A DNA stretch of 51,333 nucleotides from Nitrospirota bacterium. Its GTDB lineage: Bacteria > Nitrospirota > UBA9217. Within the stretch, counting starts at the first letter, position 1. Every line of letters begins with the position of its first letter. The stretch spans positions 1 to 51,333 of the forward strand of contig JAOUEV010000020.1 in NCBI GenBank assembly GCA_029858565.1. Reading direction: 5' to 3'. Shown piece after piece: positions 1-51,333 of this stretch. The position numbers and the translations under genes are program-made. The notes beneath the pieces are model-generated. The model had not been told where the DNA came from and made no database searches. It saw nothing but the letters and a program-made list of their open reading frames with translations.

Positions 1-431
1 ACCTACACGCCAACCGTTCGCTGTGTAGTAGTCTATGTTTCAATCCTCGCCCCCCATTGCTGAGGGGCGCTACAGCCGGGCCTCTGCGTCTCTCAGCGTT
101 TCGTTGTTGTTTCAATCCTCGCCCCCCATTGCTGAGGGGCGCTACGGTCATTAACTTCCTCTGCGATCTTACCGACAGAGTTTCAATCCTCGCCCCCCAT
201 TGCTGAGGGGCGCTACATATCGGCGCTCATCGCCGCGCAAAGTTCCGTCCGGTTTCAATCCTCGCCCCCCATTGCTGAGGGGCGCTACGGTCATTGTCGG
301 CGCAGAGCGGCCTTGATTGCAATTGTTTCAATCCTCGCCCCCCATTGCTGAGGGGCGCTACGCGATTGGATCTCAAAGAAGGGAGATCCTCAAAGTTTCA
401 ATCCTCGCCCCCCATTGCTGAGGGGCGCTAC
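1..431 (-). CRISPR. Type I-C CRISPR array, leader-proximal end
   Basis: Six identical 37-bp repeats lie at 37-73, 109-145, 180-216, 252-288, 325-361 and 395-431. On the plus strand each begins GTTTCAATCC and ends GGGGCGCTAC. The five complete spacers are 35, 34, 35, 36 and 33 bp, and a sixth (1-36) touches the window edge, so the array continues outside. Read on the minus strand the repeat ends in ATTGAAAC and carries a CGCCCC/GGGGCG stem, as type I-C repeats do. That places the leader at 432-597, next to cas2, and makes the spacer at 362-394 the newest. No repeat degeneration is seen at this end, as expected for the leader side. Confidence 0.98.
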
Positions 432-597
432 TGCCACCTTCGATAGGTGACAGAATACAAACACTTACATCCCTTGTTCCACGAAAGGGATTTTCTTTTG
501 CCCGAGCAAAGCATCGCCGCTCCAAATACCTCCCAAACTGTTTGATTTTCCACGTCCGCGAAACTCCCGGCACTTTCTCCATCGCATCAGGTCCGCG
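432..597 (-). promoter_or_regulatory. CRISPR leader
   Basis: This non-coding stretch lies between the cas2 stop and the first repeat, upstream of the array in its inferred transcription direction. A short hairpin (CACCT at 435-439, AGGTG at 445-449) ends 3 bp from the leader-repeat junction. A second inverted repeat (469-475 with 485-491) lies further in. I could not assign a promoter with confidence. The leader role is inferred from position and repeat orientation. Confidence 0.7.
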
Positions 598-888
598 CTA
601 TACGATAAGCGGCTCGTCGAAAAAGACCGTCCGGCTCAAACCGTAGGTTTCACAATGCTGGTCCCTCGGCTCGGTAAGCCGGTAAAGCCTCAAATTATCT
701 TCCGAATCATCTATTTCTTTCAACAAACGGCGTCGAAGTTCTTCATACTTCATTTCATCGACCTGACACTCGAACACTGATTTCTGCACCCGTTGGCCGA
801 AATCCTTGCAAACCTGGGCTACTCTTCGCAGCCGCCGCCTGCCTGGCGCCTCTTCCGTTCGCACGTCGTAGGCAACGATGATCCACAT
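598..888 (-). CDS. cas2: CRISPR adaptation protein Cas2
   Basis: Small 96-residue protein of the ferredoxin-like Cas2 family. It forms the dimeric core of the Cas1-Cas2 complex that integrates new spacers. The N-terminal strand MWIIVAYDV carries the conserved Asp after a Tyr-Asp pair, followed by the basic RRRLRRVA segment and the [10 protein letters not shown] strand typical of the family. The start lies 14 nt after the cas1 stop, behind a GAGGTGG ribosome site, so the two are co-translated. It is the last gene before the leader and array. Confidence 0.95.
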
Positions 889-902
889 ATACCACCTCGA
901 TT

Positions 903-1937
903 CTATGAATACAAGAACGGAGTATACGCTTCGAGATCGCCCCGCAGATGCCGCGCGAGCAGGCGCGCCTGCACGTGCGGAAGCAGCCCGAAGGGTGTTT
1001 GCTCGTCGAGAACAGGGTGATGGAATTCTTCCTGTTTCCTTTTTTGGTACGCAACGACGACGGTTTTCCGCCCTTCGCCGTTCAGGTACGTAGCGCCGCC
1101 GGGACGAACCTCGAAGTCTTTTCCCGTTATCTGCTTCCTGTTGATGAGCGTCAGGGCGAGGCGGTCCGCCAGGAGCGCCCGAAGCTCTTCCATAAGGTCG
1201 AGTCCCAATGACGGCCTGCCCGGCCGGAGCGCGTGCAAAAAACCCATCTGCGAATCGAGACCCACGCCTTCGGCTGCCGACACGCAGTCGTGCAGGAGCA
1301 GCGTGTAAAGAAACGAGAGGAGGCCGTTGATCCGGTCGAGCGGCGGCCGGCGGCTTCTGCCGTTCATCCTGAAGTCGCGCCGGTCGTCTTCCTTTACCAT
1401 GAGATCGAACACCCCGAAATAGGCGTTCGCAGATTCGCCTTCATGGCCCCGGATCGCGTCGATATCAGGAGCGTCCTTCAGCCGGGCCAGCGCGCCCGCG
1501 AGTGTCTCCCCCGCCCGCCGGAGCGAATCGGACTCGGCAGGACTGCCGGTCTCCCGCGCGGCCCGCATCAGCACTTCGCGGCTGTTCCTTATTTTCCCCG
1601 CAACGATGTTCCGCGCGATCTCCTTTGCCTTCCCCTCGTCCCGGACGAACTCGTACTGCGCCTGCCGGAGCAGCACGTTGCCGCTTGTTTTGCCGACCAT
1701 GCGGCACTGAAATCGCCCGTTCCGGTCAAGAATCGCGACCGACCTGCCGTCATCCGCGCACCGGCCCAGGAGAAAGGGGCTGATCATGACATTTCCCATC
1801 ATGACGATGGAACTGAGATGGTGCAGCGGCACCTGAAGCTGATTCTTTCCCTCCACCTCGACCTTCAGGGTATCATGGTCGAGCGTAAGATAGGCCCCTT
1901 GCGTCATGACGTAGAGCGTGTTCAGAAGTTGCTTCAT
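903..1937 (-). CDS. cas1: CRISPR adaptation integrase Cas1 (type I-C)
   Basis: A 344-residue Cas1, the metal-dependent integrase that inserts protospacers at the leader-repeat junction. The metal site is visible: Glu166 in GHEG, His235 in [13 protein letters not shown] and Asp247 in LDLMEE. The N-terminal beta domain and C-terminal helical domain are both full length. The ATG at 1937 follows an AGGTGA ribosome site. Base composition is high GC (45 of 60 bases at 1501-1560), like the surrounding chromosome and unlike the cas3-cas5-cas8-cas7 block. The gene is separated from cas4 by an antisense toxin-antitoxin pair, so it probably needs its own promoter or long read-through. Confidence 0.96.
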
Positions 1938-1961
1938 GGTTCACCTCATGCCGAAAGCCTC

Positions 1962-2009
1962 TTGACAGCCCGAAGCATTTGCATTACCATAGTCTTACTT
2001 ATTTCTTAC
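1962..2009 (+). promoter_or_regulatory. Promoter and possible operator of the toxin-antitoxin pair
   Basis: TTGACA at 1962-1967 and TACCAT at 1985-1990 are separated by 17 bp, a good sigma-70 arrangement 36 bp before the antitoxin ATG. Just after the -10 box the hexamer TCTTAC is repeated at 1993-1998 and 2004-2009, an 11-bp period that suits binding of a dimeric AbrB-type protein on one DNA face. The operator role is inferred. Confidence 0.6.
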
Positions 2010-2025
2010 CTTTTGGAGACGCGCC

Positions 2026-2289
2026 ATGTTGACCACGAAACTCTCAAGCAAAGGCCAGGTCATCATTCCCAAGGAGATCCGCAGCCGCCACCACTGGGAG
2101 CCGGGACAGGAACTTCAGGCCATCGACACGGACGACGGGCTTCTGCTCAGACCGGCGTCCCCCTTCCCGGAAACCACCCTGAAGGAGGTGGCTTCCTGTC
2201 TTGCATACTCCGGCAAGCCGAAAACGGTCGAAGAGATGGAAGAGGCCATCAAAAGAGGCGCGCGGAGCATGAAACGTGAACGGCGTTGA
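2026..2289 (+). CDS. AbrB-family antitoxin
   Basis: An 87-residue antitoxin with the SpoVT/AbrB swapped-hairpin DNA-binding fold at its N-terminus (TTKLSSKGQVIIPKEIR is diagnostic). A C-terminal tail would bind and neutralise the toxin. GGAG stands at a suitable distance before the ATG. The toxin gene begins inside its last codons, the usual arrangement in VapBC-type operons. It probably represses its own promoter (1962-2009). The pair is antisense to the cas operon, between cas1 and cas4. Confidence 0.9.
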   Translation: MLTTKLSSKGQVIIPKEIRSRHHWEPGQELQAIDTDDGLLLRPASPFPETTLKEVASCLAYSGKPKTVEEMEEAIKRGARSMKRERR

Positions 2290-2665
2290 CACCAATGTCA
2301 TTGTCCGCCTCCTGACCGGAGACGAGCCTGCGCAATCGGAAAAAGCCCGCGCGATCCTCAGGAAGCCCGACATGTTCCTTCCTGACACGGTCATGATGGA
2401 ATCCGAATGGGTCCTGCGCCATGCCTATGGCTTCGAGCCGGCGGCGATCCACGAAGCATTCATCAGACTGTGCGGCCTGCCGAATATCATCCTTCCGAAT
2501 CCCCACCGGATGCTCACGGCCCTGCAGTGGTACGCCGCCGGCATGGATTTCGCCGACGCGCTTCATCTTGCCGCAAGCCAGGCCTGCGGAACGTTCTATT
2601 CCTTCGACCGCAAGCTTGTTCGGAAAGCCGCGGGGCGCGGGCAGTGCGCGGTGAAGGAGCCGTAA
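2276..2665 (+). CDS. PIN-domain toxin (VapC family)
   Basis: A 129-residue PIN ribonuclease. The acidic active-site residues are present: Asp5 in GVDTNVIVRL, Glu42, Asp94 in DALH and Asp111 in SFDRKL. VapC toxins cleave specific tRNA or rRNA sites when the antitoxin is lost. The start is GTG at 2276, overlapping the antitoxin by 14 nt, with GGAG upstream. The stop lies 3 nt from the convergent cas4 stop, so the insertion is very tight and neither neighbour appears damaged. Confidence 0.9.
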   Translation: MNGVDTNVIVRLLTGDEPAQSEKARAILRKPDMFLPDTVMMESEWVLRHAYGFEPAAIHEAFIRLCGLPNIILPNPHRMLTALQWYAAGMDFADALHLAASQACGTFYSFDRKLVRKAAGRGQCAVKEP

Positions 2666-2668
2666 AAA

Positions 2669-3298
2669 TCACTTATCCCGGCATTCAAACAACTCCGTTA
2701 CCGTCTTTCTGTTCCCCTCCCTATTCCCCGCCACATAAGGCATACACGCATCCCTGAGCGAACAATCCCGGCACCGTTCATCGTTCACCGGAGGAGGAAT
2801 GCAATTGCCGGAGATCATCCGATGCACCTTTTCGGCGATCTTTTCCACCTGCTCTTTCAGCGAAGCGGTCAAAGCGATTTCTTTCCGCTCCCGAGAACCG
2901 TGCCAGTAAAGAGCGCCTCTTTCCACCGACACACCGAACATTTCCTCAAGACAGACAGCCTGGGCGCAGAGCTGAAGCGCTTCCGAATGCCCTCGCCGCC
3001 GGCGACCGGACTTATACTCCACAGGATAAGGAACGTTCCCGTGAAATTCCACCACATCGGCTTTCCCCGTAAGATTCAGCCTCTTCGACCAGATCGGCAG
3101 CGCCCGTTCCACGCGCACACCCGCTTCAACACGCGACGTCGCCTCATCCACGCGCTCATGCGTATCGCGCCCGCGCATGGTGTAGACGTTCTCGTCCCAC
3201 ACGTGCTCAACATGGATCAACGCGCACTGGCGGGGGCAGTAGCTGTAGTGCTCCAGGGCGGAGACCATTATTGGTTCTTCCATGGCTTTATAGGTCAT
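2669..3298 (-). CDS. cas4: CRISPR-associated exonuclease Cas4
   Basis: A 209-residue Cas4 of the RecB-nuclease family, which trims prespacers and selects the PAM together with Cas1-Cas2. The nuclease residues are Asp81 (GKADVVEF), Glu94 and Lys96 (PVEYKSG) and Gln109 (QLCAQ). The four iron-sulphur cysteines are Cys21 and the C-terminal cluster Cys176, Cys179 and Cys185. The ATG at 3298 has a weak AAGG upstream. An ATG five codons later (3283) aligns better with usual Cas4 N-termini and is possible. The upstream sequence contains short TATAAGGCCTATA-like repeats also found inside the neighbouring four-helix-bundle gene. Confidence 0.95.
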   Translation of the reverse strand: MTYKAMEEPIMVSALEHYSYCPRQCALIHVEHVWDENVYTMRGRDTHERVDEATSRVEAGVRVERALPIWSKRLNLTGKADVVEFHGNVPYPVEYKSGRRRRGHSEALQLCAQAVCLEEMFGVSVERGALYWHGSRERKEIALTASLKEQVEKIAEKVHRMISGNCIPPPVNDERCRDCSLRDACMPYVAGNREGNRKTVTELFECRDK

Positions 3299-3314
3299 AT
3301 AGGCCTTATACGAC

Positions 3315-3884
3315 TTATACTTTCTTTTTCCTGCTTTCAGTCCTCGCCTTGTACAACCGCTCGGTAAAGCCTCCGTCTTTCAAGAAGGCTTTTTCCAAAG
3401 CGCGAAGCTGCTGGTCCAGCAGATAGTTTGTTTGGTGGACCAGGCAGACCATTGCATTCGCCGCAATCTCGGGCGGCGAAGCCTCGATATAGGCCTTATA
3501 AGTCTCATAGGACCTATCTTTGCTGTGCGCCAATTTGCGCACAGCAAGTGCTTGATCATGCTCTTTCCCCCACAACGATAACTTCTTCTGGCGCAGGAAG
3601 TCCTTGTAATCGATCAGAAGTTCCTCCAGACTCGCCCGAGCGACGCCGACGAGTTTCAATTCGGTTTTCTTGGATGTCCCTGAGGCCATGCTCCCTTCGG
3701 CGATGTTCTGCTTGCCGCTCCGCGCAGCCTGCACCATCTGGTCGTGCGTGCGGGAGCGCTTGTCGATGAACCGGTCGCAGAACACGATGGTCCCGTCGTA
3801 CACGATCTCGGCCATCCTGTACGACTGCAGCTCCGCGTATCCGCCGTGCGGAGGGATGAGGTTGGGGGTGTCGGGGGAGGTCAT
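3315..3884 (-). CDS. Four-helix-bundle protein (S23 / rRNA intervening-sequence type) inside the cas operon
   Basis: About 189 residues from the ATG at 3884, which follows AAGGAG. A longer frame to 3938 would run into cas7 and is less likely. The core resembles the four-helix-bundle family first described in 23S rRNA intervening sequences: GKQNIAEGS, then SLEELLIDYKDFLRQ, and a C-terminal helix with NYLLDQQLRALE. The molecular function of the family is not established. It lies between cas7 and cas4 in the same direction with short spacers, so it is co-transcribed with the CRISPR genes. It is not a standard type I-C component. Confidence 0.75.
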   Translation of the reverse strand: MTSPDTPNLIPPHGGYAELQSYRMAEIVYDGTIVFCDRFIDKRSRTHDQMVQAARSGKQNIAEGSMASGTSKKTELKLVGVARASLEELLIDYKDFLRQKKLSLWGKEHDQALAVRKLAHSKDRSYETYKAYIEASPPEIAANAMVCLVHQTNYLLDQQLRALEKAFLKDGGFTERLYKARTESRKKKV

Positions 3885-3904
3885 AGTTGCTCCTTGAATA
3901 GTGC

Positions 3905-4801
3905 CTACACGCCGTCTATTATCTCGGGTTTCGGCCAACTTCCAGTTGTATCATTAGGACCTTTTCCAGGTTCAAAGGAGAGCAGGCCGTTTAGATCATC
4001 GGTATCATTCACGGTTAGGCTCCTATGAACCTTGGCAGAAGAGGCCTGTCCGCTCGTAGAACTGTGCTGCCACCAAATCACCTTCAGCACTTCCATACTT
4101 CCTTCCGGGCGAGCTGATGATGCATCATTCTCAAATAATCTCGGAAGGACGGCCTTTATGGTTGCAGCATCGTCATCGTTAAAGCCGGTCTTGGCGGATA
4201 AATGGGGATTCATGCTGCCGTAAAAGACGTAAATACCGCGATCCACGCGATGCTTCATTCCCATCGTGTCTGATCCACGTTTGGTCCCGTCTCCTTCGCT
4301 GCTTACGCTCTTAGTGATCTGAATCGGCGTAACTTCCACCCTCGAAAGACTGAAGGCCGGCTGGATGCTGACAGGGCCACGAATACCGATTGATTGCCCC
4401 TTATCTTCTCCGGTTTCCTCGCTATCTTTATCTTTGGATTTGCTTTTCTTAGAGCTGGCTGCTTTAAAAGCAAAGAGCTGTCCAAATGCTCGAACGTCAA
4501 ACCACGTTGCACAAGCCTTTTTCGCTTTATCGTCAGGTAACTTATGACCGCTCAGAACTTCATCCGCCCGTGCCTTCAGGCTCGGGTGTTTATCAATCTT
4601 GTTGTCATCTGACTGAACAAATATAGGTTGCCCCGCTTCCATCAACCGGTTACGAACCTTTCGTTTGATGCAAACGTCTGAAACCTCGCCGTTTCCTTCG
4701 TAGACCGTGCGCGGACGATTACCATTGAGCGGATCGCCATTAGGATTTGCATTGACAACTTTAAAAACGACTGCAAAATCAATTTTCTTTGACAGGCTCA
4801 T
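3905..4801 (-). CDS. cas7: Type I-C Cascade backbone protein Cas7 (Csd2)
   Basis: A 298-residue Cas7 that forms the helical backbone along the crRNA spacer in the I-C Cascade complex. The N-terminal NANPNGDPLNGNRPRT is a hallmark of the Csd2/Cas7 family. A strong AAGGAG precedes the ATG. The gene lies 26 nt downstream of cas8c. Base composition is lower in GC than in the four-helix gene and cas4 downstream, marking a compositional step near 3.9 kb. Confidence 0.95.
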   Translation of the reverse strand: MSLSKKIDFAVVFKVVNANPNGDPLNGNRPRTVYEGNGEVSDVCIKRKVRNRLMEAGQPIFVQSDDNKIDKHPSLKARADEVLSGHKLPDDKAKKACATWFDVRAFGQLFAFKAASSKKSKSKDKDSEETGEDKGQSIGIRGPVSIQPAFSLSRVEVTPIQITKSVSSEGDGTKRGSDTMGMKHRVDRGIYVFYGSMNPHLSAKTGFNDDDAATIKAVLPRLFENDASSARPEGSMEVLKVIWWQHSSTSGQASSAKVHRSLTVNDTDDLNGLLSFEPGKGPNDTTGSWPKPEIIDGV

Positions 4802-4827
4802 ATACGTTCTCCTTTTGAAGGTTTGAG

Positions 4828-6759
4828 TTAATGCCCTGAATCTTCGATTTTGCCATCGGGGTCAGTTGTGGCGTTATTTGACACATTAACAACAGGTGGC
4901 TTCAGTGCGGCCCGTTGGCAGTGGTAGCCGAGGAGAAACTCGCCGCTTAACTTATCATCTCTTAAAAATTCTTCCGGGGGATCGAACTTGCAGTGAACAC
5001 CGTCTATCAGCGCCAGCATCTTATTAGCTTTCCCGCCCAACCTGTTCTTATAAGGTACGAGTGCAAGCTCTATTGTCCGCCAAGTGCTGTAGGGATGTTC
5101 GGCAAAACGCTGCATCATCCTTTCGGCATTGGTAGGTCTTCTCTCGCTTGCTTCTTTCAAAGCCCATCGCTCCAGGTTCTCCGACAATGCCAACAACCTG
5201 CCGTACAAATAATCACGTGTATTGCGATCCTCGTCCAGCGCCATACTGAATCCCTCCTTTTCGTTCAGCTTTCTATAAAGCGCACAGGCTATTCCCAGTG
5301 CTTTTTCCCACTCCCAATACTCTATGCCGTTCCGACTGCTTGCACGTCGGATGCAGGACTCTACCAGATCACGCGGAATTGGCGCAGCATCCACAATGCA
5401 CGGAAGCAGACGTGTTATTGTTGCTTTTTTCAATTTCTCGTCAACCCTTCTGCCGTATGCGACTTCCGCTATGTCTCGAGGCGCCGGTGCGCCGTAGAAT
5501 ATCCTGTCTTTTCCGAAATACTGCTGCCAGCTACAGCCGGTATGCCATGATTCAATCCGCTTGAGAAATTCAGAACCGGTCAATTCACGATAATAGTTGA
5601 TCGACATCCGTCCTGGGGTCGCCGCATCAAGCGCCATTACAACGACGTTACTCGTATTCCCAAGCCTTGCAGAGTATCCCGCTATCAGTTTAGCAAGCTG
5701 ATTTCCAATATGTTCTGCTGTATAAACGATTTCCTCTTGTTCACTCTCTTCTGCCGTTCCAAGTACAAGCGATAAAGTATCAGCCAACGGATCAGGCACT
5801 TTTACACCGGTAACTGCCCAAGCGACAAATGACCGTTCTATACCACGCTTGCCTTGTCGGGCAATTAGCCACCTGAGAGCACTGTGCGCTTCTTGTGTCA
5901 CCTTAAAGCCAACCCCGCAAGCTTCGTCAGCTGTTGTGAAGCGTCCTAAGAACGTAAAACCGCAACCGTCATCTACTTTGTCTTTGCCATCCTTCCCGGC
6001 TGTCTTCCCTGACGAAATCAGCTTTGCCTTGTCACCATCATTCCGAATTTTAGACGGATGTTGAGTTGCGAGGTCGGTCTTAATCCCGGTGACATAGCAC
6101 ATCCCCTTACGAGATTCCAAACTGCAATAATACAACTCCCAAGACTTCCACAAGCTCCGATCGCTCCAAACATCTGATTGTGGATGCCCGGGACGTTCTA
6201 CGCGCCATCTGACAAATGCATCAGCTTGCCAGCTCTCACCTGCCAGTTGATTGAAGATTTCGGGCTTATCTCTTGTTTCAGGCCATTCAGCCAAAAGTTT
6301 TGAGGTTTCTTTATCAACATGGAGCACTGCGGCCTTTACAAGATCGGCAATAATCATCTTCTTAGCGACATATGCTGTAATTGCCTTTAGCTTCCATTGT
6401 TTACTATCAGACTCGAACCATTTGTTTAAAAGTTCATAATACTTTTCGAAGCAAGCCTCTTTTTCTCCGCCAAATGATTCATAGTCCCCAGCAACATATT
6501 GAAGCTTGTCGCACAAGGGATGCGGTGTTGTTCCTCTCGTTCGACCAGCAGATTTTTCAGTTGCTGGAATAATCGTTCGCGCCTCAGCTTTCTGAACAAC
6601 AGAAGCTCCAAGAAAATTGCCAGAGGTATCAATTGTAATTGTTACATGGGCATTCTGTGTCGTATGGCAAATCGGCAATAATGGCACCGCGTCTTTCGGA
6701 TCGCCGATTGCTGCAATATTGTTCTCATACGTCTGATACAGCTTCTCAATCCAACTCAT
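4828..6759 (-). CDS. cas8c: Type I-C Cascade large subunit Cas8c (Csd1)
   Basis: A 643-residue Csd1-family large subunit. It recognises the PAM and helps open target DNA before Cas3 recruitment. The N-terminus MSWIEKLYQTYENN and the FLGRFTTADEACGVGF region match the family, and the length is normal. In I-C systems a small Cas11c is often translated from inside the 3' part of this gene; I did not find a clear internal ribosome site. The start overlaps the cas5c stop by 14 nt, giving translational coupling. A hand count over 5041-5100 gives 29/60 G+C, far below cas1. Confidence 0.95.
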   Translation of the reverse strand: MSWIEKLYQTYENNIAAIGDPKDAVPLLPICHTTQNAHVTITIDTSGNFLGASVVQKAEARTIIPATEKSAGRTRGTTPHPLCDKLQYVAGDYESFGGEKEACFEKYYELLNKWFESDSKQWKLKAITAYVAKKMIIADLVKAAVLHVDKETSKLLAEWPETRDKPEIFNQLAGESWQADAFVRWRVERPGHPQSDVWSDRSLWKSWELYYCSLESRKGMCYVTGIKTDLATQHPSKIRNDGDKAKLISSGKTAGKDGKDKVDDGCGFTFLGRFTTADEACGVGFKVTQEAHSALRWLIARQGKRGIERSFVAWAVTGVKVPDPLADTLSLVLGTAEESEQEEIVYTAEHIGNQLAKLIAGYSARLGNTSNVVVMALDAATPGRMSINYYRELTGSEFLKRIESWHTGCSWQQYFGKDRIFYGAPAPRDIAEVAYGRRVDEKLKKATITRLLPCIVDAAPIPRDLVESCIRRASSRNGIEYWEWEKALGIACALYRKLNEKEGFSMALDEDRNTRDYLYGRLLALSENLERWALKEASERRPTNAERMMQRFAEHPYSTWRTIELALVPYKNRLGGKANKMLALIDGVHCKFDPPEEFLRDDKLSGEFLLGYHCQRAALKPPVVNVSNNATTDPDGKIEDSGH

Positions 6760-7447
6760 CGAGCAGCCCCTCCTCTTTCAGCCCTTGGGAACTGGGCGGA
6801 TTGGGTATCATCTCTCGTACAAATTTGCGCACCGGGCAGTCTTCCGGCTTTACGAATTCTACGATCCCGTTCTTCATAACCGGACGCCAGAACCTACTGT
6901 GCAGCTCTTTAGTACCCGTCTCGTCAGGATAATCGAAACCATGAAACATTAAACCATAGGCCAGTTCGCCCGGCTCGTCGTACTCGCCTTTTCCCTCGCC
7001 AAACGTGCAGGGCTCGGCATACCCCTGACACTCCCGGGTGCCGAGAAATATATCCTGCCGTCCTCCTTTTTCAACCATACGGCGGGCAACATGCCAGTGC
7101 TTATCGGTATCGCGATCACTTTCCAGATCTTTTCTATGCATATTCCACTCAAAATGCGCTTGTATCTGATACTCCACATCAGCGAGATATGTGTAGTTCG
7201 CCAATGAGTTGCCGCCGCTGAAAACCAACGGCTTCACACTCTTCGCCTGCGTGCGGATTCTTCGCATGATCCGCGCTTTGTCAATGACCCATATGAACGT
7301 CGGCTTCCAGTAGATGGATTTAGCGATTCCCTTGAGTGCTTCATACGTCGGAATATGATAGGAACATTTTTCACCGCCGATCTTGGTCAGTGGATCGGTA
7401 AAGAGCGCAAAACGGCCGGATACCTTAAAGTCGATCCGTGTCCTCAT
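6746..7447 (-). CDS. cas5c: Type I-C crRNA-processing endonuclease Cas5c
   Basis: A 233-residue Cas5c (Cas5d). In type I-C it replaces Cas6: it cuts pre-crRNA at the repeat and stays bound to the 5' handle. The catalytic triad described for the Bacillus halodurans enzyme (Tyr46, Lys116, His117) can be read here at the same numbers, Tyr46 in KSIYW and Lys116-His117 in TDKHWH. GAGGAGG stands before the ATG. The cas3 stop is 10 nt upstream and cas8c overlaps its end, so interference genes form one transcription unit. Confidence 0.95.
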   Translation of the reverse strand: MRTRIDFKVSGRFALFTDPLTKIGGEKCSYHIPTYEALKGIAKSIYWKPTFIWVIDKARIMRRIRTQAKSVKPLVFSGGNSLANYTYLADVEYQIQAHFEWNMHRKDLESDRDTDKHWHVARRMVEKGGRQDIFLGTRECQGYAEPCTFGEGKGEYDEPGELAYGLMFHGFDYPDETGTKELHSRFWRPVMKNGIVEFVKPEDCPVRKFVREMIPNPPSSQGLKEEGLLDELD

Positions 7448-7457
7448 GTTCGCCTCC

Positions 7458-9893
7458 TCAGATTATCAGTGTTTTCATTTCAGATGTTTGATCTGTGCTT
7501 GCACCGAACTGTTCGCTATAGTGGCGTTCGTCGAGATAATAAACTTTGCTCCCCTCCCATACTTCGTAAAGCCTGTCTTTCAACTTCATCATTTCATGTG
7601 GAAACAAGTTAACAGAATACCTTTGAGCTTGTTTCATCAACAAAGCCCGCTTCTCATTTGAACCGCCCACCAATTCCGCAATGATTCGTTCGCCATCTCC
7701 ATACGGCACAATTACTCCTTGAGTCGGCGAGTCAATAACTTTGAAAGCCTTGGCTGCGCTCATAAAAGATTGACGCAGATGAAGCGGCGGGGCCTTTCGT
7801 TGTTCGTTAATGTAAATCTGGACGGATTCCTTGTTTGTGGAAAGCAACGTCAACAAATCATCATTTCTCGTCATATTCGCAATATCGTTGTCGGATACAG
7901 GGAATGCCATTTCATGGACGCGATTGAAGAAGTAATATAAGTAGTAACGTTCCATCACCTTCGGGCTTTGCAAGTCATGATCAAATACAGCTGGATTTTC
8001 ATGATATTCACGCAGGACCCTTTCCGCCGCCTTTTTTGCTTCCATAATGTCCGGTAATTTGCTCAAATCCTCATTCTGCTGATTGACAATAAAAACTCTA
8101 CCGGCTTTCCGTCGTCCGTTGCGGTTACATCGACCAGCCGCCTGGGCGACTGAGTCCAGACCAGCCAGATAACGTATCACGGAGCCGAAATCGATATCTA
8201 CTCCGGCTTCGATCAACTGGGTGCTTATGCAGATAACCGGCGAAGGATTCCTTGGGTCGAGACAGGTCTTTATTTTATCGAGCACGGTCGTACGATGCGC
8301 GGGGCACATACTGGTGCTCAGATGATATACATGTTTCGTTTTTCCATGCAGCAATTGATAAAGTTCCCGCGCCTGAGACTTCTTGTTGACAATTACCAGT
8401 ATGCTTCCACTTTCGACAAGTTCCTTTGCAGCGGTTTCCGCAATTTCAGTAACAGACCATCCGCTGGCCCTACAGCGGTCCTCAATTTTGGCACGGTGCA
8501 GATCTCGAAACAGTTCATCGACGTTAGGCATCATTTCCGGATTATCTGAAAGCGTTGCTGCTCCCTTTTTCGCATCAACTTTATGAAGAAGCGGCTGTGT
8601 TGCTGAACAGAACACAACCGTTGACCCGCACTGGCTGACCAGAAAATTAACGGCATTATTGAACAAATGCACCGTACGAATCGGGATAGTCTGTATCTCG
8701 TCGAAAATAACAACGGAATTGGCAAGTTGGTGCAGGCGGCGAACGCCACGGGTTCCAGAGGCGAAAAGCGTTTCCAGAAATTGTACAGCTGTGGTGAAGA
8801 TAATCGGGGCATCCCAGTTTTCCGCAAGGAGTTTGCTTTCAGGTGTGTCTTGTTCGGGTGTCAGGTTCGAGTGATGTTCCAACACTATCTGTTTACCGGT
8901 CAGCTCAAGAAAAGCAAACAATGCCCGAGCGACTCTGGCATTTTGGTCGATGATCGATGTGTAGGGCAGAACATAAATGATGCGATCCATATCATATTTT
9001 GCTGCATGGTGAAGCGCAAAGCGGAGGCTGGCCAGTGTTTTGCCGCCGCCGGTGGGAACGGTAATCTGGTAAAGCCCTTTTTCTCTGTCGGCGCATTGGA
9101 GACATGACGAGGATATTTTTTCCCTTATTTCGTCAATTTTATTTCGGCTAACAAAACCGTCAAGATTAGCCTCCAGGATGTCAACCAACAGGGTCCAGTC
9201 CGGTTTCACACTTGCGTCACGACCTGCAGAGTTCGTTCTGTCAGCATCGATCAAAGCGCTGAAAAGAAATCGGGCCATGAAGCCAAGCATAAACTGGCCT
9301 ACGCCAACCGACGAAATACCTTCGCGCAATTGTTCAATGCGATGCTGGAATTCACTCTCAGTCGCTGCCGAACCGAGCAGCCCTCGAACACGATTGGATA
9401 TATGACTTTCAACATTATTCAACGTCTCCGCATAATGCGTCTTTTCACGAGACTTCCTGATGCGCTTCGTGAAAACATCCGTGCCGTCCGGTGCGAGGCA
9501 GTCGATCAATCCTGAATGATGAGATGCTATGCAAAGTGCCATCATCTCAGCGGCAATCTTCATGAAGTCGGAATCCCATTCATTCGAAAGAAGATATTGC
9601 GCTCCTGCGGTTGAGTGATCTATCTTGCATCTCATTTCTCGCGTTTCTACATAATCCTCATCATCCGGCTCCATCGTTCCCTGCGCGGATTTGATATACG
9701 CCTGAAAAGCGTTTGAGTACTTGCCGAAATCATGGAGTAAGCCTGTCAGCTCACCGATCATTGGAAGTCCAATCTTTCTGGCGAAGTCAGACGCCAGCTT
9801 TGCTGTCCCCTCCAGATGTTCCATCACACTTTGAGGAGAGGCGTCGGCTTGCTTGTAGCGAGCCACAAACTGAATAGGGTTTACTTCGGTCAT
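7458..9893 (-). CDS. cas3: CRISPR effector helicase-nuclease Cas3
   Basis: An 811-residue Cas3 with HD nuclease followed by a superfamily-2 helicase. The HD part shows MEHLEGTAKLA, the HDFGKY metal motif, DHSTAG and ASHHSG. The helicase part shows Walker A VPTGGGKT, the DEIQ box and the AAGRCNRNGR arginine-finger motif. It degrades target DNA after Cascade binding. Its composition is AT-rich in places (21/60 G+C at 8041-8100). The ribosome site lies in a small hairpin (9896-9900 with 9904-9908), and 15 nt upstream is the stop of a separate truncated cas3 HD fragment. Confidence 0.96.
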   Translation of the reverse strand: MTEVNPIQFVARYKQADASPQSVMEHLEGTAKLASDFARKIGLPMIGELTGLLHDFGKYSNAFQAYIKSAQGTMEPDDEDYVETREMRCKIDHSTAGAQYLLSNEWDSDFMKIAAEMMALCIASHHSGLIDCLAPDGTDVFTKRIRKSREKTHYAETLNNVESHISNRVRGLLGSAATESEFQHRIEQLREGISSVGVGQFMLGFMARFLFSALIDADRTNSAGRDASVKPDWTLLVDILEANLDGFVSRNKIDEIREKISSSCLQCADREKGLYQITVPTGGGKTLASLRFALHHAAKYDMDRIIYVLPYTSIIDQNARVARALFAFLELTGKQIVLEHHSNLTPEQDTPESKLLAENWDAPIIFTTAVQFLETLFASGTRGVRRLHQLANSVVIFDEIQTIPIRTVHLFNNAVNFLVSQCGSTVVFCSATQPLLHKVDAKKGAATLSDNPEMMPNVDELFRDLHRAKIEDRCRASGWSVTEIAETAAKELVESGSILVIVNKKSQARELYQLLHGKTKHVYHLSTSMCPAHRTTVLDKIKTCLDPRNPSPVICISTQLIEAGVDIDFGSVIRYLAGLDSVAQAAGRCNRNGRRKAGRVFIVNQQNEDLSKLPDIMEAKKAAERVLREYHENPAVFDHDLQSPKVMERYYLYYFFNRVHEMAFPVSDNDIANMTRNDDLLTLLSTNKESVQIYINEQRKAPPLHLRQSFMSAAKAFKVIDSPTQGVIVPYGDGERIIAELVGGSNEKRALLMKQAQRYSVNLFPHEMMKLKDRLYEVWEGSKVYYLDERHYSEQFGASTDQTSEMKTLII

Positions 9894-9908
9894 TGGAGGA
9901 ATCTCCTC

Positions 9909-10076
9909 TTAATACTTCCCCAGGTCATGCCACAACCCGGCGAGATATCCCCACCCCCCGCTCCCGAACTCGTCGGCGAATCGGGCGGCGCGGTCCGCTG
10001 TCCCGGTCAGGTGATCGCGAAGCAGGTGGCGTCTGCCGTCTTCGGCGATATGCGCTATCGGTTCATCGTGCTTCAT
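9909..10076 (-). pseudogene. Truncated HD-domain remnant of a second cas3
   Basis: A 55-codon frame on the minus strand, too short for routine gene calling. It carries the start of a Cas3 HD domain: HIAEDGRRHLLRDHLTGTAD, then RFADEFGSGGWGYLAGLW and the metal motif HDLGKY, with TAA directly after the Tyr. Intact type I-C Cas3 proteins begin in this way and continue for hundreds of residues. It is not a recent copy of the neighbouring intact cas3, whose equivalent segment reads MEHLEGTAKLASDFARKIG. It is GC-rich (43/60 at 9961-10020), like cas1. It is most simply the leftover 5' end of an original cas3. Whether the peptide is made is unknown. Confidence 0.8.
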
Positions 10077-10180
10077 AATTGTGAGCTGGATGCTTCGGGA
10101 ACTGTCGGGCTGCGTTGCGACCGCGCCCTCTGTTGCGATATCCGTTGACTTTTCGGTACGAGAGAAGCAGGTATGGACAG

Positions 10181-10209
10181 AGGATAGTCCAGTTCGGGGG
10201 AAAATGCAA
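10181..10209 (-). promoter_or_regulatory. Candidate promoter of the cas operon
   Basis: On the minus strand TTGCAT (10209-10204) and TATCCT (10186-10181) are separated by 17 bp. It lies about 100 bp before the HD remnant and 290 bp before cas3. The remnant would therefore lie in the 5' leader of the cas mRNA. Confidence 0.45.
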
Positions 10210-10335
10210 GGCGGTTTTCAGACGGGTTTAATCGAGGAAAATCGAACATCACTCCTTACTTTACCGGTTGTTCCATAAGGCACAACAGTATTAACCTGCC
10301 GCGCGATACCGGGCAAAATCACCCCTCGCAGGCAA

Positions 10336-10740
10336 TCATTTGCTCAATTCCCAGCCGCGCCCGGACATCCGTCTCCAGAGCCTCCGCACCCGCATCCCGA
10401 AGGTGATTTTTCCGTCTTGGATCCGGATATCCGCGTAGAACCGCGCCAGCGCCTTGAGCGTTGCTTTGAACAGTTCATCGCGGCCGTCGGTTTTTCCCCG
10501 GCAGATATGATCATGACAGCCGATGGCTGCGGCTTGCACCGGGACGAACAGTTGTATCCGGGAAAGGTCGTCAAGGTCCAGGGGCTTCTTTTCCGCCTCA
10601 AGCTGCATTGCTGCGGAGCGCACGCCGTGCCGGTCTTTCGCGTATTCCTCGTGCCGCAGGGAGAGCAGTTTCTCCCACACCCTGCAGTGCTCCTTTTCCA
10701 CTCCCAGGTCCCGCAGGTTGTCGACATATGCCTTTGGCAC
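10336..10740 (-). CDS. Conserved hypothetical protein downstream of ApbE
   Basis: A 134-residue soluble protein that I do not recognise. GTG start with AGGGGAC overlapping the apbE stop (10 nt between stop and start), so it is coupled to apbE. Visible features are a charged N-terminal helical part (EEYAKDRHGVRSAAMQLEAE), a PVQAAAIGCHDHICRG segment with Cys and His residues, and a basic C-terminus. It could assist the flavin transfer or its target, but that is only inferred from the neighbour. Confidence 0.7.
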   Translation of the reverse strand: MPKAYVDNLRDLGVEKEHCRVWEKLLSLRHEEYAKDRHGVRSAAMQLEAEKKPLDLDDLSRIQLFVPVQAAAIGCHDHICRGKTDGRDELFKATLKALARFYADIRIQDGKITFGMRVRRLWRRMSGRGWELSK

Positions 10741-10750
10741 GAGAAGTCCC

Positions 10751-11752
10751 CTACTGCGCTTGCTGCTCCTGCATATCCTTGATGCCTTTGCTCATGAACA
10801 CCCTGCCGTCCTCGTCAACGATGATCGCCTCCGCCCCTATCCGGTTCACGATCTGCATTCCCTGATCCGGCCCCAGGATGAACGGGACCTTGGTGAGCGG
10901 ATCGATCAGCGCGCCTTTGGTCCCGATGAGGGTCGAGGAAATGACGCCTTTCGACGGCTTGCCCGTCCGGGGATCGATGATATGGTGATACCGTTTGCTC
11001 TCTCTAATGACGAACCGCTCATAATCCCCTGATGTCGAGACATAGCGGTCGCTCAGGTCGAGCACCGCCAGGACCGTGTCCTTGTCCCGGGGATGCTGGA
11101 CCCCGATCTTCCAGGGCGTGCCGTCCTCGCGACGGCCGAGCGCCCATATGTCGCCGGCAACCGCGATGAGCGCATTATTGATCCCGCGCTTCCGCATGAG
11201 ATCAGCGACACGGTCCGCCAGGTAGCCTTTCATGCCGCCGAGGTCCATGATCATGCCCTGCTTTTTCAGGAAGAGGGTCGAGGCCTTCCGGTCGATAACG
11301 ATGTTCCGGTAGTTCACCAGCGGCCGGACCCGGGCGATCTCCTTGTCCGTCGGGACCGCACCCTCCTTGAGCCGCATCTGCCAGAGCACCACGAGCGGCC
11401 CGACCGTGATGTCGAATGCGCCTTTCGAGAGCATCGACACCTCGTTCGCGGCGGTCACAATCTCGATCATCTCCCGGGAGACCTTGACCGCCCGCTTTCC
11501 CGCTGCCTTGTTCACCGCGGTGATCTCGCTGCTGTCCTTGTAGAGCGACATCATGGCGTCGAAACGCTTGAGCTCGGCCATGCCTGCCTCGATAGCGGCC
11601 TCGCCTTGGGCGGCCGTGGGCGCCACGACAGTGATGGTCACGTTCGTGCCCATGATCGGCTCGGTCTTCTGCATGGTGCGGGAGCGGGAGCAGGAAGCGG
11701 CGGAAAGGGCCGCACAGAGGAAAAGGACGATAAGCGCTATACGGTGATGCAA
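10751..11752 (-). CDS. apbE: FAD:protein FMN transferase (ApbE family), lipoprotein
   Basis: ApbE attaches FMN covalently to Thr/Ser of periplasmic or membrane redox proteins such as Rnf/Nqr subunits. Family marks are PIMGTNVTITV, SLYKDSSEITAVN, GAFDITVGPLV, the GGMKGYLADR nucleotide site and HHIIDPRTGKP. I prefer the TTG at 11752, which has AGGAG 5 nt upstream, over a TTG at 11767. The protein then begins with a hydrophobic signal and a lipobox ending at Cys (AALSAASC), so it is anchored in the periplasm. The next gene downstream is translationally coupled. The target flavoprotein is not in this window. Confidence 0.93.
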   Translation of the reverse strand: MHHRIALIVLFLCAALSAASCSRSRTMQKTEPIMGTNVTITVVAPTAAQGEAAIEAGMAELKRFDAMMSLYKDSSEITAVNKAAGKRAVKVSREMIEIVTAANEVSMLSKGAFDITVGPLVVLWQMRLKEGAVPTDKEIARVRPLVNYRNIVIDRKASTLFLKKQGMIMDLGGMKGYLADRVADLMRKRGINNALIAVAGDIWALGRREDGTPWKIGVQHPRDKDTVLAVLDLSDRYVSTSGDYERFVIRESKRYHHIIDPRTGKPSKGVISSTLIGTKGALIDPLTKVPFILGPDQGMQIVNRIGAEAIIVDEDGRVFMSKGIKDMQEQQAQ

Positions 11753-11809
11753 GGATGCTCCTGACAAAAAAGGGGATTCCGAGCAGGGAGAGGGAATATG
11801 CGAGGCGGT

Positions 11810-12577
11810 CTATTCTTTCTTGCCGCCCGACTTTTTCCGCGCGAGCAAGGCCCGCGCCGCGGTACGCACGGCATTGGACACGCTCTTGCTCTTTTCGAGC
11901 ATGGCCAGGTCCTTGTCGCCCATTCGAGGAACGAAGCCCACGGCGATACCGACGGGACAGCGGGGATTGTGCACCAGGGCATGAGCGATCGAGGCCTTCT
12001 TGGTCCACTCACTGTTCATGCCGATCTTGCGCAGCACATCCTCGGACAGGTTCGTGGACTTGGCGAAAAATTCGATCTCATTGTCTTTGATCTGCGGATT
12101 GGCAAGGACCGCCTGGGATATCTGCTTGTTCGACTCCCGGATGAGCAAACCCCTGGCCTCTTTGCCGCCGGAGATGGCGAGCTTGATCTTCTGCGGCGTG
12201 GTCATGCGGTTGACCATTTGCGTTACGTTCAGCTTCTTCTTCTTGCCGGCATCAGCTGCGGCCTGGCCGGGCGCTTCATCGGTCACCACGTCCATGACCC
12301 GCGTTCCGGCAATGAAGTTTTTGATCTCGTCCGAAGCTGTCAGCGCGATGAACGCGAGGGTCGTCTCGGAGAGGTTGGGGCAGCGGACCAGATCGCGCAG
12401 GATGTACTCATCATCGCAATAGACCTGGGCTATACGGTCAAGGACATGGGTACTCGTATGGGCATCGAGAACGATGCTCCGCAAAGCGATCGGAGAACAG
12501 TGTTCGATGTCCAGGGGGAGAAGCTTGCGCTTTCTGCTTCTTGTAAGGATGGCGGTCCAGCGGGAGTATGGGTCCAT
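11810..12577 (-). CDS. Helical-repeat hypothetical protein (leucine-rich repeat variant-like)
   Basis: About 255 residues from the ATG at 12577, which has GAGG close upstream; an ATG at 12586 is possible. The sequence is soluble and helical. Repeated units such as LDRIAQVYCDDEYILRDLVR, then CPNLSETTLAFIAL and later NLSEDVLRKIGMN, AIAHALVHNPRCP look like the short alpha-solenoid repeats in DUF2336 or leucine-rich-repeat-variant proteins. A lysine-rich linker (GKKKKLNVTQ) splits the two halves and the C-terminus is strongly basic. Function unknown, probably a protein-interaction scaffold. Confidence 0.7.
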   Translation of the reverse strand: MDPYSRWTAILTRSRKRKLLPLDIEHCSPIALRSIVLDAHTSTHVLDRIAQVYCDDEYILRDLVRCPNLSETTLAFIALTASDEIKNFIAGTRVMDVVTDEAPGQAAADAGKKKKLNVTQMVNRMTTPQKIKLAISGGKEARGLLIRESNKQISQAVLANPQIKDNEIEFFAKSTNLSEDVLRKIGMNSEWTKKASIAHALVHNPRCPVGIAVGFVPRMGDKDLAMLEKSKSVSNAVRTAARALLARKKSGGKKE

Positions 12578-12694
12578 GGTCCTCATTGCCGCGACAGGCG
12601 GCGGTCTTTGCTGGGATACGGTACGATGAAAATTATACTGAGGCCCACTCGCCTTGTCAAGCAGGCCGGGCGCCCCTTCGGGACAACGACAGGT

Positions 12695-12904
12695 CTATTT
12701 TACGACCTTGTATCCCGCATCAACAACCGCGGTGGAAAGCGCGTCTATATTCACCTTCGCCTCGTCAAAGGTCACCGCGGCCTCCGCTTTGCCCAGGTCC
12801 ACCAGCGCATCCTGCACTCCCGCGACACCCTTGAGCGCCTTCTGAACCCGCATGGAGCAATGGTTGCAGGTCATTCCCTGTATCTTCAAGGTGGCTTTCG
12901 TCAT
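12695..12904 (-). CDS. Heavy-metal-associated domain protein (CopZ-like)
   Basis: A 69-residue single HMA domain with the metal-binding GMTCNHCSMRV motif and ferredoxin-like pattern ending AVVDAGYKVVK. Such proteins carry Cu(I) to P-type ATPases or serve as small metal chaperones. The ATG at 12904 has GGGAGG upstream. No copper ATPase gene is adjacent, so its partner is elsewhere. Confidence 0.93.
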   Translation of the reverse strand: MTKATLKIQGMTCNHCSMRVQKALKGVAGVQDALVDLGKAEAAVTFDEAKVNIDALSTAVVDAGYKVVK

Positions 12905-13087
12905 GTTCAACCTCCCAATGAGTTTAGATTTGCTGCAACGGTCTATCTTACCCCCTTTCCGTCAGACTCGAAAGCATTATTCCCGGGAGCGCGGCAGAAG
13001 ATCTCCATGAGCAGGACGGCCTTAGGCGGCCGCAGAACCTGCTGCCGCCGCACAGGATCGCTCCGGAAATTCCCTGTTATCATGGTT

Positions 13088-14440
13088 CTACTTGAGACCG
13101 TATTTCTCCATTCGATAGATAAGCGTCGGACGGCTTATGCGAAGAAACTCAGCCGCCCGCGTCTGGTTCCCCTTGTGCTTATCCAGCGCCTTGATGATGA
13201 GGTTCTTTTCCAGTTCCTCAAGCGACACCCCGTCATCAGGAAGGTTCAGGATAATGTCGTCGACAGAACCTCCGGAACGCAGCATTTTGTCCGGCAGGTC
13301 CTGCAGGCCGATCCGGTCCGTCCGGCGCAGGACCGAAGCCCGTTCGATCACGTTCTCCAGTTCTCGCACATTGCCCGGCCAGCCGTAATTTATGAGGGCG
13401 GCTCGCGCATCACCGTCGACGACGACCGCGGCGCCGGGATTGTATTTCTTTATGAAGTGATCTATCAGCAAGGGGATGTCATCTCTCCGGTCACGAAGAG
13501 GAGGCATCAAGAGCGTGATAACGCTGAGCCGGTAGAAGAGGTCTTCTCGAAAACGCCCTTCCTTGACCTCCCGCTCAAGGTCCCGGTTCGTGGCGGCAAT
13601 GACGCGCACATTGACCGGTTCCGGACCTGCCCCGCCGACACGGTCAACGGTCCGTTCCTGCAGCACCCGCAGGATCTTCGCCTGCAGGTCGACCCGCAGT
13701 TCCCCGATCTCGTCCAGGAAGATCGTGCCGCCGTCGGCAAGCTCGAACTTTCCTTCTTTGTTCTTCACCGCGCCGGTGAACGCTCCCTTGACATGTCCGA
13801 AGAGCTCGCTCTCGATGAGCGTTTCGGGGATCGCTGCGCAGTTCACCGCGACGAACGGACCGGCAGATCTTGTCCCGCTGTAGTGGATCCCCCTCGCGAT
13901 CACTTCCTTGCCTGTGCCGCTTTCACCGGTGATCAGGACCGTGGTATCGCTTCCCGCGACCCGCCCCGCCACGTCGAGCACAGCCTGGAATTTTTCGCTC
14001 GACCCGATGACCCCGTCGAAACGGTATTTATCCATCACTTCGGCGCGAAGCCGGACATTCTCCCGCTCCAGCCCCCGGAAGCGGAAGGCCCGCTCGAGCG
14101 TCAGCCTGAGTTCGTCGCGATTGAATGGTTTGGTGATGTAGTCGAAAGCCCCCTGTTTCATGGCATCGACAGCGCTCTCAATGGTCCCGTACGCGGTCAT
14201 GACGACGACCGGCAGGCCGGGATCCGCCGCATGCACGCGCCGGAGGACCTCCAGCCCGTCCATTCCGGGCATGGTGATATCCGTGATAACGGCGTCTGCA
14301 GGCTCTTTCTCAAGCAGGGCAATCCCCTCCTCGCCGCTGGCTGCCGGCAGCACGCGGTATCCCGCCTCGGTCAGACTGAACTCGATCACGCGACGCAGGC
14401 TCGAGTCATCATCGATCAGAAGGATCGACTCCTTTTTCAT
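13088..14440 (-). CDS. Sigma-54-dependent response regulator (NtrC family)
   Basis: A 450-residue regulator: an N-terminal receiver (phospho-acceptor Asp54 in DITMPGMDG), a central AAA+ domain with GESGTGKE Walker A, the GAFTGA loop that contacts sigma-54 and [11 protein letters not shown] Walker B, and a C-terminal Fis-type helix-turn-helix ([19 protein letters not shown]). It activates sigma-54 promoters when phosphorylated by the kinase encoded just upstream, whose stop overlaps its ATG by 4 nt. The regulated genes are not evident here. I saw no clear -24/-12 element near the neighbours. Confidence 0.96.
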
Positions 14441-15615
14441 GCCGTCTCTCCCTTTATTCCCTGGCGGGCGGGCAGGCTGATCGTGAAGATCGATCCGCGC
14501 CCGGCTTCGCTCGACACATCGATTGTACCGCCGTGGTTCTGGATAATACGGTAGGTTATGGCGAGTCCGAGCCCGGTCCCGTCCTTCTTCGTGGTAAAGA
14601 AGGGACTGAACAGCTTCGCCCGGTTCTCCGGGGATATTCCGATGCCGCTGTCAGCTATGAGCACCTGGAGCTTCCCTTCCCGGATCGTGGTCTGAACGGT
14701 CAGCATACCCCCCCGGGGCATCGCCTGGACAGCGTTCAGTATGATGTTCAGGAATGCCTGTTTCAACAGCCCCGCATCAAGATGTCTGCGTGCTATCAAC
14801 CGGTCGAGCTTGCGTTCGACCGTGATGTTACCCTTGCGAACAGCCTGGGCTGTCAGTGAGAGAACACCTTCCAGCACGTCGTTGATATCAGTTTCCAGGA
14901 ATTCCGGCTGGCGGGGACGGGCGAAATCGAGGAAATCCTGGACAATGCCGTTCAGCCGGTCGGTCTCCTTCAGAAGGATCTGAACGAACTCCTGCTTCGG
15001 ATCGCCCGGTCCATAATCACCCTGCAGGATCTCCGCAGCGCCCTTGATTGCGCCCAGGGGGTTCCTGATCTCATGGGCAACCCCTGCTGACAGGGTTCCC
15101 AGGGCGGACAACCGGTCTGCCCTGCGGAGCTGCTCCTCGGTCTGAAAAAGGATGTCGGTCTGTTCCCTCAGTTTGCGATGGGAATCATCAAGACGCTTGA
15201 TGGCTTCCTCATAACGGAGCCGCTGGTTCCGCTCCATCTGGCTCAGAACGCCGGTTATCCCGCCGATGAGCAGGAACAGGAAAATTTCCACATAATTGTA
15301 GATATCGAGGAAAGGATCGTGCCAGTGCTGGAACAGATGAGGGGAGAACAGCAATGCGGAAATGATCGATACGGATACGCCGCCCTTGATACCGAACCAA
15401 TAGGCAGCCAGAAGGATGGGCACCAGGTAGAGATGTCCAAGAATGCCGTGCAGCATGCCGGTACCGCCGTGCCCGGTCCCCGGCCCTCCGACCATATAAT
15501 GGAGAAGCGAGATCAAGGCAAGAAGCCCGACCAGAATATACAATGACCTATAGTTCAATCGTCCTACCACGTTTTGGGAACTCCGGCACCGGCCCGATCC
15601 TGGCTGTCTGAACAT
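14437..15615 (-). CDS. Membrane sensor histidine kinase
   Basis: About 392 residues. Several transmembrane helices fill the first 125 residues (YILVGLLALISLLHY, HLYLVPILLAAYWFG, VEIFLFLLIGGITGV), then a coiled region, a HisKA domain with His181 in HEIRNPLGAIKG, and a HATPase domain with NIILNAVQAMPRGG, DSGIGI and GTGLGLAI. It lacks a separate PAS domain. The ATG at 15615 has no good ribosome site and the true start may be an internal GTG or TTG near 15560. It pairs with the overlapping NtrC-type regulator. Confidence 0.92.
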   Translation of the reverse strand: MFRQPGSGRCRSSQNVVGRLNYRSLYILVGLLALISLLHYMVGGPGTGHGGTGMLHGILGHLYLVPILLAAYWFGIKGGVSVSIISALLFSPHLFQHWHDPFLDIYNYVEIFLFLLIGGITGVLSQMERNQRLRYEEAIKRLDDSHRKLREQTDILFQTEEQLRRADRLSALGTLSAGVAHEIRNPLGAIKGAAEILQGDYGPGDPKQEFVQILLKETDRLNGIVQDFLDFARPRQPEFLETDINDVLEGVLSLTAQAVRKGNITVERKLDRLIARRHLDAGLLKQAFLNIILNAVQAMPRGGMLTVQTTIREGKLQVLIADSGIGISPENRAKLFSPFFTTKKDGTGLGLAITYRIIQNHGGTIDVSSEAGRGSIFTISLPARQGIKGETA

Positions 15616-15814
15616 AAACAAGATATCGTCTTTTTCAATGATCGAGCAGTTTTTCTCACGTTGTCATGTATGGTTATTGTACCGTACCCAGACCTGTTTG
15701 CAAAGACGAAATCGGCGTCCCGGGGGTGAGCGCGTCCAGTGACAGGGCGCTAACTGCTGGTAATCTATCCTAAAATTACAGCTTTAATCTCGACCTGCCG
15801 CGCAGAATAGGTCC

Positions 15815-15843
15815 TTGACAAGCTCCCGGCAATTTGCTAAAGT
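15815..15843 (+). promoter_or_regulatory. Sigma-70 promoter of the Ala/Lys-rich protein
   Basis: A perfect TTGACA (15815-15820) is separated by 17 bp from TAAAGT (15838-15843). It lies 37 bp before the ATG of the small secreted protein and precedes an extensive AGGGAGGTGA ribosome site. Confidence 0.7.
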
Positions 15844-15879
15844 GCATACATTCTAAAAAGGAAGGGAGGTGACACCTAC

Positions 15880-16101
15880 ATGAAGAAGATTATTGCTCTG
15901 TTCACGGCAATGGCGTTCGCCCTGACCCTCGGCGTTGCATTCGCAGAGGAGAAGGCGGCGGCCCCGGCGGCTCCGGCTGCTGAGAAGAAGGCTGAAGCTC
16001 CTGCAAAGAAGGAGAAGAAGGCCAAGAAGAAGAAGGCCAAGAAGGCTGAGAAGAAGGCTGAGGCTGCTCCGGCCCCGGCAGCTGCTCCGGCAGCGAAGTA
16101 A
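15880..16101 (+). CDS. Small secreted alanine/lysine-rich protein
   Basis: A 73-residue protein with a clear signal peptide (KKIIALFTAMAFALTLGVAFA) followed by a low-complexity mature part made only of Ala, Lys, Glu and Pro (for example KKEKKAKKKKAKKAEKKAE). It would be strongly basic and disordered in the periplasm or outside. It has its own promoter, an almost perfect anti-16S ribosome site (GGGAGGTGA at 15864-15872) and its own terminator, so it looks highly expressed as a single-gene unit. Function unknown; binding to anionic surface polymers or nucleic acid is a guess. Confidence 0.85.
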   Translation: MKKIIALFTAMAFALTLGVAFAEEKAAAPAAPAAEKKAEAPAKKEKKAKKKKAKKAEKKAEAAPAPAAAPAAK

Positions 16102-16156
16102 TGTTATACCGCTTATTTATTATCCCGAGCGGGAACATGAATTCTTAAATGTAGTT

Positions 16157-16187
16157 GGCAGGCGATGTTACATCGCCTGCCTTTTTT
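16157..16187 (+). terminator. Rho-independent terminator
   Basis: Perfect 11-bp stem (GGCAGGCGATG with CATCGCCTGCC), TTA loop, followed by six T. It ends the transcript of the Ala/Lys-rich protein and lies 7 bp before the convergent DUF4253 stop. Confidence 0.93.
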
Positions 16188-16193
16188 CATGCC

Positions 16194-16853
16194 CTATTCC
16201 CACCATAAGTATAATCGTTTCGTTGCTTTCAGGTCCTTTACGAGTTCAACCACCGTGCCCAGGTCCTCATCGACCGCATCGGGACAGAAGTCATACACAT
16301 CGTCGGCAAATGATTTCACATCCATAGGCAGTGTACGGAACTGCAGTTCCACCCAGTCATGCTCGGCACCTATTATATCAAAGGGGAACCGCTTTTCCCA
16401 TGCCTTCAGTTTTTCAATGACTTCATCGTGACTGACGTCATCCTCCTCCCCGTTCGTATACATGATCCGGAGTATGTCGTATTGGTCAGTGCCCTTGATG
16501 ATGCCGATCCGGTCCGTCTTGATCGCTTCATTGATGTCCACGATAAAGGCCATCCCGTGAAGCGGGGAAAGACGGGTACGAAGCGATGCCAGTACCTGCT
16601 CGGTCCTGGATTCAGGCACAGAGACCACGATGCCCCGTGCCATGATCTGAAAGCCCTTTTCATCGTAGCCGCTCAATCGGTGAAGAGCGCTCTTCGATTC
16701 TTCTTTTACGATCTGGACGATCTCACGTTCGAGGCACACCTGGACCGCGAGCTGCGCCTCCGCAGGCGTGAGAACCGCGGGCTCGGCCGAGGTGAATCGC
16801 GAGAACAGAAACAACAGGCCAAACAAAACCATGAACGCACGAAGTCCTGTCAT
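16194..16853 (-). CDS. Secreted DUF4253 protein
   Basis: A 219-residue protein with an N-terminal signal (AFMVLFGLLFLFSRFTSAEP). The C-terminal half matches the DUF4253 pattern: HDEVIEKLKAWEKRFPFDII, GAEHDWVELQF, DVYDFCPDAVDEDLGTVVEL and a closing LYLWW. The biochemical role of this domain is unknown. The gene stands alone, convergent with the Ala/Lys-rich protein and divergent from greB. Confidence 0.85.
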   Translation of the reverse strand: MTGLRAFMVLFGLLFLFSRFTSAEPAVLTPAEAQLAVQVCLEREIVQIVKEESKSALHRLSGYDEKGFQIMARGIVVSVPESRTEQVLASLRTRLSPLHGMAFIVDINEAIKTDRIGIIKGTDQYDILRIMYTNGEEDDVSHDEVIEKLKAWEKRFPFDIIGAEHDWVELQFRTLPMDVKSFADDVYDFCPDAVDEDLGTVVELVKDLKATKRLYLWWE

Positions 16854-17110
16854 CGAAACGACCTCTCCCTGTGGCGCTGATAGTTATGAACCTGCAACCG
16901 CATGAACGTGCGGCATAGTAGCATACCGTATGCGGAAAAACAATGCGGAAACCGCCACCAGCAGGTTGAACCAAGCGCCTGTTCCGGCGAAATCCGGCAG
17001 CGTCCCGGAACGCGGCGCACCAGCGGGCTCTTGTCTTTACAACCTGCCTGCGGTATAATCCGCTTCGGCTGCGGACCGGCCGAATCCATTCGCAACGGGA
17101 TACATGAGCT

Positions 17111-17623
17111 ATGAGCAGACACCAACCAGCGCACCGGCTTCTATCAAAACACATAACACCTGAGGGCAAGCAGCGCTTGGTGGACGAGTTCAACCAGCTC
17201 TGGAAGGTTAAACGACCGGAAGTGACCGCAGCCCTTGCCGCCGCTGCCGCGGAAGGCGACCGCTCGGAGAACGCGGAATATATCTATCGAAAGAAACAGC
17301 TTCGCGAGATCGACAGCCGCATCCATTTCCTGAAATCGCGCCTTGAAGATCTGGTGGTCGTTGACACCGCTCCGACGGATACCAGCCGGGTCTTCTTCGG
17401 TGCGTGGGTGCGGCTCGAGGACGGAGACGGGAACCGGGTGGAGTATCGCATCGTTGGTCCTGATGAGTTCGATCCTGACCGGGGCTATATCAGTATGGAT
17501 TCACCCATGGCCCGCGCGCTTATGAAAAAGAACGAGGGCGACGAGGTCGTGGTGAAGCGGCCGAAGGGCGACGCGGTCTTCACGGTCCTGACCGTCTCGT
17601 ACCGGCCTTTTGATCGATCCTGA
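17111..17623 (+). CDS. greB: Transcription elongation factor GreB
   Basis: A 170-residue Gre factor. The N-terminal coiled coil ([20 protein letters not shown], then [20 protein letters not shown]) carries the acidic tip DRSENAEY that stimulates RNA cleavage in backtracked polymerase. The C-terminal FKBP-like domain follows ([23 protein letters not shown]). The LWxxxRP pattern is the GreB variant. The region 16854-17110 between it and the DUF4253 gene holds no gene that I can see. Confidence 0.95.
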
Positions 17624-17657
17624 CGTTGTAACGCACTCCCGAGCAGCGAGGCTACCC

Positions 17658-17906
17658 ATGATCGAAACGATCTCTTTTCTCCTTGGTATTGGTTTCAGCT
17701 GGCTGGTGTACGAGCGGACCATAAGGTCCGGTCCTTTCTCGACCGGCAGGAAGGTCCTTTACGCCGTGATTTCCACGATCGGCATCACCGGCACCATCTG
17801 GCTCAGCGGCGTCCTCATCGCACACTTTCTCAGAAAACTGCAGGTCCTGGGATGCATGATGCTCAGGGAATATTCCCTTGACCGTATTTTTATCATCCCG
17901 GTATGA
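17658..17906 (+). CDS. Small two-helix membrane protein
   Basis: About 82 residues from the ATG at 17658. The N-terminal hydrophobic stretch IETISFLLGIGFSWLVYE is followed by a basic loop and a second helix VLYAVISTIGITGTIWLSGV. I do not recognise the family. It follows greB by 34 nt and could be co-transcribed. An upstream in-frame start at 17610 would overlap the greB end and is less likely. Confidence 0.6.
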   Translation: MIETISFLLGIGFSWLVYERTIRSGPFSTGRKVLYAVISTIGITGTIWLSGVLIAHFLRKLQVLGCMMLREYSLDRIFIIPV

Positions 17907-17950
17907 TGTGCTATAATTGATAGTCATTACTTTTTTTGCAGGAGGAGTCT

Positions 17951-18958
17951 ATGAAACGATTGGTACTGTTCCTTTGTTTCCTTGCAGCTATAACCGTGCT
18001 TGTCATGGCAAGCTGCTCGGACAAGAATTCTCAGGAAGCATGCAACTATGACACAACCATGGCCTTGGACAATGGCAACTACGACGCTGTTCTCGCATCG
18101 CCCTGCGCAGACGCCCTGCAACTGGGCGCTGCAAACTTCGGCAAAGCGGGCTTCAGCGCCACCGAGGTGATCAACCGGTTTGTCGATGCAAAGAACAACC
18201 CCTCGAGCGACAGCGACATCCGGCTGTACATGTCGCAGATGATCGGCATTGTATCGGATGCCACCCTCGGCTACCTTGACAATTCCCATAACGAATATGT
18301 TACCGTACCCGCTGGCGACAGCAGATATCAGAATGCCCAGTTTTCCCTGAGCCTCGTGGACGCGATCCGAGGGTTGTCACTCCTCAAGTTCATCAGCGAA
18401 AGCAGCATTGGGACCATGAACGATAGCTGTGACGCTAACAACAACACGAAGCCGGACGACCTGGACGCCACCTCCTGCTCGCTCTATGTAAGCTCCGGGC
18501 TCACATGCACTGCGCCGACCCTCACCGTCGGCGGCACCGTGACCGTGGCCAGCGACACCCCAAACCTCACGTTTTCGAGCGTGACCGGAACGTATCGGGG
18601 GCTGGTCATTGCCGTGGCCGGCACAGGAACGAACATATCCGGTTGTCCTGCGCCCAATGAGTACAAGAAACTGCTGGTCCAGAGCGGCGCGACCGATTAT
18701 GTCGCGGTCGCCACTTCCATGACGCTCTGCCGTGCTTCGGACGGCAACGACTGGCCTTGCCCGCTGATGCAGAACGGACAGCCGATGGACCTGGTCGCGG
18801 CAATAGATGCGAACCTTACCAGTTCCGTAAGCGCTCTCCAATCCTCCACCACAGGCTCTTCCGATGTATCCGACTCCATCACCCAGATCAAGACCGACGC
18901 ATGTCCGGCCGGCACATGCACCTCTGCGGATATAGCAGACTACCTGCAGAAATATTAA
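17951..18958 (+). CDS. Lipoprotein of unknown function
   Basis: A 335-residue lipoprotein. The ATG at 17951 has AGGAGG upstream. The signal peptide ends in a lipobox with Cys22 (VLVMASC). The mature part is rich in Asn, Asp and Ser, has paired cysteines (DSCDANN, TSCSLYV, DACPAGTC) and an N-terminal helical repeat-like part (NGNYDAVLASPCADALQLG). It is followed after 13 nt by the outer-membrane-protein gene, so the two probably act together at the outer membrane. No enzyme motif is seen. Confidence 0.75.
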   Translation: MKRLVLFLCFLAAITVLVMASCSDKNSQEACNYDTTMALDNGNYDAVLASPCADALQLGAANFGKAGFSATEVINRFVDAKNNPSSDSDIRLYMSQMIGIVSDATLGYLDNSHNEYVTVPAGDSRYQNAQFSLSLVDAIRGLSLLKFISESSIGTMNDSCDANNNTKPDDLDATSCSLYVSSGLTCTAPTLTVGGTVTVASDTPNLTFSSVTGTYRGLVIAVAGTGTNISGCPAPNEYKKLLVQSGATDYVAVATSMTLCRASDGNDWPCPLMQNGQPMDLVAAIDANLTSSVSALQSSTTGSSDVSDSITQIKTDACPAGTCTSADIADYLQKY

Positions 18959-18971
18959 CGAGGAGGATATC

Positions 18972-20156
18972 GTGAAAACGATCAAAATTTATCTAATCAA
19001 TGCCATTCTGGCAATTACGGTCTTCGCATTCTTGGCTTCCACCGCATTCGCGCAGGGCCCCACGTCAAACGAGTATCCATACCTGTACAAATCCAGCCGC
19101 GCAATGGGAATGGGCGGCGCCTATACCGCCATCGGGGGAAGGGTGGATGCGCTCTTTTATAATCCCGCGACGCTGATAAATATCCCGCGGGACAAGGGAT
19201 GGGACGTCAATCTGCTGAACATAAGCGTACATGCCGGAAAAAATACTGAGGACTTCGTCGAGGACATGGGCGACGCGTTCGACGTAACCGACCAGAACGG
19301 CAACGGCAATACCGGAGATGAAGAGCTCAAAGCGATGAATAACGTCCTCGCCCGCTATCAGGGAAAGAACCTGCATCTCTCCGTCACGGACCTTACAGCA
19401 ATCGGGAAAAGCTTCGATTCCTCCGCCTTTGCGGTCGGCGGGGTCGGCGTAGGCCGGCTGGATGCCATGGCGCATCAGGGATTCGGCTCTGACGGCCTCT
19501 TGGAGATAAACGCTGATATGACCTACGGTGCGGTCACCGGATACAGCATGGAAGCTACAAATGGCCTCTATCTCGGACTGGGCATCAAGGCGTTAAAACG
19601 GGAATCCTTGATACATAGTTTCACAGCTCAGGAACTGGTCGACAAGCAGGACACGCTGGATGACTATATTACCGACCAGCTCCGCAAAAAAGGCAGCGCT
19701 ATCGGATTCGATGCGGGTCTGCTCTGGAAGATCAATCCCGACTCCTGGTGGAAGCCGTCAGCGGGTTTCTCGGTGATGAACATCGGCGACCTGGATTTCA
19801 AGGAAGCAGGGAAACTCCCCATGACCGTGAACGCAGGCTTCTCCGTGAACCCTCAGATTTCCTGGTCCCGGTCCCTGCTCATCGGCTTCGACTATGTGGA
19901 CATCCTGAACAACTACGAACAGGACAAGGACATGCTGAAGCGTACCCGGCTCGGCGCGGAGCTGCAGCTCTTTGATATCATGCCGGTTGAAATGGCAGTC
20001 CGGGCCGGTCTGTATGAAGGATATCCTACCTTCGGGGCTGACCTGCGGCTGTTGACATTCCTTTTCTCCTATACCATGTACTCCGAGGAAATCGGCGCGT
20101 ATTCCGGCCAGGACAAGGACACCCGGCACATCCTTACCTTCAACCTCGGGTGGTAG
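18972..20156 (+). CDS. Outer-membrane beta-barrel protein (TraF_2/PorV-like)
   Basis: A 394-residue protein with GTG start, strong GAGGAGGAT ribosome site and signal peptide ending TAFAQ. The segment SSRAMGMGGAYTAIGGRVDA followed by LFYNPATL is typical of barrel proteins annotated as TraF_2 or UPF0164/PorV-like. Alternating strands continue to a C-terminal aromatic residue (LTFNLGW), the usual signal for barrel assembly. It is co-transcribed with the lipoprotein gene upstream. Transport of a hydrophobic substrate or secretion support is possible but not shown. Confidence 0.8.
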   Translation: MKTIKIYLINAILAITVFAFLASTAFAQGPTSNEYPYLYKSSRAMGMGGAYTAIGGRVDALFYNPATLINIPRDKGWDVNLLNISVHAGKNTEDFVEDMGDAFDVTDQNGNGNTGDEELKAMNNVLARYQGKNLHLSVTDLTAIGKSFDSSAFAVGGVGVGRLDAMAHQGFGSDGLLEINADMTYGAVTGYSMEATNGLYLGLGIKALKRESLIHSFTAQELVDKQDTLDDYITDQLRKKGSAIGFDAGLLWKINPDSWWKPSAGFSVMNIGDLDFKEAGKLPMTVNAGFSVNPQISWSRSLLIGFDYVDILNNYEQDKDMLKRTRLGAELQLFDIMPVEMAVRAGLYEGYPTFGADLRLLTFLFSYTMYSEEIGAYSGQDKDTRHILTFNLGW

Positions 20157-20177
20157 GTCCTATTCCCAACGACAAAA

Positions 20178-20205
20178 GGCACGCTCTCATGAGCGTGCCT
20201 TTTTT
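20178..20205 (+). terminator. Rho-independent terminator
   Basis: A 9-bp stem (GGCACGCTC with GAGCGTGCC), TCAT loop, then TTTTTT. It follows the barrel-protein stop by 21 bp. An AAAA run before the stem means it could also act on the opposite strand, where the HEAT-repeat gene ends. Confidence 0.93.
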
Positions 20206-20268
20206 GCTTTGTCGGTCAGTGTTCTGGTTTCTACCGGCGTACTTTCAAACCCTGGTCCCTGTTCCGCT

Positions 20269-20655
20269 TCACTGATCCAGCTCCTGCAGCGCTTCTTTTG
20301 CAAGAAGTCTGACCGCCGCGTGTGCATCCCCTTCAAGACGGCGCAGCGCCTCCCGTGCCGAAGGATCTCCAATGATGCCCAGCAGGTTCACCGCATCCCC
20401 GCGGATCGTGGGATTCTCGTGCTCCAGCAGGGAAACAAGCCCCGGAACGGCTGTACGCAGCTGCAGCCGGAACCCTCCAGCCAGTTCCTCGACCAGGGCC
20501 GTGGCCCCCAATCGCACCACGACCTGCTCGTCCGCGATTAAGGCGGGGATGAAGCGCATGAGACCAGGTTCCTGTTTGAACAGGGCAACAATGTTTTCCA
20601 GGAAGCCCTTGCCCATGTACTCGATGAGCATGGCCTGCATCTCGGCGTCATTCAT
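20269..20655 (-). CDS. HEAT-repeat protein
   Basis: A 128-residue alpha-solenoid with HEAT-type repeats: VVVRLGATALVEELA, then NPTIRGDAVNLLGIIGDPSA and AAVRLLAKEALQEL. These bind proteins, and in bacteria some are phycobilin-lyase-like or assist maturation of partner enzymes. It starts 10 nt after the stop of the B12-radical SAM gene, so it is likely a partner of that enzyme. Confidence 0.88.
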   Translation of the reverse strand: MNDAEMQAMLIEYMGKGFLENIVALFKQEPGLMRFIPALIADEQVVVRLGATALVEELAGGFRLQLRTAVPGLVSLLEHENPTIRGDAVNLLGIIGDPSAREALRRLEGDAHAAVRLLAKEALQELDQ

Positions 20656-20665
20656 ACAATCAGTT

Positions 20666-22126
20666 CTATGCTTCCGCAGACTCGATGATCTTCCGGACCT
20701 CGGGAGGCATCTCGCCCATGGTGGCGCCGATCTTCTTCTTGATGAAGGAATTGCTCATCATGAGCTTCATGGCAGTCACCATGTATTTCTTCTTGAACTC
20801 ATCGCGCTCCTGGAGCGTCATTTCGGCGTAGCGGTTCATGTAAAATGCCCGGTAGCAGTCAACGATCGCCTTGTCCACTTCCTCGAGCGTCATGTTCTTG
20901 GGCTTGAGGATGGGATCGATAAGGTTGTATTTCCGGTAGTCCTTGACAACGATATAGGGCTCCAGGTCCTTGTAGATGTCCGAGTAAGGCCAGGGCGCGA
21001 TCGCGAGAAAATGGGCCATATCAGGATTGAAGTCCATGACCAGTTCGAGCGTGCGCGCGATCGAGTCCTCGGTCTCGTCGGGGAATCCCAGGATCATGGA
21101 CGTTTCCGTGATGATACCGTGCTTGCGGCAGAGGGCCAGCGCTTTCTTGGATTCGCCGGTGCTCAGGTCCTTTTTGATGTAATCCAGGCTCTTCTGGTCA
21201 GTTGCCTCAGTGCCCACGTAGATATGGATGATGCCTGCCTGGCGGTACTTGTGCAGGATGTCCTCGTCGCGGATGATGTCGGCCGCGCGGGTCTCCATAA
21301 GGATATACTGCCCCGCCTGCTTCTCGATCAGCAGGTCCAGGAGCTTCTCCCACCGCGCCCGGTCCGGCGTCGGATAATCGTCGGTAAAGAGCACGACATC
21401 CACGCCATACTTGTCCCGGAGCTCAAGCATCTCGCGAACGATATCCTCGGGGCTCCGCGCCCGCCATTTCTGTTTCCAGTACTTCTGCTGGGAGCAGAAG
21501 GTGCATTCCTTGTCGCATCCCCGGGAGGTGTCCACGGCGCCCAGCCGGGACCCCGGAATGACGAAGTAGTGGTAATCGTTCCAGTCGAGCAGGTCCCACG
21601 CCATGGGCTGGTTGTCAAGGTTCTCCATGAGCGGCCGCTCCGGGGTCACCGCGAGCCCGCCCTTGTCCCGGTACACGATCCCCTTCACCCGGGAAAGGTC
21701 GCCCTGCTTCGTGACCGCATCGAGCAATTCAACGATCGTTTGCTCCCCTTCCCCGCGCACAATGAAGTCAAGTGCGTCGGTGTTGGAGAACATTTCCTCG
21801 TACATGAAGGATGCGTGTACGCCGCCGAGGATCGTTTTGATGGACGGATCGACCTTCTTCGCTGTTTCGACGACCAGCGTGGCGTCGGGCGCCGTGCAGG
21901 TGAACACCGAGGCCGCGATGAAGTCGGGCTTGTAGGAGCGGATCTTCTGCTCGATCTCGGCATACCCCACATCCTTGGTCATGGCATCGAAGATGGCCAC
22001 ATGGTATCCGGCCTTGCGGGCCGCGCCGGCAAGATAGACAAGGTAGAGCGGCACCCACTTGCCTGCGACCTCGACGACTCCCGCGTGATAGGGAGGCGTT
22101 ATGAACAATATCTTCTTTTTTGACAT
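20666..22126 (-). CDS. B12-binding radical SAM protein
   Basis: A 486-residue class-B-type radical SAM enzyme. Residues 1-140 form a cobalamin-binding Rossmann domain without the usual base-off His in a DxHxxG motif. The 4Fe-4S ligands are Cys204, Cys208 and Cys211 (CDKECTFC). The domain ends with an unusual helical C-terminus (DEFKKKYMVTAMKLMMSN). Family members methylate or rearrange lipids, hopanoids, tetrapyrroles or peptides. BchE-like and HpnR-like enzymes share this build, but I cannot decide the substrate. The HEAT-repeat gene is coupled downstream. Confidence 0.9.
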   Translation of the reverse strand: MSKKKILFITPPYHAGVVEVAGKWVPLYLVYLAGAARKAGYHVAIFDAMTKDVGYAEIEQKIRSYKPDFIAASVFTCTAPDATLVVETAKKVDPSIKTILGGVHASFMYEEMFSNTDALDFIVRGEGEQTIVELLDAVTKQGDLSRVKGIVYRDKGGLAVTPERPLMENLDNQPMAWDLLDWNDYHYFVIPGSRLGAVDTSRGCDKECTFCSQQKYWKQKWRARSPEDIVREMLELRDKYGVDVVLFTDDYPTPDRARWEKLLDLLIEKQAGQYILMETRAADIIRDEDILHKYRQAGIIHIYVGTEATDQKSLDYIKKDLSTGESKKALALCRKHGIITETSMILGFPDETEDSIARTLELVMDFNPDMAHFLAIAPWPYSDIYKDLEPYIVVKDYRKYNLIDPILKPKNMTLEEVDKAIVDCYRAFYMNRYAEMTLQERDEFKKKYMVTAMKLMMSNSFIKKKIGATMGEMPPEVRKIIESAEA

Positions 22127-22320
22127 ATGTCTATCGTCCTAAACCGGACTTGCCGGATTTGCTCCTTTGAACCGCCAAAGCGCAGCCGGAAGCAGGCGCT
22201 TCCAGGCGAGGTCGCCAGCGGCAAGATCCATCCTGATTTGTTTTGACGTCCTCACGTCCTTCACTTCTTCGCGTTAATATTTTCTGCCATTGTCAGCAAG
22301 AACTTGTTTGTTCGATCAGC

Positions 22321-22824
22321 TTACCTCAACGCCTGCTGCACATCCTTGCGCAGCTCATCTTCGGAATATACGCCCTTTACCTTCTTCAGGATCTTTCCAT
22401 CCTTCCCGATCAGGAAGGAAACCGGCGGATGGGCGATATCGCCATACTCCCGCTTCACCCGGTCGTTGGCGACCAGCACCGGGAACAATATCCCCAGCGC
22501 CTTCACGTCCGCAAGCGTCACCTCGTTGATCGCTACGGCGATCACGGTGAATCCCTTGTCCTCGTAGGAGAGGTAGACCTTCTGGAACCCCGGCATCTCA
22601 TCCTTGCATGGCGGGCACCAGCTGGCCCAGAAATTGAGCAGAACGACCTTTCCCCGGGAATCGGCGAGCCGCAGCATCCTGCCGGAGAGGTCCGCCAATG
22701 AGATGTTGGGAGCAGGGTCCCCGACAGCGGGCTTCTGTTCATTAAATGAGGCCCGGTCGCAGGCCGAGATGAGGAAAAGCACGAGCAACAGCGTTACGGC
22801 GCGTATGCAATATCTGCCTGTCAT
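22321..22824 (-). CDS. TlpA-like thioredoxin-fold lipoprotein
   Basis: About 167 residues from the ATG at 22824 (GGGAGTG upstream). Signal peptide with lipobox Cys22 (LFLISAC), then a TlpA/ResA fold with the FWASWCPPC active site (Cys70, Cys73) and the cis-Pro in HPPVSFLIG. Such proteins reduce apocytochrome or other disulphides outside the cytoplasmic membrane. It lies 60 nt downstream of the ABC transporter genes. It offers a direct comparison with the UGA-containing relative at 26519. The region 22127-22320 after it has a small inverted repeat (22187-22202) but no gene. Confidence 0.92.
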   Translation of the reverse strand: MTGRYCIRAVTLLLVLFLISACDRASFNEQKPAVGDPAPNISLADLSGRMLRLADSRGKVVLLNFWASWCPPCKDEMPGFQKVYLSYEDKGFTVIAVAINEVTLADVKALGILFPVLVANDRVKREYGDIAHPPVSFLIGKDGKILKKVKGVYSEDELRKDVQQALR

Positions 22825-22884
22825 GATCACTCCCATGCGATGGTCTGTCATATTACCAGATAGCGCGGCATTCAAGAAGAGAAA

Positions 22885-23682
22885 TCATTCTTCTTCGCCC
22901 AGCACGGACTCGATCCGGGTGCGGATCCGCTCCATAACCTGCCCGTACTCTTGTGACAACCGGTTCCGCGGCCGGGCAAGCAGGTTGTCGAAGGACTCTG
23001 CCACTCGGCCGGGGCCCGCGGACAGGACAACGACCCGGTCGGCCAGATAGACCGCCTCATCAATGGAATGGGTGACGAACAGGACCGACAGCTTCCGTTC
23101 ACGGACCAGGTCAATGAGCAGGTGCTGCAGCTGGTGCCTCGTCCGTTCGTCCAGGGCGGTGAACGGTTCGTCCATCAGCCAGTACCAGGATTCCGAGGCG
23201 AGCAGTCTGCCCAGGGCGGCCCGCTGCTGCATTCCGCCGGAAAGTTCGTGAGGATAGAGATCTCCGGAGCCGGCAAGTCCCAGCCGGGCGCAGATCCCTG
23301 CGACCTGGCTCCGGGCGTCTTCCGGAGGGACGCCCTTGACCTCCAGCGGCAGGGCGATGTTCTCGCATACCCGCATCCAGGGAAAGAGCGTGTGACGCTG
23401 CGTCAGGTAACCGATCTTCCGCACCAGCGTGGCGGGGTCCTTGCCGTTGATCGTCGCGGTCCCTCTGTCGGCCCTCTCCAGGCCCGATACGATGCGCAGG
23501 ACCGTGGTCTTTCCCGATCCGGTGGGCCCCACGATGCACGTGATCATTCCTTCAGGCCCCTCAAAAGTAACGCCGTCCAGCGCCTTTACCGCGGTCCCGC
23601 CCCTGCTCAGGAAGGCTTTTTCAACGTCCTTGAGGGAATATGCGGTATCGGTCAGCTGGGGGATGAGGTCTTCTAGCGGCAT
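22885..23682 (-). CDS. ABC transporter ATP-binding protein (NitT/TauT type)
   Basis: About 265 residues from the ATG at 23682, 34 nt after the permease stop. A longer frame would overlap the permease. Walker A GPTGSGKTT, signature LSGGMQQRAALGRLLA, Walker B WLMDEPFTALD and the switch His in FVTHSIDEAVYLADR. It has the SsuB/TauB build and drives import with the permease and binding protein upstream. Confidence 0.95.
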   Translation of the reverse strand: MPLEDLIPQLTDTAYSLKDVEKAFLSRGGTAVKALDGVTFEGPEGMITCIVGPTGSGKTTVLRIVSGLERADRGTATINGKDPATLVRKIGYLTQRHTLFPWMRVCENIALPLEVKGVPPEDARSQVAGICARLGLAGSGDLYPHELSGGMQQRAALGRLLASESWYWLMDEPFTALDERTRHQLQHLLIDLVRERKLSVLFVTHSIDEAVYLADRVVVLSAGPGRVAESFDNLLARPRNRLSQEYGQVMERIRTRIESVLGEEE

Positions 23683-23716
23683 CGGGCCGGTCCCCTGTTG
23701 GAGGTTAGCTCGGTCA

Positions 23717-24589
23717 TCATCGTTCCAAAGCCTGCCAGTGCCCTGCATTCCGCTCGAACCGCGCGAACGCAACATCGATCAGCAACCCGGTGATGCCGAT
23801 AACGATCATGGCGGCGAAGGTGTACTGATAGTCCGAGGTCTTGCAGGCCGTGCAAAGCATATATCCGATCCCGCTCCGGGTGCCGGGAAATATCTCCGCG
23901 GCGATCAGGACCAGCCAGCACATGCCCATGGCGATCCGCATTCCGTGGGCGATCTCGGGCAGCGAATGCGGAAGCACCACCCTTCGCAGGATCTGAACAT
24001 CCGTGGCGCCCAAAAGCCGCATGGTCTCCAGATAGGAGGTCCGTACAGAACGGACGCCGTGGACCGTGCTCAGGAACACGGGGAAAAAAGCGCCCCACCA
24101 CAGGATGAAGACCATCGCGAGCTGTACCTGGTCGGCGACATCGTATTTCCATGCGTCCACCGGACCGAAGGCTACCGAGGCAAGGGAGGACAGTCCGAAG
24201 AGCACTGTCACCAGCGGCAGGAGCACCACCGGATTGATCGGACGCGCGATCTGGACAAGAGGATAGAACAGGCGGTCGACGACCCTGCTCTTCCCGGCAA
24301 GGAACCCGAGCGGCACCGCGGTCGCGACGCCGAGCCCGAAACCGAGCGCCAGCCTGATCAGGGTCATCATAAGCGAGAAGGCCAGGGACCGGGAGTAGAG
24401 ATCGGGAGGTATTTCCAGGGGATGGGCGAGGACCCCAATGACCGCGCTGAACGACGGGATGACCGCCGTACCGCTCCGTATTCCGAGCCACCAGGCAACG
24501 ACCAGCAGCGCGGGAAAGGCCGATCCCAGCAGGATCTTTCCAACGGGTCGGTCGGCCCAGGTCCCTCGCTGGTCATTCCGGTCGGTCAT
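23717..24589 (-). CDS. ABC transporter permease (NitT/TauT type)
   Basis: About 290 residues from the ATG at 24589, 7 nt after the binding-protein stop. About six transmembrane helices with the EAA loop (YLETMRLLGATDVQILRRVV, then PHSLPEIAHGMRIAMG) that contacts the ATPase. The order binding protein, permease, ATPase on one transcript is usual for importers of nitrate, sulphonate, pyrimidine precursors or similar anions. Substrate undetermined. Confidence 0.94.
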   Translation of the reverse strand: MTDRNDQRGTWADRPVGKILLGSAFPALLVVAWWLGIRSGTAVIPSFSAVIGVLAHPLEIPPDLYSRSLAFSLMMTLIRLALGFGLGVATAVPLGFLAGKSRVVDRLFYPLVQIARPINPVVLLPLVTVLFGLSSLASVAFGPVDAWKYDVADQVQLAMVFILWWGAFFPVFLSTVHGVRSVRTSYLETMRLLGATDVQILRRVVLPHSLPEIAHGMRIAMGMCWLVLIAAEIFPGTRSGIGYMLCTACKTSDYQYTFAAMIVIGITGLLIDVAFARFERNAGHWQALER

Positions 24590-24596
24590 AAAGCGG

Positions 24597-25748
24597 TCAT
24601 TTCCCCGCGCCGGGAAGCTCGGCAAGGGCTTCCTCGAGCGGTGTCAGATCAAAGGCGATTGAGCGGATATCCAGGGGACTCTTTCCCTGCAGTCTCTTCT
24701 GGAACGCTTTGGAGGACTGCATGAGCTCGAGCCAGATATCCACGGCGCTGATCCATGCCCGGTCCGGACGGGCTACATAGGTCACATGCGTGATGCTCTT
24801 CTCACCGATCTCCGGAGCTGTCCGGGTCCAGCGGGTCTCGGCGCTCAGCGCCCTGGCCTTGTCATGCAGAACGATGTCCGAACCAGCGGCAATGGCCTTG
24901 AGAAGCGCTTTGACCGCAGCGCGTTTTTCCTTGATCGCTTTTTCTCCCGCGGCGACAACACAGCAGGGATGGTCCTTCCACTTGCCCTCGGGCGGAAGCC
25001 CGGAAAGATCGACAACGCGGAAGCCCGCCTTCTTCGCCACGAGGATCGACGGCATGGGTTCATTCGCAACAACGCCGTCGATGATCCCGCTCTCCATGGA
25101 AGGCAGCGTGTTCTCGTCGCCCTGCAGGTTCATGAGCACCACCTGCACGGACTTGCCGTCAGCGCCGACGGGCTCCTGGCCCGCGCGGATCCCCTCTTCC
25201 GCCAGCGCCCGTGAAAAGATCAGGTAAGCGTTCGCCATGGGGTCCTTGAACCCGATCTTGAGCGGCCGGGAGGACGACTTGACCAGCTTCACGAAATCAG
25301 CCCACGATCCTGCGGTGAACTCGTTCCTGAGCAGCAGCGCGTCGCCGTCATTGTTCAGCGGCGCCAGCACCTTGAGGGGCGAGCCCTTGTCGATGAACTT
25401 GGCGACCGGCCCGAGCCCGCCCAGCCCTACTTCGATATGCCCCTGCTCCAGGGCCGCCGGCATCTTTGCTCCGCCGCCCACGCGCACAAGGTTCAAACGG
25501 GCTACAAGCCTTCCCTTGTCATAAAGATCATAGACCTCCTGGGGCTTCAGTTCCTTCAGGTAGACCCCGTAGGCCTTCTCCAGCGACTGGCCTGCGTCCG
25601 CGGCAGCGTACAATGCGATCTGATGATCATGGCCCACATGGCCCACTACCAGCGTGGGAACCTCAGACCCGCTCTCGGCGCCGAATACGATCCCGCTGCA
25701 AGCGACAAGCAGGGCGGCAAGAAGCACCGGAAAACGCAGCAAGGACAT
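24597..25748 (-). CDS. ABC transporter periplasmic substrate-binding protein
   Basis: About 383 residues from the ATG at 25748, which has GAGGAGG upstream. An earlier start lacks a ribosome site. Signal peptide (LLRFPVLLAALLVACSG), then an SsuA/THI5-like periplasmic binding fold: VGHVGHDHQIALYAAADAG, GGGAKMPAALEQGHIEVGLG and ESGIIDGVVANEPMPSI. The His-rich HVGHDH at the N-terminus and the HPCCVVAAGE segment are unusual and might bind a metal or a sulphur compound, which is inference. It heads the transporter operon and is divergent from the 25886 gene. Confidence 0.9.
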   Translation of the reverse strand: MSLLRFPVLLAALLVACSGIVFGAESGSEVPTLVVGHVGHDHQIALYAAADAGQSLEKAYGVYLKELKPQEVYDLYDKGRLVARLNLVRVGGGAKMPAALEQGHIEVGLGGLGPVAKFIDKGSPLKVLAPLNNDGDALLLRNEFTAGSWADFVKLVKSSSRPLKIGFKDPMANAYLIFSRALAEEGIRAGQEPVGADGKSVQVVLMNLQGDENTLPSMESGIIDGVVANEPMPSILVAKKAGFRVVDLSGLPPEGKWKDHPCCVVAAGEKAIKEKRAAVKALLKAIAAGSDIVLHDKARALSAETRWTRTAPEIGEKSITHVTYVARPDRAWISAVDIWLELMQSSKAFQKRLQGKSPLDIRSIAFDLTPLEEALAELPGAGK

Positions 25749-25852
25749 GAGGGACCTCCTCGGGAGCAGGTTAACAGCGGTCGGTATTTTACGGCGCATT
25801 GCGCTGATTTGTCAACGTTTTCCTGCGCCGTCATCGGGAAAGGAGTTGACTT

Positions 25853-25880
25853 TTGACCGGAGGGAACGGTAATTTATATC
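25853..25880 (+). promoter_or_regulatory. Candidate promoter with start point at the ATG
   Basis: TTGACC (25853-25858) and TATATC (25875-25880) are 16 bp apart. Transcription would begin at or next to the ATG at 25886, which has no ribosome site, so the mRNA could be leaderless. Confidence 0.4.
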
Positions 25881-25885
25881 TACCC

Positions 25886-26281
25886 ATGGGACCGGCGACG
25901 AACATTCTGCTCATGACCATCAACTACTCCCACGACATCGCCACAGCGCTGCTTGCCGTGAGCGGCATTGCCATGTTGATGCTCTGGAAATCCTATCCCG
26001 CGACCGCCGACGCGGCAACGGAACGCTATTTCATCAGCGCCTACCGCGGGATCACGCGGGTCGCCAAGGACTCGCTCTACTGGATACTGCTCGCCGGTGT
26101 GCCGCGCATCGTCTTCTATATGGACTACGAATGGTCCGACCTGGCTGGAGACCATCAGATCATCGCGGTCATCATCAAGCATATCCTCATGTTCCTGCTG
26201 GTCGGGACCGGGGTCTACTCCTGGATGAAACTGAGCAGGCGCGTAAAAGCATTGCACGAAAAGCAGCAGACTCCGGCATAG
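25886..26281 (+). CDS. Four-helix membrane protein, paralogue of 33575-33958
   Basis: About 131 residues from the ATG at 25886. A TTG at 25853 with AGGAG upstream is the alternative. I prefer the ATG because the paralogue at 33958 starts at the equivalent point. Four hydrophobic helices with conserved NYSHDIATALL in the first, YRGITRVAKDSLYW and GVPRIVFYMDYEW in the middle, and HILMFLLVGTGVYSWMK at the end. The His and Tyr residues in helices would suit haem or copper binding (CopD/DUF-type), not proven. It opens the redox gene cluster that runs to 31840. Confidence 0.8.
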   Translation: MGPATNILLMTINYSHDIATALLAVSGIAMLMLWKSYPATADAATERYFISAYRGITRVAKDSLYWILLAGVPRIVFYMDYEWSDLAGDHQIIAVIIKHILMFLLVGTGVYSWMKLSRRVKALHEKQQTPA

Positions 26282-26333
26282 CCGGAAATTATGGTTCTCG
26301 GTCCCGCCCCGCGGCGGGATGAAGGGGGTTTCC

Positions 26334-26519
26334 ATGGCACGAACGTTGATAATGGGCGCCGTGATCGGCCTGGTCGGAGGGATGGTGTTCAATGTCCTCT
26401 ACTTCGGCGCAGGCCAGATAAGCACGCCCATGGCCTATGTACATGCCGTCTCCGGCACCATCCTGGGCGCCATGATCGCCTGGATCGTCTACCTCCAGCG
26501 AAAGGCTTCGGCAAAGTAA
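26334..26519 (+). CDS. Small membrane protein
   Basis: A 61-residue protein with two hydrophobic helices (TLIMGAVIGLVGGMVFNVLY and VHAVSGTILGAMIAWIVYL) and a basic end. ATG at 26334 follows AAGGGGG. Its TAA overlaps the ATG of the next gene (TAATG), so the selenoprotein-like lipoprotein is translated by coupling to it. Family not recognised. Confidence 0.75.
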   Translation: MARTLIMGAVIGLVGGMVFNVLYFGAGQISTPMAYVHAVSGTILGAMIAWIVYLQRKASAK

Positions 26520-27055
26520 TGGTCCCTATGGGCTTCAAAGGGCTCATAGCCGCAGCAGTCCTCCTGCTGACGGCGTGCTCAAGCGGGCCGTCGGAATTTC
26601 CGGCAGCGGATTTTACCCTCAAGAGCCCGCTCACGGGCAAGCAGACCTCCCTGTCCGAGTTCAAAGGAAGGCCGATCATCATCTACTGGTTCACCAGCTG
26701 GTGAATACGCTGCGCCGAAGAGATCCCGCTGGTCCTGCGGGCAGAGCAGAAATACGAGAAAGAACGATTGGCCGTTCTGTGGGTCGGGCACCAGGATACG
26801 GTCAAGAAACTGACCGGTTTCGCTGAAAAGAACAGGATCCCCGACTATCTGTTCGATCCCGACGACGGCATGTCGCGGAAATACCGGATGACCTACGGCG
26901 GCGGGGTGGTCTTCATCAACCGCGCAGGGACCGTGAAGCTCCGGGTGCCCAAGGGATTCTCGCCAGCGGGCCTGGAGGAAGCGATCCAGAAGATCCTGGT
27001 CAACGAGCCTGTTCAGCCCCAGGGGCAGGGGGCCGGTTCGCAGAAGCAGAAGTGA
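26519..27055 (+). CDS. TlpA-like thioredoxin-fold lipoprotein with in-frame UGA (UxxC), likely selenoprotein
   Basis: A 178-residue frame if UGA at 26702-26704 is read as selenocysteine. The N-terminus has a lipobox (AVLLLTACSSG, Cys20). The fold is TlpA/redoxin: ADFTLKSPLTGKQTSLSEFK, then IIIYWFTSW, the UGA at codon 62, IRC (Cys65), AEEIPLVL, LAVLWVGHQDTVKKL and VVFINRAG. UGA stands exactly where the first Cys of CxxC belongs; the relative at 22321 reads FWASWCPPC. A SECIS-like hairpin lies at 26725-26741. The frame stays open for 115 codons after the UGA. The ATG overlaps the upstream stop. The alternative is a Cys-to-stop nonsense mutation, which would need another reason for the hairpin and preserved frame. 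Confidence 0.8.
26725..26741 (+). promoter_or_regulatory. Bacterial SECIS-like hairpin
   Basis: Stem CCCGC (26725-26729) with GCGGG (26737-26741) and loop TGGTCCT. The loop contains GGUC, the element that SelB reads in the Escherichia coli fdhF SECIS (loop AGGUCU). The GG lies 27 nt after the UGA, within the spacing normally allowed in bacteria. It is inside the coding sequence, as bacterial SECIS elements are. Confidence 0.65.
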
Positions 27056-27080
27056 GTGGGCGTTTTACGAGCGCCTTGCA

Positions 27081-27116
27081 CTTCACTCCGCACTCCGCAC
27101 TTCGCACTCCGCACTG
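27081..27116. repeat. Short direct-repeat tract with CACTCCGCA units
   Basis: Imperfect tandem copies of a roughly 10-bp unit (CACTCCGCACT, TTCGCACTCC) fill the gap between the UxxC gene and the FTR1-DUF2318 gene. A related tract is at 33960-33991. They look like a dispersed intergenic repeat of this genome. Confidence 0.6.
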
Positions 27117-27125
27117 AAATTCATT

Positions 27126-28505
27126 ATGTCCGATTCTTTTTATATAGCTCTTCGGGAATCGCTTCAGGCATCGTTCCTTGTTGCGCTGGTCCTTTTCGCG
27201 CCTCCTGCACGCGATGACGCCCGTTCCCGGCGCAATGCGCTGCTCGGTCTGGTCATCGGGTTCCTTGCCGGCACGGCCGCCGGCGCCATCCCGGCCATTA
27301 CCAGGACCCTGGGCACCCACGAGACCTGGACCTTCTGGCGCCATGGCGCTGAAACAGTCCTGTTCTACGGCAGCGTCGCGCTGCTGGCAGGCACGGGCAG
27401 CAGATCACGCGCGCTGCCTCCGGCATTGTTCCTGCCCTTAGGATTCTCGCTCGTCTTCTTTGAGGCGCGGACGCTCGGCTTCATTGCCCATGATCTCGGC
27501 GCCATGACCGGCCGCATCGGGACCTCCTTTGCCTGGGGGGCAGCGGGACTTGCAGCAGGCGCCCTGCCGCTCCTGCTGATCAGGAGCCGGGTCCGCAGGC
27601 TTCCCTTTGAACGGACCTTCTCCCCCGCGAGCCTGCTCATGTCCCTGGGCGCGCTCCAGCTCTGGATGGGGGGGCTCGGCGAACTCGGCGGTGAAAGCGT
27701 CATGGTCCCGCTCCAGCGAGGGCTGCAGCTCTTCTTCAACGAGTTCATGAAAAGCGTGCAGTCGGCGCTCCTCATAACCGAGCATCCCTTTCTCGAGGTC
27801 ACCCTGTCGGGTCTGGCCGAGTACCTGGGAAGCGACCGCTCCGCTCTGACCGTGACCGTGCTCTTTCTGATGATCCCTCCGGTCTACATCCTCGTCACGA
27901 TCTTTGCGCGTCCCGATCCGCAGGTGACGGGCATCGCCGGAAGCGCCCATCGACGCCAGGCGGTAGCAGGTTTCCGGAGGGATTTGACCCTGGAAAGCGC
28001 GCCGGTCCTGACCGCGTTCATCGTCCTGGTGGTCATGCTCCACGCCGTGAACGTATCCATGAACCCGCTGTATGATCCCGAGCCCGTCCCGGTGCGCGAG
28101 GCCGACGAGGGCGGCGTCATCAAGATCCCGCTGTCGGGCAAGAGCGGCGACCTGACAGACAAGAAACTCCGCAAGTTCGTGTACTACGAGGGAACCAAGC
28201 AGGTGCTGTTCATCGCCATCATGAAGGCTGACAACACGGTCGGCGTGGCGCTTGACCAGTGCGAGATCTGCCGCCCCGCGGACTGGAACAAGGACGCCAA
28301 GGGATACGCACAGAAGGGCGAGAACCTGATCTGCAAATACTGCGTGACCCCCATCGCCACGAACACGGTGAACACGCCGGGAGGCTGCAATCCCATCCCG
28401 GTTCCCTTCAAGATCACCGACGGGTCGATTGTGCTCAACAAGAACCTTCTGGTCTCGACCTTTGACAAGGCCGAGGCCCTGGAAAAAGGGGGAACCCACC
28501 TGTGA
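27126..28505 (+). CDS. FTR1-like membrane domain fused to DUF2318 Fe-S/cysteine domain
   Basis: A 459-residue protein. Residues 1-310 hold about seven transmembrane helices and resemble iron permease FTR1 in the first helix (LRESLQASFLVALVL in place of REGLE). The last ~120 residues are a periplasmic DUF2318 domain with Cys pairs: DQCEICRP and CKYCVTPIATNTVNTPGGC. Proteins of this build occur in FtrABCD-type ferrous iron uptake systems and are proposed to pass electrons to oxidise or release iron. Its GTGA overlap with the ResB-like gene shows tight coupling. The lipoprotein with the UxxC centre directly upstream is a natural redox partner, which is inference. Confidence 0.85.
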   Translation: MSDSFYIALRESLQASFLVALVLFAPPARDDARSRRNALLGLVIGFLAGTAAGAIPAITRTLGTHETWTFWRHGAETVLFYGSVALLAGTGSRSRALPPALFLPLGFSLVFFEARTLGFIAHDLGAMTGRIGTSFAWGAAGLAAGALPLLLIRSRVRRLPFERTFSPASLLMSLGALQLWMGGLGELGGESVMVPLQRGLQLFFNEFMKSVQSALLITEHPFLEVTLSGLAEYLGSDRSALTVTVLFLMIPPVYILVTIFARPDPQVTGIAGSAHRRQAVAGFRRDLTLESAPVLTAFIVLVVMLHAVNVSMNPLYDPEPVPVREADEGGVIKIPLSGKSGDLTDKKLRKFVYYEGTKQVLFIAIMKADNTVGVALDQCEICRPADWNKDAKGYAQKGENLICKYCVTPIATNTVNTPGGCNPIPVPFKITDGSIVLNKNLLVSTFDKAEALEKGGTHL

Positions 28506-29758
28506 GCATCCGCCCCCTCCTCCGCCTGATCGGGTCCTGGTGGCTGACCGCCGCGCTGTTGTCGCTCCTGACATCGGCATATCTCGTCTTCTCCCTTGAC
28601 GGCAATCCCTACCCCGCGTGGCTGGAGTTCCTCTTTCACTCCGGCCCGGGTATCGCGCTCTACTCGGCGCTGACGATCAATATCGCGGCTGCGACCATCC
28701 GCATCGTCGTGGACCGCATGGCAAGGCCCGCAGTTACGCCGGAGACCATCCGGGCCATGGATGAATACACCGAGTTCCCGATCAACGACGACCGGTCCCT
28801 GCACATGGCGGCAGGACTGCTCAAGGAACGCCTGTCTGCACAGGACATCCGGGGCCAGGGCATGCGCCATGTGACCGGCCGCCTGTCCTTTCTTCCCGGA
28901 GCCGTTTTCCGCTTCGGCCTGGTCATGACGCTCCTCGCGCTCCAGGTGAGCGTCCACACCCGCCGGAGCAGTGACGCTGTTTTCCATGAAAACGAGGAGC
29001 GGAGCATCCTGGGGAGCCCGATCACGGTGACAAAGATCTCGGCAAACCTTCCTGGCGATTTTCTGCAAGTAGGTGATGACACGACCTTCCGGCTTGACCG
29101 GGTGTCCGTTACCGCCGCGTCTGCAGGAGCAAGTCACCGCATCACGCCGGGATTCCCGACGCGCATCAGCGGCGCCTATTATCGGGTCCGCCATGTAGGT
29201 TTCGCCCAGCCGGCGGTCATCGCGGTCGCGGGAAGGACCCAGGAGCTGACGGTCGATCTCGACGTCCTGCCTCCGGGAAGAACAAGCATCCTTTCCCTTG
29301 CATCAGGCGACTCGTTCTTCACCTTCTCCCTCGAACCGGACAGGACCATCACCAAGGGCCTGGTCACGGGCAGGCAGTACGATCTGACAGCGCCCCGCTA
29401 CCGGGTCACGGCGCAGCGCGGGAACGTGCGGGGAAAACAGCCTTCGGCCGTTCTCCGGCCCGGCAGTCGTGCCGCGGTCGGTCCGGCATCGATCGCGCTG
29501 GGCAGACCGGGGCTGTCGGTGCGCATCCAGGCCACGTCCGACCCGGCGCTTCCCTTCCTGTATGCAGGCATGCTTATTTTGCTGGCAGGGCTGGGTGCGA
29601 TGCTGAGCAGGTTCTTCTGGTATGAACGGGAATTCGCGCTGTCCATGGACGGGACCACGCTGATCATGGGATGCAGGGACGAGTTCTTCAAGAAGTGGGG
29701 GATCCTGCGATTCCAGCGCTGGACGGAAGGTCTGCAGGTGGCGGAAAAAGCTGGTTAA
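28502..29758 (+). CDS. ResB-like membrane protein
   Basis: A 418-residue protein starting with GTG that overlaps the previous stop by 4 nt. Two N-terminal helices (WWLTAALLSLLTSAYLVF and IALYSALTINIAAATIRIVV), a third near residue 140, a long periplasmic beta-rich domain (FPTRISGAYYRVRHVGFAQP) and a C-terminal helix (LPFLYAGMLILLAGLGAML). This topology is that of ResB/Ccs1 cytochrome c biogenesis proteins, but sequence similarity is weak. A second ResB-like gene with its CcsA partner lies on the other strand at 31848-33414. Confidence 0.6.
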   Translation: MSIRPLLRLIGSWWLTAALLSLLTSAYLVFSLDGNPYPAWLEFLFHSGPGIALYSALTINIAAATIRIVVDRMARPAVTPETIRAMDEYTEFPINDDRSLHMAAGLLKERLSAQDIRGQGMRHVTGRLSFLPGAVFRFGLVMTLLALQVSVHTRRSSDAVFHENEERSILGSPITVTKISANLPGDFLQVGDDTTFRLDRVSVTAASAGASHRITPGFPTRISGAYYRVRHVGFAQPAVIAVAGRTQELTVDLDVLPPGRTSILSLASGDSFFTFSLEPDRTITKGLVTGRQYDLTAPRYRVTAQRGNVRGKQPSAVLRPGSRAAVGPASIALGRPGLSVRIQATSDPALPFLYAGMLILLAGLGAMLSRFFWYEREFALSMDGTTLIMGCRDEFFKKWGILRFQRWTEGLQVAEKAG

Positions 29759-29765
29759 AACAACT

Positions 29766-30809
29766 ATGACACCTTCTTCACCAAGACCGAAAGATGGCAA
29801 CACGCGCCTGCACGTCCTTGCCGGTGTCGCCTGCCTCTGCGTCCTTGCCGGCGCGGGCATCGGCATCCTTGCCGGACGCCAGGACATCACGCCGAGCGAT
29901 TGCCTCGAAACACGGTTGAGCGGCTACCGGTTCATCAACCCCCTGCTTGACTGCGAGATCGCCGGAAATCCCGTCGCGTTCAGGGAATTGAGGTTTTTTC
30001 AGCACAAGATCGAACAGCTCATCAGGGATCGTACCGGAAAATACCAGCTCACCTTGGTGTCCGTTTACTTCCGGGACCTTATGAACGGCCCCTGGTTCGG
30101 CATTAATGAAAAAACGCTTTTCACTCCGGCAAGCCTGCTCAAGGTCCCGATCATGATCGCCTGCCTCAAGCAGGCGGAAAAGGATCCGTCGTTCCTCGGC
30201 AAGCTCGTCCCCAACACTCTGCGGGAAGACCTGAATCAGAAGCAGTTCGTCAAGCCCGACGAGGTGCTCAGGCCGAACCGCCGCTACACAGTGGAACAGT
30301 TGATCCGGAGGATGATCGAATATTCGGACAACAACGCGGCACACCTGCTCGGCAAAACCGTGGACCCGAAAATGCTCGTCAGGACCTTTCAGGACCTCGG
30401 CGTGAAGCGCCCCCTCTTGAACATCCAGTACGATTTCATGTCTGTCAAGATGTACGCGTCGTTCTTTCGGATCCTCTTTAACGCATCCTATCTTGATCGG
30501 AACTATTCACAGCTGGCCCTGGAGTATCTCAGCTATTCCACGTTCAAGGATGGTATTGCCGCCGGCATCCCTCCTTACATCCTCGCGGCCCACAAATTCG
30601 GAGAATTCCATGTTCCGGGACCGGAGAACATCAGACAGCGCCATGACTGCGGCATCATATACTATCCCGGCAGACCCTACCTGCTCTGCGTCATGAGTCG
30701 CGGTCAGGACTACGATTCTCTCGACAACATCATTCGCGAGGTGAGCAGGACGGTTTATGAGGAGATCGACGCGGACGTGAAGTCCCGGTCGCGGAGGTCC
30801 GCCCCATGA
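29766..30809 (+). CDS. Membrane-anchored serine beta-lactamase-fold protein (first of two)
   Basis: A 347-residue protein with an N-terminal anchor (LAGVACLCVLAGAGIGILAG) and a class A beta-lactamase/D,D-peptidase-like domain. The SxxK motif is Ser123-Leu-Leu-Lys126 in TPASLLKVP, the SDN motif is at 187-189 (EYSDNNA) and the KTG box is altered to HKFGE (277-280). The order and spacing of motifs suggest an active serine enzyme. It is more likely a cell-wall hydrolase or peptidase than an antibiotic-resistance enzyme, since the KTG box is not standard. The next gene is a tandem duplicate overlapping by 4 nt. Confidence 0.82.
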   Translation: MTPSSPRPKDGNTRLHVLAGVACLCVLAGAGIGILAGRQDITPSDCLETRLSGYRFINPLLDCEIAGNPVAFRELRFFQHKIEQLIRDRTGKYQLTLVSVYFRDLMNGPWFGINEKTLFTPASLLKVPIMIACLKQAEKDPSFLGKLVPNTLREDLNQKQFVKPDEVLRPNRRYTVEQLIRRMIEYSDNNAAHLLGKTVDPKMLVRTFQDLGVKRPLLNIQYDFMSVKMYASFFRILFNASYLDRNYSQLALEYLSYSTFKDGIAAGIPPYILAAHKFGEFHVPGPENIRQRHDCGIIYYPGRPYLLCVMSRGQDYDSLDNIIREVSRTVYEEIDADVKSRSRRSAP

Positions 30810-31840
30810 GCCTCCGCGCTTCATATACGGTTCCGGCGACGTTGGTCCTGGCCGGCGTCATGCTCATCAGCCTCGGGTTCCTCATCGGCTTCGCCGCAAC
30901 GGGTCGTGGTGATTCCGCTATTCATGCCGAGCGAACCGCGCAGCTGCGTCTCACTGATTTCGACCTCACGAACCCGCTGCTGGAGTGTGAAGGCGCGGAT
31001 GCGACCATCGGGGACCGCACGTTCAGGCCGTTCAAAAATGAGTTGAACTCTCTCGTGAGCAGTATCCTGAACCGGGGACAGGTCCGGCAGCTCGCGGTGT
31101 ATTTTCGCGATCTGAACAACGGCCCCTGGTATGGGATCAACGAAAATCTTGAATTCTACCCTGCAAGCCTGATGAAGATCCCGGTCGCCATGGTCTTTAC
31201 GAAGGAGGCCGAGGCTGATCCACGTGTCCTGCAGCGGGTAATCAAGAACACACTCTCTAAGGATTATAACACCTCACGCGTATATCCGTCTTCCCGTGCG
31301 GTGCTTCCCGGCAGGAGCTACCGGGTCCGGGATCTGATCGAGATCATGCTGTCCGAATCAGACAACAATGCCGTTGTCTTGCTGGGCCGCCACATGAATC
31401 GCGCCATCGCGGAACAGCTTTTTGCCGATCTGGGCCTGCCTGCGCCGACAAACGAACCACGGGACTACCTGTCCATCCGTTCCTTTTCCATGCTCTTTCG
31501 CACCCTGTTCAATGCGTCCTATGTATCGAAGGACGCCTCGGAGGAACTCCTCTCGCTCCTGAGCAGATCGTCCTTTCGTCAGGGGATCGCGGCGGGTGTT
31601 CCCGAGGGGGTCATGATCGCGAACAAGTATGGCGAGCAGCAATTGGGACCGGCAGGGAGCGTCAAGGAATTGCATGACTGCGGCATCATCTATTATCCCG
31701 ACAGCCCCTATCTCCTCTGCGTCATGAGCAAGGGGGACAGCTACGAAGCCGATGAAGCGGCCATCAGGGAGATATCACGATTTGTCTTTTCGGTCGTCGA
31801 TTCCGAGCAGCGCGAACATTCGGATGCGAAACACCGATAG
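30806..31840 (+). CDS. Membrane-anchored serine beta-lactamase-fold protein (second of two)
   Basis: A 344-residue tandem paralogue of the preceding gene. Shared segments include YFRDLNNGPWYGINE, YPASLMKIPV (Ser121, Lys124), SESDNNAVVLLG (SDN 185-187), NKYGE in place of KTG, and HDCGIIYYPDSPYLLCVMS. The N-terminus is a single transmembrane anchor. ATGA overlap with the upstream stop indicates coupled translation. It ends 8 bp before the convergent ResB gene. Confidence 0.82.
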   Translation: MSLRASYTVPATLVLAGVMLISLGFLIGFAATGRGDSAIHAERTAQLRLTDFDLTNPLLECEGADATIGDRTFRPFKNELNSLVSSILNRGQVRQLAVYFRDLNNGPWYGINENLEFYPASLMKIPVAMVFTKEAEADPRVLQRVIKNTLSKDYNTSRVYPSSRAVLPGRSYRVRDLIEIMLSESDNNAVVLLGRHMNRAIAEQLFADLGLPAPTNEPRDYLSIRSFSMLFRTLFNASYVSKDASEELLSLLSRSSFRQGIAAGVPEGVMIANKYGEQQLGPAGSVKELHDCGIIYYPDSPYLLCVMSKGDSYEADEAAIREISRFVFSVVDSEQREHSDAKHR

Positions 31841-31847
31841 GCAGTGG

Positions 31848-32567
31848 TCAACCGTTCATCCGCGCCAGGACGAACCCCGCGCCGCCAAGGCAGAGCAGTA
31901 CCCCGCCGAGAAGCGCCCAGGGCGCGCCGGGATCGCGGCTTACGCGGATAAGCGCCGAGGATCCCTTGTTGTCAACGTTCACGGATTTTGAGAAGATCCC
32001 GTAGCTTCCCATATGCAGGGGATGCGCCGGCCTGAGGGACCGGACCTCTCCGGTCTTCCCGCCGTTGCTCCAGCGCAGCACCGCCTCCCAATCCACGGCA
32101 TACCCGTTCGCATCGAGCTCCTCGCGCACGCTTACCAGCGTGATCGCGGCGCCTTCTGCCACCAGTTTCGTTTCCCCCTGTCTGATGTCCAGGTCCAGCT
32201 TCATGCCCATTGACGCGGTCAGCAGATGTCCCAGCATGACAAAGAGCACGCCGACATGCATGATCTGCGGGGACAAGCGCGCTATCGTGTTGATCCTGCC
32301 GACCCTGAACAGAAGCGCTTCACCGGTGCAGACCAGCGTGTTCAAGGCAAACAGTCCGAGCCCGGCGATGAGACCGTAGATCCACCACGTCGTGCCGATA
32401 TTTCCCGCTTCGGAAAGCCAGCGGAACAGCGGCGTGTCGTCGATGCCCGAGAAGAACGCGAGATTGCCCGGCAGCGCGATCGACCCCCAGAGCATGATCA
32501 CCGCGAAGAAGACGAAGAACCAGTACGCGGTCCTGATGGAAAGGAAGAAATTGAGGATTGCTTTCAT
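31848..32567 (-). CDS. Cytochrome c biogenesis protein ResB-like
   Basis: A 239-residue short ResB/Ccs1-like protein: helices at the N-terminus (FFLSIRTAYWFFVFFAVIML, TWWIYGLIAGLGLFALNTLV), a His-containing helix (QIMHVGVLFVMLGHLL), a periplasmic domain (LRPAHPLHMGSYGIFSKSV) and a C-terminal helix. ResB works with CcsA in system II haem ligation to apocytochrome c. The CcsA gene is directly upstream in the same direction. Confidence 0.82.
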   Translation of the reverse strand: MKAILNFFLSIRTAYWFFVFFAVIMLWGSIALPGNLAFFSGIDDTPLFRWLSEAGNIGTTWWIYGLIAGLGLFALNTLVCTGEALLFRVGRINTIARLSPQIMHVGVLFVMLGHLLTASMGMKLDLDIRQGETKLVAEGAAITLVSVREELDANGYAVDWEAVLRWSNGGKTGEVRSLRPAHPLHMGSYGIFSKSVNVDNKGSSALIRVSRDPGAPWALLGGVLLCLGGAGFVLARMNG

Positions 32568-32649
32568 AGACAGGTCCTTTTATAGGATAGGGAGCCCAAT
32601 CCGCAACAAGATCGAAAAGCAAAGATGTCTCGCGCAAAGCCGCACTGTT

Positions 32650-33414
32650 TCAGAATTGCACCGGCGGCGCGGGAATGATCGTTCCCACCCCAAAGTAAGC
32701 AAAAAGGGCGATGAGATACCCGAGCAGGCCGATGATCGCCGCGGGCCTGCCCGCCAGGCCCTTAAGGTAGCGCTGGTGCAGGTAGAGACCGAAGAAGAAC
32801 CAGCAGAGCGTGGTAAAAAGCTCCCTTGAGGTCCAGAGCCAGTACATGCCGTAAGCGATGAAGAACCAGACACTGCCTGCCACGAGCGCGATCGTGTAGA
32901 CCGCCCACCCGTATGCGGCGAGCTGGTACTGCAGACGCTCCCGGTCCGCGTTCCCCTCGGCAAGATAGGCGATACCCGCGCATGCCGAAACCCCGAAGAA
33001 TCCGTAGGACAGGTACAGGAGGAACATATGCAGCGTGAACCAGGGGGTGCGCATGAACGGAGAGATCGTGTTGATCGTCGGGAAGAGCAGCGACGCTATC
33101 GCCAGCAGGGAAACGGCCGTGATCGACGTAACCTGATACCAGGGAGAGGTGTCGGCGGCGGACAAACGCCAGTACACGACCGCCGTCGTAAAGGCCATGA
33201 ACGAGACGTTATCGTGCTTTTCCGTGAGCGGGATCCCGCCGAGGACATAACCGCGGTATATGATGCTGAGGCCGTGCAGCACCAGCCCCAGAAGAAAGAG
33301 GGTGCGGCTGTGCTTTCCTTCCATCATGCCCATGCCGTAGAACAGCGCGGGAACGAGGATCGAGAAGATCGTGATGAGGGTCCGCGCTTCTTCCGCGCTC
33401 AGATCAGAAAACAT
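32650..33414 (-). CDS. Cytochrome c assembly protein CcsA/ResC-like
   Basis: A 254-residue membrane protein with about eight helices. The segment FIAYGMYWLWTSRELFTTLC is the family haem-handling WWD-type region (here WLWTSRE). Conserved His residues occur near EKHDNVSFM and WFTLHMFLLYLSYGFFG. It exports or presents haem for ligation together with the ResB-like protein downstream. Confidence 0.9.
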   Translation of the reverse strand: MFSDLSAEEARTLITIFSILVPALFYGMGMMEGKHSRTLFLLGLVLHGLSIIYRGYVLGGIPLTEKHDNVSFMAFTTAVVYWRLSAADTSPWYQVTSITAVSLLAIASLLFPTINTISPFMRTPWFTLHMFLLYLSYGFFGVSACAGIAYLAEGNADRERLQYQLAAYGWAVYTIALVAGSVWFFIAYGMYWLWTSRELFTTLCWFFFGLYLHQRYLKGLAGRPAAIIGLLGYLIALFAYFGVGTIIPAPPVQF

Positions 33415-33574
33415 GGAATGCTCCGCTGAAATGAAAATATATTCTACCGCGAAGGCGCGCGGGGCGCGATGGACGTCAAAATCTTTTTTATCTTTAATTC
33501 AGGATCTCAAGAGATTTCTTCGCGACCGTTGCGTCTTCGCGGTTCATGGGATCTTCTGCATGGAATGGTCCGGC

Positions 33575-33958
33575 TCAGGAGGAAAGCTTTTCCCGTGTCG
33601 CGGACGCGACACGCAGCCAGAAAATAATGCCCACGACGATCATGACCGCGGCGAGACCGTACTTCATGAAGAGGCCTGCCTGATACCCTTTCTGCGCAGC
33701 GTTCACCCATTCGAACGTGTCGAACGTCGCGATGCGGATCAGGCCGCTAACCATGATCCAGACAAGGGAGATCCAGACGAGCCGCACCATGCCGCGGTAG
33801 AGGCTCCGTGCATACGCGCGCAGCACCGGACTCTCGGCGCCGTTGTTCAGGTATTTCCGGAACAGCCAGAGCACAAGCGCGCAGGCCGGCAGCATGGCCG
33901 TTGCCACGTCGTGGAAATAATTGTTCATCAGTAAAAACGTCGCGAATCCCGGGTTCAT
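33575..33958 (-). CDS. Four-helix membrane protein, paralogue of 25886-26281
   Basis: About 127 residues from the ATG at 33958, which overlaps the stop of the upstream radical SAM gene (TGATG). It shares NNYFHDVATAML, LYRGMVRLVWISLVW, IRIATFDTFEW and a C-terminal helix with the 25886 protein. A His in helix one and conserved aromatic residues suggest a haem or quinone site. It sits in a transcript with CcsA and ResB, so a role in cytochrome maturation or electron transfer is reasonable inference. Confidence 0.8.
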   Translation of the reverse strand: MNPGFATFLLMNNYFHDVATAMLPACALVLWLFRKYLNNGAESPVLRAYARSLYRGMVRLVWISLVWIMVSGLIRIATFDTFEWVNAAQKGYQAGLFMKYGLAAVMIVVGIIFWLRVASATREKLSS

Positions 33959-35310
33959 CACTTCCGCACTCCGCATTCCGCATTCCGCATTCGAATCATC
34001 TCTTCCCGCTCACGCGCGAACTGCTTGAACGCCCTGCCCTGGGGGAACTGGACCATCCAGGAGGTGATATGGCTCATGGGGAATCCCTTCCATGACACCT
34101 GGGACATGCGCTCCAGGATCTGGGGGACCGAGAACAGGTCAGCCCGGAGCCGCACGATCGCATCTTCGCGCTCCAGCACGGACATGGTGGGATGCTCGTA
34201 GGTCGCGTGGTTGCCGTCGTAGCTGTCCCAGTCAAGACCGGGGATCAGATAGGGCTTGTAGATATCATAGAGATCGGTGCCGGGAAAGGGCGTGGTCATG
34301 ACCGGATGGGCCGACACCTTCAGGTCATCACAGAGCTTGCGGATGCCGTCAAAGTCCTCACGCACATCCTGCCTGCCGCCGACCATGATGAAGAGCATGA
34401 CCTCGATGCCGTGGTCGCGCACCTTTTTGATGGCGTCCCTGCGCTCGCTGCCCTGCTTGGTCACGGCCTTGTATTCCTGCAGGCTCTGCTGGTTGTTCGA
34501 TTCCCAGCCCACGAGCACCGCCGTGAGGCCCGCCTTGCGCGCGTTGTTCAGCAGTTCGTGGGAGCGCGGATGCTGGATCGACGTGAGGTCGCCGGAGCCG
34601 AACCACCATTTGCGCCGCACGGTCTTTGCCATCTCCGCGTAGAGCTCGATGGAGCGGTTGACGTTCACTCCCCAGATATTGTCGTCGATGCCCCAGAAGA
34701 GATGCCGTTTGCTCGCCGCGACCTCCTCCACCACGTCCTTGATGGGACGCATGCGCACTTTTCCGCCGAAGAACTTATGGACCGAGCAGAAGGCGCAGGA
34801 GAAGGGGCAGCCGCGGGAGGTCTGGAAATAACCGTACACGTACTTGGTCTTCCAGAGGTTCGTGACCGGACGGGGCAGGTTCACCAGGTCCGAGAATGTG
34901 CCCTGGTAGGTCTGCTTGAGCGTCCCCTGCTCCGCGTCCTTCAGCAGCCCTGCCCAGATGTTCTCCGACTCTCCGAGCACCAGCGCGTCGCAGTGCTGCT
35001 TCGCCTCCTCGGGGAGCGCTGTCACATGAATGCCCCCGAGAATGACCTTCTTGCCCATGGCGCGGAGCTTGTCCGCGGTCCGGTAGACCCAGGGAGCCTG
35101 GGGCGTCAGCACGGTGAATCCGATCAGGTCCGCGTCCGCCGCCTGCGGATCAAAGGATTCCTTGTTCGCGTCAACGACCTGGACCTCGATGTCCGGCCTG
35201 AGCTGGCGCGTAAGCCCGGTCATGTATTCGAGCACCGGAGGGGCGATAGGCAGTCCCTTGGACTTCTGGCCCTTCTCGCCGAAGGGAGGGGAAACAAGCA
35301 GGAGTTTCAT
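33958..35310 (-). CDS. B12-binding radical SAM protein
   Basis: About 450 residues from the ATG at 35310. Cobalamin-binding-like N-terminus (LLLVSPPFGEKG, GFTVLTPQAPW, VILGGIHVTALPEEA), 4Fe-4S ligands Cys168, Cys172 and Cys175 (CPFSCAFC) and a TIM-barrel with GIDDNIWG and LVGWESNNQQSL. Only about 24% similar by eye to the enzyme at 20666, so not a recent duplicate. The last residues (MRNAECGVRK) are encoded by the dispersed CCGCATT repeat at 33960-33991, so the natural end of the protein has been extended by repeat DNA. No ribosome site stands before the ATG. Confidence 0.88.
   Translation of the reverse strand: MKLLLVSPPFGEKGQKSKGLPIAPPVLEYMTGLTRQLRPDIEVQVVDANKESFDPQAADADLIGFTVLTPQAPWVYRTADKLRAMGKKVILGGIHVTALPEEAKQHCDALVLGESENIWAGLLKDAEQGTLKQTYQGTFSDLVNLPRPVTNLWKTKYVYGYFQTSRGCPFSCAFCSVHKFFGGKVRMRPIKDVVEEVAASKRHLFWGIDDNIWGVNVNRSIELYAEMAKTVRRKWWFGSGDLTSIQHPRSHELLNNARKAGLTAVLVGWESNNQQSLQEYKAVTKQGSERRDAIKKVRDHGIEVMLFIMVGGRQDVREDFDGIRKLCDDLKVSAHPVMTTPFPGTDLYDIYKPYLIPGLDWDSYDGNHATYEHPTMSVLEREDAIVRLRADLFSVPQILERMSQVSWKGFPMSHITSWMVQFPQGRAFKQFAREREEMIRMRNAECGVRK
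33960..33991. repeat. Short direct-repeat tract with TCCGCATT units
   Basis: Tandem units of CCGCACT/CCGCATT, related to 27081-27116. The tract encodes the C-terminal tail of the radical SAM protein in one frame. Confidence 0.6.
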
Positions 35311-35373
35311 GGTGCACAATGTACCACAGTGCCCGCGGGAAGTTCAATTGCTTTTGGGCAGGTTAAAATGCGA

Positions 35374-35393
35374 ACGGCCGCTGGCGCGGCCGT
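35374..35393 (-). terminator. Strong GC-rich hairpin after the SRPBCC gene
   Basis: Perfect 8-bp stem (ACGGCCGC with GCGGCCGT), TGGC loop. On the minus strand it follows the SRPBCC stop by about 30 nt. Only a short TTTT follows some nucleotides later, so termination is plausible but not canonical. Confidence 0.5.
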
Positions 35394-35423
35394 CACGGGA
35401 AATCCGGCGTCAGCAGCGAGGAC

Positions 35424-35861
35424 CTAGTCCTCGCACATCATCTTGATCTTGTCGAGCACAGCCTCCGCCTCCTTCTGGTTCAGCTTCTCCACCAGCGAGC
35501 TCTTTGAAACAACGCTCATGATCTTGCTCGGCGTTTCGTAGATCACCTCGACAGTCAGGTCCGTTCCGCCTCCGTTCTGCCGGAACCCGTAATTCTCGGT
35601 GATCGGGAACCCGCCCTCCATCTTCATGCCGAACTTGGCGTTCTTCACGTTCTCGATGATCGTGCCTTTGCCGCCGAAATCCAGGCCGAGCATCCGGTAC
35701 TTCCAGACAAAGGTCGTCCCCTTGTCAACCGCAGGGGAGGAAAGGTCGCGGACCTCCACAAGGCTGGTCACGTATTTCGTCCAGTTGTCGGGGCTTACGA
35801 CAAAATCAAAAACCTTCTCGATCGGCGCATTGATCGTGATCGTTCTGCTGATGGTCGGCAT
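35424..35861 (-). CDS. SRPBCC (START/Bet v1-like) family protein
   Basis: About 145 residues from the ATG at 35861, behind GAGGAGG. Pattern PTISRTITINAPIEKVFDFV, DNWTKYVTSL, KYRMLGLDFGGKG and a C-terminal helix VEKLNQKEAEAVLDKIK is that of the helix-grip SRPBCC fold, which forms a hydrophobic pocket for lipids, polyketides or similar ligands. The ligand is unknown. It is divergent from the Hfq-like genes and shares a 100-bp promoter region with them. Confidence 0.9.
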   Translation of the reverse strand: MPTISRTITINAPIEKVFDFVVSPDNWTKYVTSLVEVRDLSSPAVDKGTTFVWKYRMLGLDFGGKGTIIENVKNAKFGMKMEGGFPITENYGFRQNGGGTDLTVEVIYETPSKIMSVVSKSSLVEKLNQKEAEAVLDKIKMMCED

Positions 35862-35891
35862 GTACAGGTCCTCCTCTGCGGGAATGCATCT

Positions 35892-35920
35892 ATTATAGCA
35901 TATCACGGCGCGATCGCAAA
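35892..35920 (-). promoter_or_regulatory. Promoter of the SRPBCC gene
   Basis: On the minus strand a perfect TATAAT (35897-35892) lies 31 bp before the ATG. The -35 partner is weak (TTTGCG, 35920-35915, 17-bp spacing). Confidence 0.5.
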
Positions 35921-35926
35921 ATCTCC

Positions 35927-35955
35927 TTGCAAACGGCCATCGTTTCCTTTATGAT
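35927..35955 (+). promoter_or_regulatory. Promoter of the Hfq-like operon, start point near the ATG
   Basis: TTGCAA (35927-35932) and TATGAT (35950-35955) with 17 bp between. The expected start point falls at about 35962, next to the ATG at 35964, which has no ribosome site. A leaderless or near-leaderless mRNA is implied. Confidence 0.55.
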
Positions 35956-35963
35956 TGGTCACG

Positions 35964-36425
35964 ATGGAAGCGGTAAAGCACGTTATCGAGCCGCAGTATC
36001 TCGCCCAGGCCCTTGCTCAGGGTGTGACGGTCCGCATTGGCCAGATGAACAAAACGGAGCATGAAGGCATCATCCGCGAGATCGGCCGGTACGAGATCAA
36101 TGTGGAAGAACAAGGCGGCACCGTGACCATCCTGAAACAGGACATCTCGTACATCCATTCCCCCCGCACCCTCATCCAGGCAGCGCCCCCCATGGAACAG
36201 GATACGGCTGCGAACCCGGAACACTCCGCTTCGATGCGGCCGAACGTCCAGCAGGAGTTCCTCGACAAGGCGATCCGCGAACGTCACGTTCTCACCCTCT
36301 TTCTCCTCACGGGCCAGCGCGTGAAAACGGTCATTGAGAACTACGATAATTTTACGCTCCTGACGCGCGAGGGTGAGCAGCAGCACCTCTATTACAAGCA
36401 CGGCGTCAGCACGATCAACCGCTAG
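35964..36425 (+). CDS. Double-Sm, Hfq-like RNA-binding protein
   Basis: About 153 residues from the ATG at 35964 (a TTG at 35955 is possible). The C-terminal part (about 96-153) aligns with Hfq: QQEFLDKAIRERHVLTLFLL, VIENYDNFTLL and YYKHGVSTI, keeping the Lys-His of the proximal RNA site and the Asp of Sm1. The N-terminal part (about 1-66) has the same strand pattern (GVTVRIGQMNKTEHEGIIRE, YEINVEEQGG, ILKQDISYIHS) and looks like a second, diverged Sm fold without the Lys-His pair. A 30-residue linker joins them. Ordinary Hfq is a single-domain hexamer of about 80-100 residues. Two fused domains could form a trimer of dimers, which is inference. The next gene is a further Hfq-like protein. Confidence 0.75.
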   Translation: MEAVKHVIEPQYLAQALAQGVTVRIGQMNKTEHEGIIREIGRYEINVEEQGGTVTILKQDISYIHSPRTLIQAAPPMEQDTAANPEHSASMRPNVQQEFLDKAIRERHVLTLFLLTGQRVKTVIENYDNFTLLTREGEQQHLYYKHGVSTINR

Positions 36426-36434
36426 GGGCCTACC

Positions 36435-36842
36435 ATGGAAGCAAATCTCCTCGACAAGATGTTGGCCGATTACCAGGACCGCAAGACCGCTGTCACCATC
36501 GTGCTGCAGAACCGCGCGCGGGTCTCCGGCACGATCAGGTCCTTTGACAGCTATGTCATCATCCTCGAGAACAGCAGGAGCGAGATCGTCTACCGCCACG
36601 CGGTGTCGTCCGTCTCCCCGGCAGTCAGCGCCCCGCAGCGCCCCGCGACCCGGCCGCAGGAGCAGCCCCGGCAGACGGCGAAGGAGGACAAGCGACCGGC
36701 TGCTCGTCCTGCGGCGCGGCCTGCAAAACAGAAGCACCCGAAACCCCAGCCCCGGCCGGCAACCCCGTCCGCGGAACCATCCCTGAACACCGGCATGCAG
36801 GAAGGCCTCCAGCGGTGGCTCAAGGGACAGAAGGCAAAATAA
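36435..36842 (+). CDS. Hfq-like RNA-binding protein with long basic/proline-rich tail
   Basis: A 135-residue protein. Residues 1-62 resemble Hfq: NLLDKMLADYQDRKTAVTIV, GTIRSFDSYVIILE and EIVYRHAVSSV, the Lys-His pair being Arg-His. Residues 63-118 are a disordered Pro/Ala/Lys/Arg/Gln-rich tail, and a short amphipathic end (GMQEGLQRWLKGQKAK) follows. It begins 9 nt after the double-Sm gene (AGGGG upstream) and its TAA is 1 nt from the lnt ATG. It may assemble with the neighbouring double-Sm protein. Whether this genome also has a standard hfq cannot be seen. Confidence 0.75.
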   Translation: MEANLLDKMLADYQDRKTAVTIVLQNRARVSGTIRSFDSYVIILENSRSEIVYRHAVSSVSPAVSAPQRPATRPQEQPRQTAKEDKRPAARPAARPAKQKHPKPQPRPATPSAEPSLNTGMQEGLQRWLKGQKAK

Positions 36843-36843
36843 C

Positions 36844-38385
36844 ATGGACCGTCGGTCCCTGGTGCTCGCCGGCATCGCCGGCCTGCTGATCGCGCTCTCC
36901 TTTCCGTCGGCAGATATCCCGCTCCTCGCCTGGTTCGGCCTCGTTCCCCTGCTCCTCGCACTTCGTGACCGCACTCCAAAAGAGGGGTTCTGGCTCGGCG
37001 CGCTCTTCGGCATCGTCTATTTCGGCGGCACCGTCTACTGGGTGATCAACTCGGTCCACTTCTACGGCCACATCCCGCTCGTTCCCGCAGCGCTCATCAC
37101 CCTGCTGCTCTGCTCCTACAATGCCCTGTACCCCGCCCTTTTCGGGGCCATCATCAGCCGCCTGCGTGCGAAGCGCCCTGCGCTCATCATCATTGCAGCG
37201 CCGGCGGTCTGGACCGGCCTCGAGCTCGCCCGCACCTACGTGTTCAGCGGTTTCCCCTGGTCGCTCCTCGGGTACAGCCAGTACCGCATGCTTCCGCTGA
37301 TCCAGTTCAGCGACATCACCGGCGTCTACGGAGTCTCGTTCCTGATCGTGCTGGTGAACGCGCTGGCCGCGGGACTGATCGAGGACCGGAAGCGATATCT
37401 GCCCGCGATCGCCGGACTTGCGGTCCTTGTTGCTGCGGTCCTGTACGGATACGTCCGCCTGCAGCAGAGTTCCCCTGCCGAGGGAATAAGGATCTCGGTG
37501 ATCCAAGGCAATATCGAGCAGGACAAGAAGTGGGACCCGGCGTACCAGTCCGAGGTCCTTGCCGCTTACGAACGGCTGACCAAGGGCGTGCTTGAGAAGA
37601 AGCCTGACCTCGTGATCTGGCCCGAGACCGCGACGCCCTTCTACTTTAACGGGAACTATCAGAACGATCCGGCGATGACCAGGGACCTGAAGACCTTCGT
37701 GCGGGGAATGGACGTTCCCCTGCTGTTCGGCAGCCCCTTCTACGAGCGGACCGGAGAACGTTCCTACATCCTCCGCAATACAGCCTATCTGCTCGACAGG
37801 TCAGGTGAGACCGCGGCGATCTACCACAAGATCCACCTCGTGCCGTTTGGTGAATATGTCCCCCTGAAGGACAGTCTTCTGTTCTTTGTGAATAAAATGG
37901 TTCAGGCGATCGGGGATTTTCAGGGCGGGACCGAGTACACGGTAATGAAGGTCCGGAATGGGGAAAGCAGCGGCAAGGTCGCGGTCGGGACCGTGATCTG
38001 CTATGAGATCATCTTCCCGGACCTGGTGCGGAGATTCGTGGACCAGGGCGCAACGGTGATGACGACGATAACCAACGACGCCTGGTTCGGCAGGACCGCG
38101 GCGCCGTATCAGCATTTTTCCATGGCCGTGTTCCGAGCTGTGGAGAACCGCGTTCCCGTTGCCCGCGCGGCCAATACGGGTATCTCGGGATTCATCGACG
38201 CCCAGGGCAGGATCCTCGAGACCTCGCAGATCTTCACCGAGGCCGCGCTGACCCGAACGGTCACGCCCTCGGACGGCAGCAAGACCTTCTATACCCGCTA
38301 TGGCGACGTCTTCGCCTATCTCTGCGGCCTGGCAAGCCTCGTCCTGCTGGTCAACCTTCCGAAGAAGACCGCGAACACAAACTAA
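36844..38385 (+). CDS. lnt: Apolipoprotein N-acyltransferase
   Basis: A 513-residue Lnt that adds the third acyl chain to the N-terminal Cys of lipoproteins in the inner membrane. Six or more N-terminal helices, then the nitrilase-like domain with Glu261 (IWPETATP), Lys329 (YHKIHLVPFGEYVP) and Cys386 (TVICYEIIFP), and a C-terminal helix. Length is normal. It is coupled to the Hfq-like genes. Several lipoproteins in this window (17951, 22321, 26519, apbE) would be its substrates. Confidence 0.96.
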   Translation: MDRRSLVLAGIAGLLIALSFPSADIPLLAWFGLVPLLLALRDRTPKEGFWLGALFGIVYFGGTVYWVINSVHFYGHIPLVPAALITLLLCSYNALYPALFGAIISRLRAKRPALIIIAAPAVWTGLELARTYVFSGFPWSLLGYSQYRMLPLIQFSDITGVYGVSFLIVLVNALAAGLIEDRKRYLPAIAGLAVLVAAVLYGYVRLQQSSPAEGIRISVIQGNIEQDKKWDPAYQSEVLAAYERLTKGVLEKKPDLVIWPETATPFYFNGNYQNDPAMTRDLKTFVRGMDVPLLFGSPFYERTGERSYILRNTAYLLDRSGETAAIYHKIHLVPFGEYVPLKDSLLFFVNKMVQAIGDFQGGTEYTVMKVRNGESSGKVAVGTVICYEIIFPDLVRRFVDQGATVMTTITNDAWFGRTAAPYQHFSMAVFRAVENRVPVARAANTGISGFIDAQGRILETSQIFTEAALTRTVTPSDGSKTFYTRYGDVFAYLCGLASLVLLVNLPKKTANTN

Positions 38386-38694
38386 CCGCTCCCTTCACAA
38401 GGACCCTCGCCCGGCTTTACTCCATCTTCCCCGCAAGGAACGCGCCCGTTTCTTTATCAACGGTCATGATGTGATCGCCGAAACAGTCATTGAGCTTTCG
38501 CACGATGTCGAGGCACAGGAACGGGGTCATCTCCCCCTTGGCGGGCATTGCCCGGGAGCGCTCGGATAGGAATGGGAAAATAGACCGCAAAGGCAACCGG
38601 CGCAGCGAAGAACCGGATATGGCACGGGAGCATGAAGCCAGGCTTAAAGATCGGGATCTTCTATTTCACCCTGCGGGGAGAAAGACCGTCGGTG
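38386..38694. other. Intergenic stretch without a convincing gene
   Basis: Lies between two convergent stops. On the minus strand a 43-codon frame (38418-38549) reads MPAKGEMTPFLCLDIVRKLN and continues FGDHIMTVDKETGAFLAGK, which looks protein-like, but it has no ribosome site and no recognised family. It may be the worn 3' end of a lost gene. Confidence 0.4.
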
Positions 38695-39858
38695 CTATTT
38701 CTTCTGTAGCGAACCGCTCGTCCATTTGATCTCCAGCTTTCCCTGGCTGACGGCCGCATCGTAGATATCAGCGGGAGTGATGGTGCTGCGGCGGAACAGG
38801 ACGTTCAGGAAAGCATGTGGCTTCGGCTCCAGACCGAGATAGCTGTGAACGCTCTTGAAACAGTAATAGACGAACTCGGAACAGCTGAACCGGTTGGCGG
38901 TCTTGATATCGTTGAACTGGAAATCATAGCACGAGCCTATCTTCCCCAGGGCCGAGCTCCGGACGATCTTGATGACGTGGGCTCTGCTGACGCTCTCACC
39001 CTTTATCAAACTGGCATGTATTGCTTCCGCATCGTCCGGAAGGGCCTTGATCAGGGACCTGTCCCTCTCTCGGTCCTGCGGTCCGAGCTTGAACTGATCA
39101 TGGAGCCGCAGCACAACGAGGTAGTCGCAGCGCAGGAAGGTCAGGATGTCCTCCACGAACACGCCCCGGGTCATGGCATGGACGACCATTTGCCGTCCCT
39201 CCTGATAGTAATTTGTGTCCTTGCGGATCCTATCCTTTTCAGCATCCGAGGCAGGGAGCCAGGCTCCCGAATCATCCATGGTCTGCAGTCTTCGCGCGAC
39301 GATCTGCCGGTCTTCCGGTCCTTTCAATTCGCCCAGGTACAGCGCCGCGTGGGAAAAGTATTTTCCCAGCCCCTGCCCGCCGCCGGACAGGCGGATCATG
39401 ATACCGTCCAAATAGCCGTCGTACCCGCGCAGCAGGATGTCCCCGGGCTGCAGCTCGCGGTCGATCAGGTCGCGGATCTCCCTGCCTTTGATCTTATAGG
39501 AGCCCGGGTCTTCCACCAGGCTGACCGGCGAGGTGAAGTATTTCATCCTGCCGATCCAGGCGATAAAGGAATCGATACAGGCGTCGAGCTTGCCTGCGAG
39601 TCCGACGTATTTGCGATAGGGATTGTCCTTCTTCGGCCCGGGCCGGGTGATGGTATACACCACGCTGAGCGTCACCATGAGCAAGAGAGGCGACCACCAG
39701 CATTCGCGCCAGGCAGGAGAAAGGTAGAGCAGATAGGAGATCCAGCCGAACAGCAGGGTAAGAACGACCAGGTTGGTGAAAACGCTGTAACCAAAGAACA
39801 AGAGCCTGGCGATCCATGCGACTATGGCGAAGAGAAGTGTTTCGAGCTTCTTTTTCAA
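38695..39858 (-). CDS. Permuted NlpC/P60-like (YiiX-type) membrane protein
   Basis: About 387 residues. I favour the TTG at 39858 with GGGGGG upstream over a TTG at 39879 that has none. Two or three N-terminal membrane helices (VFTNLVVLTLLFGWISYLLY, WSPLLLMVTLSVVYTI) precede a circularly permuted papain-like domain: LQPGDILLRG, FSHAALYLGEL with the catalytic His and FSCSEFVYYCF with the catalytic Cys. Related proteins cut peptidoglycan or lipid amide bonds. It opens a run of envelope genes, with the M15 peptidase and pbpC upstream on the same strand. Confidence 0.8.
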   Translation of the reverse strand: MKKKLETLLFAIVAWIARLLFFGYSVFTNLVVLTLLFGWISYLLYLSPAWRECWWSPLLLMVTLSVVYTITRPGPKKDNPYRKYVGLAGKLDACIDSFIAWIGRMKYFTSPVSLVEDPGSYKIKGREIRDLIDRELQPGDILLRGYDGYLDGIMIRLSGGGQGLGKYFSHAALYLGELKGPEDRQIVARRLQTMDDSGAWLPASDAEKDRIRKDTNYYQEGRQMVVHAMTRGVFVEDILTFLRCDYLVVLRLHDQFKLGPQDRERDRSLIKALPDDAEAIHASLIKGESVSRAHVIKIVRSSALGKIGSCYDFQFNDIKTANRFSCSEFVYYCFKSVHSYLGLEPKPHAFLNVLFRRSTITPADIYDAAVSQGKLEIKWTSGSLQKK

Positions 39859-40154
39859 CGGTCCCCCCGGACGGTCCAAGTAGTAAGAATGAATTCAGTT
39901 ATTCCTGCCAGAGCTGATTAAAGCAGTAAGACGGGATGCCAAGACACAACGCGGCGACGGCTGAAGGATATTGATCAAAAAAGTACCGCTTCAGGATCTG
40001 CTTCAGCAAGCGACGGTCATGAGTATAGCAGAAACAGGAAAAAGGATAAAGCGAAATATCAGGCGGCAGACGGTGGAAAGAAAGCATGCGGACTTGAGCT
40101 GTTTCCCGAGGATATGGATGATGAGAAGAACAGCAGATCCTATTCTTGGTTGAT
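39859..40154. other. Intergenic stretch, nothing recognised
   Basis: Separates the M15 peptidase stop from the NlpC/P60-like gene. I saw no convincing coding frame, terminator or repeat. Confidence 0.4.
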
Positions 40155-40829
40155 TCAATATCCCGTCAACGAAAAATGCATGAAGTCCTTCTGTTTTCCC
40201 GCGATCTCTCCGCCCCAGCGAAAACCCGCTTCCTTGAACGCCAGCACGACATCGCCGTTCCGCTCGAGCGTTCCCGGCACCCCGATCCTCCACTCCCCGC
40301 CGCGCAGGAGCCTGCACTCGGGCCCGAAGGTAACACAATTGTCGTAGAGGCCGTTCAGGTCAGGATTGATGTCGATAGCCGTGCCGAAGGAGTGGTTGCT
40401 GAATTCCGTGCGGTTCCCGTCCCGGTCCACCGGGCCCCGCGACTTGATCACGCGGTATCCCACGACCGACGTAATCGGCGCTCCGCGTCGCAGAAGGTCC
40501 TCCAGGACACCCCGCACCCGCGGCGCAACCTTATAACAGACGGAAAAAGAAGGAAGCGGCGGCAATTCGATCCGCACCTGGTCCTCGCTGCAGACCGTAC
40601 AGCCCGTTGCGGGATCGGTCTCTTGCGGAGTGAGATCTTCCCGGGACCGCTGAACGTTCTTCTTCAGCACGCTGCTTTTCTGGTTCACGTTCCAGACCAG
40701 CATCTCATAGGTGCACTCCCGGTTTTGCTGCTCCGTGCGTCCTTCTTTCGCACTGATCATGAAGCAACATGCCAATACGCCGCAAAGAACCAGGGTCTTG
40801 GACCTCGGCCGGCCGTCTATCTTCAGCAT
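40155..40829 (-). CDS. M15-family D-Ala-D-Ala carboxypeptidase-like protein, secreted
   Basis: A 224-residue protein with a signal-like N-terminus (KTLVLCGVLACCFMISA) and an M15/LAS metallopeptidase domain. The zinc and catalytic residues are visible: His146 and Asp153 in SNHSFGTAIDIN, and His218 in KDFMHF. RWGGEIAG is the usual strand before the last His. Several extra cysteines (TGCTVCSED, YDNCVTFGPECR) suggest disulphides in the periplasm. It follows pbpC by about 38 nt and probably acts on the same peptidoglycan. Confidence 0.9.
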   Translation of the reverse strand: MLKIDGRPRSKTLVLCGVLACCFMISAKEGRTEQQNRECTYEMLVWNVNQKSSVLKKNVQRSREDLTPQETDPATGCTVCSEDQVRIELPPLPSFSVCYKVAPRVRGVLEDLLRRGAPITSVVGYRVIKSRGPVDRDGNRTEFSNHSFGTAIDINPDLNGLYDNCVTFGPECRLLRGGEWRIGVPGTLERNGDVVLAFKEAGFRWGGEIAGKQKDFMHFSLTGY

Positions 40830-40867
40830 CGTGAGTTCACCGCCCTTTCCCCCTCAGGGACACCAGA

Positions 40868-43213
40868 TTATTCCACTGCTTTGATTACGACCTCCCGCAC
40901 CGAGGACCTTCCGAGATCGTCAACTGCCCGCAGGGACACTTTCCCGGTTCGCGGCGTCCAGAACAGCATTTTCCCGCTCATCGATTCCCCAAGATAGGTC
41001 TCGTTCGCGAACCAATGGATCTTCCGCGTATCAGCATCGGTTACCGCGCTCAGGGGCAGACGCTCCTCTGCAATCTTTTCAAGGCGAAGACTGTACACGA
41101 GCCCCTCTCGCGGTGAAGTTATCCTCGGCCCCGCGCCTCGCGCTGCCGTGTCCTCTATCTTGCAGCCCGGTTCGTAGGGCGGAGGTATTTTGCGCGGAAT
41201 CCCCGCCTGTCGGAATATGGCGTGAAGGTCCGACGGCCAGAACTCATAAACAGCAGGTTTCGTTCCCGGCGCGTTATCCGCGCAAGACCGGAGGCCGGTC
41301 CTGCTGTTTACGAAAATCCTGCGGTGGACATCACACTTGGAAATCGGCGATTTTCCCGGAATGAACCAGGTGCCGACCCGGTGATCGCAGTCCGTTCCCG
41401 GGAGCCCGCCGGACAGGGCGCAAACCTCGACTTTTGTCAGGTTCAGTTCTGCAAGATTGCTGCTTCGCGATTTGCGCATCTCCGGGTCCTGCGATTTGAG
41501 CGAATCAATGATCTCGAAAAAGAGCGGCGCAGCAGCGTCGCGGCCCACAAATACCGGATTGCCCTCTCCGTCGAAATTCCCGATCCAGACCGCGATCACA
41601 TAAGGGCCGGCGATCCCGATCGACCAGGCATCGCGAAATCCGAAGGACGTGCCTGTTTTCCAGGAAACAGGAAAGGCATTGCGCACCCAGTCCGATCGAT
41701 ACCCATGGTCGGGCGCGGGATTGGCTGCGAGCATGTCGAGCACCAGAAAAGCCGCTTCCTTGCTGAGCAGAGACATTGTCTCGCCATCATTCTGTCCTGT
41801 ATGGAACTTGAGCGGTTTCAGCGTGCCGTCGTTCACCAGCATGGCATAGAGCTGCACCAGCTCCTCCATGGTCACTTCCGCGCTGCCCAGTGCCAGGGAC
41901 ATGCCGTAGAAAGCCTCGTCCTTCATGCGCGTGATCCCGGCTTTCAGAAGAAACCCGTGCAGCCCCGGAGAAGCAAGTTTCGATGCGATCTCCACCGCGG
42001 GCACGTTCCTGCTTTTGACCAACGCGTCCCGGGCTTTTACGGGTCCCAGGAACTCATTGTCGAAGTTCTCGGGATTATACGCTCCGAAGCTCATGGGAGC
42101 GTCCTTAAGCATGGTGAGCGGATGGATGATCCCCTGGTCAAGGCCCATTCCGTAAATGAACGGCTTGAGCGCCGAACCGGGCGAGCGCTTGGCCCGGGCC
42201 CCGTTCACCTGCCCGTCGATCGACTGATCAAAGAAATTCGCTGACCCGACCAGAGCCCTGACCTCAAGGGTCCTCGCATCAACGAGCATGGCGACCGCGT
42301 TCCTGATCCCCCGCTGTTTGTTCGCCTCAACATAGCTCCGCACATGCCGCTCGAACAGCGTCTGGAGCTTGAGATCGACCGTGGTATTGATCACCGGATC
42401 AAAAGGATCGAGTTCGCGCACCTCGTTCACGAAGTGCGGAGCCCGGAAAGGCAGATCACCGGGCCGTTTGAGCGAGACAGGCTGGTTTACCAATGCCTTC
42501 TGATCCTCGTCCTTTGGGTATTTTGCAGCCCACTTGGCAAAGAGCACTTTCCGCGCCTGATCAAGATCCGGACGCGGGCTGATGCCATTATCTCCCAGAC
42601 GAACCATCCTGCGCGCCGGGCTCTGCGGAATGACACTCAGGGTGATCGCGTCTGCGAGCGTCAGCTTGTCCGCGTTCTTGTGGAAGTATACGAGACTTGC
42701 TGCACCCGCGCCCTCGATATTGAGGCCATAAGGGGCAAAATTGAGATAGGCTTCCAGTATTTCGTTCTTCGAGTAGAGCAGTTCGAGCCAGAGAGCGGCA
42801 AGTATCTGCGTGGTCTTTCCCGAGATGGTGCGGGAGTTGATATCGTACTTGATCCGCGCCAGTTGCATGGTGATCGTGGATCCGCCGATCTTCCGGTCAC
42901 GCTTTACATAGGTGTGCCAGATGGCGCGAACGAGCGATGATGGGCTCACGCCTGGATGGAACCGGAACCATTTGTCCTCATGGAGCAGCGTGGTCCTGGC
43001 CAGGACCGGCGAAATGGATGTGAGCGGGAGCCAGAGCCGATACTTGTCATCGCGCGACAGGGTCAGTCGAAGAAGCTTGCCGTTCCGATCATAGATCGCC
43101 TGGGAGAAGCTTACGTCGGATTTGAGGGAGGGGGAAAGCAGGCGGAAAAGCACGAGGGTGATTAAGGTTATGGCAGCGAAGCGAACAATATGTTTTCTAT
43201 TCTTCAATAACAT
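40868..43213 (-). CDS. pbpC: Penicillin-binding protein 1C
   Basis: A 781-residue bifunctional PBP: one N-terminal membrane helix, a GT51 glycosyltransferase domain (LHEDKWFRFHPGVSP, GGSTITMQLAR, EAYLNFAPYG), a transpeptidase domain (RSPGSALKPF active Ser, KSRN, WKTGTSFGFRDAW) and the PBP1C-specific C-terminal domain. It lacks the alpha-2-macroglobulin gene that often accompanies pbpC. The start is near the boundary of the cassette region: the first palindrome (43327) lies 113 bp upstream. Confidence 0.95.
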   Translation of the reverse strand: MLLKNRKHIVRFAAITLITLVLFRLLSPSLKSDVSFSQAIYDRNGKLLRLTLSRDDKYRLWLPLTSISPVLARTTLLHEDKWFRFHPGVSPSSLVRAIWHTYVKRDRKIGGSTITMQLARIKYDINSRTISGKTTQILAALWLELLYSKNEILEAYLNFAPYGLNIEGAGAASLVYFHKNADKLTLADAITLSVIPQSPARRMVRLGDNGISPRPDLDQARKVLFAKWAAKYPKDEDQKALVNQPVSLKRPGDLPFRAPHFVNEVRELDPFDPVINTTVDLKLQTLFERHVRSYVEANKQRGIRNAVAMLVDARTLEVRALVGSANFFDQSIDGQVNGARAKRSPGSALKPFIYGMGLDQGIIHPLTMLKDAPMSFGAYNPENFDNEFLGPVKARDALVKSRNVPAVEIASKLASPGLHGFLLKAGITRMKDEAFYGMSLALGSAEVTMEELVQLYAMLVNDGTLKPLKFHTGQNDGETMSLLSKEAAFLVLDMLAANPAPDHGYRSDWVRNAFPVSWKTGTSFGFRDAWSIGIAGPYVIAVWIGNFDGEGNPVFVGRDAAAPLFFEIIDSLKSQDPEMRKSRSSNLAELNLTKVEVCALSGGLPGTDCDHRVGTWFIPGKSPISKCDVHRRIFVNSRTGLRSCADNAPGTKPAVYEFWPSDLHAIFRQAGIPRKIPPPYEPGCKIEDTAARGAGPRITSPREGLVYSLRLEKIAEERLPLSAVTDADTRKIHWFANETYLGESMSGKMLFWTPRTGKVSLRAVDDLGRSSVREVVIKAVE

Positions 43214-43326
43214 GCTCAGTATCGAGAACTTCTCGAAGTGCCTATCAATACGAAATCAGCGTTACACCTACTAACCTGCAGTTTCCGTCTGGTGAAACAA
43301 TAAACAATTACGGAACGAAACTGACA

Positions 43327-43384
43327 TATGAACGACGCGGGTCCCGCGCCGCCTTCTGGCGCGTCGCGGTGTGCCTCGTTAGAA
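43327..43384 (-). repeat. attC-like site A, last cassette
   Basis: 58 bp. On the minus strand R'' is TTCTAAC and R' is GTTCATA, with an inner CGCGCC/GGCGCG stem. It begins directly at the stop of the 43385 gene and marks the border with the chromosomal pbpC. Confidence 0.7.
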
Positions 43385-44032
43385 TCAGTTATGTTCTGGG
43401 TCAAGCAGAACTGAAAGAAAATTCACTTCATCTCTGGAACTGACGTCAAACTGTTGAATTCTTTTCTCGTGATAACCTCTTGCAGAAACGGCAATATCAA
43501 CGTTCTTGATCTGTCTTTCTGGATCTGGAAATGTAAAATCTGCTGTTCCAACCCAGGTAGTCTTTTGTTTCTTATCTCGCACAGTCACCAGTGCACCTTT
43601 TATCGGCTTCTTGCGATCTGTATTGTCATGCACTATTACATTGATCCGGCATTCAGAATCCTTTAATTTCCCACCTAATAAAACGCCGAGAAACTCCACG
43701 CCACCAACGCGTTTATCTTTGAGTATGTCCAGTACCAGATCGCCATATTGCGGATCGTCAAGAATAATGTTTGTTTCAAATTGCCACGAAGAACCAGGTT
43801 GGTTTGCGCGATATGGATCAACAAAGTGCAGCATGGGAATCTCACCGGAAACTTGAGTGCAGTTCTTCAGCGATTCATGAAGCCATTGTTCCTTTGGTAA
43901 TTGATCTTTAGCTAAAGCAACTAGCCAGGTCGGATCATACGGTTGCCATGATTTCTTTTTTATCTGGTTTTGCAACCACACGATTGGATACGTTAAGTAA
44001 AGTTTGATTTTTACCAAGAGAGGTATCTTCAT
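43385..44032 (-). CDS. Cassette protein of unknown function
   Basis: A 215-residue protein that I do not recognise. The first 30 residues (IPLLVKIKLYLTYPIVWLQN) could be a membrane anchor. The remainder is soluble, with beta-strand-like stretches (GALVTVRDKKQKTTWVGTAD, IKNVDIAVSARGYHEKRIQQ) that recall small immunoglobulin-like or carboxypeptidase-regulatory domains. It starts 16 bp after the core of site B and its stop touches site A, the compact layout of a cassette gene. No promoter was seen. Confidence 0.75.
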   Translation of the reverse strand: MKIPLLVKIKLYLTYPIVWLQNQIKKKSWQPYDPTWLVALAKDQLPKEQWLHESLKNCTQVSGEIPMLHFVDPYRANQPGSSWQFETNIILDDPQYGDLVLDILKDKRVGGVEFLGVLLGGKLKDSECRINVIVHDNTDRKKPIKGALVTVRDKKQKTTWVGTADFTFPDPERQIKNVDIAVSARGYHEKRIQQFDVSSRDEVNFLSVLLDPEHN

Positions 44033-44047
44033 AGGAATCTTTATCCG

Positions 44048-44106
44048 GACTAACGACGCCGGTCACGCGCCGCCTTTAGCGCGTCGCTCTGTACCGGCTG
44101 GTTTTT
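44048..44106 (-). repeat. attC-like site B
   Basis: 59 bp. R' is GTTAGTC. Outer stem GCCGGT/ACCGGC and inner stem ACGCGC/GCGCGT fold around a TAAAGGCG loop, with unpaired bases on one side as in folded attC sites. Confidence 0.75.
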
Positions 44107-44119
44107 TTTGACTGTTTTG

Positions 44120-44596
44120 CTATTTGCTCCAAGTAATTTCGACGGGATCTTTCAGCTTTAATATCGCATCCAATTTTCTGATCAATTCTGCAGGTGGTTT
44201 TTCTTCCTTTTTGAACAGTTCAAACGTCATGCTGTTAAAATAGAAGTCGTTGTCGTCCATTCCGTTTTGAAGGAACTTCTTTCGCAGATAATTTATCTCA
44301 TCGTTTGTTAGTGTGCCTAATTCAGCATTGTTTTCTTTGTCCTTGACTCTATAATCGCCGGCCGGTAGATCGATGAATTTATCTAGCTTCTTCTTTGCGC
44401 CTTTTCTCTCACTGACTCCAGAGAAGAACTGATATGCGAGTTCCGCTAGCAAAGATAAGAGAAACAGGGGAACAGCAACCCAATCCAAAAGTCCGCTGAG
44501 TGCAGTGCTGAAAATTCCGCCTAAAAAAATCGCAATCAAGGAGCCAAAGGATACTCGCGATACAATCCTGAGTGTTTTGAGTGTTTTTGGTGTCAT
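44120..44596 (-). CDS. Cassette membrane protein of unknown function
   Basis: About 158 residues from the ATG at 44596 (GTG at 44608 is possible). Two N-terminal helices (VSFGSLIAIFLGGIFSTALSG, DWVAVPLFLLSLLAELAYQF) are followed by a charged cytoplasmic part (KDKENNAELGTLTNDEINYL, PPAELIRKLDAILKL). Family not recognised. It lies between sites C and B. Confidence 0.75.
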   Translation of the reverse strand: MTPKTLKTLRIVSRVSFGSLIAIFLGGIFSTALSGLLDWVAVPLFLLSLLAELAYQFFSGVSERKGAKKKLDKFIDLPAGDYRVKDKENNAELGTLTNDEINYLRKKFLQNGMDDNDFYFNSMTFELFKKEEKPPAELIRKLDAILKLKDPVEITWSK

Positions 44597-44630
44597 AAGG
44601 CTAAGCACCGTGAATATGTATCAACTTTAA

Positions 44631-44687
44631 AAATAACGCCCGTGTCACGCACTGCCTTGGGACGCGTCGCTGTGGACGCGGTTATTA
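44631..44687 (-). repeat. attC-like site C
   Basis: 57 bp. R' is GTTATTT, identical to sites D and F, and R'' is TAATAAC. Outer CCGCGTC/GACACGG-type stem with a mismatch and inner ACGC/GCGT. Confidence 0.7.
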
Positions 44688-44812
44688 GGTGGCAGTTTCT
44701 TTTTAACAGGGCACATAACGACCACTTGTGTGCCCTGGGTCCTTTGACGAATTTCAATTATCATTGCAAGTCTGGTGGGTTTCGCGCCGATCTACCCGAC
44801 CTGCAACTATTC

Positions 44813-45403
44813 TCATTCGCTGGACGGTACAAAGGCGTTTGTTCTATCAAGCGTGATGGAGTGATATGCTTTCCCTTTATTAAAAATTTCTGTTCCAACT
44901 AGCCAGCCTGTTTTTCTTTCATAATACATTCTCTCAAACAATTCTTTTCCATGTGTAATATCAACTATCCAAACATCCCAGGTCTTCCACCTTCCTTTCT
45001 TTATTACTCTTCCTTTAAATTCGTCATGAAAGATATAAGTATATACATGCTCTATATGCTTCCCTTTAGTCCAGAATATTTCAGGCAACCATAATTCGGT
45101 CAATACCTTTTCTGAGCTATCAAAGTGCTTATGCGGGCCCGGAAACGACATCACGCCTAACTCAAGAACTGATGTAACGTATCCGTTTGTATCAACCAAT
45201 AAAGTATAATCATTAATTTCAGTGCTTTTCTCAGATGCATGCCCGAAATTAATAATATTTTTTATCAAAATCCAACCGCTTTTTTTGTCTTCATGTATCT
45301 CAAATGAATAAACACCTGATCGATCATCAGGAGAATATTTAAAAAACAGATCATCCTTAAAGGGCAAAGTACTCTCTTGACTGGAAAAGGAATTAATCCT
45401 CAT
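44813..45403 (-). CDS. Cassette protein of unknown function, signal peptide interrupted by a stop
   Basis: About 196 residues from the ATG at 45403. Upstream in the same frame the sequence reads MKK, TAA (45439-45437), then IIIFCVCCVFL and into the ATG, so the original start is probably the ATG at 45448 and the signal or membrane segment now carries a nonsense codon at position 4. The body is soluble with many aromatic residues (SGVYSFEIHEDKKSGWILIK, YTYIFHDEFKGRVIKKGRWK). No family recognised. Either a pseudogene, or a product that now starts inside and stays in the cytoplasm. Confidence 0.65.
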   Translation of the reverse strand: MRINSFSSQESTLPFKDDLFFKYSPDDRSGVYSFEIHEDKKSGWILIKNIINFGHASEKSTEINDYTLLVDTNGYVTSVLELGVMSFPGPHKHFDSSEKVLTELWLPEIFWTKGKHIEHVYTYIFHDEFKGRVIKKGRWKTWDVWIVDITHGKELFERMYYERKTGWLVGTEIFNKGKAYHSITLDRTNAFVPSSE

Positions 45404-45592
45404 CAAGAAAACACAGCAGACACAAAAGATAATTATTTATTTCTTCATATTCTTAACGATTTTAGCAAGAATGGTGCCTGTAAGTCTTCTAGCTATACCT
45501 ATTTCGCTTGAATTAGTCGTTGTAATCTGCAATCCGTACTGCCTTCATTGAATCTCTACTTCAGGAAGTATTAACCGATTGCGACGGATACG

Positions 45593-45621
45593 AGTATATC
45601 AGAAGTGTGCAGTCCGATAAA
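45593..45621 (-). promoter_or_regulatory. Candidate cassette-borne promoter
   Basis: On the minus strand TTTATC (45621-45616) and TATACT (45598-45593) with 17 bp between, in the 260-bp stretch before the 45403 gene. This stretch is long for a cassette leader and holds an 11-codon frame starting MKAVRIADYND but no real gene. Confidence 0.35.
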
Positions 45622-45711
45622 GTTAAAATATATCTAAAAAACGATAATGCTTTGACACCTACAAGTGTGCAATGAGCGACGAGTCTATTAAATAACAAAT
45701 TACGGCTGAAA

Positions 45712-45769
45712 TATGAAGCGGGGGGTCACACGACGACATAAGGCGCGATGCTGTGGACCACGGATTATT
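45712..45769 (-). repeat. attC-like site G, altered core
   Basis: 58 bp. The R' position reads CTTCATA where site A has GTTCATA, and R'' is AATAATC. The stem GGTCACA/TGTGGACC and length match the other sites. The stop of the 45765 gene lies inside R''. The lost G of the G|TT cut site suggests an inactive site. Confidence 0.55.
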
Positions 45770-46649
45770 TAAAGAGTTTCTTTTGGAGGGGTTCTTCGTG
45801 GCGATGAACTTTAAGAATGGCGTATTCAGTTTTAAGGGAATTATTCTCGATACGCTGAATGCGTTCAAGATCCACGATAAGGACGTCACCCTTACCAAAA
45901 CGCCTACCCGCATTGACATCGGCAATGAAATTATCATCAAGCAGGGAAACATTGAAGGAATGATTGCCGTCACTGACACGCCATTTGTTTCCGTCTTTAA
46001 ATACAACAGATTCAATAAGGAGCATTGCATTCGGGATAATGGATGGTGTGGACACCTCACGAACCACCGCGCTTACGATAACAGACGAATCTACCTTCAC
46101 AAGAGGAATAGGAATATCGCCAAGCTCCGTCTGGAAAGTAACATTGCTGTCAGGCAAAAGCGCACGCGCAGCTTTAACTTGATTCAGCGCGACAGACACT
46201 TCATCAACTGAGGGAGGCTCGTAACCGATCATCTTTGTCGGAGTGGATTCATACAAAGGCTTCAGTTCGTTAATGACGGATTCAATGCCGTCTCTGTCTG
46301 AATCGTACTTTTCAAGCAACTTGTGTTTTCCCTTTACGAGGAGTGCGCCGAGCCACTTCTTCCAGTCGGGATTCTTTATTAGTTCGTCAGGGACGTTGCG
46401 AAGTCCACGGGCGAGAAGGAGTTTCAAAGAAGAATGTTGAACGTCGTTCAGAATGGAGACCGGCTCAAGCGTGGTATCAATGCTGGACAAAAGCGAATGG
46501 TCAACGTAATCGAAAGAATGAACCATTTGCAATGCGCCTTGAAGAATTTTAGCGGCTTCACTTTTGCCTGGTTGATATTGAATGATGAGTGCGATTTCGC
46601 CTTCGATTGATTCAACAGGTAAATCGCGTATAGGTTCATTGATTTTCAT
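45765..46649 (-). CDS. Cassette protein of unknown function
   Basis: A 294-residue protein from the ATG at 46649; a longer frame to 46739 has no support. The N-terminal half is helical (EIALIIQYQPGKSEAAKILQ, SSLKLLLARGLRNVPDELIK) and the C-terminal half beta-rich (NKWRVSDGNHSFNVSLLDDN, KGDVLIVDLERIQRIENNSL), the latter resembling an OB-like ligand-binding half. I do not recognise a family. The layout suggests a sensing or effector protein, but no catalytic motif is visible. Confidence 0.75.
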   Translation of the reverse strand: MKINEPIRDLPVESIEGEIALIIQYQPGKSEAAKILQGALQMVHSFDYVDHSLLSSIDTTLEPVSILNDVQHSSLKLLLARGLRNVPDELIKNPDWKKWLGALLVKGKHKLLEKYDSDRDGIESVINELKPLYESTPTKMIGYEPPSVDEVSVALNQVKAARALLPDSNVTFQTELGDIPIPLVKVDSSVIVSAVVREVSTPSIIPNAMLLIESVVFKDGNKWRVSDGNHSFNVSLLDDNFIADVNAGRRFGKGDVLIVDLERIQRIENNSLKTEYAILKVHRHEEPLQKKLFK

Positions 46650-46703
46650 GGACGCATTGTAGCACAGTTCAAAACATACAGTAAAGCAAATACGGAGACG
46701 GCC

Positions 46704-46861
46704 ATGAACGGTTCGAGCGGCATTGGTTTTGCTGGACACATTACAGTCGTTTTTATCATTCTGAAACTCACGTACTATAGTGGTAGGCTAGGTCTCCGCT
46801 ATGGATCAACGCTATCATCGCTGTAATTGTACTCGGAATTGTATTGCGGGTCAAAATCTAA
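46704..46861 (+). pseudogene. Broken small membrane protein (TMEM185/Tmemb_185A-like)
   Basis: On the plus strand, opposite to the other cassette genes. It starts MNGSSGIGFAGHITVVFIIL and KLT, as in the small bacterial membrane proteins with WSWWWVLSPLW. Then the frame is lost: SPLWINAIIAVIVLGIVL is found in another frame, preceded by two stops (TAG, TAG) where WSWWWVL is expected. The end TAA lies 6 bp before site F. It is a decayed gene between site F and the 46649 gene. Confidence 0.65.
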
Positions 46862-46867
46862 CGTCGA

Positions 46868-46924
46868 AAATAACGGGAGTCCAAATAGCCGGCGAAGCCG
46901 GCTGTTTGGACGACCCTGCTGATC
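46868..46924 (-). repeat. attC-like site F
   Basis: 57 bp. R' is GTTATTT, and R'' is degenerate (GATCAGC). The strongest palindrome of the set: GTCCAAATAGCCGGC pairs with GCCGGCTGTTTGGAC around GAA, then GGG with CCC beyond unpaired bases. Confidence 0.75.
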
Positions 46925-46940
46925 GCAGTGCTATACATTT

Positions 46941-47678
46941 TCAAAACAAATGAATAAATCTGTTCACTATGAATATGGCTACAGTTACCAAGCCAATAAC
47001 AAATATTGCCGATAATGAGAACGCTAGAGCTTTTAAGAGCGCATTTTGCCCTTCACGGTTCTTGGCCAGCGCATTGAGCTTGCGATGGACCTTGTCTTGT
47101 AGTGTTGGGTCAACCTTCTTCCAAACCGAATAGACAAAATAGATCAAATTTCCAATGACTGGCAGGGAATAGCAAAACTGCCGAATCAATCTATCGTCTT
47201 CCTCGGGATTTCTCACGCCGGCCAACAAACCTTCTAGTCTTGCTCTGATTGTGGCAACTTCTGCCGCACTAGCACTTTGGCCCAATTCTTTTAGAGAATC
47301 ATCGATTGAATCAATTTCGCGAATTTTTGACCTCACCTCAGCGAAGTATACCTCTCTCATTCTTTTGAGAAGGAGTATGTTTCCCTCTCGTTCAATTATT
47401 TTCTTTAAATTCTGCAGCTCTTTTTCATAGAGATCTTTTGCATCTTCAACAGTTTTAGCTTCTTCTTCCTTCTCCTTGATTAGAGCGGCGCTCAGAATGC
47501 GTTCGATTTGAAGTTCATTTTTTACTGAAGACGCTTTGCTTGCAAAAAAGCCTGCACCAACCCCAAGTATCCCGGTGGCCAGTGAAAACTGATTTGGGCT
47601 GGTGCCAAGATAGATATAAGCAACGTACATCCCGACTAGACAAATGAGGCTGAGGAAGGCAAATATGCTAGCTTTCAA
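46941..47678 (-). CDS. Cassette membrane protein with coiled coil
   Basis: A 245-residue protein with TTG start and AAGGTGG upstream. Two N-terminal helices (IFAFLSLICLVGMYVAYIYL, LATGILGVGAGFFASKA), a long coiled coil (residues 55-150, ALIKEKEEEAKTVEDAKDLY and following), and a C-terminal helix pair (LPVIGNLIYFVYSVW, FSLSAIFVIGLVTVAIFIV). No family recognised. Such membrane-plus-coil proteins occur in phage-defence and stress systems, but nothing specific is seen here. Confidence 0.75.
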   Translation of the reverse strand: MKASIFAFLSLICLVGMYVAYIYLGTSPNQFSLATGILGVGAGFFASKASSVKNELQIERILSAALIKEKEEEAKTVEDAKDLYEKELQNLKKIIEREGNILLLKRMREVYFAEVRSKIREIDSIDDSLKELGQSASAAEVATIRARLEGLLAGVRNPEEDDRLIRQFCYSLPVIGNLIYFVYSVWKKVDPTLQDKVHRKLNALAKNREGQNALLKALAFSLSAIFVIGLVTVAIFIVNRFIHLF

Positions 47679-47696
47679 CGAGCACCACCTTTCAAT

Positions 47697-47753
47697 AAAT
47701 AACTCGGCGCTGACGCGCCGCCTTTGGCGCGTCGCCGCTGCGCCAGGTCAGAT
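47697..47753 (-). repeat. attC-like site D
   Basis: 57 bp. R' is GTTATTT and R'' is ATCTGAC. Inner stem GACGCGCC/GGCGCGTC around AAAGGC, outer GGCGC/GCGCC. The best-preserved folding of the group. Confidence 0.8.
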
Positions 47754-47784
47754 CAGTAGTAAATGCGTAGCATCAACTAAACAA

Positions 47785-48765
47785 TTATAGTAATAAATCA
47801 GAAGTCATTCTGTTTGATTGGCCCTCGTCAAGTTTAAAAGCCCACGTGTTACCGCGATATTTATAAGCTAGGATTTGATCATTCTTAACTTCTTCAGTGT
47901 AAGAGAAAAACCGGTTGAAATTTGACTTATCAGTGTCCCAATGCAACGCTGCAAGCAGTGACGCAATAGTTCTATCTTTGTCGCGATAGGGCGCACCATC
48001 TTGTCCTATTCGAGTAAAACGACCGTCAGTTGAATACCATCCGTATGTTGAGATAAACTTATTACCATGCTTCTCTGAACCATACACATCGCCAATTTCG
48101 CATTCATTATAAATTAACATTTTATTTAATACTGGGAATGCATCTCCATCGGTCGGATTTAATCGAGATTTGTAGAAATTAGAGATACGCTCTCTGATGC
48201 GAGATGGATTTGTCGTTAGTTTTCCACCTTGTTTAGACTGAATCTTCCAGGCCATTACATACATGCCGGGACGAGCGCAAAGCTCCTGGTGATGCTCTCG
48301 GTAAAATATCTGTGATTGACGCCATTTAGAACCGAAATCGAAAAAAGATTCTAGCGTGGCATCTACTTCAGTTATTGATAGCGATCCTTTTACTTCTATC
48401 ATAGCTTTTACTGATTCAGGTCTTACAACAACAAAATCATCGTCACGAAATATCGCTGGGACATTTGAGGAATCGAAAACAAGAATATCGCACTGCTTGG
48501 ATACATTGAATGCGCTTTGGTTATGCGGATCAAAGTGCGTTCGACTCTTTGGATTAATATTCTCGGCAGGGAATAGGACAAAGCCGGTACCGACTTCGTA
48601 TTTCTTGGGCAAGAAATCACGTAGAGTGTTCGCAAGGAGACGCTCTTTGTAGCCGCCTAATGACGGATAGTGCGCACTGCCAATTGCTTTCTCCAGCAAA
48701 TCTACTTTTGAAGAGAAACTTTCTCCAATTAATGCAGAATACCCTGTTAGATCAATTTCAGTCAT
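47785..48765 (-). CDS. Cassette protein with DUF6602-like, PD-(D/E)XK-type nuclease fold
   Basis: A 326-residue protein. The order KERLLANTLRDFLPKKYEVG, then TGFVLFP, SKQCDILVFD, VVVRPESVKAMIEVKGSL resembles DUF6602. The CDILVFD...IEVKGS pair has the spacing and residues (Asp, Glu-x-Lys) of PD-(D/E)XK nucleases. The C-terminal 150 residues have no recognised domain. It could act in defence, since DUF6602 proteins occur in cassettes and accessory islands, but activity is not shown. ATG has GAGG upstream at long spacing. Confidence 0.7.
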   Translation of the reverse strand: MTEIDLTGYSALIGESFSSKVDLLEKAIGSAHYPSLGGYKERLLANTLRDFLPKKYEVGTGFVLFPAENINPKSRTHFDPHNQSAFNVSKQCDILVFDSSNVPAIFRDDDFVVVRPESVKAMIEVKGSLSITEVDATLESFFDFGSKWRQSQIFYREHHQELCARPGMYVMAWKIQSKQGGKLTTNPSRIRERISNFYKSRLNPTDGDAFPVLNKMLIYNECEIGDVYGSEKHGNKFISTYGWYSTDGRFTRIGQDGAPYRDKDRTIASLLAALHWDTDKSNFNRFFSYTEEVKNDQILAYKYRGNTWAFKLDEGQSNRMTSDLLL

Positions 48766-48793
48766 TTTGATTATTTACCTCGGCGATGTGCAG

Positions 48794-48850
48794 CACTAAC
48801 ACCGCTGTTTGCGGCGTGCTTGCGCGACCCTCACGGCGGCGTTGTTAGAT
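48794..48850 (-). repeat. attC-like site E
   Basis: 57 bp. R'' is ATCTAAC, a perfect RYYYAAC core. R' is GTTAGTG. CTAACA pairs with TGTTAG at the ends, then CCGC with GCGG and an inner CGTG/CACG hairpin, with unpaired bases between. Confidence 0.85.
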
Positions 48851-48862
48851 AAGTTAAAGTAA

Positions 48863-49579
48863 TCAACTCTTCTTGAAATGCGCTTGAAGCTGTTTCGCAA
48901 GATTTCGAACGGCAGAGTTTGCTGTCCACTCTTGAGCAAACAAAGTCATGCTGCCATCGTCCTGAAGATTTGGCGGTACAGGGCACGCCTGCCTGTGGCT
49001 CGAAACGGCACAAGCCCAAAATACGCCACCGAAAAGCATCATATAAACATGATGGCCTCCAATTGTGGAGCCGCCAGGAAGGAGCATCAAGTCGTCCTTG
49101 AATCGGCCATCTGTGTTTTTCAAAGCAAGCCCAGTGATGGGGTAGATATCAGGTGCCCCGGGGTCGTCCTCCAGGATTCGACGCCTCAGTTTTTCTGAAT
49201 GACTACCTAACGAAACATCTGCGAATACTTCTAGTCCGGAAACATCCGCACGCCACAATATTGATAGATGGAATAGTTTGAATTTGTTGTAGTCGAGACC
49301 ACTGATACGTACGATCGGGCCATCGAGATACTGTGGCCTCAAGGGCCTAGAAAACCATATATCGGCAAAATAATCTTCTAACCGTTGAAATCTAGCTTCA
49401 CATGCATCGCAGAACAGATGATTCCAAAATCCCTTTCTTCGATAACCATGTCTGGGTTTTTTAGCTTCAAACATGACGGCCGAGTGGTCGGCGTCATATA
49501 CCGGTTTAAAAACGAACTCCGGTACGATATGCGACTTGCGCAGTGTTGCCTCTTGTCGACATAATTTACATTGATCCAT
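48863..49579 (-). CDS. Cassette protein with zinc-finger/HNH-like N-terminus
   Basis: A 238-residue protein. The N-terminal QCKLCRQEATLRKSHIVPEF with a later FCDACEARFQRLEDYFADI is the CxxC...SHIxPE...CxxC pattern of HNH-endonuclease-like proteins. The remainder (about residues 75-238) is unrecognised and may bind DNA or a partner. The combination is common in accessory defence genes. Its ATG lies 12 bp from a perfect GTTRRRY core at 49591-49597. Confidence 0.7.
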   Translation of the reverse strand: MDQCKLCRQEATLRKSHIVPEFVFKPVYDADHSAVMFEAKKPRHGYRRKGFWNHLFCDACEARFQRLEDYFADIWFSRPLRPQYLDGPIVRISGLDYNKFKLFHLSILWRADVSGLEVFADVSLGSHSEKLRRRILEDDPGAPDIYPITGLALKNTDGRFKDDLMLLPGGSTIGGHHVYMMLFGGVFWACAVSSHRQACPVPPNLQDDGSMTLFAQEWTANSAVRNLAKQLQAHFKKS

Positions 49580-49590
49580 CTGATTATCAA

Positions 49591-49649
49591 ATCCAACCAG
49601 TGTATTTCTATCCGTAAACCGTTTCGATATGAACGGATTTCCGTTATTA
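49591..49649 (-). repeat. Possible attC or attI site H
   Basis: 59 bp. R' reads GTTGGAT, a perfect GTTRRRY, 12 bp upstream of the first cassette gene. R'' is TAATAAC, as in site C. An ATCCGT/ACGGAT stem lies between. The palindrome is weaker than the others, so it may be the attI end of the array rather than an attC. Confidence 0.4.
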
Positions 49650-49923
49650 TCGATCTTAGCAATAAAAATGCCAGATACTTACAAACCAGATGAGCAGACA
49701 GCTCTTTGGATGTTTAAAAGAAGTGCTACCAAAATTACGGAATATAATCTATATCAGCCAATCACGTTCTCCCGGTGTAAATTTCAGGAAGAAACCTTCT
49801 TCCACGTGCATGCAATTATCAATAACTAACAATGACTCCTTAAGTCCAATCCCATCTCTCCCGCACCCGCATCAACCGGCCCATGCACTATTGGAGTGCT
49901 GTCTATCGATATGGCAATCATCG
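49650..49923. other. AT-rich stretch between the cassette array and the PIN toxin gene
   Basis: A 53-codon plus-strand frame (49668-49829, MPDTYKPDEQTALWMFKRSA and onward) is the longest. It has no recognised family or good ribosome site. No intI or integrase fragment is visible here. Confidence 0.35.
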
Positions 49924-50346
49924 TTACGCCGGATATACCGTCAACCCCAGGCCGCGAAAGTCCTTGTCGAAACTCAGACAGGGAATGCCGCCGAGGATGC
50001 CGGTTACGGCGACATACGACAGTGCATCGCAATAGGACAAACGTCTCTCCCTTCCGAACTTTTTAAAAACCTTCTCGGTTGTTTGACGCACGGAATCGTC
50101 GTAGCGAACGACCATGAGCGAGGGTTTGACGGTGTCGAGAAACTGCACTGCCAGCCGATAGTCCGCCCGGTACCTGAGCAGCGTTATAGTTTCACTTATC
50201 ACGTCCCAGGTGGTGCAGAGCGTCAGCGCGTTCTCTTTGCAGAACTCAAGGATATCGCCTGCCCGGTCGTAATTCGCGTCCTCCGGAACAAGCGCGGCAA
50301 AGAAGAACGACGTATCGCAGAATGCCTTCCGGTCCGGAAAGTTCAT
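49924..50346 (-). CDS. PIN-domain toxin (VapC-like)
   Basis: A 140-residue PIN ribonuclease, unrelated in sequence to the one at 2276. Acidic residues: Asp11 (AFCDTSFFFAAL), Glu52 (VISETITLLR), Asp107 (SYCDALSYV) and Asp127 (LSFDKDF). The ATGA overlap with the antitoxin gene upstream shows coupled translation. Confidence 0.88.
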   Translation of the reverse strand: MNFPDRKAFCDTSFFFAALVPEDANYDRAGDILEFCKENALTLCTTWDVISETITLLRYRADYRLAVQFLDTVKPSLMVVRYDDSVRQTTEKVFKKFGRERRLSYCDALSYVAVTGILGGIPCLSFDKDFRGLGLTVYPA

Positions 50347-50612
50347 GGCTTCTTCTCAGCAACGTAGAGATGATCTTTCACGTTCTCGGAGATCGGATAC
50401 TTTTTGGACGCCCGCTTCTCGCCTGTCTTTTTCCGCAGCTTCAAAAGGCCCTCGGCCGCCGCGCCCGGCTTGACAAGTGGTGAGGTCCTGATCTCGGCAA
50501 CGACCTCGTCATGCACGGTCACCTGATACACGGTATCAGGCGCGGTCCGTAGCGATTTGATGATGCCGGGCAGTCTCTTCCGGGCCTCGGATATGGAAAT
50601 TACGGTCTTCAT
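50343..50612 (-). CDS. Phd/YefM-like antitoxin
   Basis: An 89-residue protein with the N-terminal DNA-binding half of Phd/YefM antitoxins (TVISISEARKRLPGIIKSLR, YQVTVHDEVVAEI) and a basic C-terminal tail that would wrap the PIN toxin. It precedes the toxin and overlaps it by 4 nt. A palindrome 27 bp upstream probably serves as its operator. The pair is chromosomal-like in composition and lies just outside the cassette array. Confidence 0.85.
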   Translation of the reverse strand: MKTVISISEARKRLPGIIKSLRTAPDTVYQVTVHDEVVAEIRTSPLVKPGAAAEGLLKLRKKTGEKRASKKYPISENVKDHLYVAEKKP

Positions 50613-50638
50613 TGCCTATCCTCTCTGGTTCCTGATAA

Positions 50639-50653
50639 TGTACAAATTGTACA
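50639..50653 (-). promoter_or_regulatory. Palindromic operator candidate
   Basis: Perfect TGTACAA-A-TTGTACA, with 7-bp arms around one central base, 27 bp before the antitoxin ATG. It is the size expected for a self-repressing antitoxin. Confidence 0.55.
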
Positions 50654-50824
50654 ATTACTATATCAGGACTAAAGCTGCATGTCACGCGTTTTTTTCATTG
50701 ATCCCAAGCGTGGTCACCATGCCTCAACCGGTCCAATGTTCACATCTTCAGCTGGAAATATGCACTTCAGGCGATGTTACCTGACAGGAAGAAATCAACA
50801 CGCGTCACCCTATATATAATCCGT

Positions 50825-51333
50825 CTACTCCACCCCGAATGTCGCAGATTTGAGTACAACCCCTGCCTCGTCCAGCACATCAACCTTCCATTCGCCTTTT
50901 TTCCCGGTAATCATCTTATAGCTCCAGGTACGCCAGCGCGCGGCCTTTTTGATCTGACCCGCCTGTTCATCCTTTTTCCCGCCATAGGTCCAGACATAGG
51001 TAATCTTCTGGTCCTTTGCTACGTCCGCGAGTTCGAGATAACAGTAGACCTTGTCCTTCGATGCAGGGAACGTTGTGCTGACGTGAACCGGCTGCCGGTC
51101 CTGGATCGATCCGGCAAAAAGCATGCGCGAAACAGTGAGAGACGCCGCCGAAGACGGCGCAGCTTTGGCAGTCGCAACAGGTGCGGACGGAGCAGGAGCC
51201 TTGGCAGGCGCTGCTGGCGCGGCAGGAGGAGTCGGCGTTTGAGCGGACATTGAGGGTGGGACTGACGCCTGGGTCGGCGTAAGCGCTGAAGCAGGGACCG
51301 ATGCCGGCGCAGTATCTGTCCCCGGCGCAGGAG
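50825..51333 (-). CDS. DUF2914 protein, 5' end outside the window
   Basis: The minus-strand frame is open from the window edge to the stop at 50825. An internal ATG at 51250 exists, but the frame continues upstream in the same Pro/Ala/Thr/Ser-rich style (TAPASVPASALTPTQASVPP), so the gene is longer than the window. The C-terminal domain (residues VHVSTTFPASKDKVYCYLEL, ITYVWTYGGKKDEQAGQIKK, RTWSYKM, GEWKVDVLDEAG) matches DUF2914, a domain found in periplasmic or membrane proteins of unknown role. The long low-complexity linker suggests a surface or scaffold protein. Confidence 0.85.
   Translation of the reverse strand, partial: PAPGTDTAPASVPASALTPTQASVPPSMSAQTPTPPAAPAAPAKAPAPSAPVATAKAAPSSAASLTVSRMLFAGSIQDRQPVHVSTTFPASKDKVYCYLELADVAKDQKITYVWTYGGKKDEQAGQIKKAARWRTWSYKMITGKKGEWKVDVLDEAGVVLKSATFGVE

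Follow-up and report, generated by a model that had tools for sequence, protein, structure and literature searches.

Our data show that the gene at positions 26519–27055 of the window, the 51,333-nucleotide stretch of Nitrospirota DNA analysed here, very probably encodes a selenoprotein with an internal UGA decoded as selenocysteine (Sec); from the sequence and its relatives we put the probability of this reading at about 0.93. The protein, here called WUxRC after its active site, is likely a Sec-based extracytoplasmic thiol oxidoreductase that serves a module of FtrD-like, CcsA, ResB and B12-binding radical SAM proteins. The gene and its elements, all on the + strand, are the following.

26519..27055, + strand: WUxRC selenoprotein coding sequence (predicted), 178 aa including Sec62; signal peptide, lipobox and ResA/TlpA-like thioredoxin domain
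26519..26578, + strand: signal peptide and lipobox (L-L-T-A-C20), predicted from sequence
26702..26704, + strand: UGA, putative selenocysteine codon (Sec62), position 1 of the U-x-R-C active site; 18/18 orthologues
26711..26713, + strand: TGC codon of Cys65, the presumed resolving residue of U-I-R-C; invariant across the alignment
26725..26741, + strand: bSECIS hairpin, arms 26725–26730 and 26736–26741, apical loop GGUCC; from RNAalifold, covariation and a synonymous-codon null
26900..26902, + strand: Gly128 at the thioredoxin cis-proline place (TYGGG); from profile alignment to ResA and the family alignment

The in-frame UGA and its conservation

The only internal stop of the frame is the TGA at 26702–26704, found in the context ...IIIYWFTSW-UGA-IRCAEEIPLV... 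and followed by 116 sense codons up to the end of the gene, whose own terminator is also a UGA (27053–27055). At the other end, the ATG at 26519 shares bases with the stop codon of the small membrane-protein gene that precedes it (TAATG). If TGA is taken as a residue, Pfam matches to AhpC-TSA (50 bits) and Redoxin (36 bits) span it, and it falls on the first Cys of the thioredoxin WCxxC site. The initial annotation had described a single in-frame UGA at exactly this place of a redoxin; its coordinates are right, and the same codon recurs in all orthologues.

Relatives were sought in 60 near genomes, in a genome-contig scan and in 396 Nitrospirota genomes. The contig scan, made with a single protein, led to only two of them, and an alignment-based search of the phylum supplied the rest. 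The 18 orthologues, the window copy included, all come from Nitrospirota and represent at least 8 families; 17 of the 396 phylum genomes are carriers, and the 379 others form the comparison set. Each orthologue has exactly one in-frame TGA, always within W-U-x-R-C (18/18), and none has a second stop within 45 codons; over that stretch the frame is not broken elsewhere in the relatives, a point on which the initial reading might have foundered. Cys relatives had also been expected, and here the result went the other way: across the 396 Nitrospirota genomes and the genome-contig scan, none of the 18 clade members has Cys at the Sec column, and Cys appears there in more distant ResA/TlpA paralogues. 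With no Cys counterpart found, the need for Sec becomes directly testable. The sole phylum match without a TGA (L066, in genome G159) is an ordinary WCGDC TlpA and was not retained as a member. Viral contigs and plasmids yielded no relative, the viral scan being a weak one whose SWC pattern cannot match TGA.

The 765 codons downstream of the UGA contain no in-frame stop, whereas reading the two alternative frames gives 41 and 31, and the substitution bias over the three codon positions is alike on both sides (0.36/0.26/0.61 before the UGA, 0.32/0.27/0.55 after it). Judged by these patterns, coding constraint is the same 3′ of the UGA as 5′ of it, which is the signature of purifying selection.

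Two further ways of reading the UGA have to be weighed. It might be decoded as Trp or Cys, through a near-cognate tRNA or a changed code, or it might terminate translation and leave two proteins, the second restarting at 26768, where a TTG start codon is indeed present. However, UGA is the usual stop at the end of 10 of the 16 genes checked in the cluster, WUxRC included, so the genetic code is unchanged; the conserved bSECIS and the sel genes described below account for the reading of the UGA, and a split would cut through the active site of the thioredoxin domain. We therefore reject the changed-code and split-gene readings as very improbable. A pseudogene reading, with the UGA put down to a nonsense mutation or to an error of sequencing, can be practically dismissed, since beyond the formal meaning of UGA as a stop nothing speaks for it, and the identical UGA in 18 separate genomes, which in effect refutes it, is joined by the purifying selection 3′ of the codon, the covarying hairpin and the Sec machinery. 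Decoding as selenocysteine is thus the reading that we retain. It should be noted that standard annotation would truncate the gene at the UGA and would thus probably pass over both family and module.

The bSECIS hairpin and the selenium machinery

The 18 sequences align without gaps from the UGA onward (alignment A2), and from them RNAalifold, unprompted, returned one helix of six pairs, columns 24–29 with 35–40, closing a loop at 30–34. Paired cells reach 93.5%, more than in any of the shuffles (77.7 ± 2.4) or slid controls (57% or less), and five of the six helix pairs show changes on both sides. The pair of columns 27 and 37, the third base of a Pro codon and the first base of an Arg codon, occurs as G-C (8), U-A (7) and C-G (2), by mostly synonymous changes. 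Because the hairpin region codes for the conserved peptide EIPLVKRA, we also ran a synonymous-codon null: 101 of 108 cells are paired in the observed alignment versus 72.5 ± 3.6 under the null, and complete helices number 13 of 18 versus 0.9 ± 0.9, values that 0 of 2000 draws reach. On this alignment, then, synonymous codon choice does not account for the hairpin.

The window copy reads CCCGC-UGGUCCU-GCGGG and begins about 20 nt after the UGA. It has a 5-bp stem and a 7-nt loop, because its innermost pair is a U-U mismatch; in L054, L056 and L060, too, the 6-bp helix is not fully kept. The first G of GGUC lies 27 nt past the last base of the UGA (26 nt between them), where the initial annotation had placed it, and the hairpin it had proposed gains support from the covariation and from the codon null. 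The GGUC loop itself fared less well: it is present in the window copy, but as a conserved loop it does not hold, with GGUC in only 7 of the 18 orthologues, GGUG in 1 and CGUG in 10, the common feature being N-G-U-N at a fixed position. We do not regard GGUC as a signature, since the loop varies and even the invariant GU is also required by an invariant Val codon. The published bSECIS model calls for a loop 16–37 nt after the UGA with a G within the first two loop positions (PMC13188914), and our hairpin agrees with both points (26 nt from UGA to loop, G in the first two positions). An MFE limit of –7.5 kcal/mol is passed by the window copy (–8.5 with the 5-bp stem), though not by the simple stem of every orthologue. 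No Rfam family matches the hairpin region.

Selenium machinery is complete in the genome from which the window comes. It contains a tRNA-Sec (64 bits; anticodon TCA by ARAGORN), a SelB (389 bits) with an adjoining SelA (604 bits), and two SelD genes with one in-frame TGA each (G000:C3:2376-3290 and G000:C14:90529-91446), both of them, to judge from their sequences, probably Sec-containing selenophosphate synthetases. The proposed search for selA, selB, selC (tRNA-Sec) and selD therefore finds all four, and together with the conserved UGA and the covarying hairpin they give the selenocysteine reading strong support. Across the phylum, tRNA-Sec was found in 161 of 396 genomes, namely in 14 of the 17 carriers versus 147 of the 379 others (Fisher 5e–4, uncorrected for kinship). 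The remaining carriers, G100, G313 and G395, showed no convincing tRNA-Sec, though each has a full-length SelB (353–377 bits); G100 and G395 are drafts of many contigs and G313 is a single contig. This result, most of all for G313, speaks against the selenocysteine reading, as do the helix deviations noted above. Two matches over the tRNA-Sec cut-off in G395 are tRNA-Ser according to ARAGORN and were discarded. Given the sel machinery and a conserved, covarying bSECIS, SelB should be able to deliver Sec-tRNA at 26702.

Fold, gene neighbourhood and possible function

The lipobox LLLTAC ends at Cys20, and the lipobox Cys is kept in 16 of 18 orthologues. All 18 have U-x-R-C with an invariant Arg directly before the second Cys, and at the cis-proline place every member that reaches it has Gly (subgroup 1) or Ala (subgroup 2, L090 and L092–L095). 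AlphaFold2 predicts a confident thioredoxin fold (pLDDT 89) with ResA (1su9) as its top structural match (TMt 0.87, rmsd 1.8 Å, 19% identity), and ResA is also the best profile match. Pfam match, fold and lipobox thus bear out the earlier description of a TlpA/ResA-like redoxin lipoprotein. With the cis-proline missing and the NCBIfam ResA model scoring 33.6 bits against a cut-off of 170, the protein is filed as ResA-like at the superfamily level only. The genes around it in the window are listed below.

20666..22126, – strand: B12-binding radical SAM protein near BchE (407 bits vs cut-off 481); in many clusters
22885..25799, – strand: ABC transporter (ATPase, permease, NMT1-like binding protein); in some clusters
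25853..26281, + strand: CopD-like membrane protein, 142 aa; conserved upstream neighbour
26334..26519, + strand: small membrane protein, 61 aa, its stop overlapping the selenoprotein start; from sequence; relatives also adjoin the gene in L080 and L084
27126..28505, + strand: FtrD/DUF2318 membrane protein (FetA-like), CxxC-x20-CxxC-x14-C; PF10080, 81 bits; proposed redox partner
28502..29758, + strand: ResB-like membrane protein; codirectional neighbour
31848..33414, – strand: ResB and CcsA, a System II cytochrome c maturation-like pair; conserved across clusters
33958..35319, – strand: second B12-binding radical SAM protein; in many clusters

In most loci the FtrD-like gene follows directly downstream of the Sec gene and is itself followed by the ResB-like gene, with the CopD-like gene upstream, though the cluster genes are not a single operon everywhere. 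All 17 carriers have the FtrD-like protein, versus 6 of the 379 other genomes. The B12-radical-SAM pair together with CcsA/ResB suggests an undescribed tetrapyrrole- or heme-related module.

Some further genes of the cluster deserve mention. A tandem pair of class A beta-lactamase-like genes, far under the NCBIfam cut-off, lies inside it at 29766–31840 (+ strand). An ordinary Cys TlpA/ResA-like lipoprotein with a WCPPC site is encoded at 22321–22875 (– strand) and is possibly a reductant or backup of the Sec protein. Both B12-binding radical SAM proteins have counterparts of 65–78% identity in several other selenoprotein clusters.

The initial annotation had seen the protein as a neighbour of an FTR1-DUF2318 iron permease. 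The DUF2318 part stands (PF10080), while the permease part does not: FTR1 (PF03239) is over cut-off in none of the 17 carrier genomes, P19 (PF10634) is found in 0 of 17, and the FTR1 motif REGLE is mostly altered to REALQ-like forms in the FtrD-like protein. With FTR1 and P19 missing and REGLE altered, the name iron permease is unproven. The DUF2318 spacing also differs, being x20 in the Sec-linked copy versus CxxC-x13-CxxC-x14-C in the genome's second, Fet-type copy; the x20 spacing and mostly lost REGLE of the FtrD-like protein at 27126–28505 mark a DUF2318 subtype that accompanies the Sec protein. The second copy belongs to a Fet-type cluster of the same genome (L131 5712-11225, G000:C41), made up of two MacB-like permeases, an ATPase, the FtrD-like protein with x13 and a ResB-like protein. 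No P19, FTR1 or thioredoxin was found beside this cluster, and a Cys counterpart sought beside second FtrD copies was not found either.

We propose that the WUxRC protein is exported, lipidated at Cys20 and folded as a thioredoxin. Sec62 would then attack a disulfide or pass on oxidising equivalents, and Cys65 would resolve the selenylsulfide. The DUF2318 domain of the adjacent FtrD-like membrane protein, with its two CxxC and a further Cys, may be the redox partner and is the likeliest candidate, a tentative assignment to which gene linkage points, and the CcsA/ResB pair would be part of the same extracytoplasmic redox module. If so, the finding ties selenium to a DUF2318 redox module.

The main rival to this reading makes the selenoprotein a ResA/CcsX-like reductant of apocytochrome CXXCH for CcsA/ResB (System II), with the link to the FtrD-like protein secondary. 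We consider it possible, somewhat on the doubtful side. ResA being the best match by sequence and structure argues for it, as does subgroup 2, in which the Sec gene comes straight after codirectional CcsA and ResB genes. Subgroup 1, by contrast, has CcsA/ResB on the opposite strand or nowhere in view, and the FtrD-like gene is immediately downstream; the missing cis-proline and the low ResA score do not favour this role, and few phylum genomes carry the gene, whereas cytochrome c is common in Nitrospirota. A role of the Sec/Cys pair in binding or handing on a metal (iron, copper) or an Fe-S cluster, whether alongside disulfide exchange or in its place, is in our view improbable. The Gly or Ala in place of cis-proline could permit this, as that proline is thought to block metal binding by CxxC thiolates (PMC2757866), but no other Cys or His is invariant in the thioredoxin domain, and U-x-R-C is a motif typical of redox sites. 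A thiol oxidoreductase of the FtrD-like/CcsA/ResB/B12-radical-SAM module is thus the function that we prefer. A broader reading, speculative and rather unlikely as a whole, would join this Sec-obligate, cis-proline-less oxidoreductase with the FtrD-like DUF2318 protein, CcsA/ResB and the two B12-radical SAM proteins (one near BchE) in an undescribed iron/heme/tetrapyrrole module of Nitrospirota in which selenium is indispensable.

Comparison with known Sec redoxins, ResA and the Fet system

A catalogue of 2026 holds 119 selenoprotein families or subfamilies (PMC13188914). The Sec redoxins of its Table 1 include the Prx-like thiol:disulfide oxidoreductase (UxxC, UxxU), the Redoxin family protein (UxxC), UGC TlpA, SaoT and a thiol-disulfide isomerase-like protein (cd02966 UxxC); the generic PF08534 UxxC and cd02966 UxxC entries are represented by HEU0032618.1 and MGB1650493.1 (PMC13188914). 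UxxC redoxins stand there under broad names, none of them described as DUF2318-linked (PMC13188914). As the catalogue already contains Sec redoxins and selenoproteins of DsbA-like and DsbG-like type (PMC13188914), an extracytoplasmic location is not unusual, and the earlier remark that this is a rare place for selenium has to be dropped. Among the NCBIfam models of June 2026 no selenoprotein model is reached (SelL-related, 18.6 bits against 120; WAxxUGC, 15.5 against 300), and in the literature we found nothing relevant on selenoproteins and iron uptake, on DUF2318 in Nitrospirota or on Sec in ResA.

A tree built from 50 redoxins unites the 18 WUxRC proteins in one clade (100/100) and places outside it the WUPxC Sec redoxins of Nitrospirota (L143–L146), which we assume to be the catalogued Prx-like TDOR family. 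The other Sec proteins of TlpA/Prx-like type seen in the phylum (L143–L147) have WUPFC, WUPYC, WUPLC or TUPYC sites and lie outside the WUxRC clade where tested. Known Sec redoxins share with WUxRC the thioredoxin fold and, in most cases, Sec as the first residue of the active site. WUxRC differs from them in forming its own clade, in separating U from C by x-R instead of P-x, in its linked FtrD-like protein and in scoring above the cut-off of no NCBIfam selenoprotein model. It is, apparently, a new and uncatalogued Nitrospirota selenoprotein subfamily, compared here with the catalogue by description, so that overlap with a broad entry is possible. As a Sec subfamily it is well supported, its bSECIS covaries, and no counterpart with Cys was found.

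Likeness to ResA/TlpA extends to the fold, the AhpC-TSA/Redoxin matches, the N-terminal membrane or lipid anchor, the WxxxC site and the CcsA/ResB genes nearby. Unlike ResA, all WUxRC members have Sec for the first Cys, R before the second Cys and, where they reach that far, Gly or Ala for cis-proline; identity is about 18–19%, and scores stay far under the ResA cut-off.

The closest parallel in gene arrangement is the fetMP-fetABCDEF system of Campylobacter, in which the thioredoxins FetE and FetF go with the DUF2318 protein FetA (PMC10783030, PMC6083913) and their joint loss impairs growth and goes with sensitivity to iron level (PMC10783030). As at the WUxRC locus, a membrane-associated thioredoxin is encoded with a FetA-like DUF2318 membrane protein, and FetBCD-like genes occur, as in Fet, near the second FtrD copy of the window genome. 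The 17 carriers differ from Fet in having neither P19 nor a recognisable FTR1/FetM and in their DUF2318 spacing (x20 vs x13), and FetE (CPSC) and FetF (CGVC) are Cys proteins, likened here to WUxRC by protein type and gene linkage. By this analogy, the WUxRC protein may stand to its DUF2318 neighbour as FetE/FetF do to FetA in Campylobacter, as a counterpart that uses Sec.
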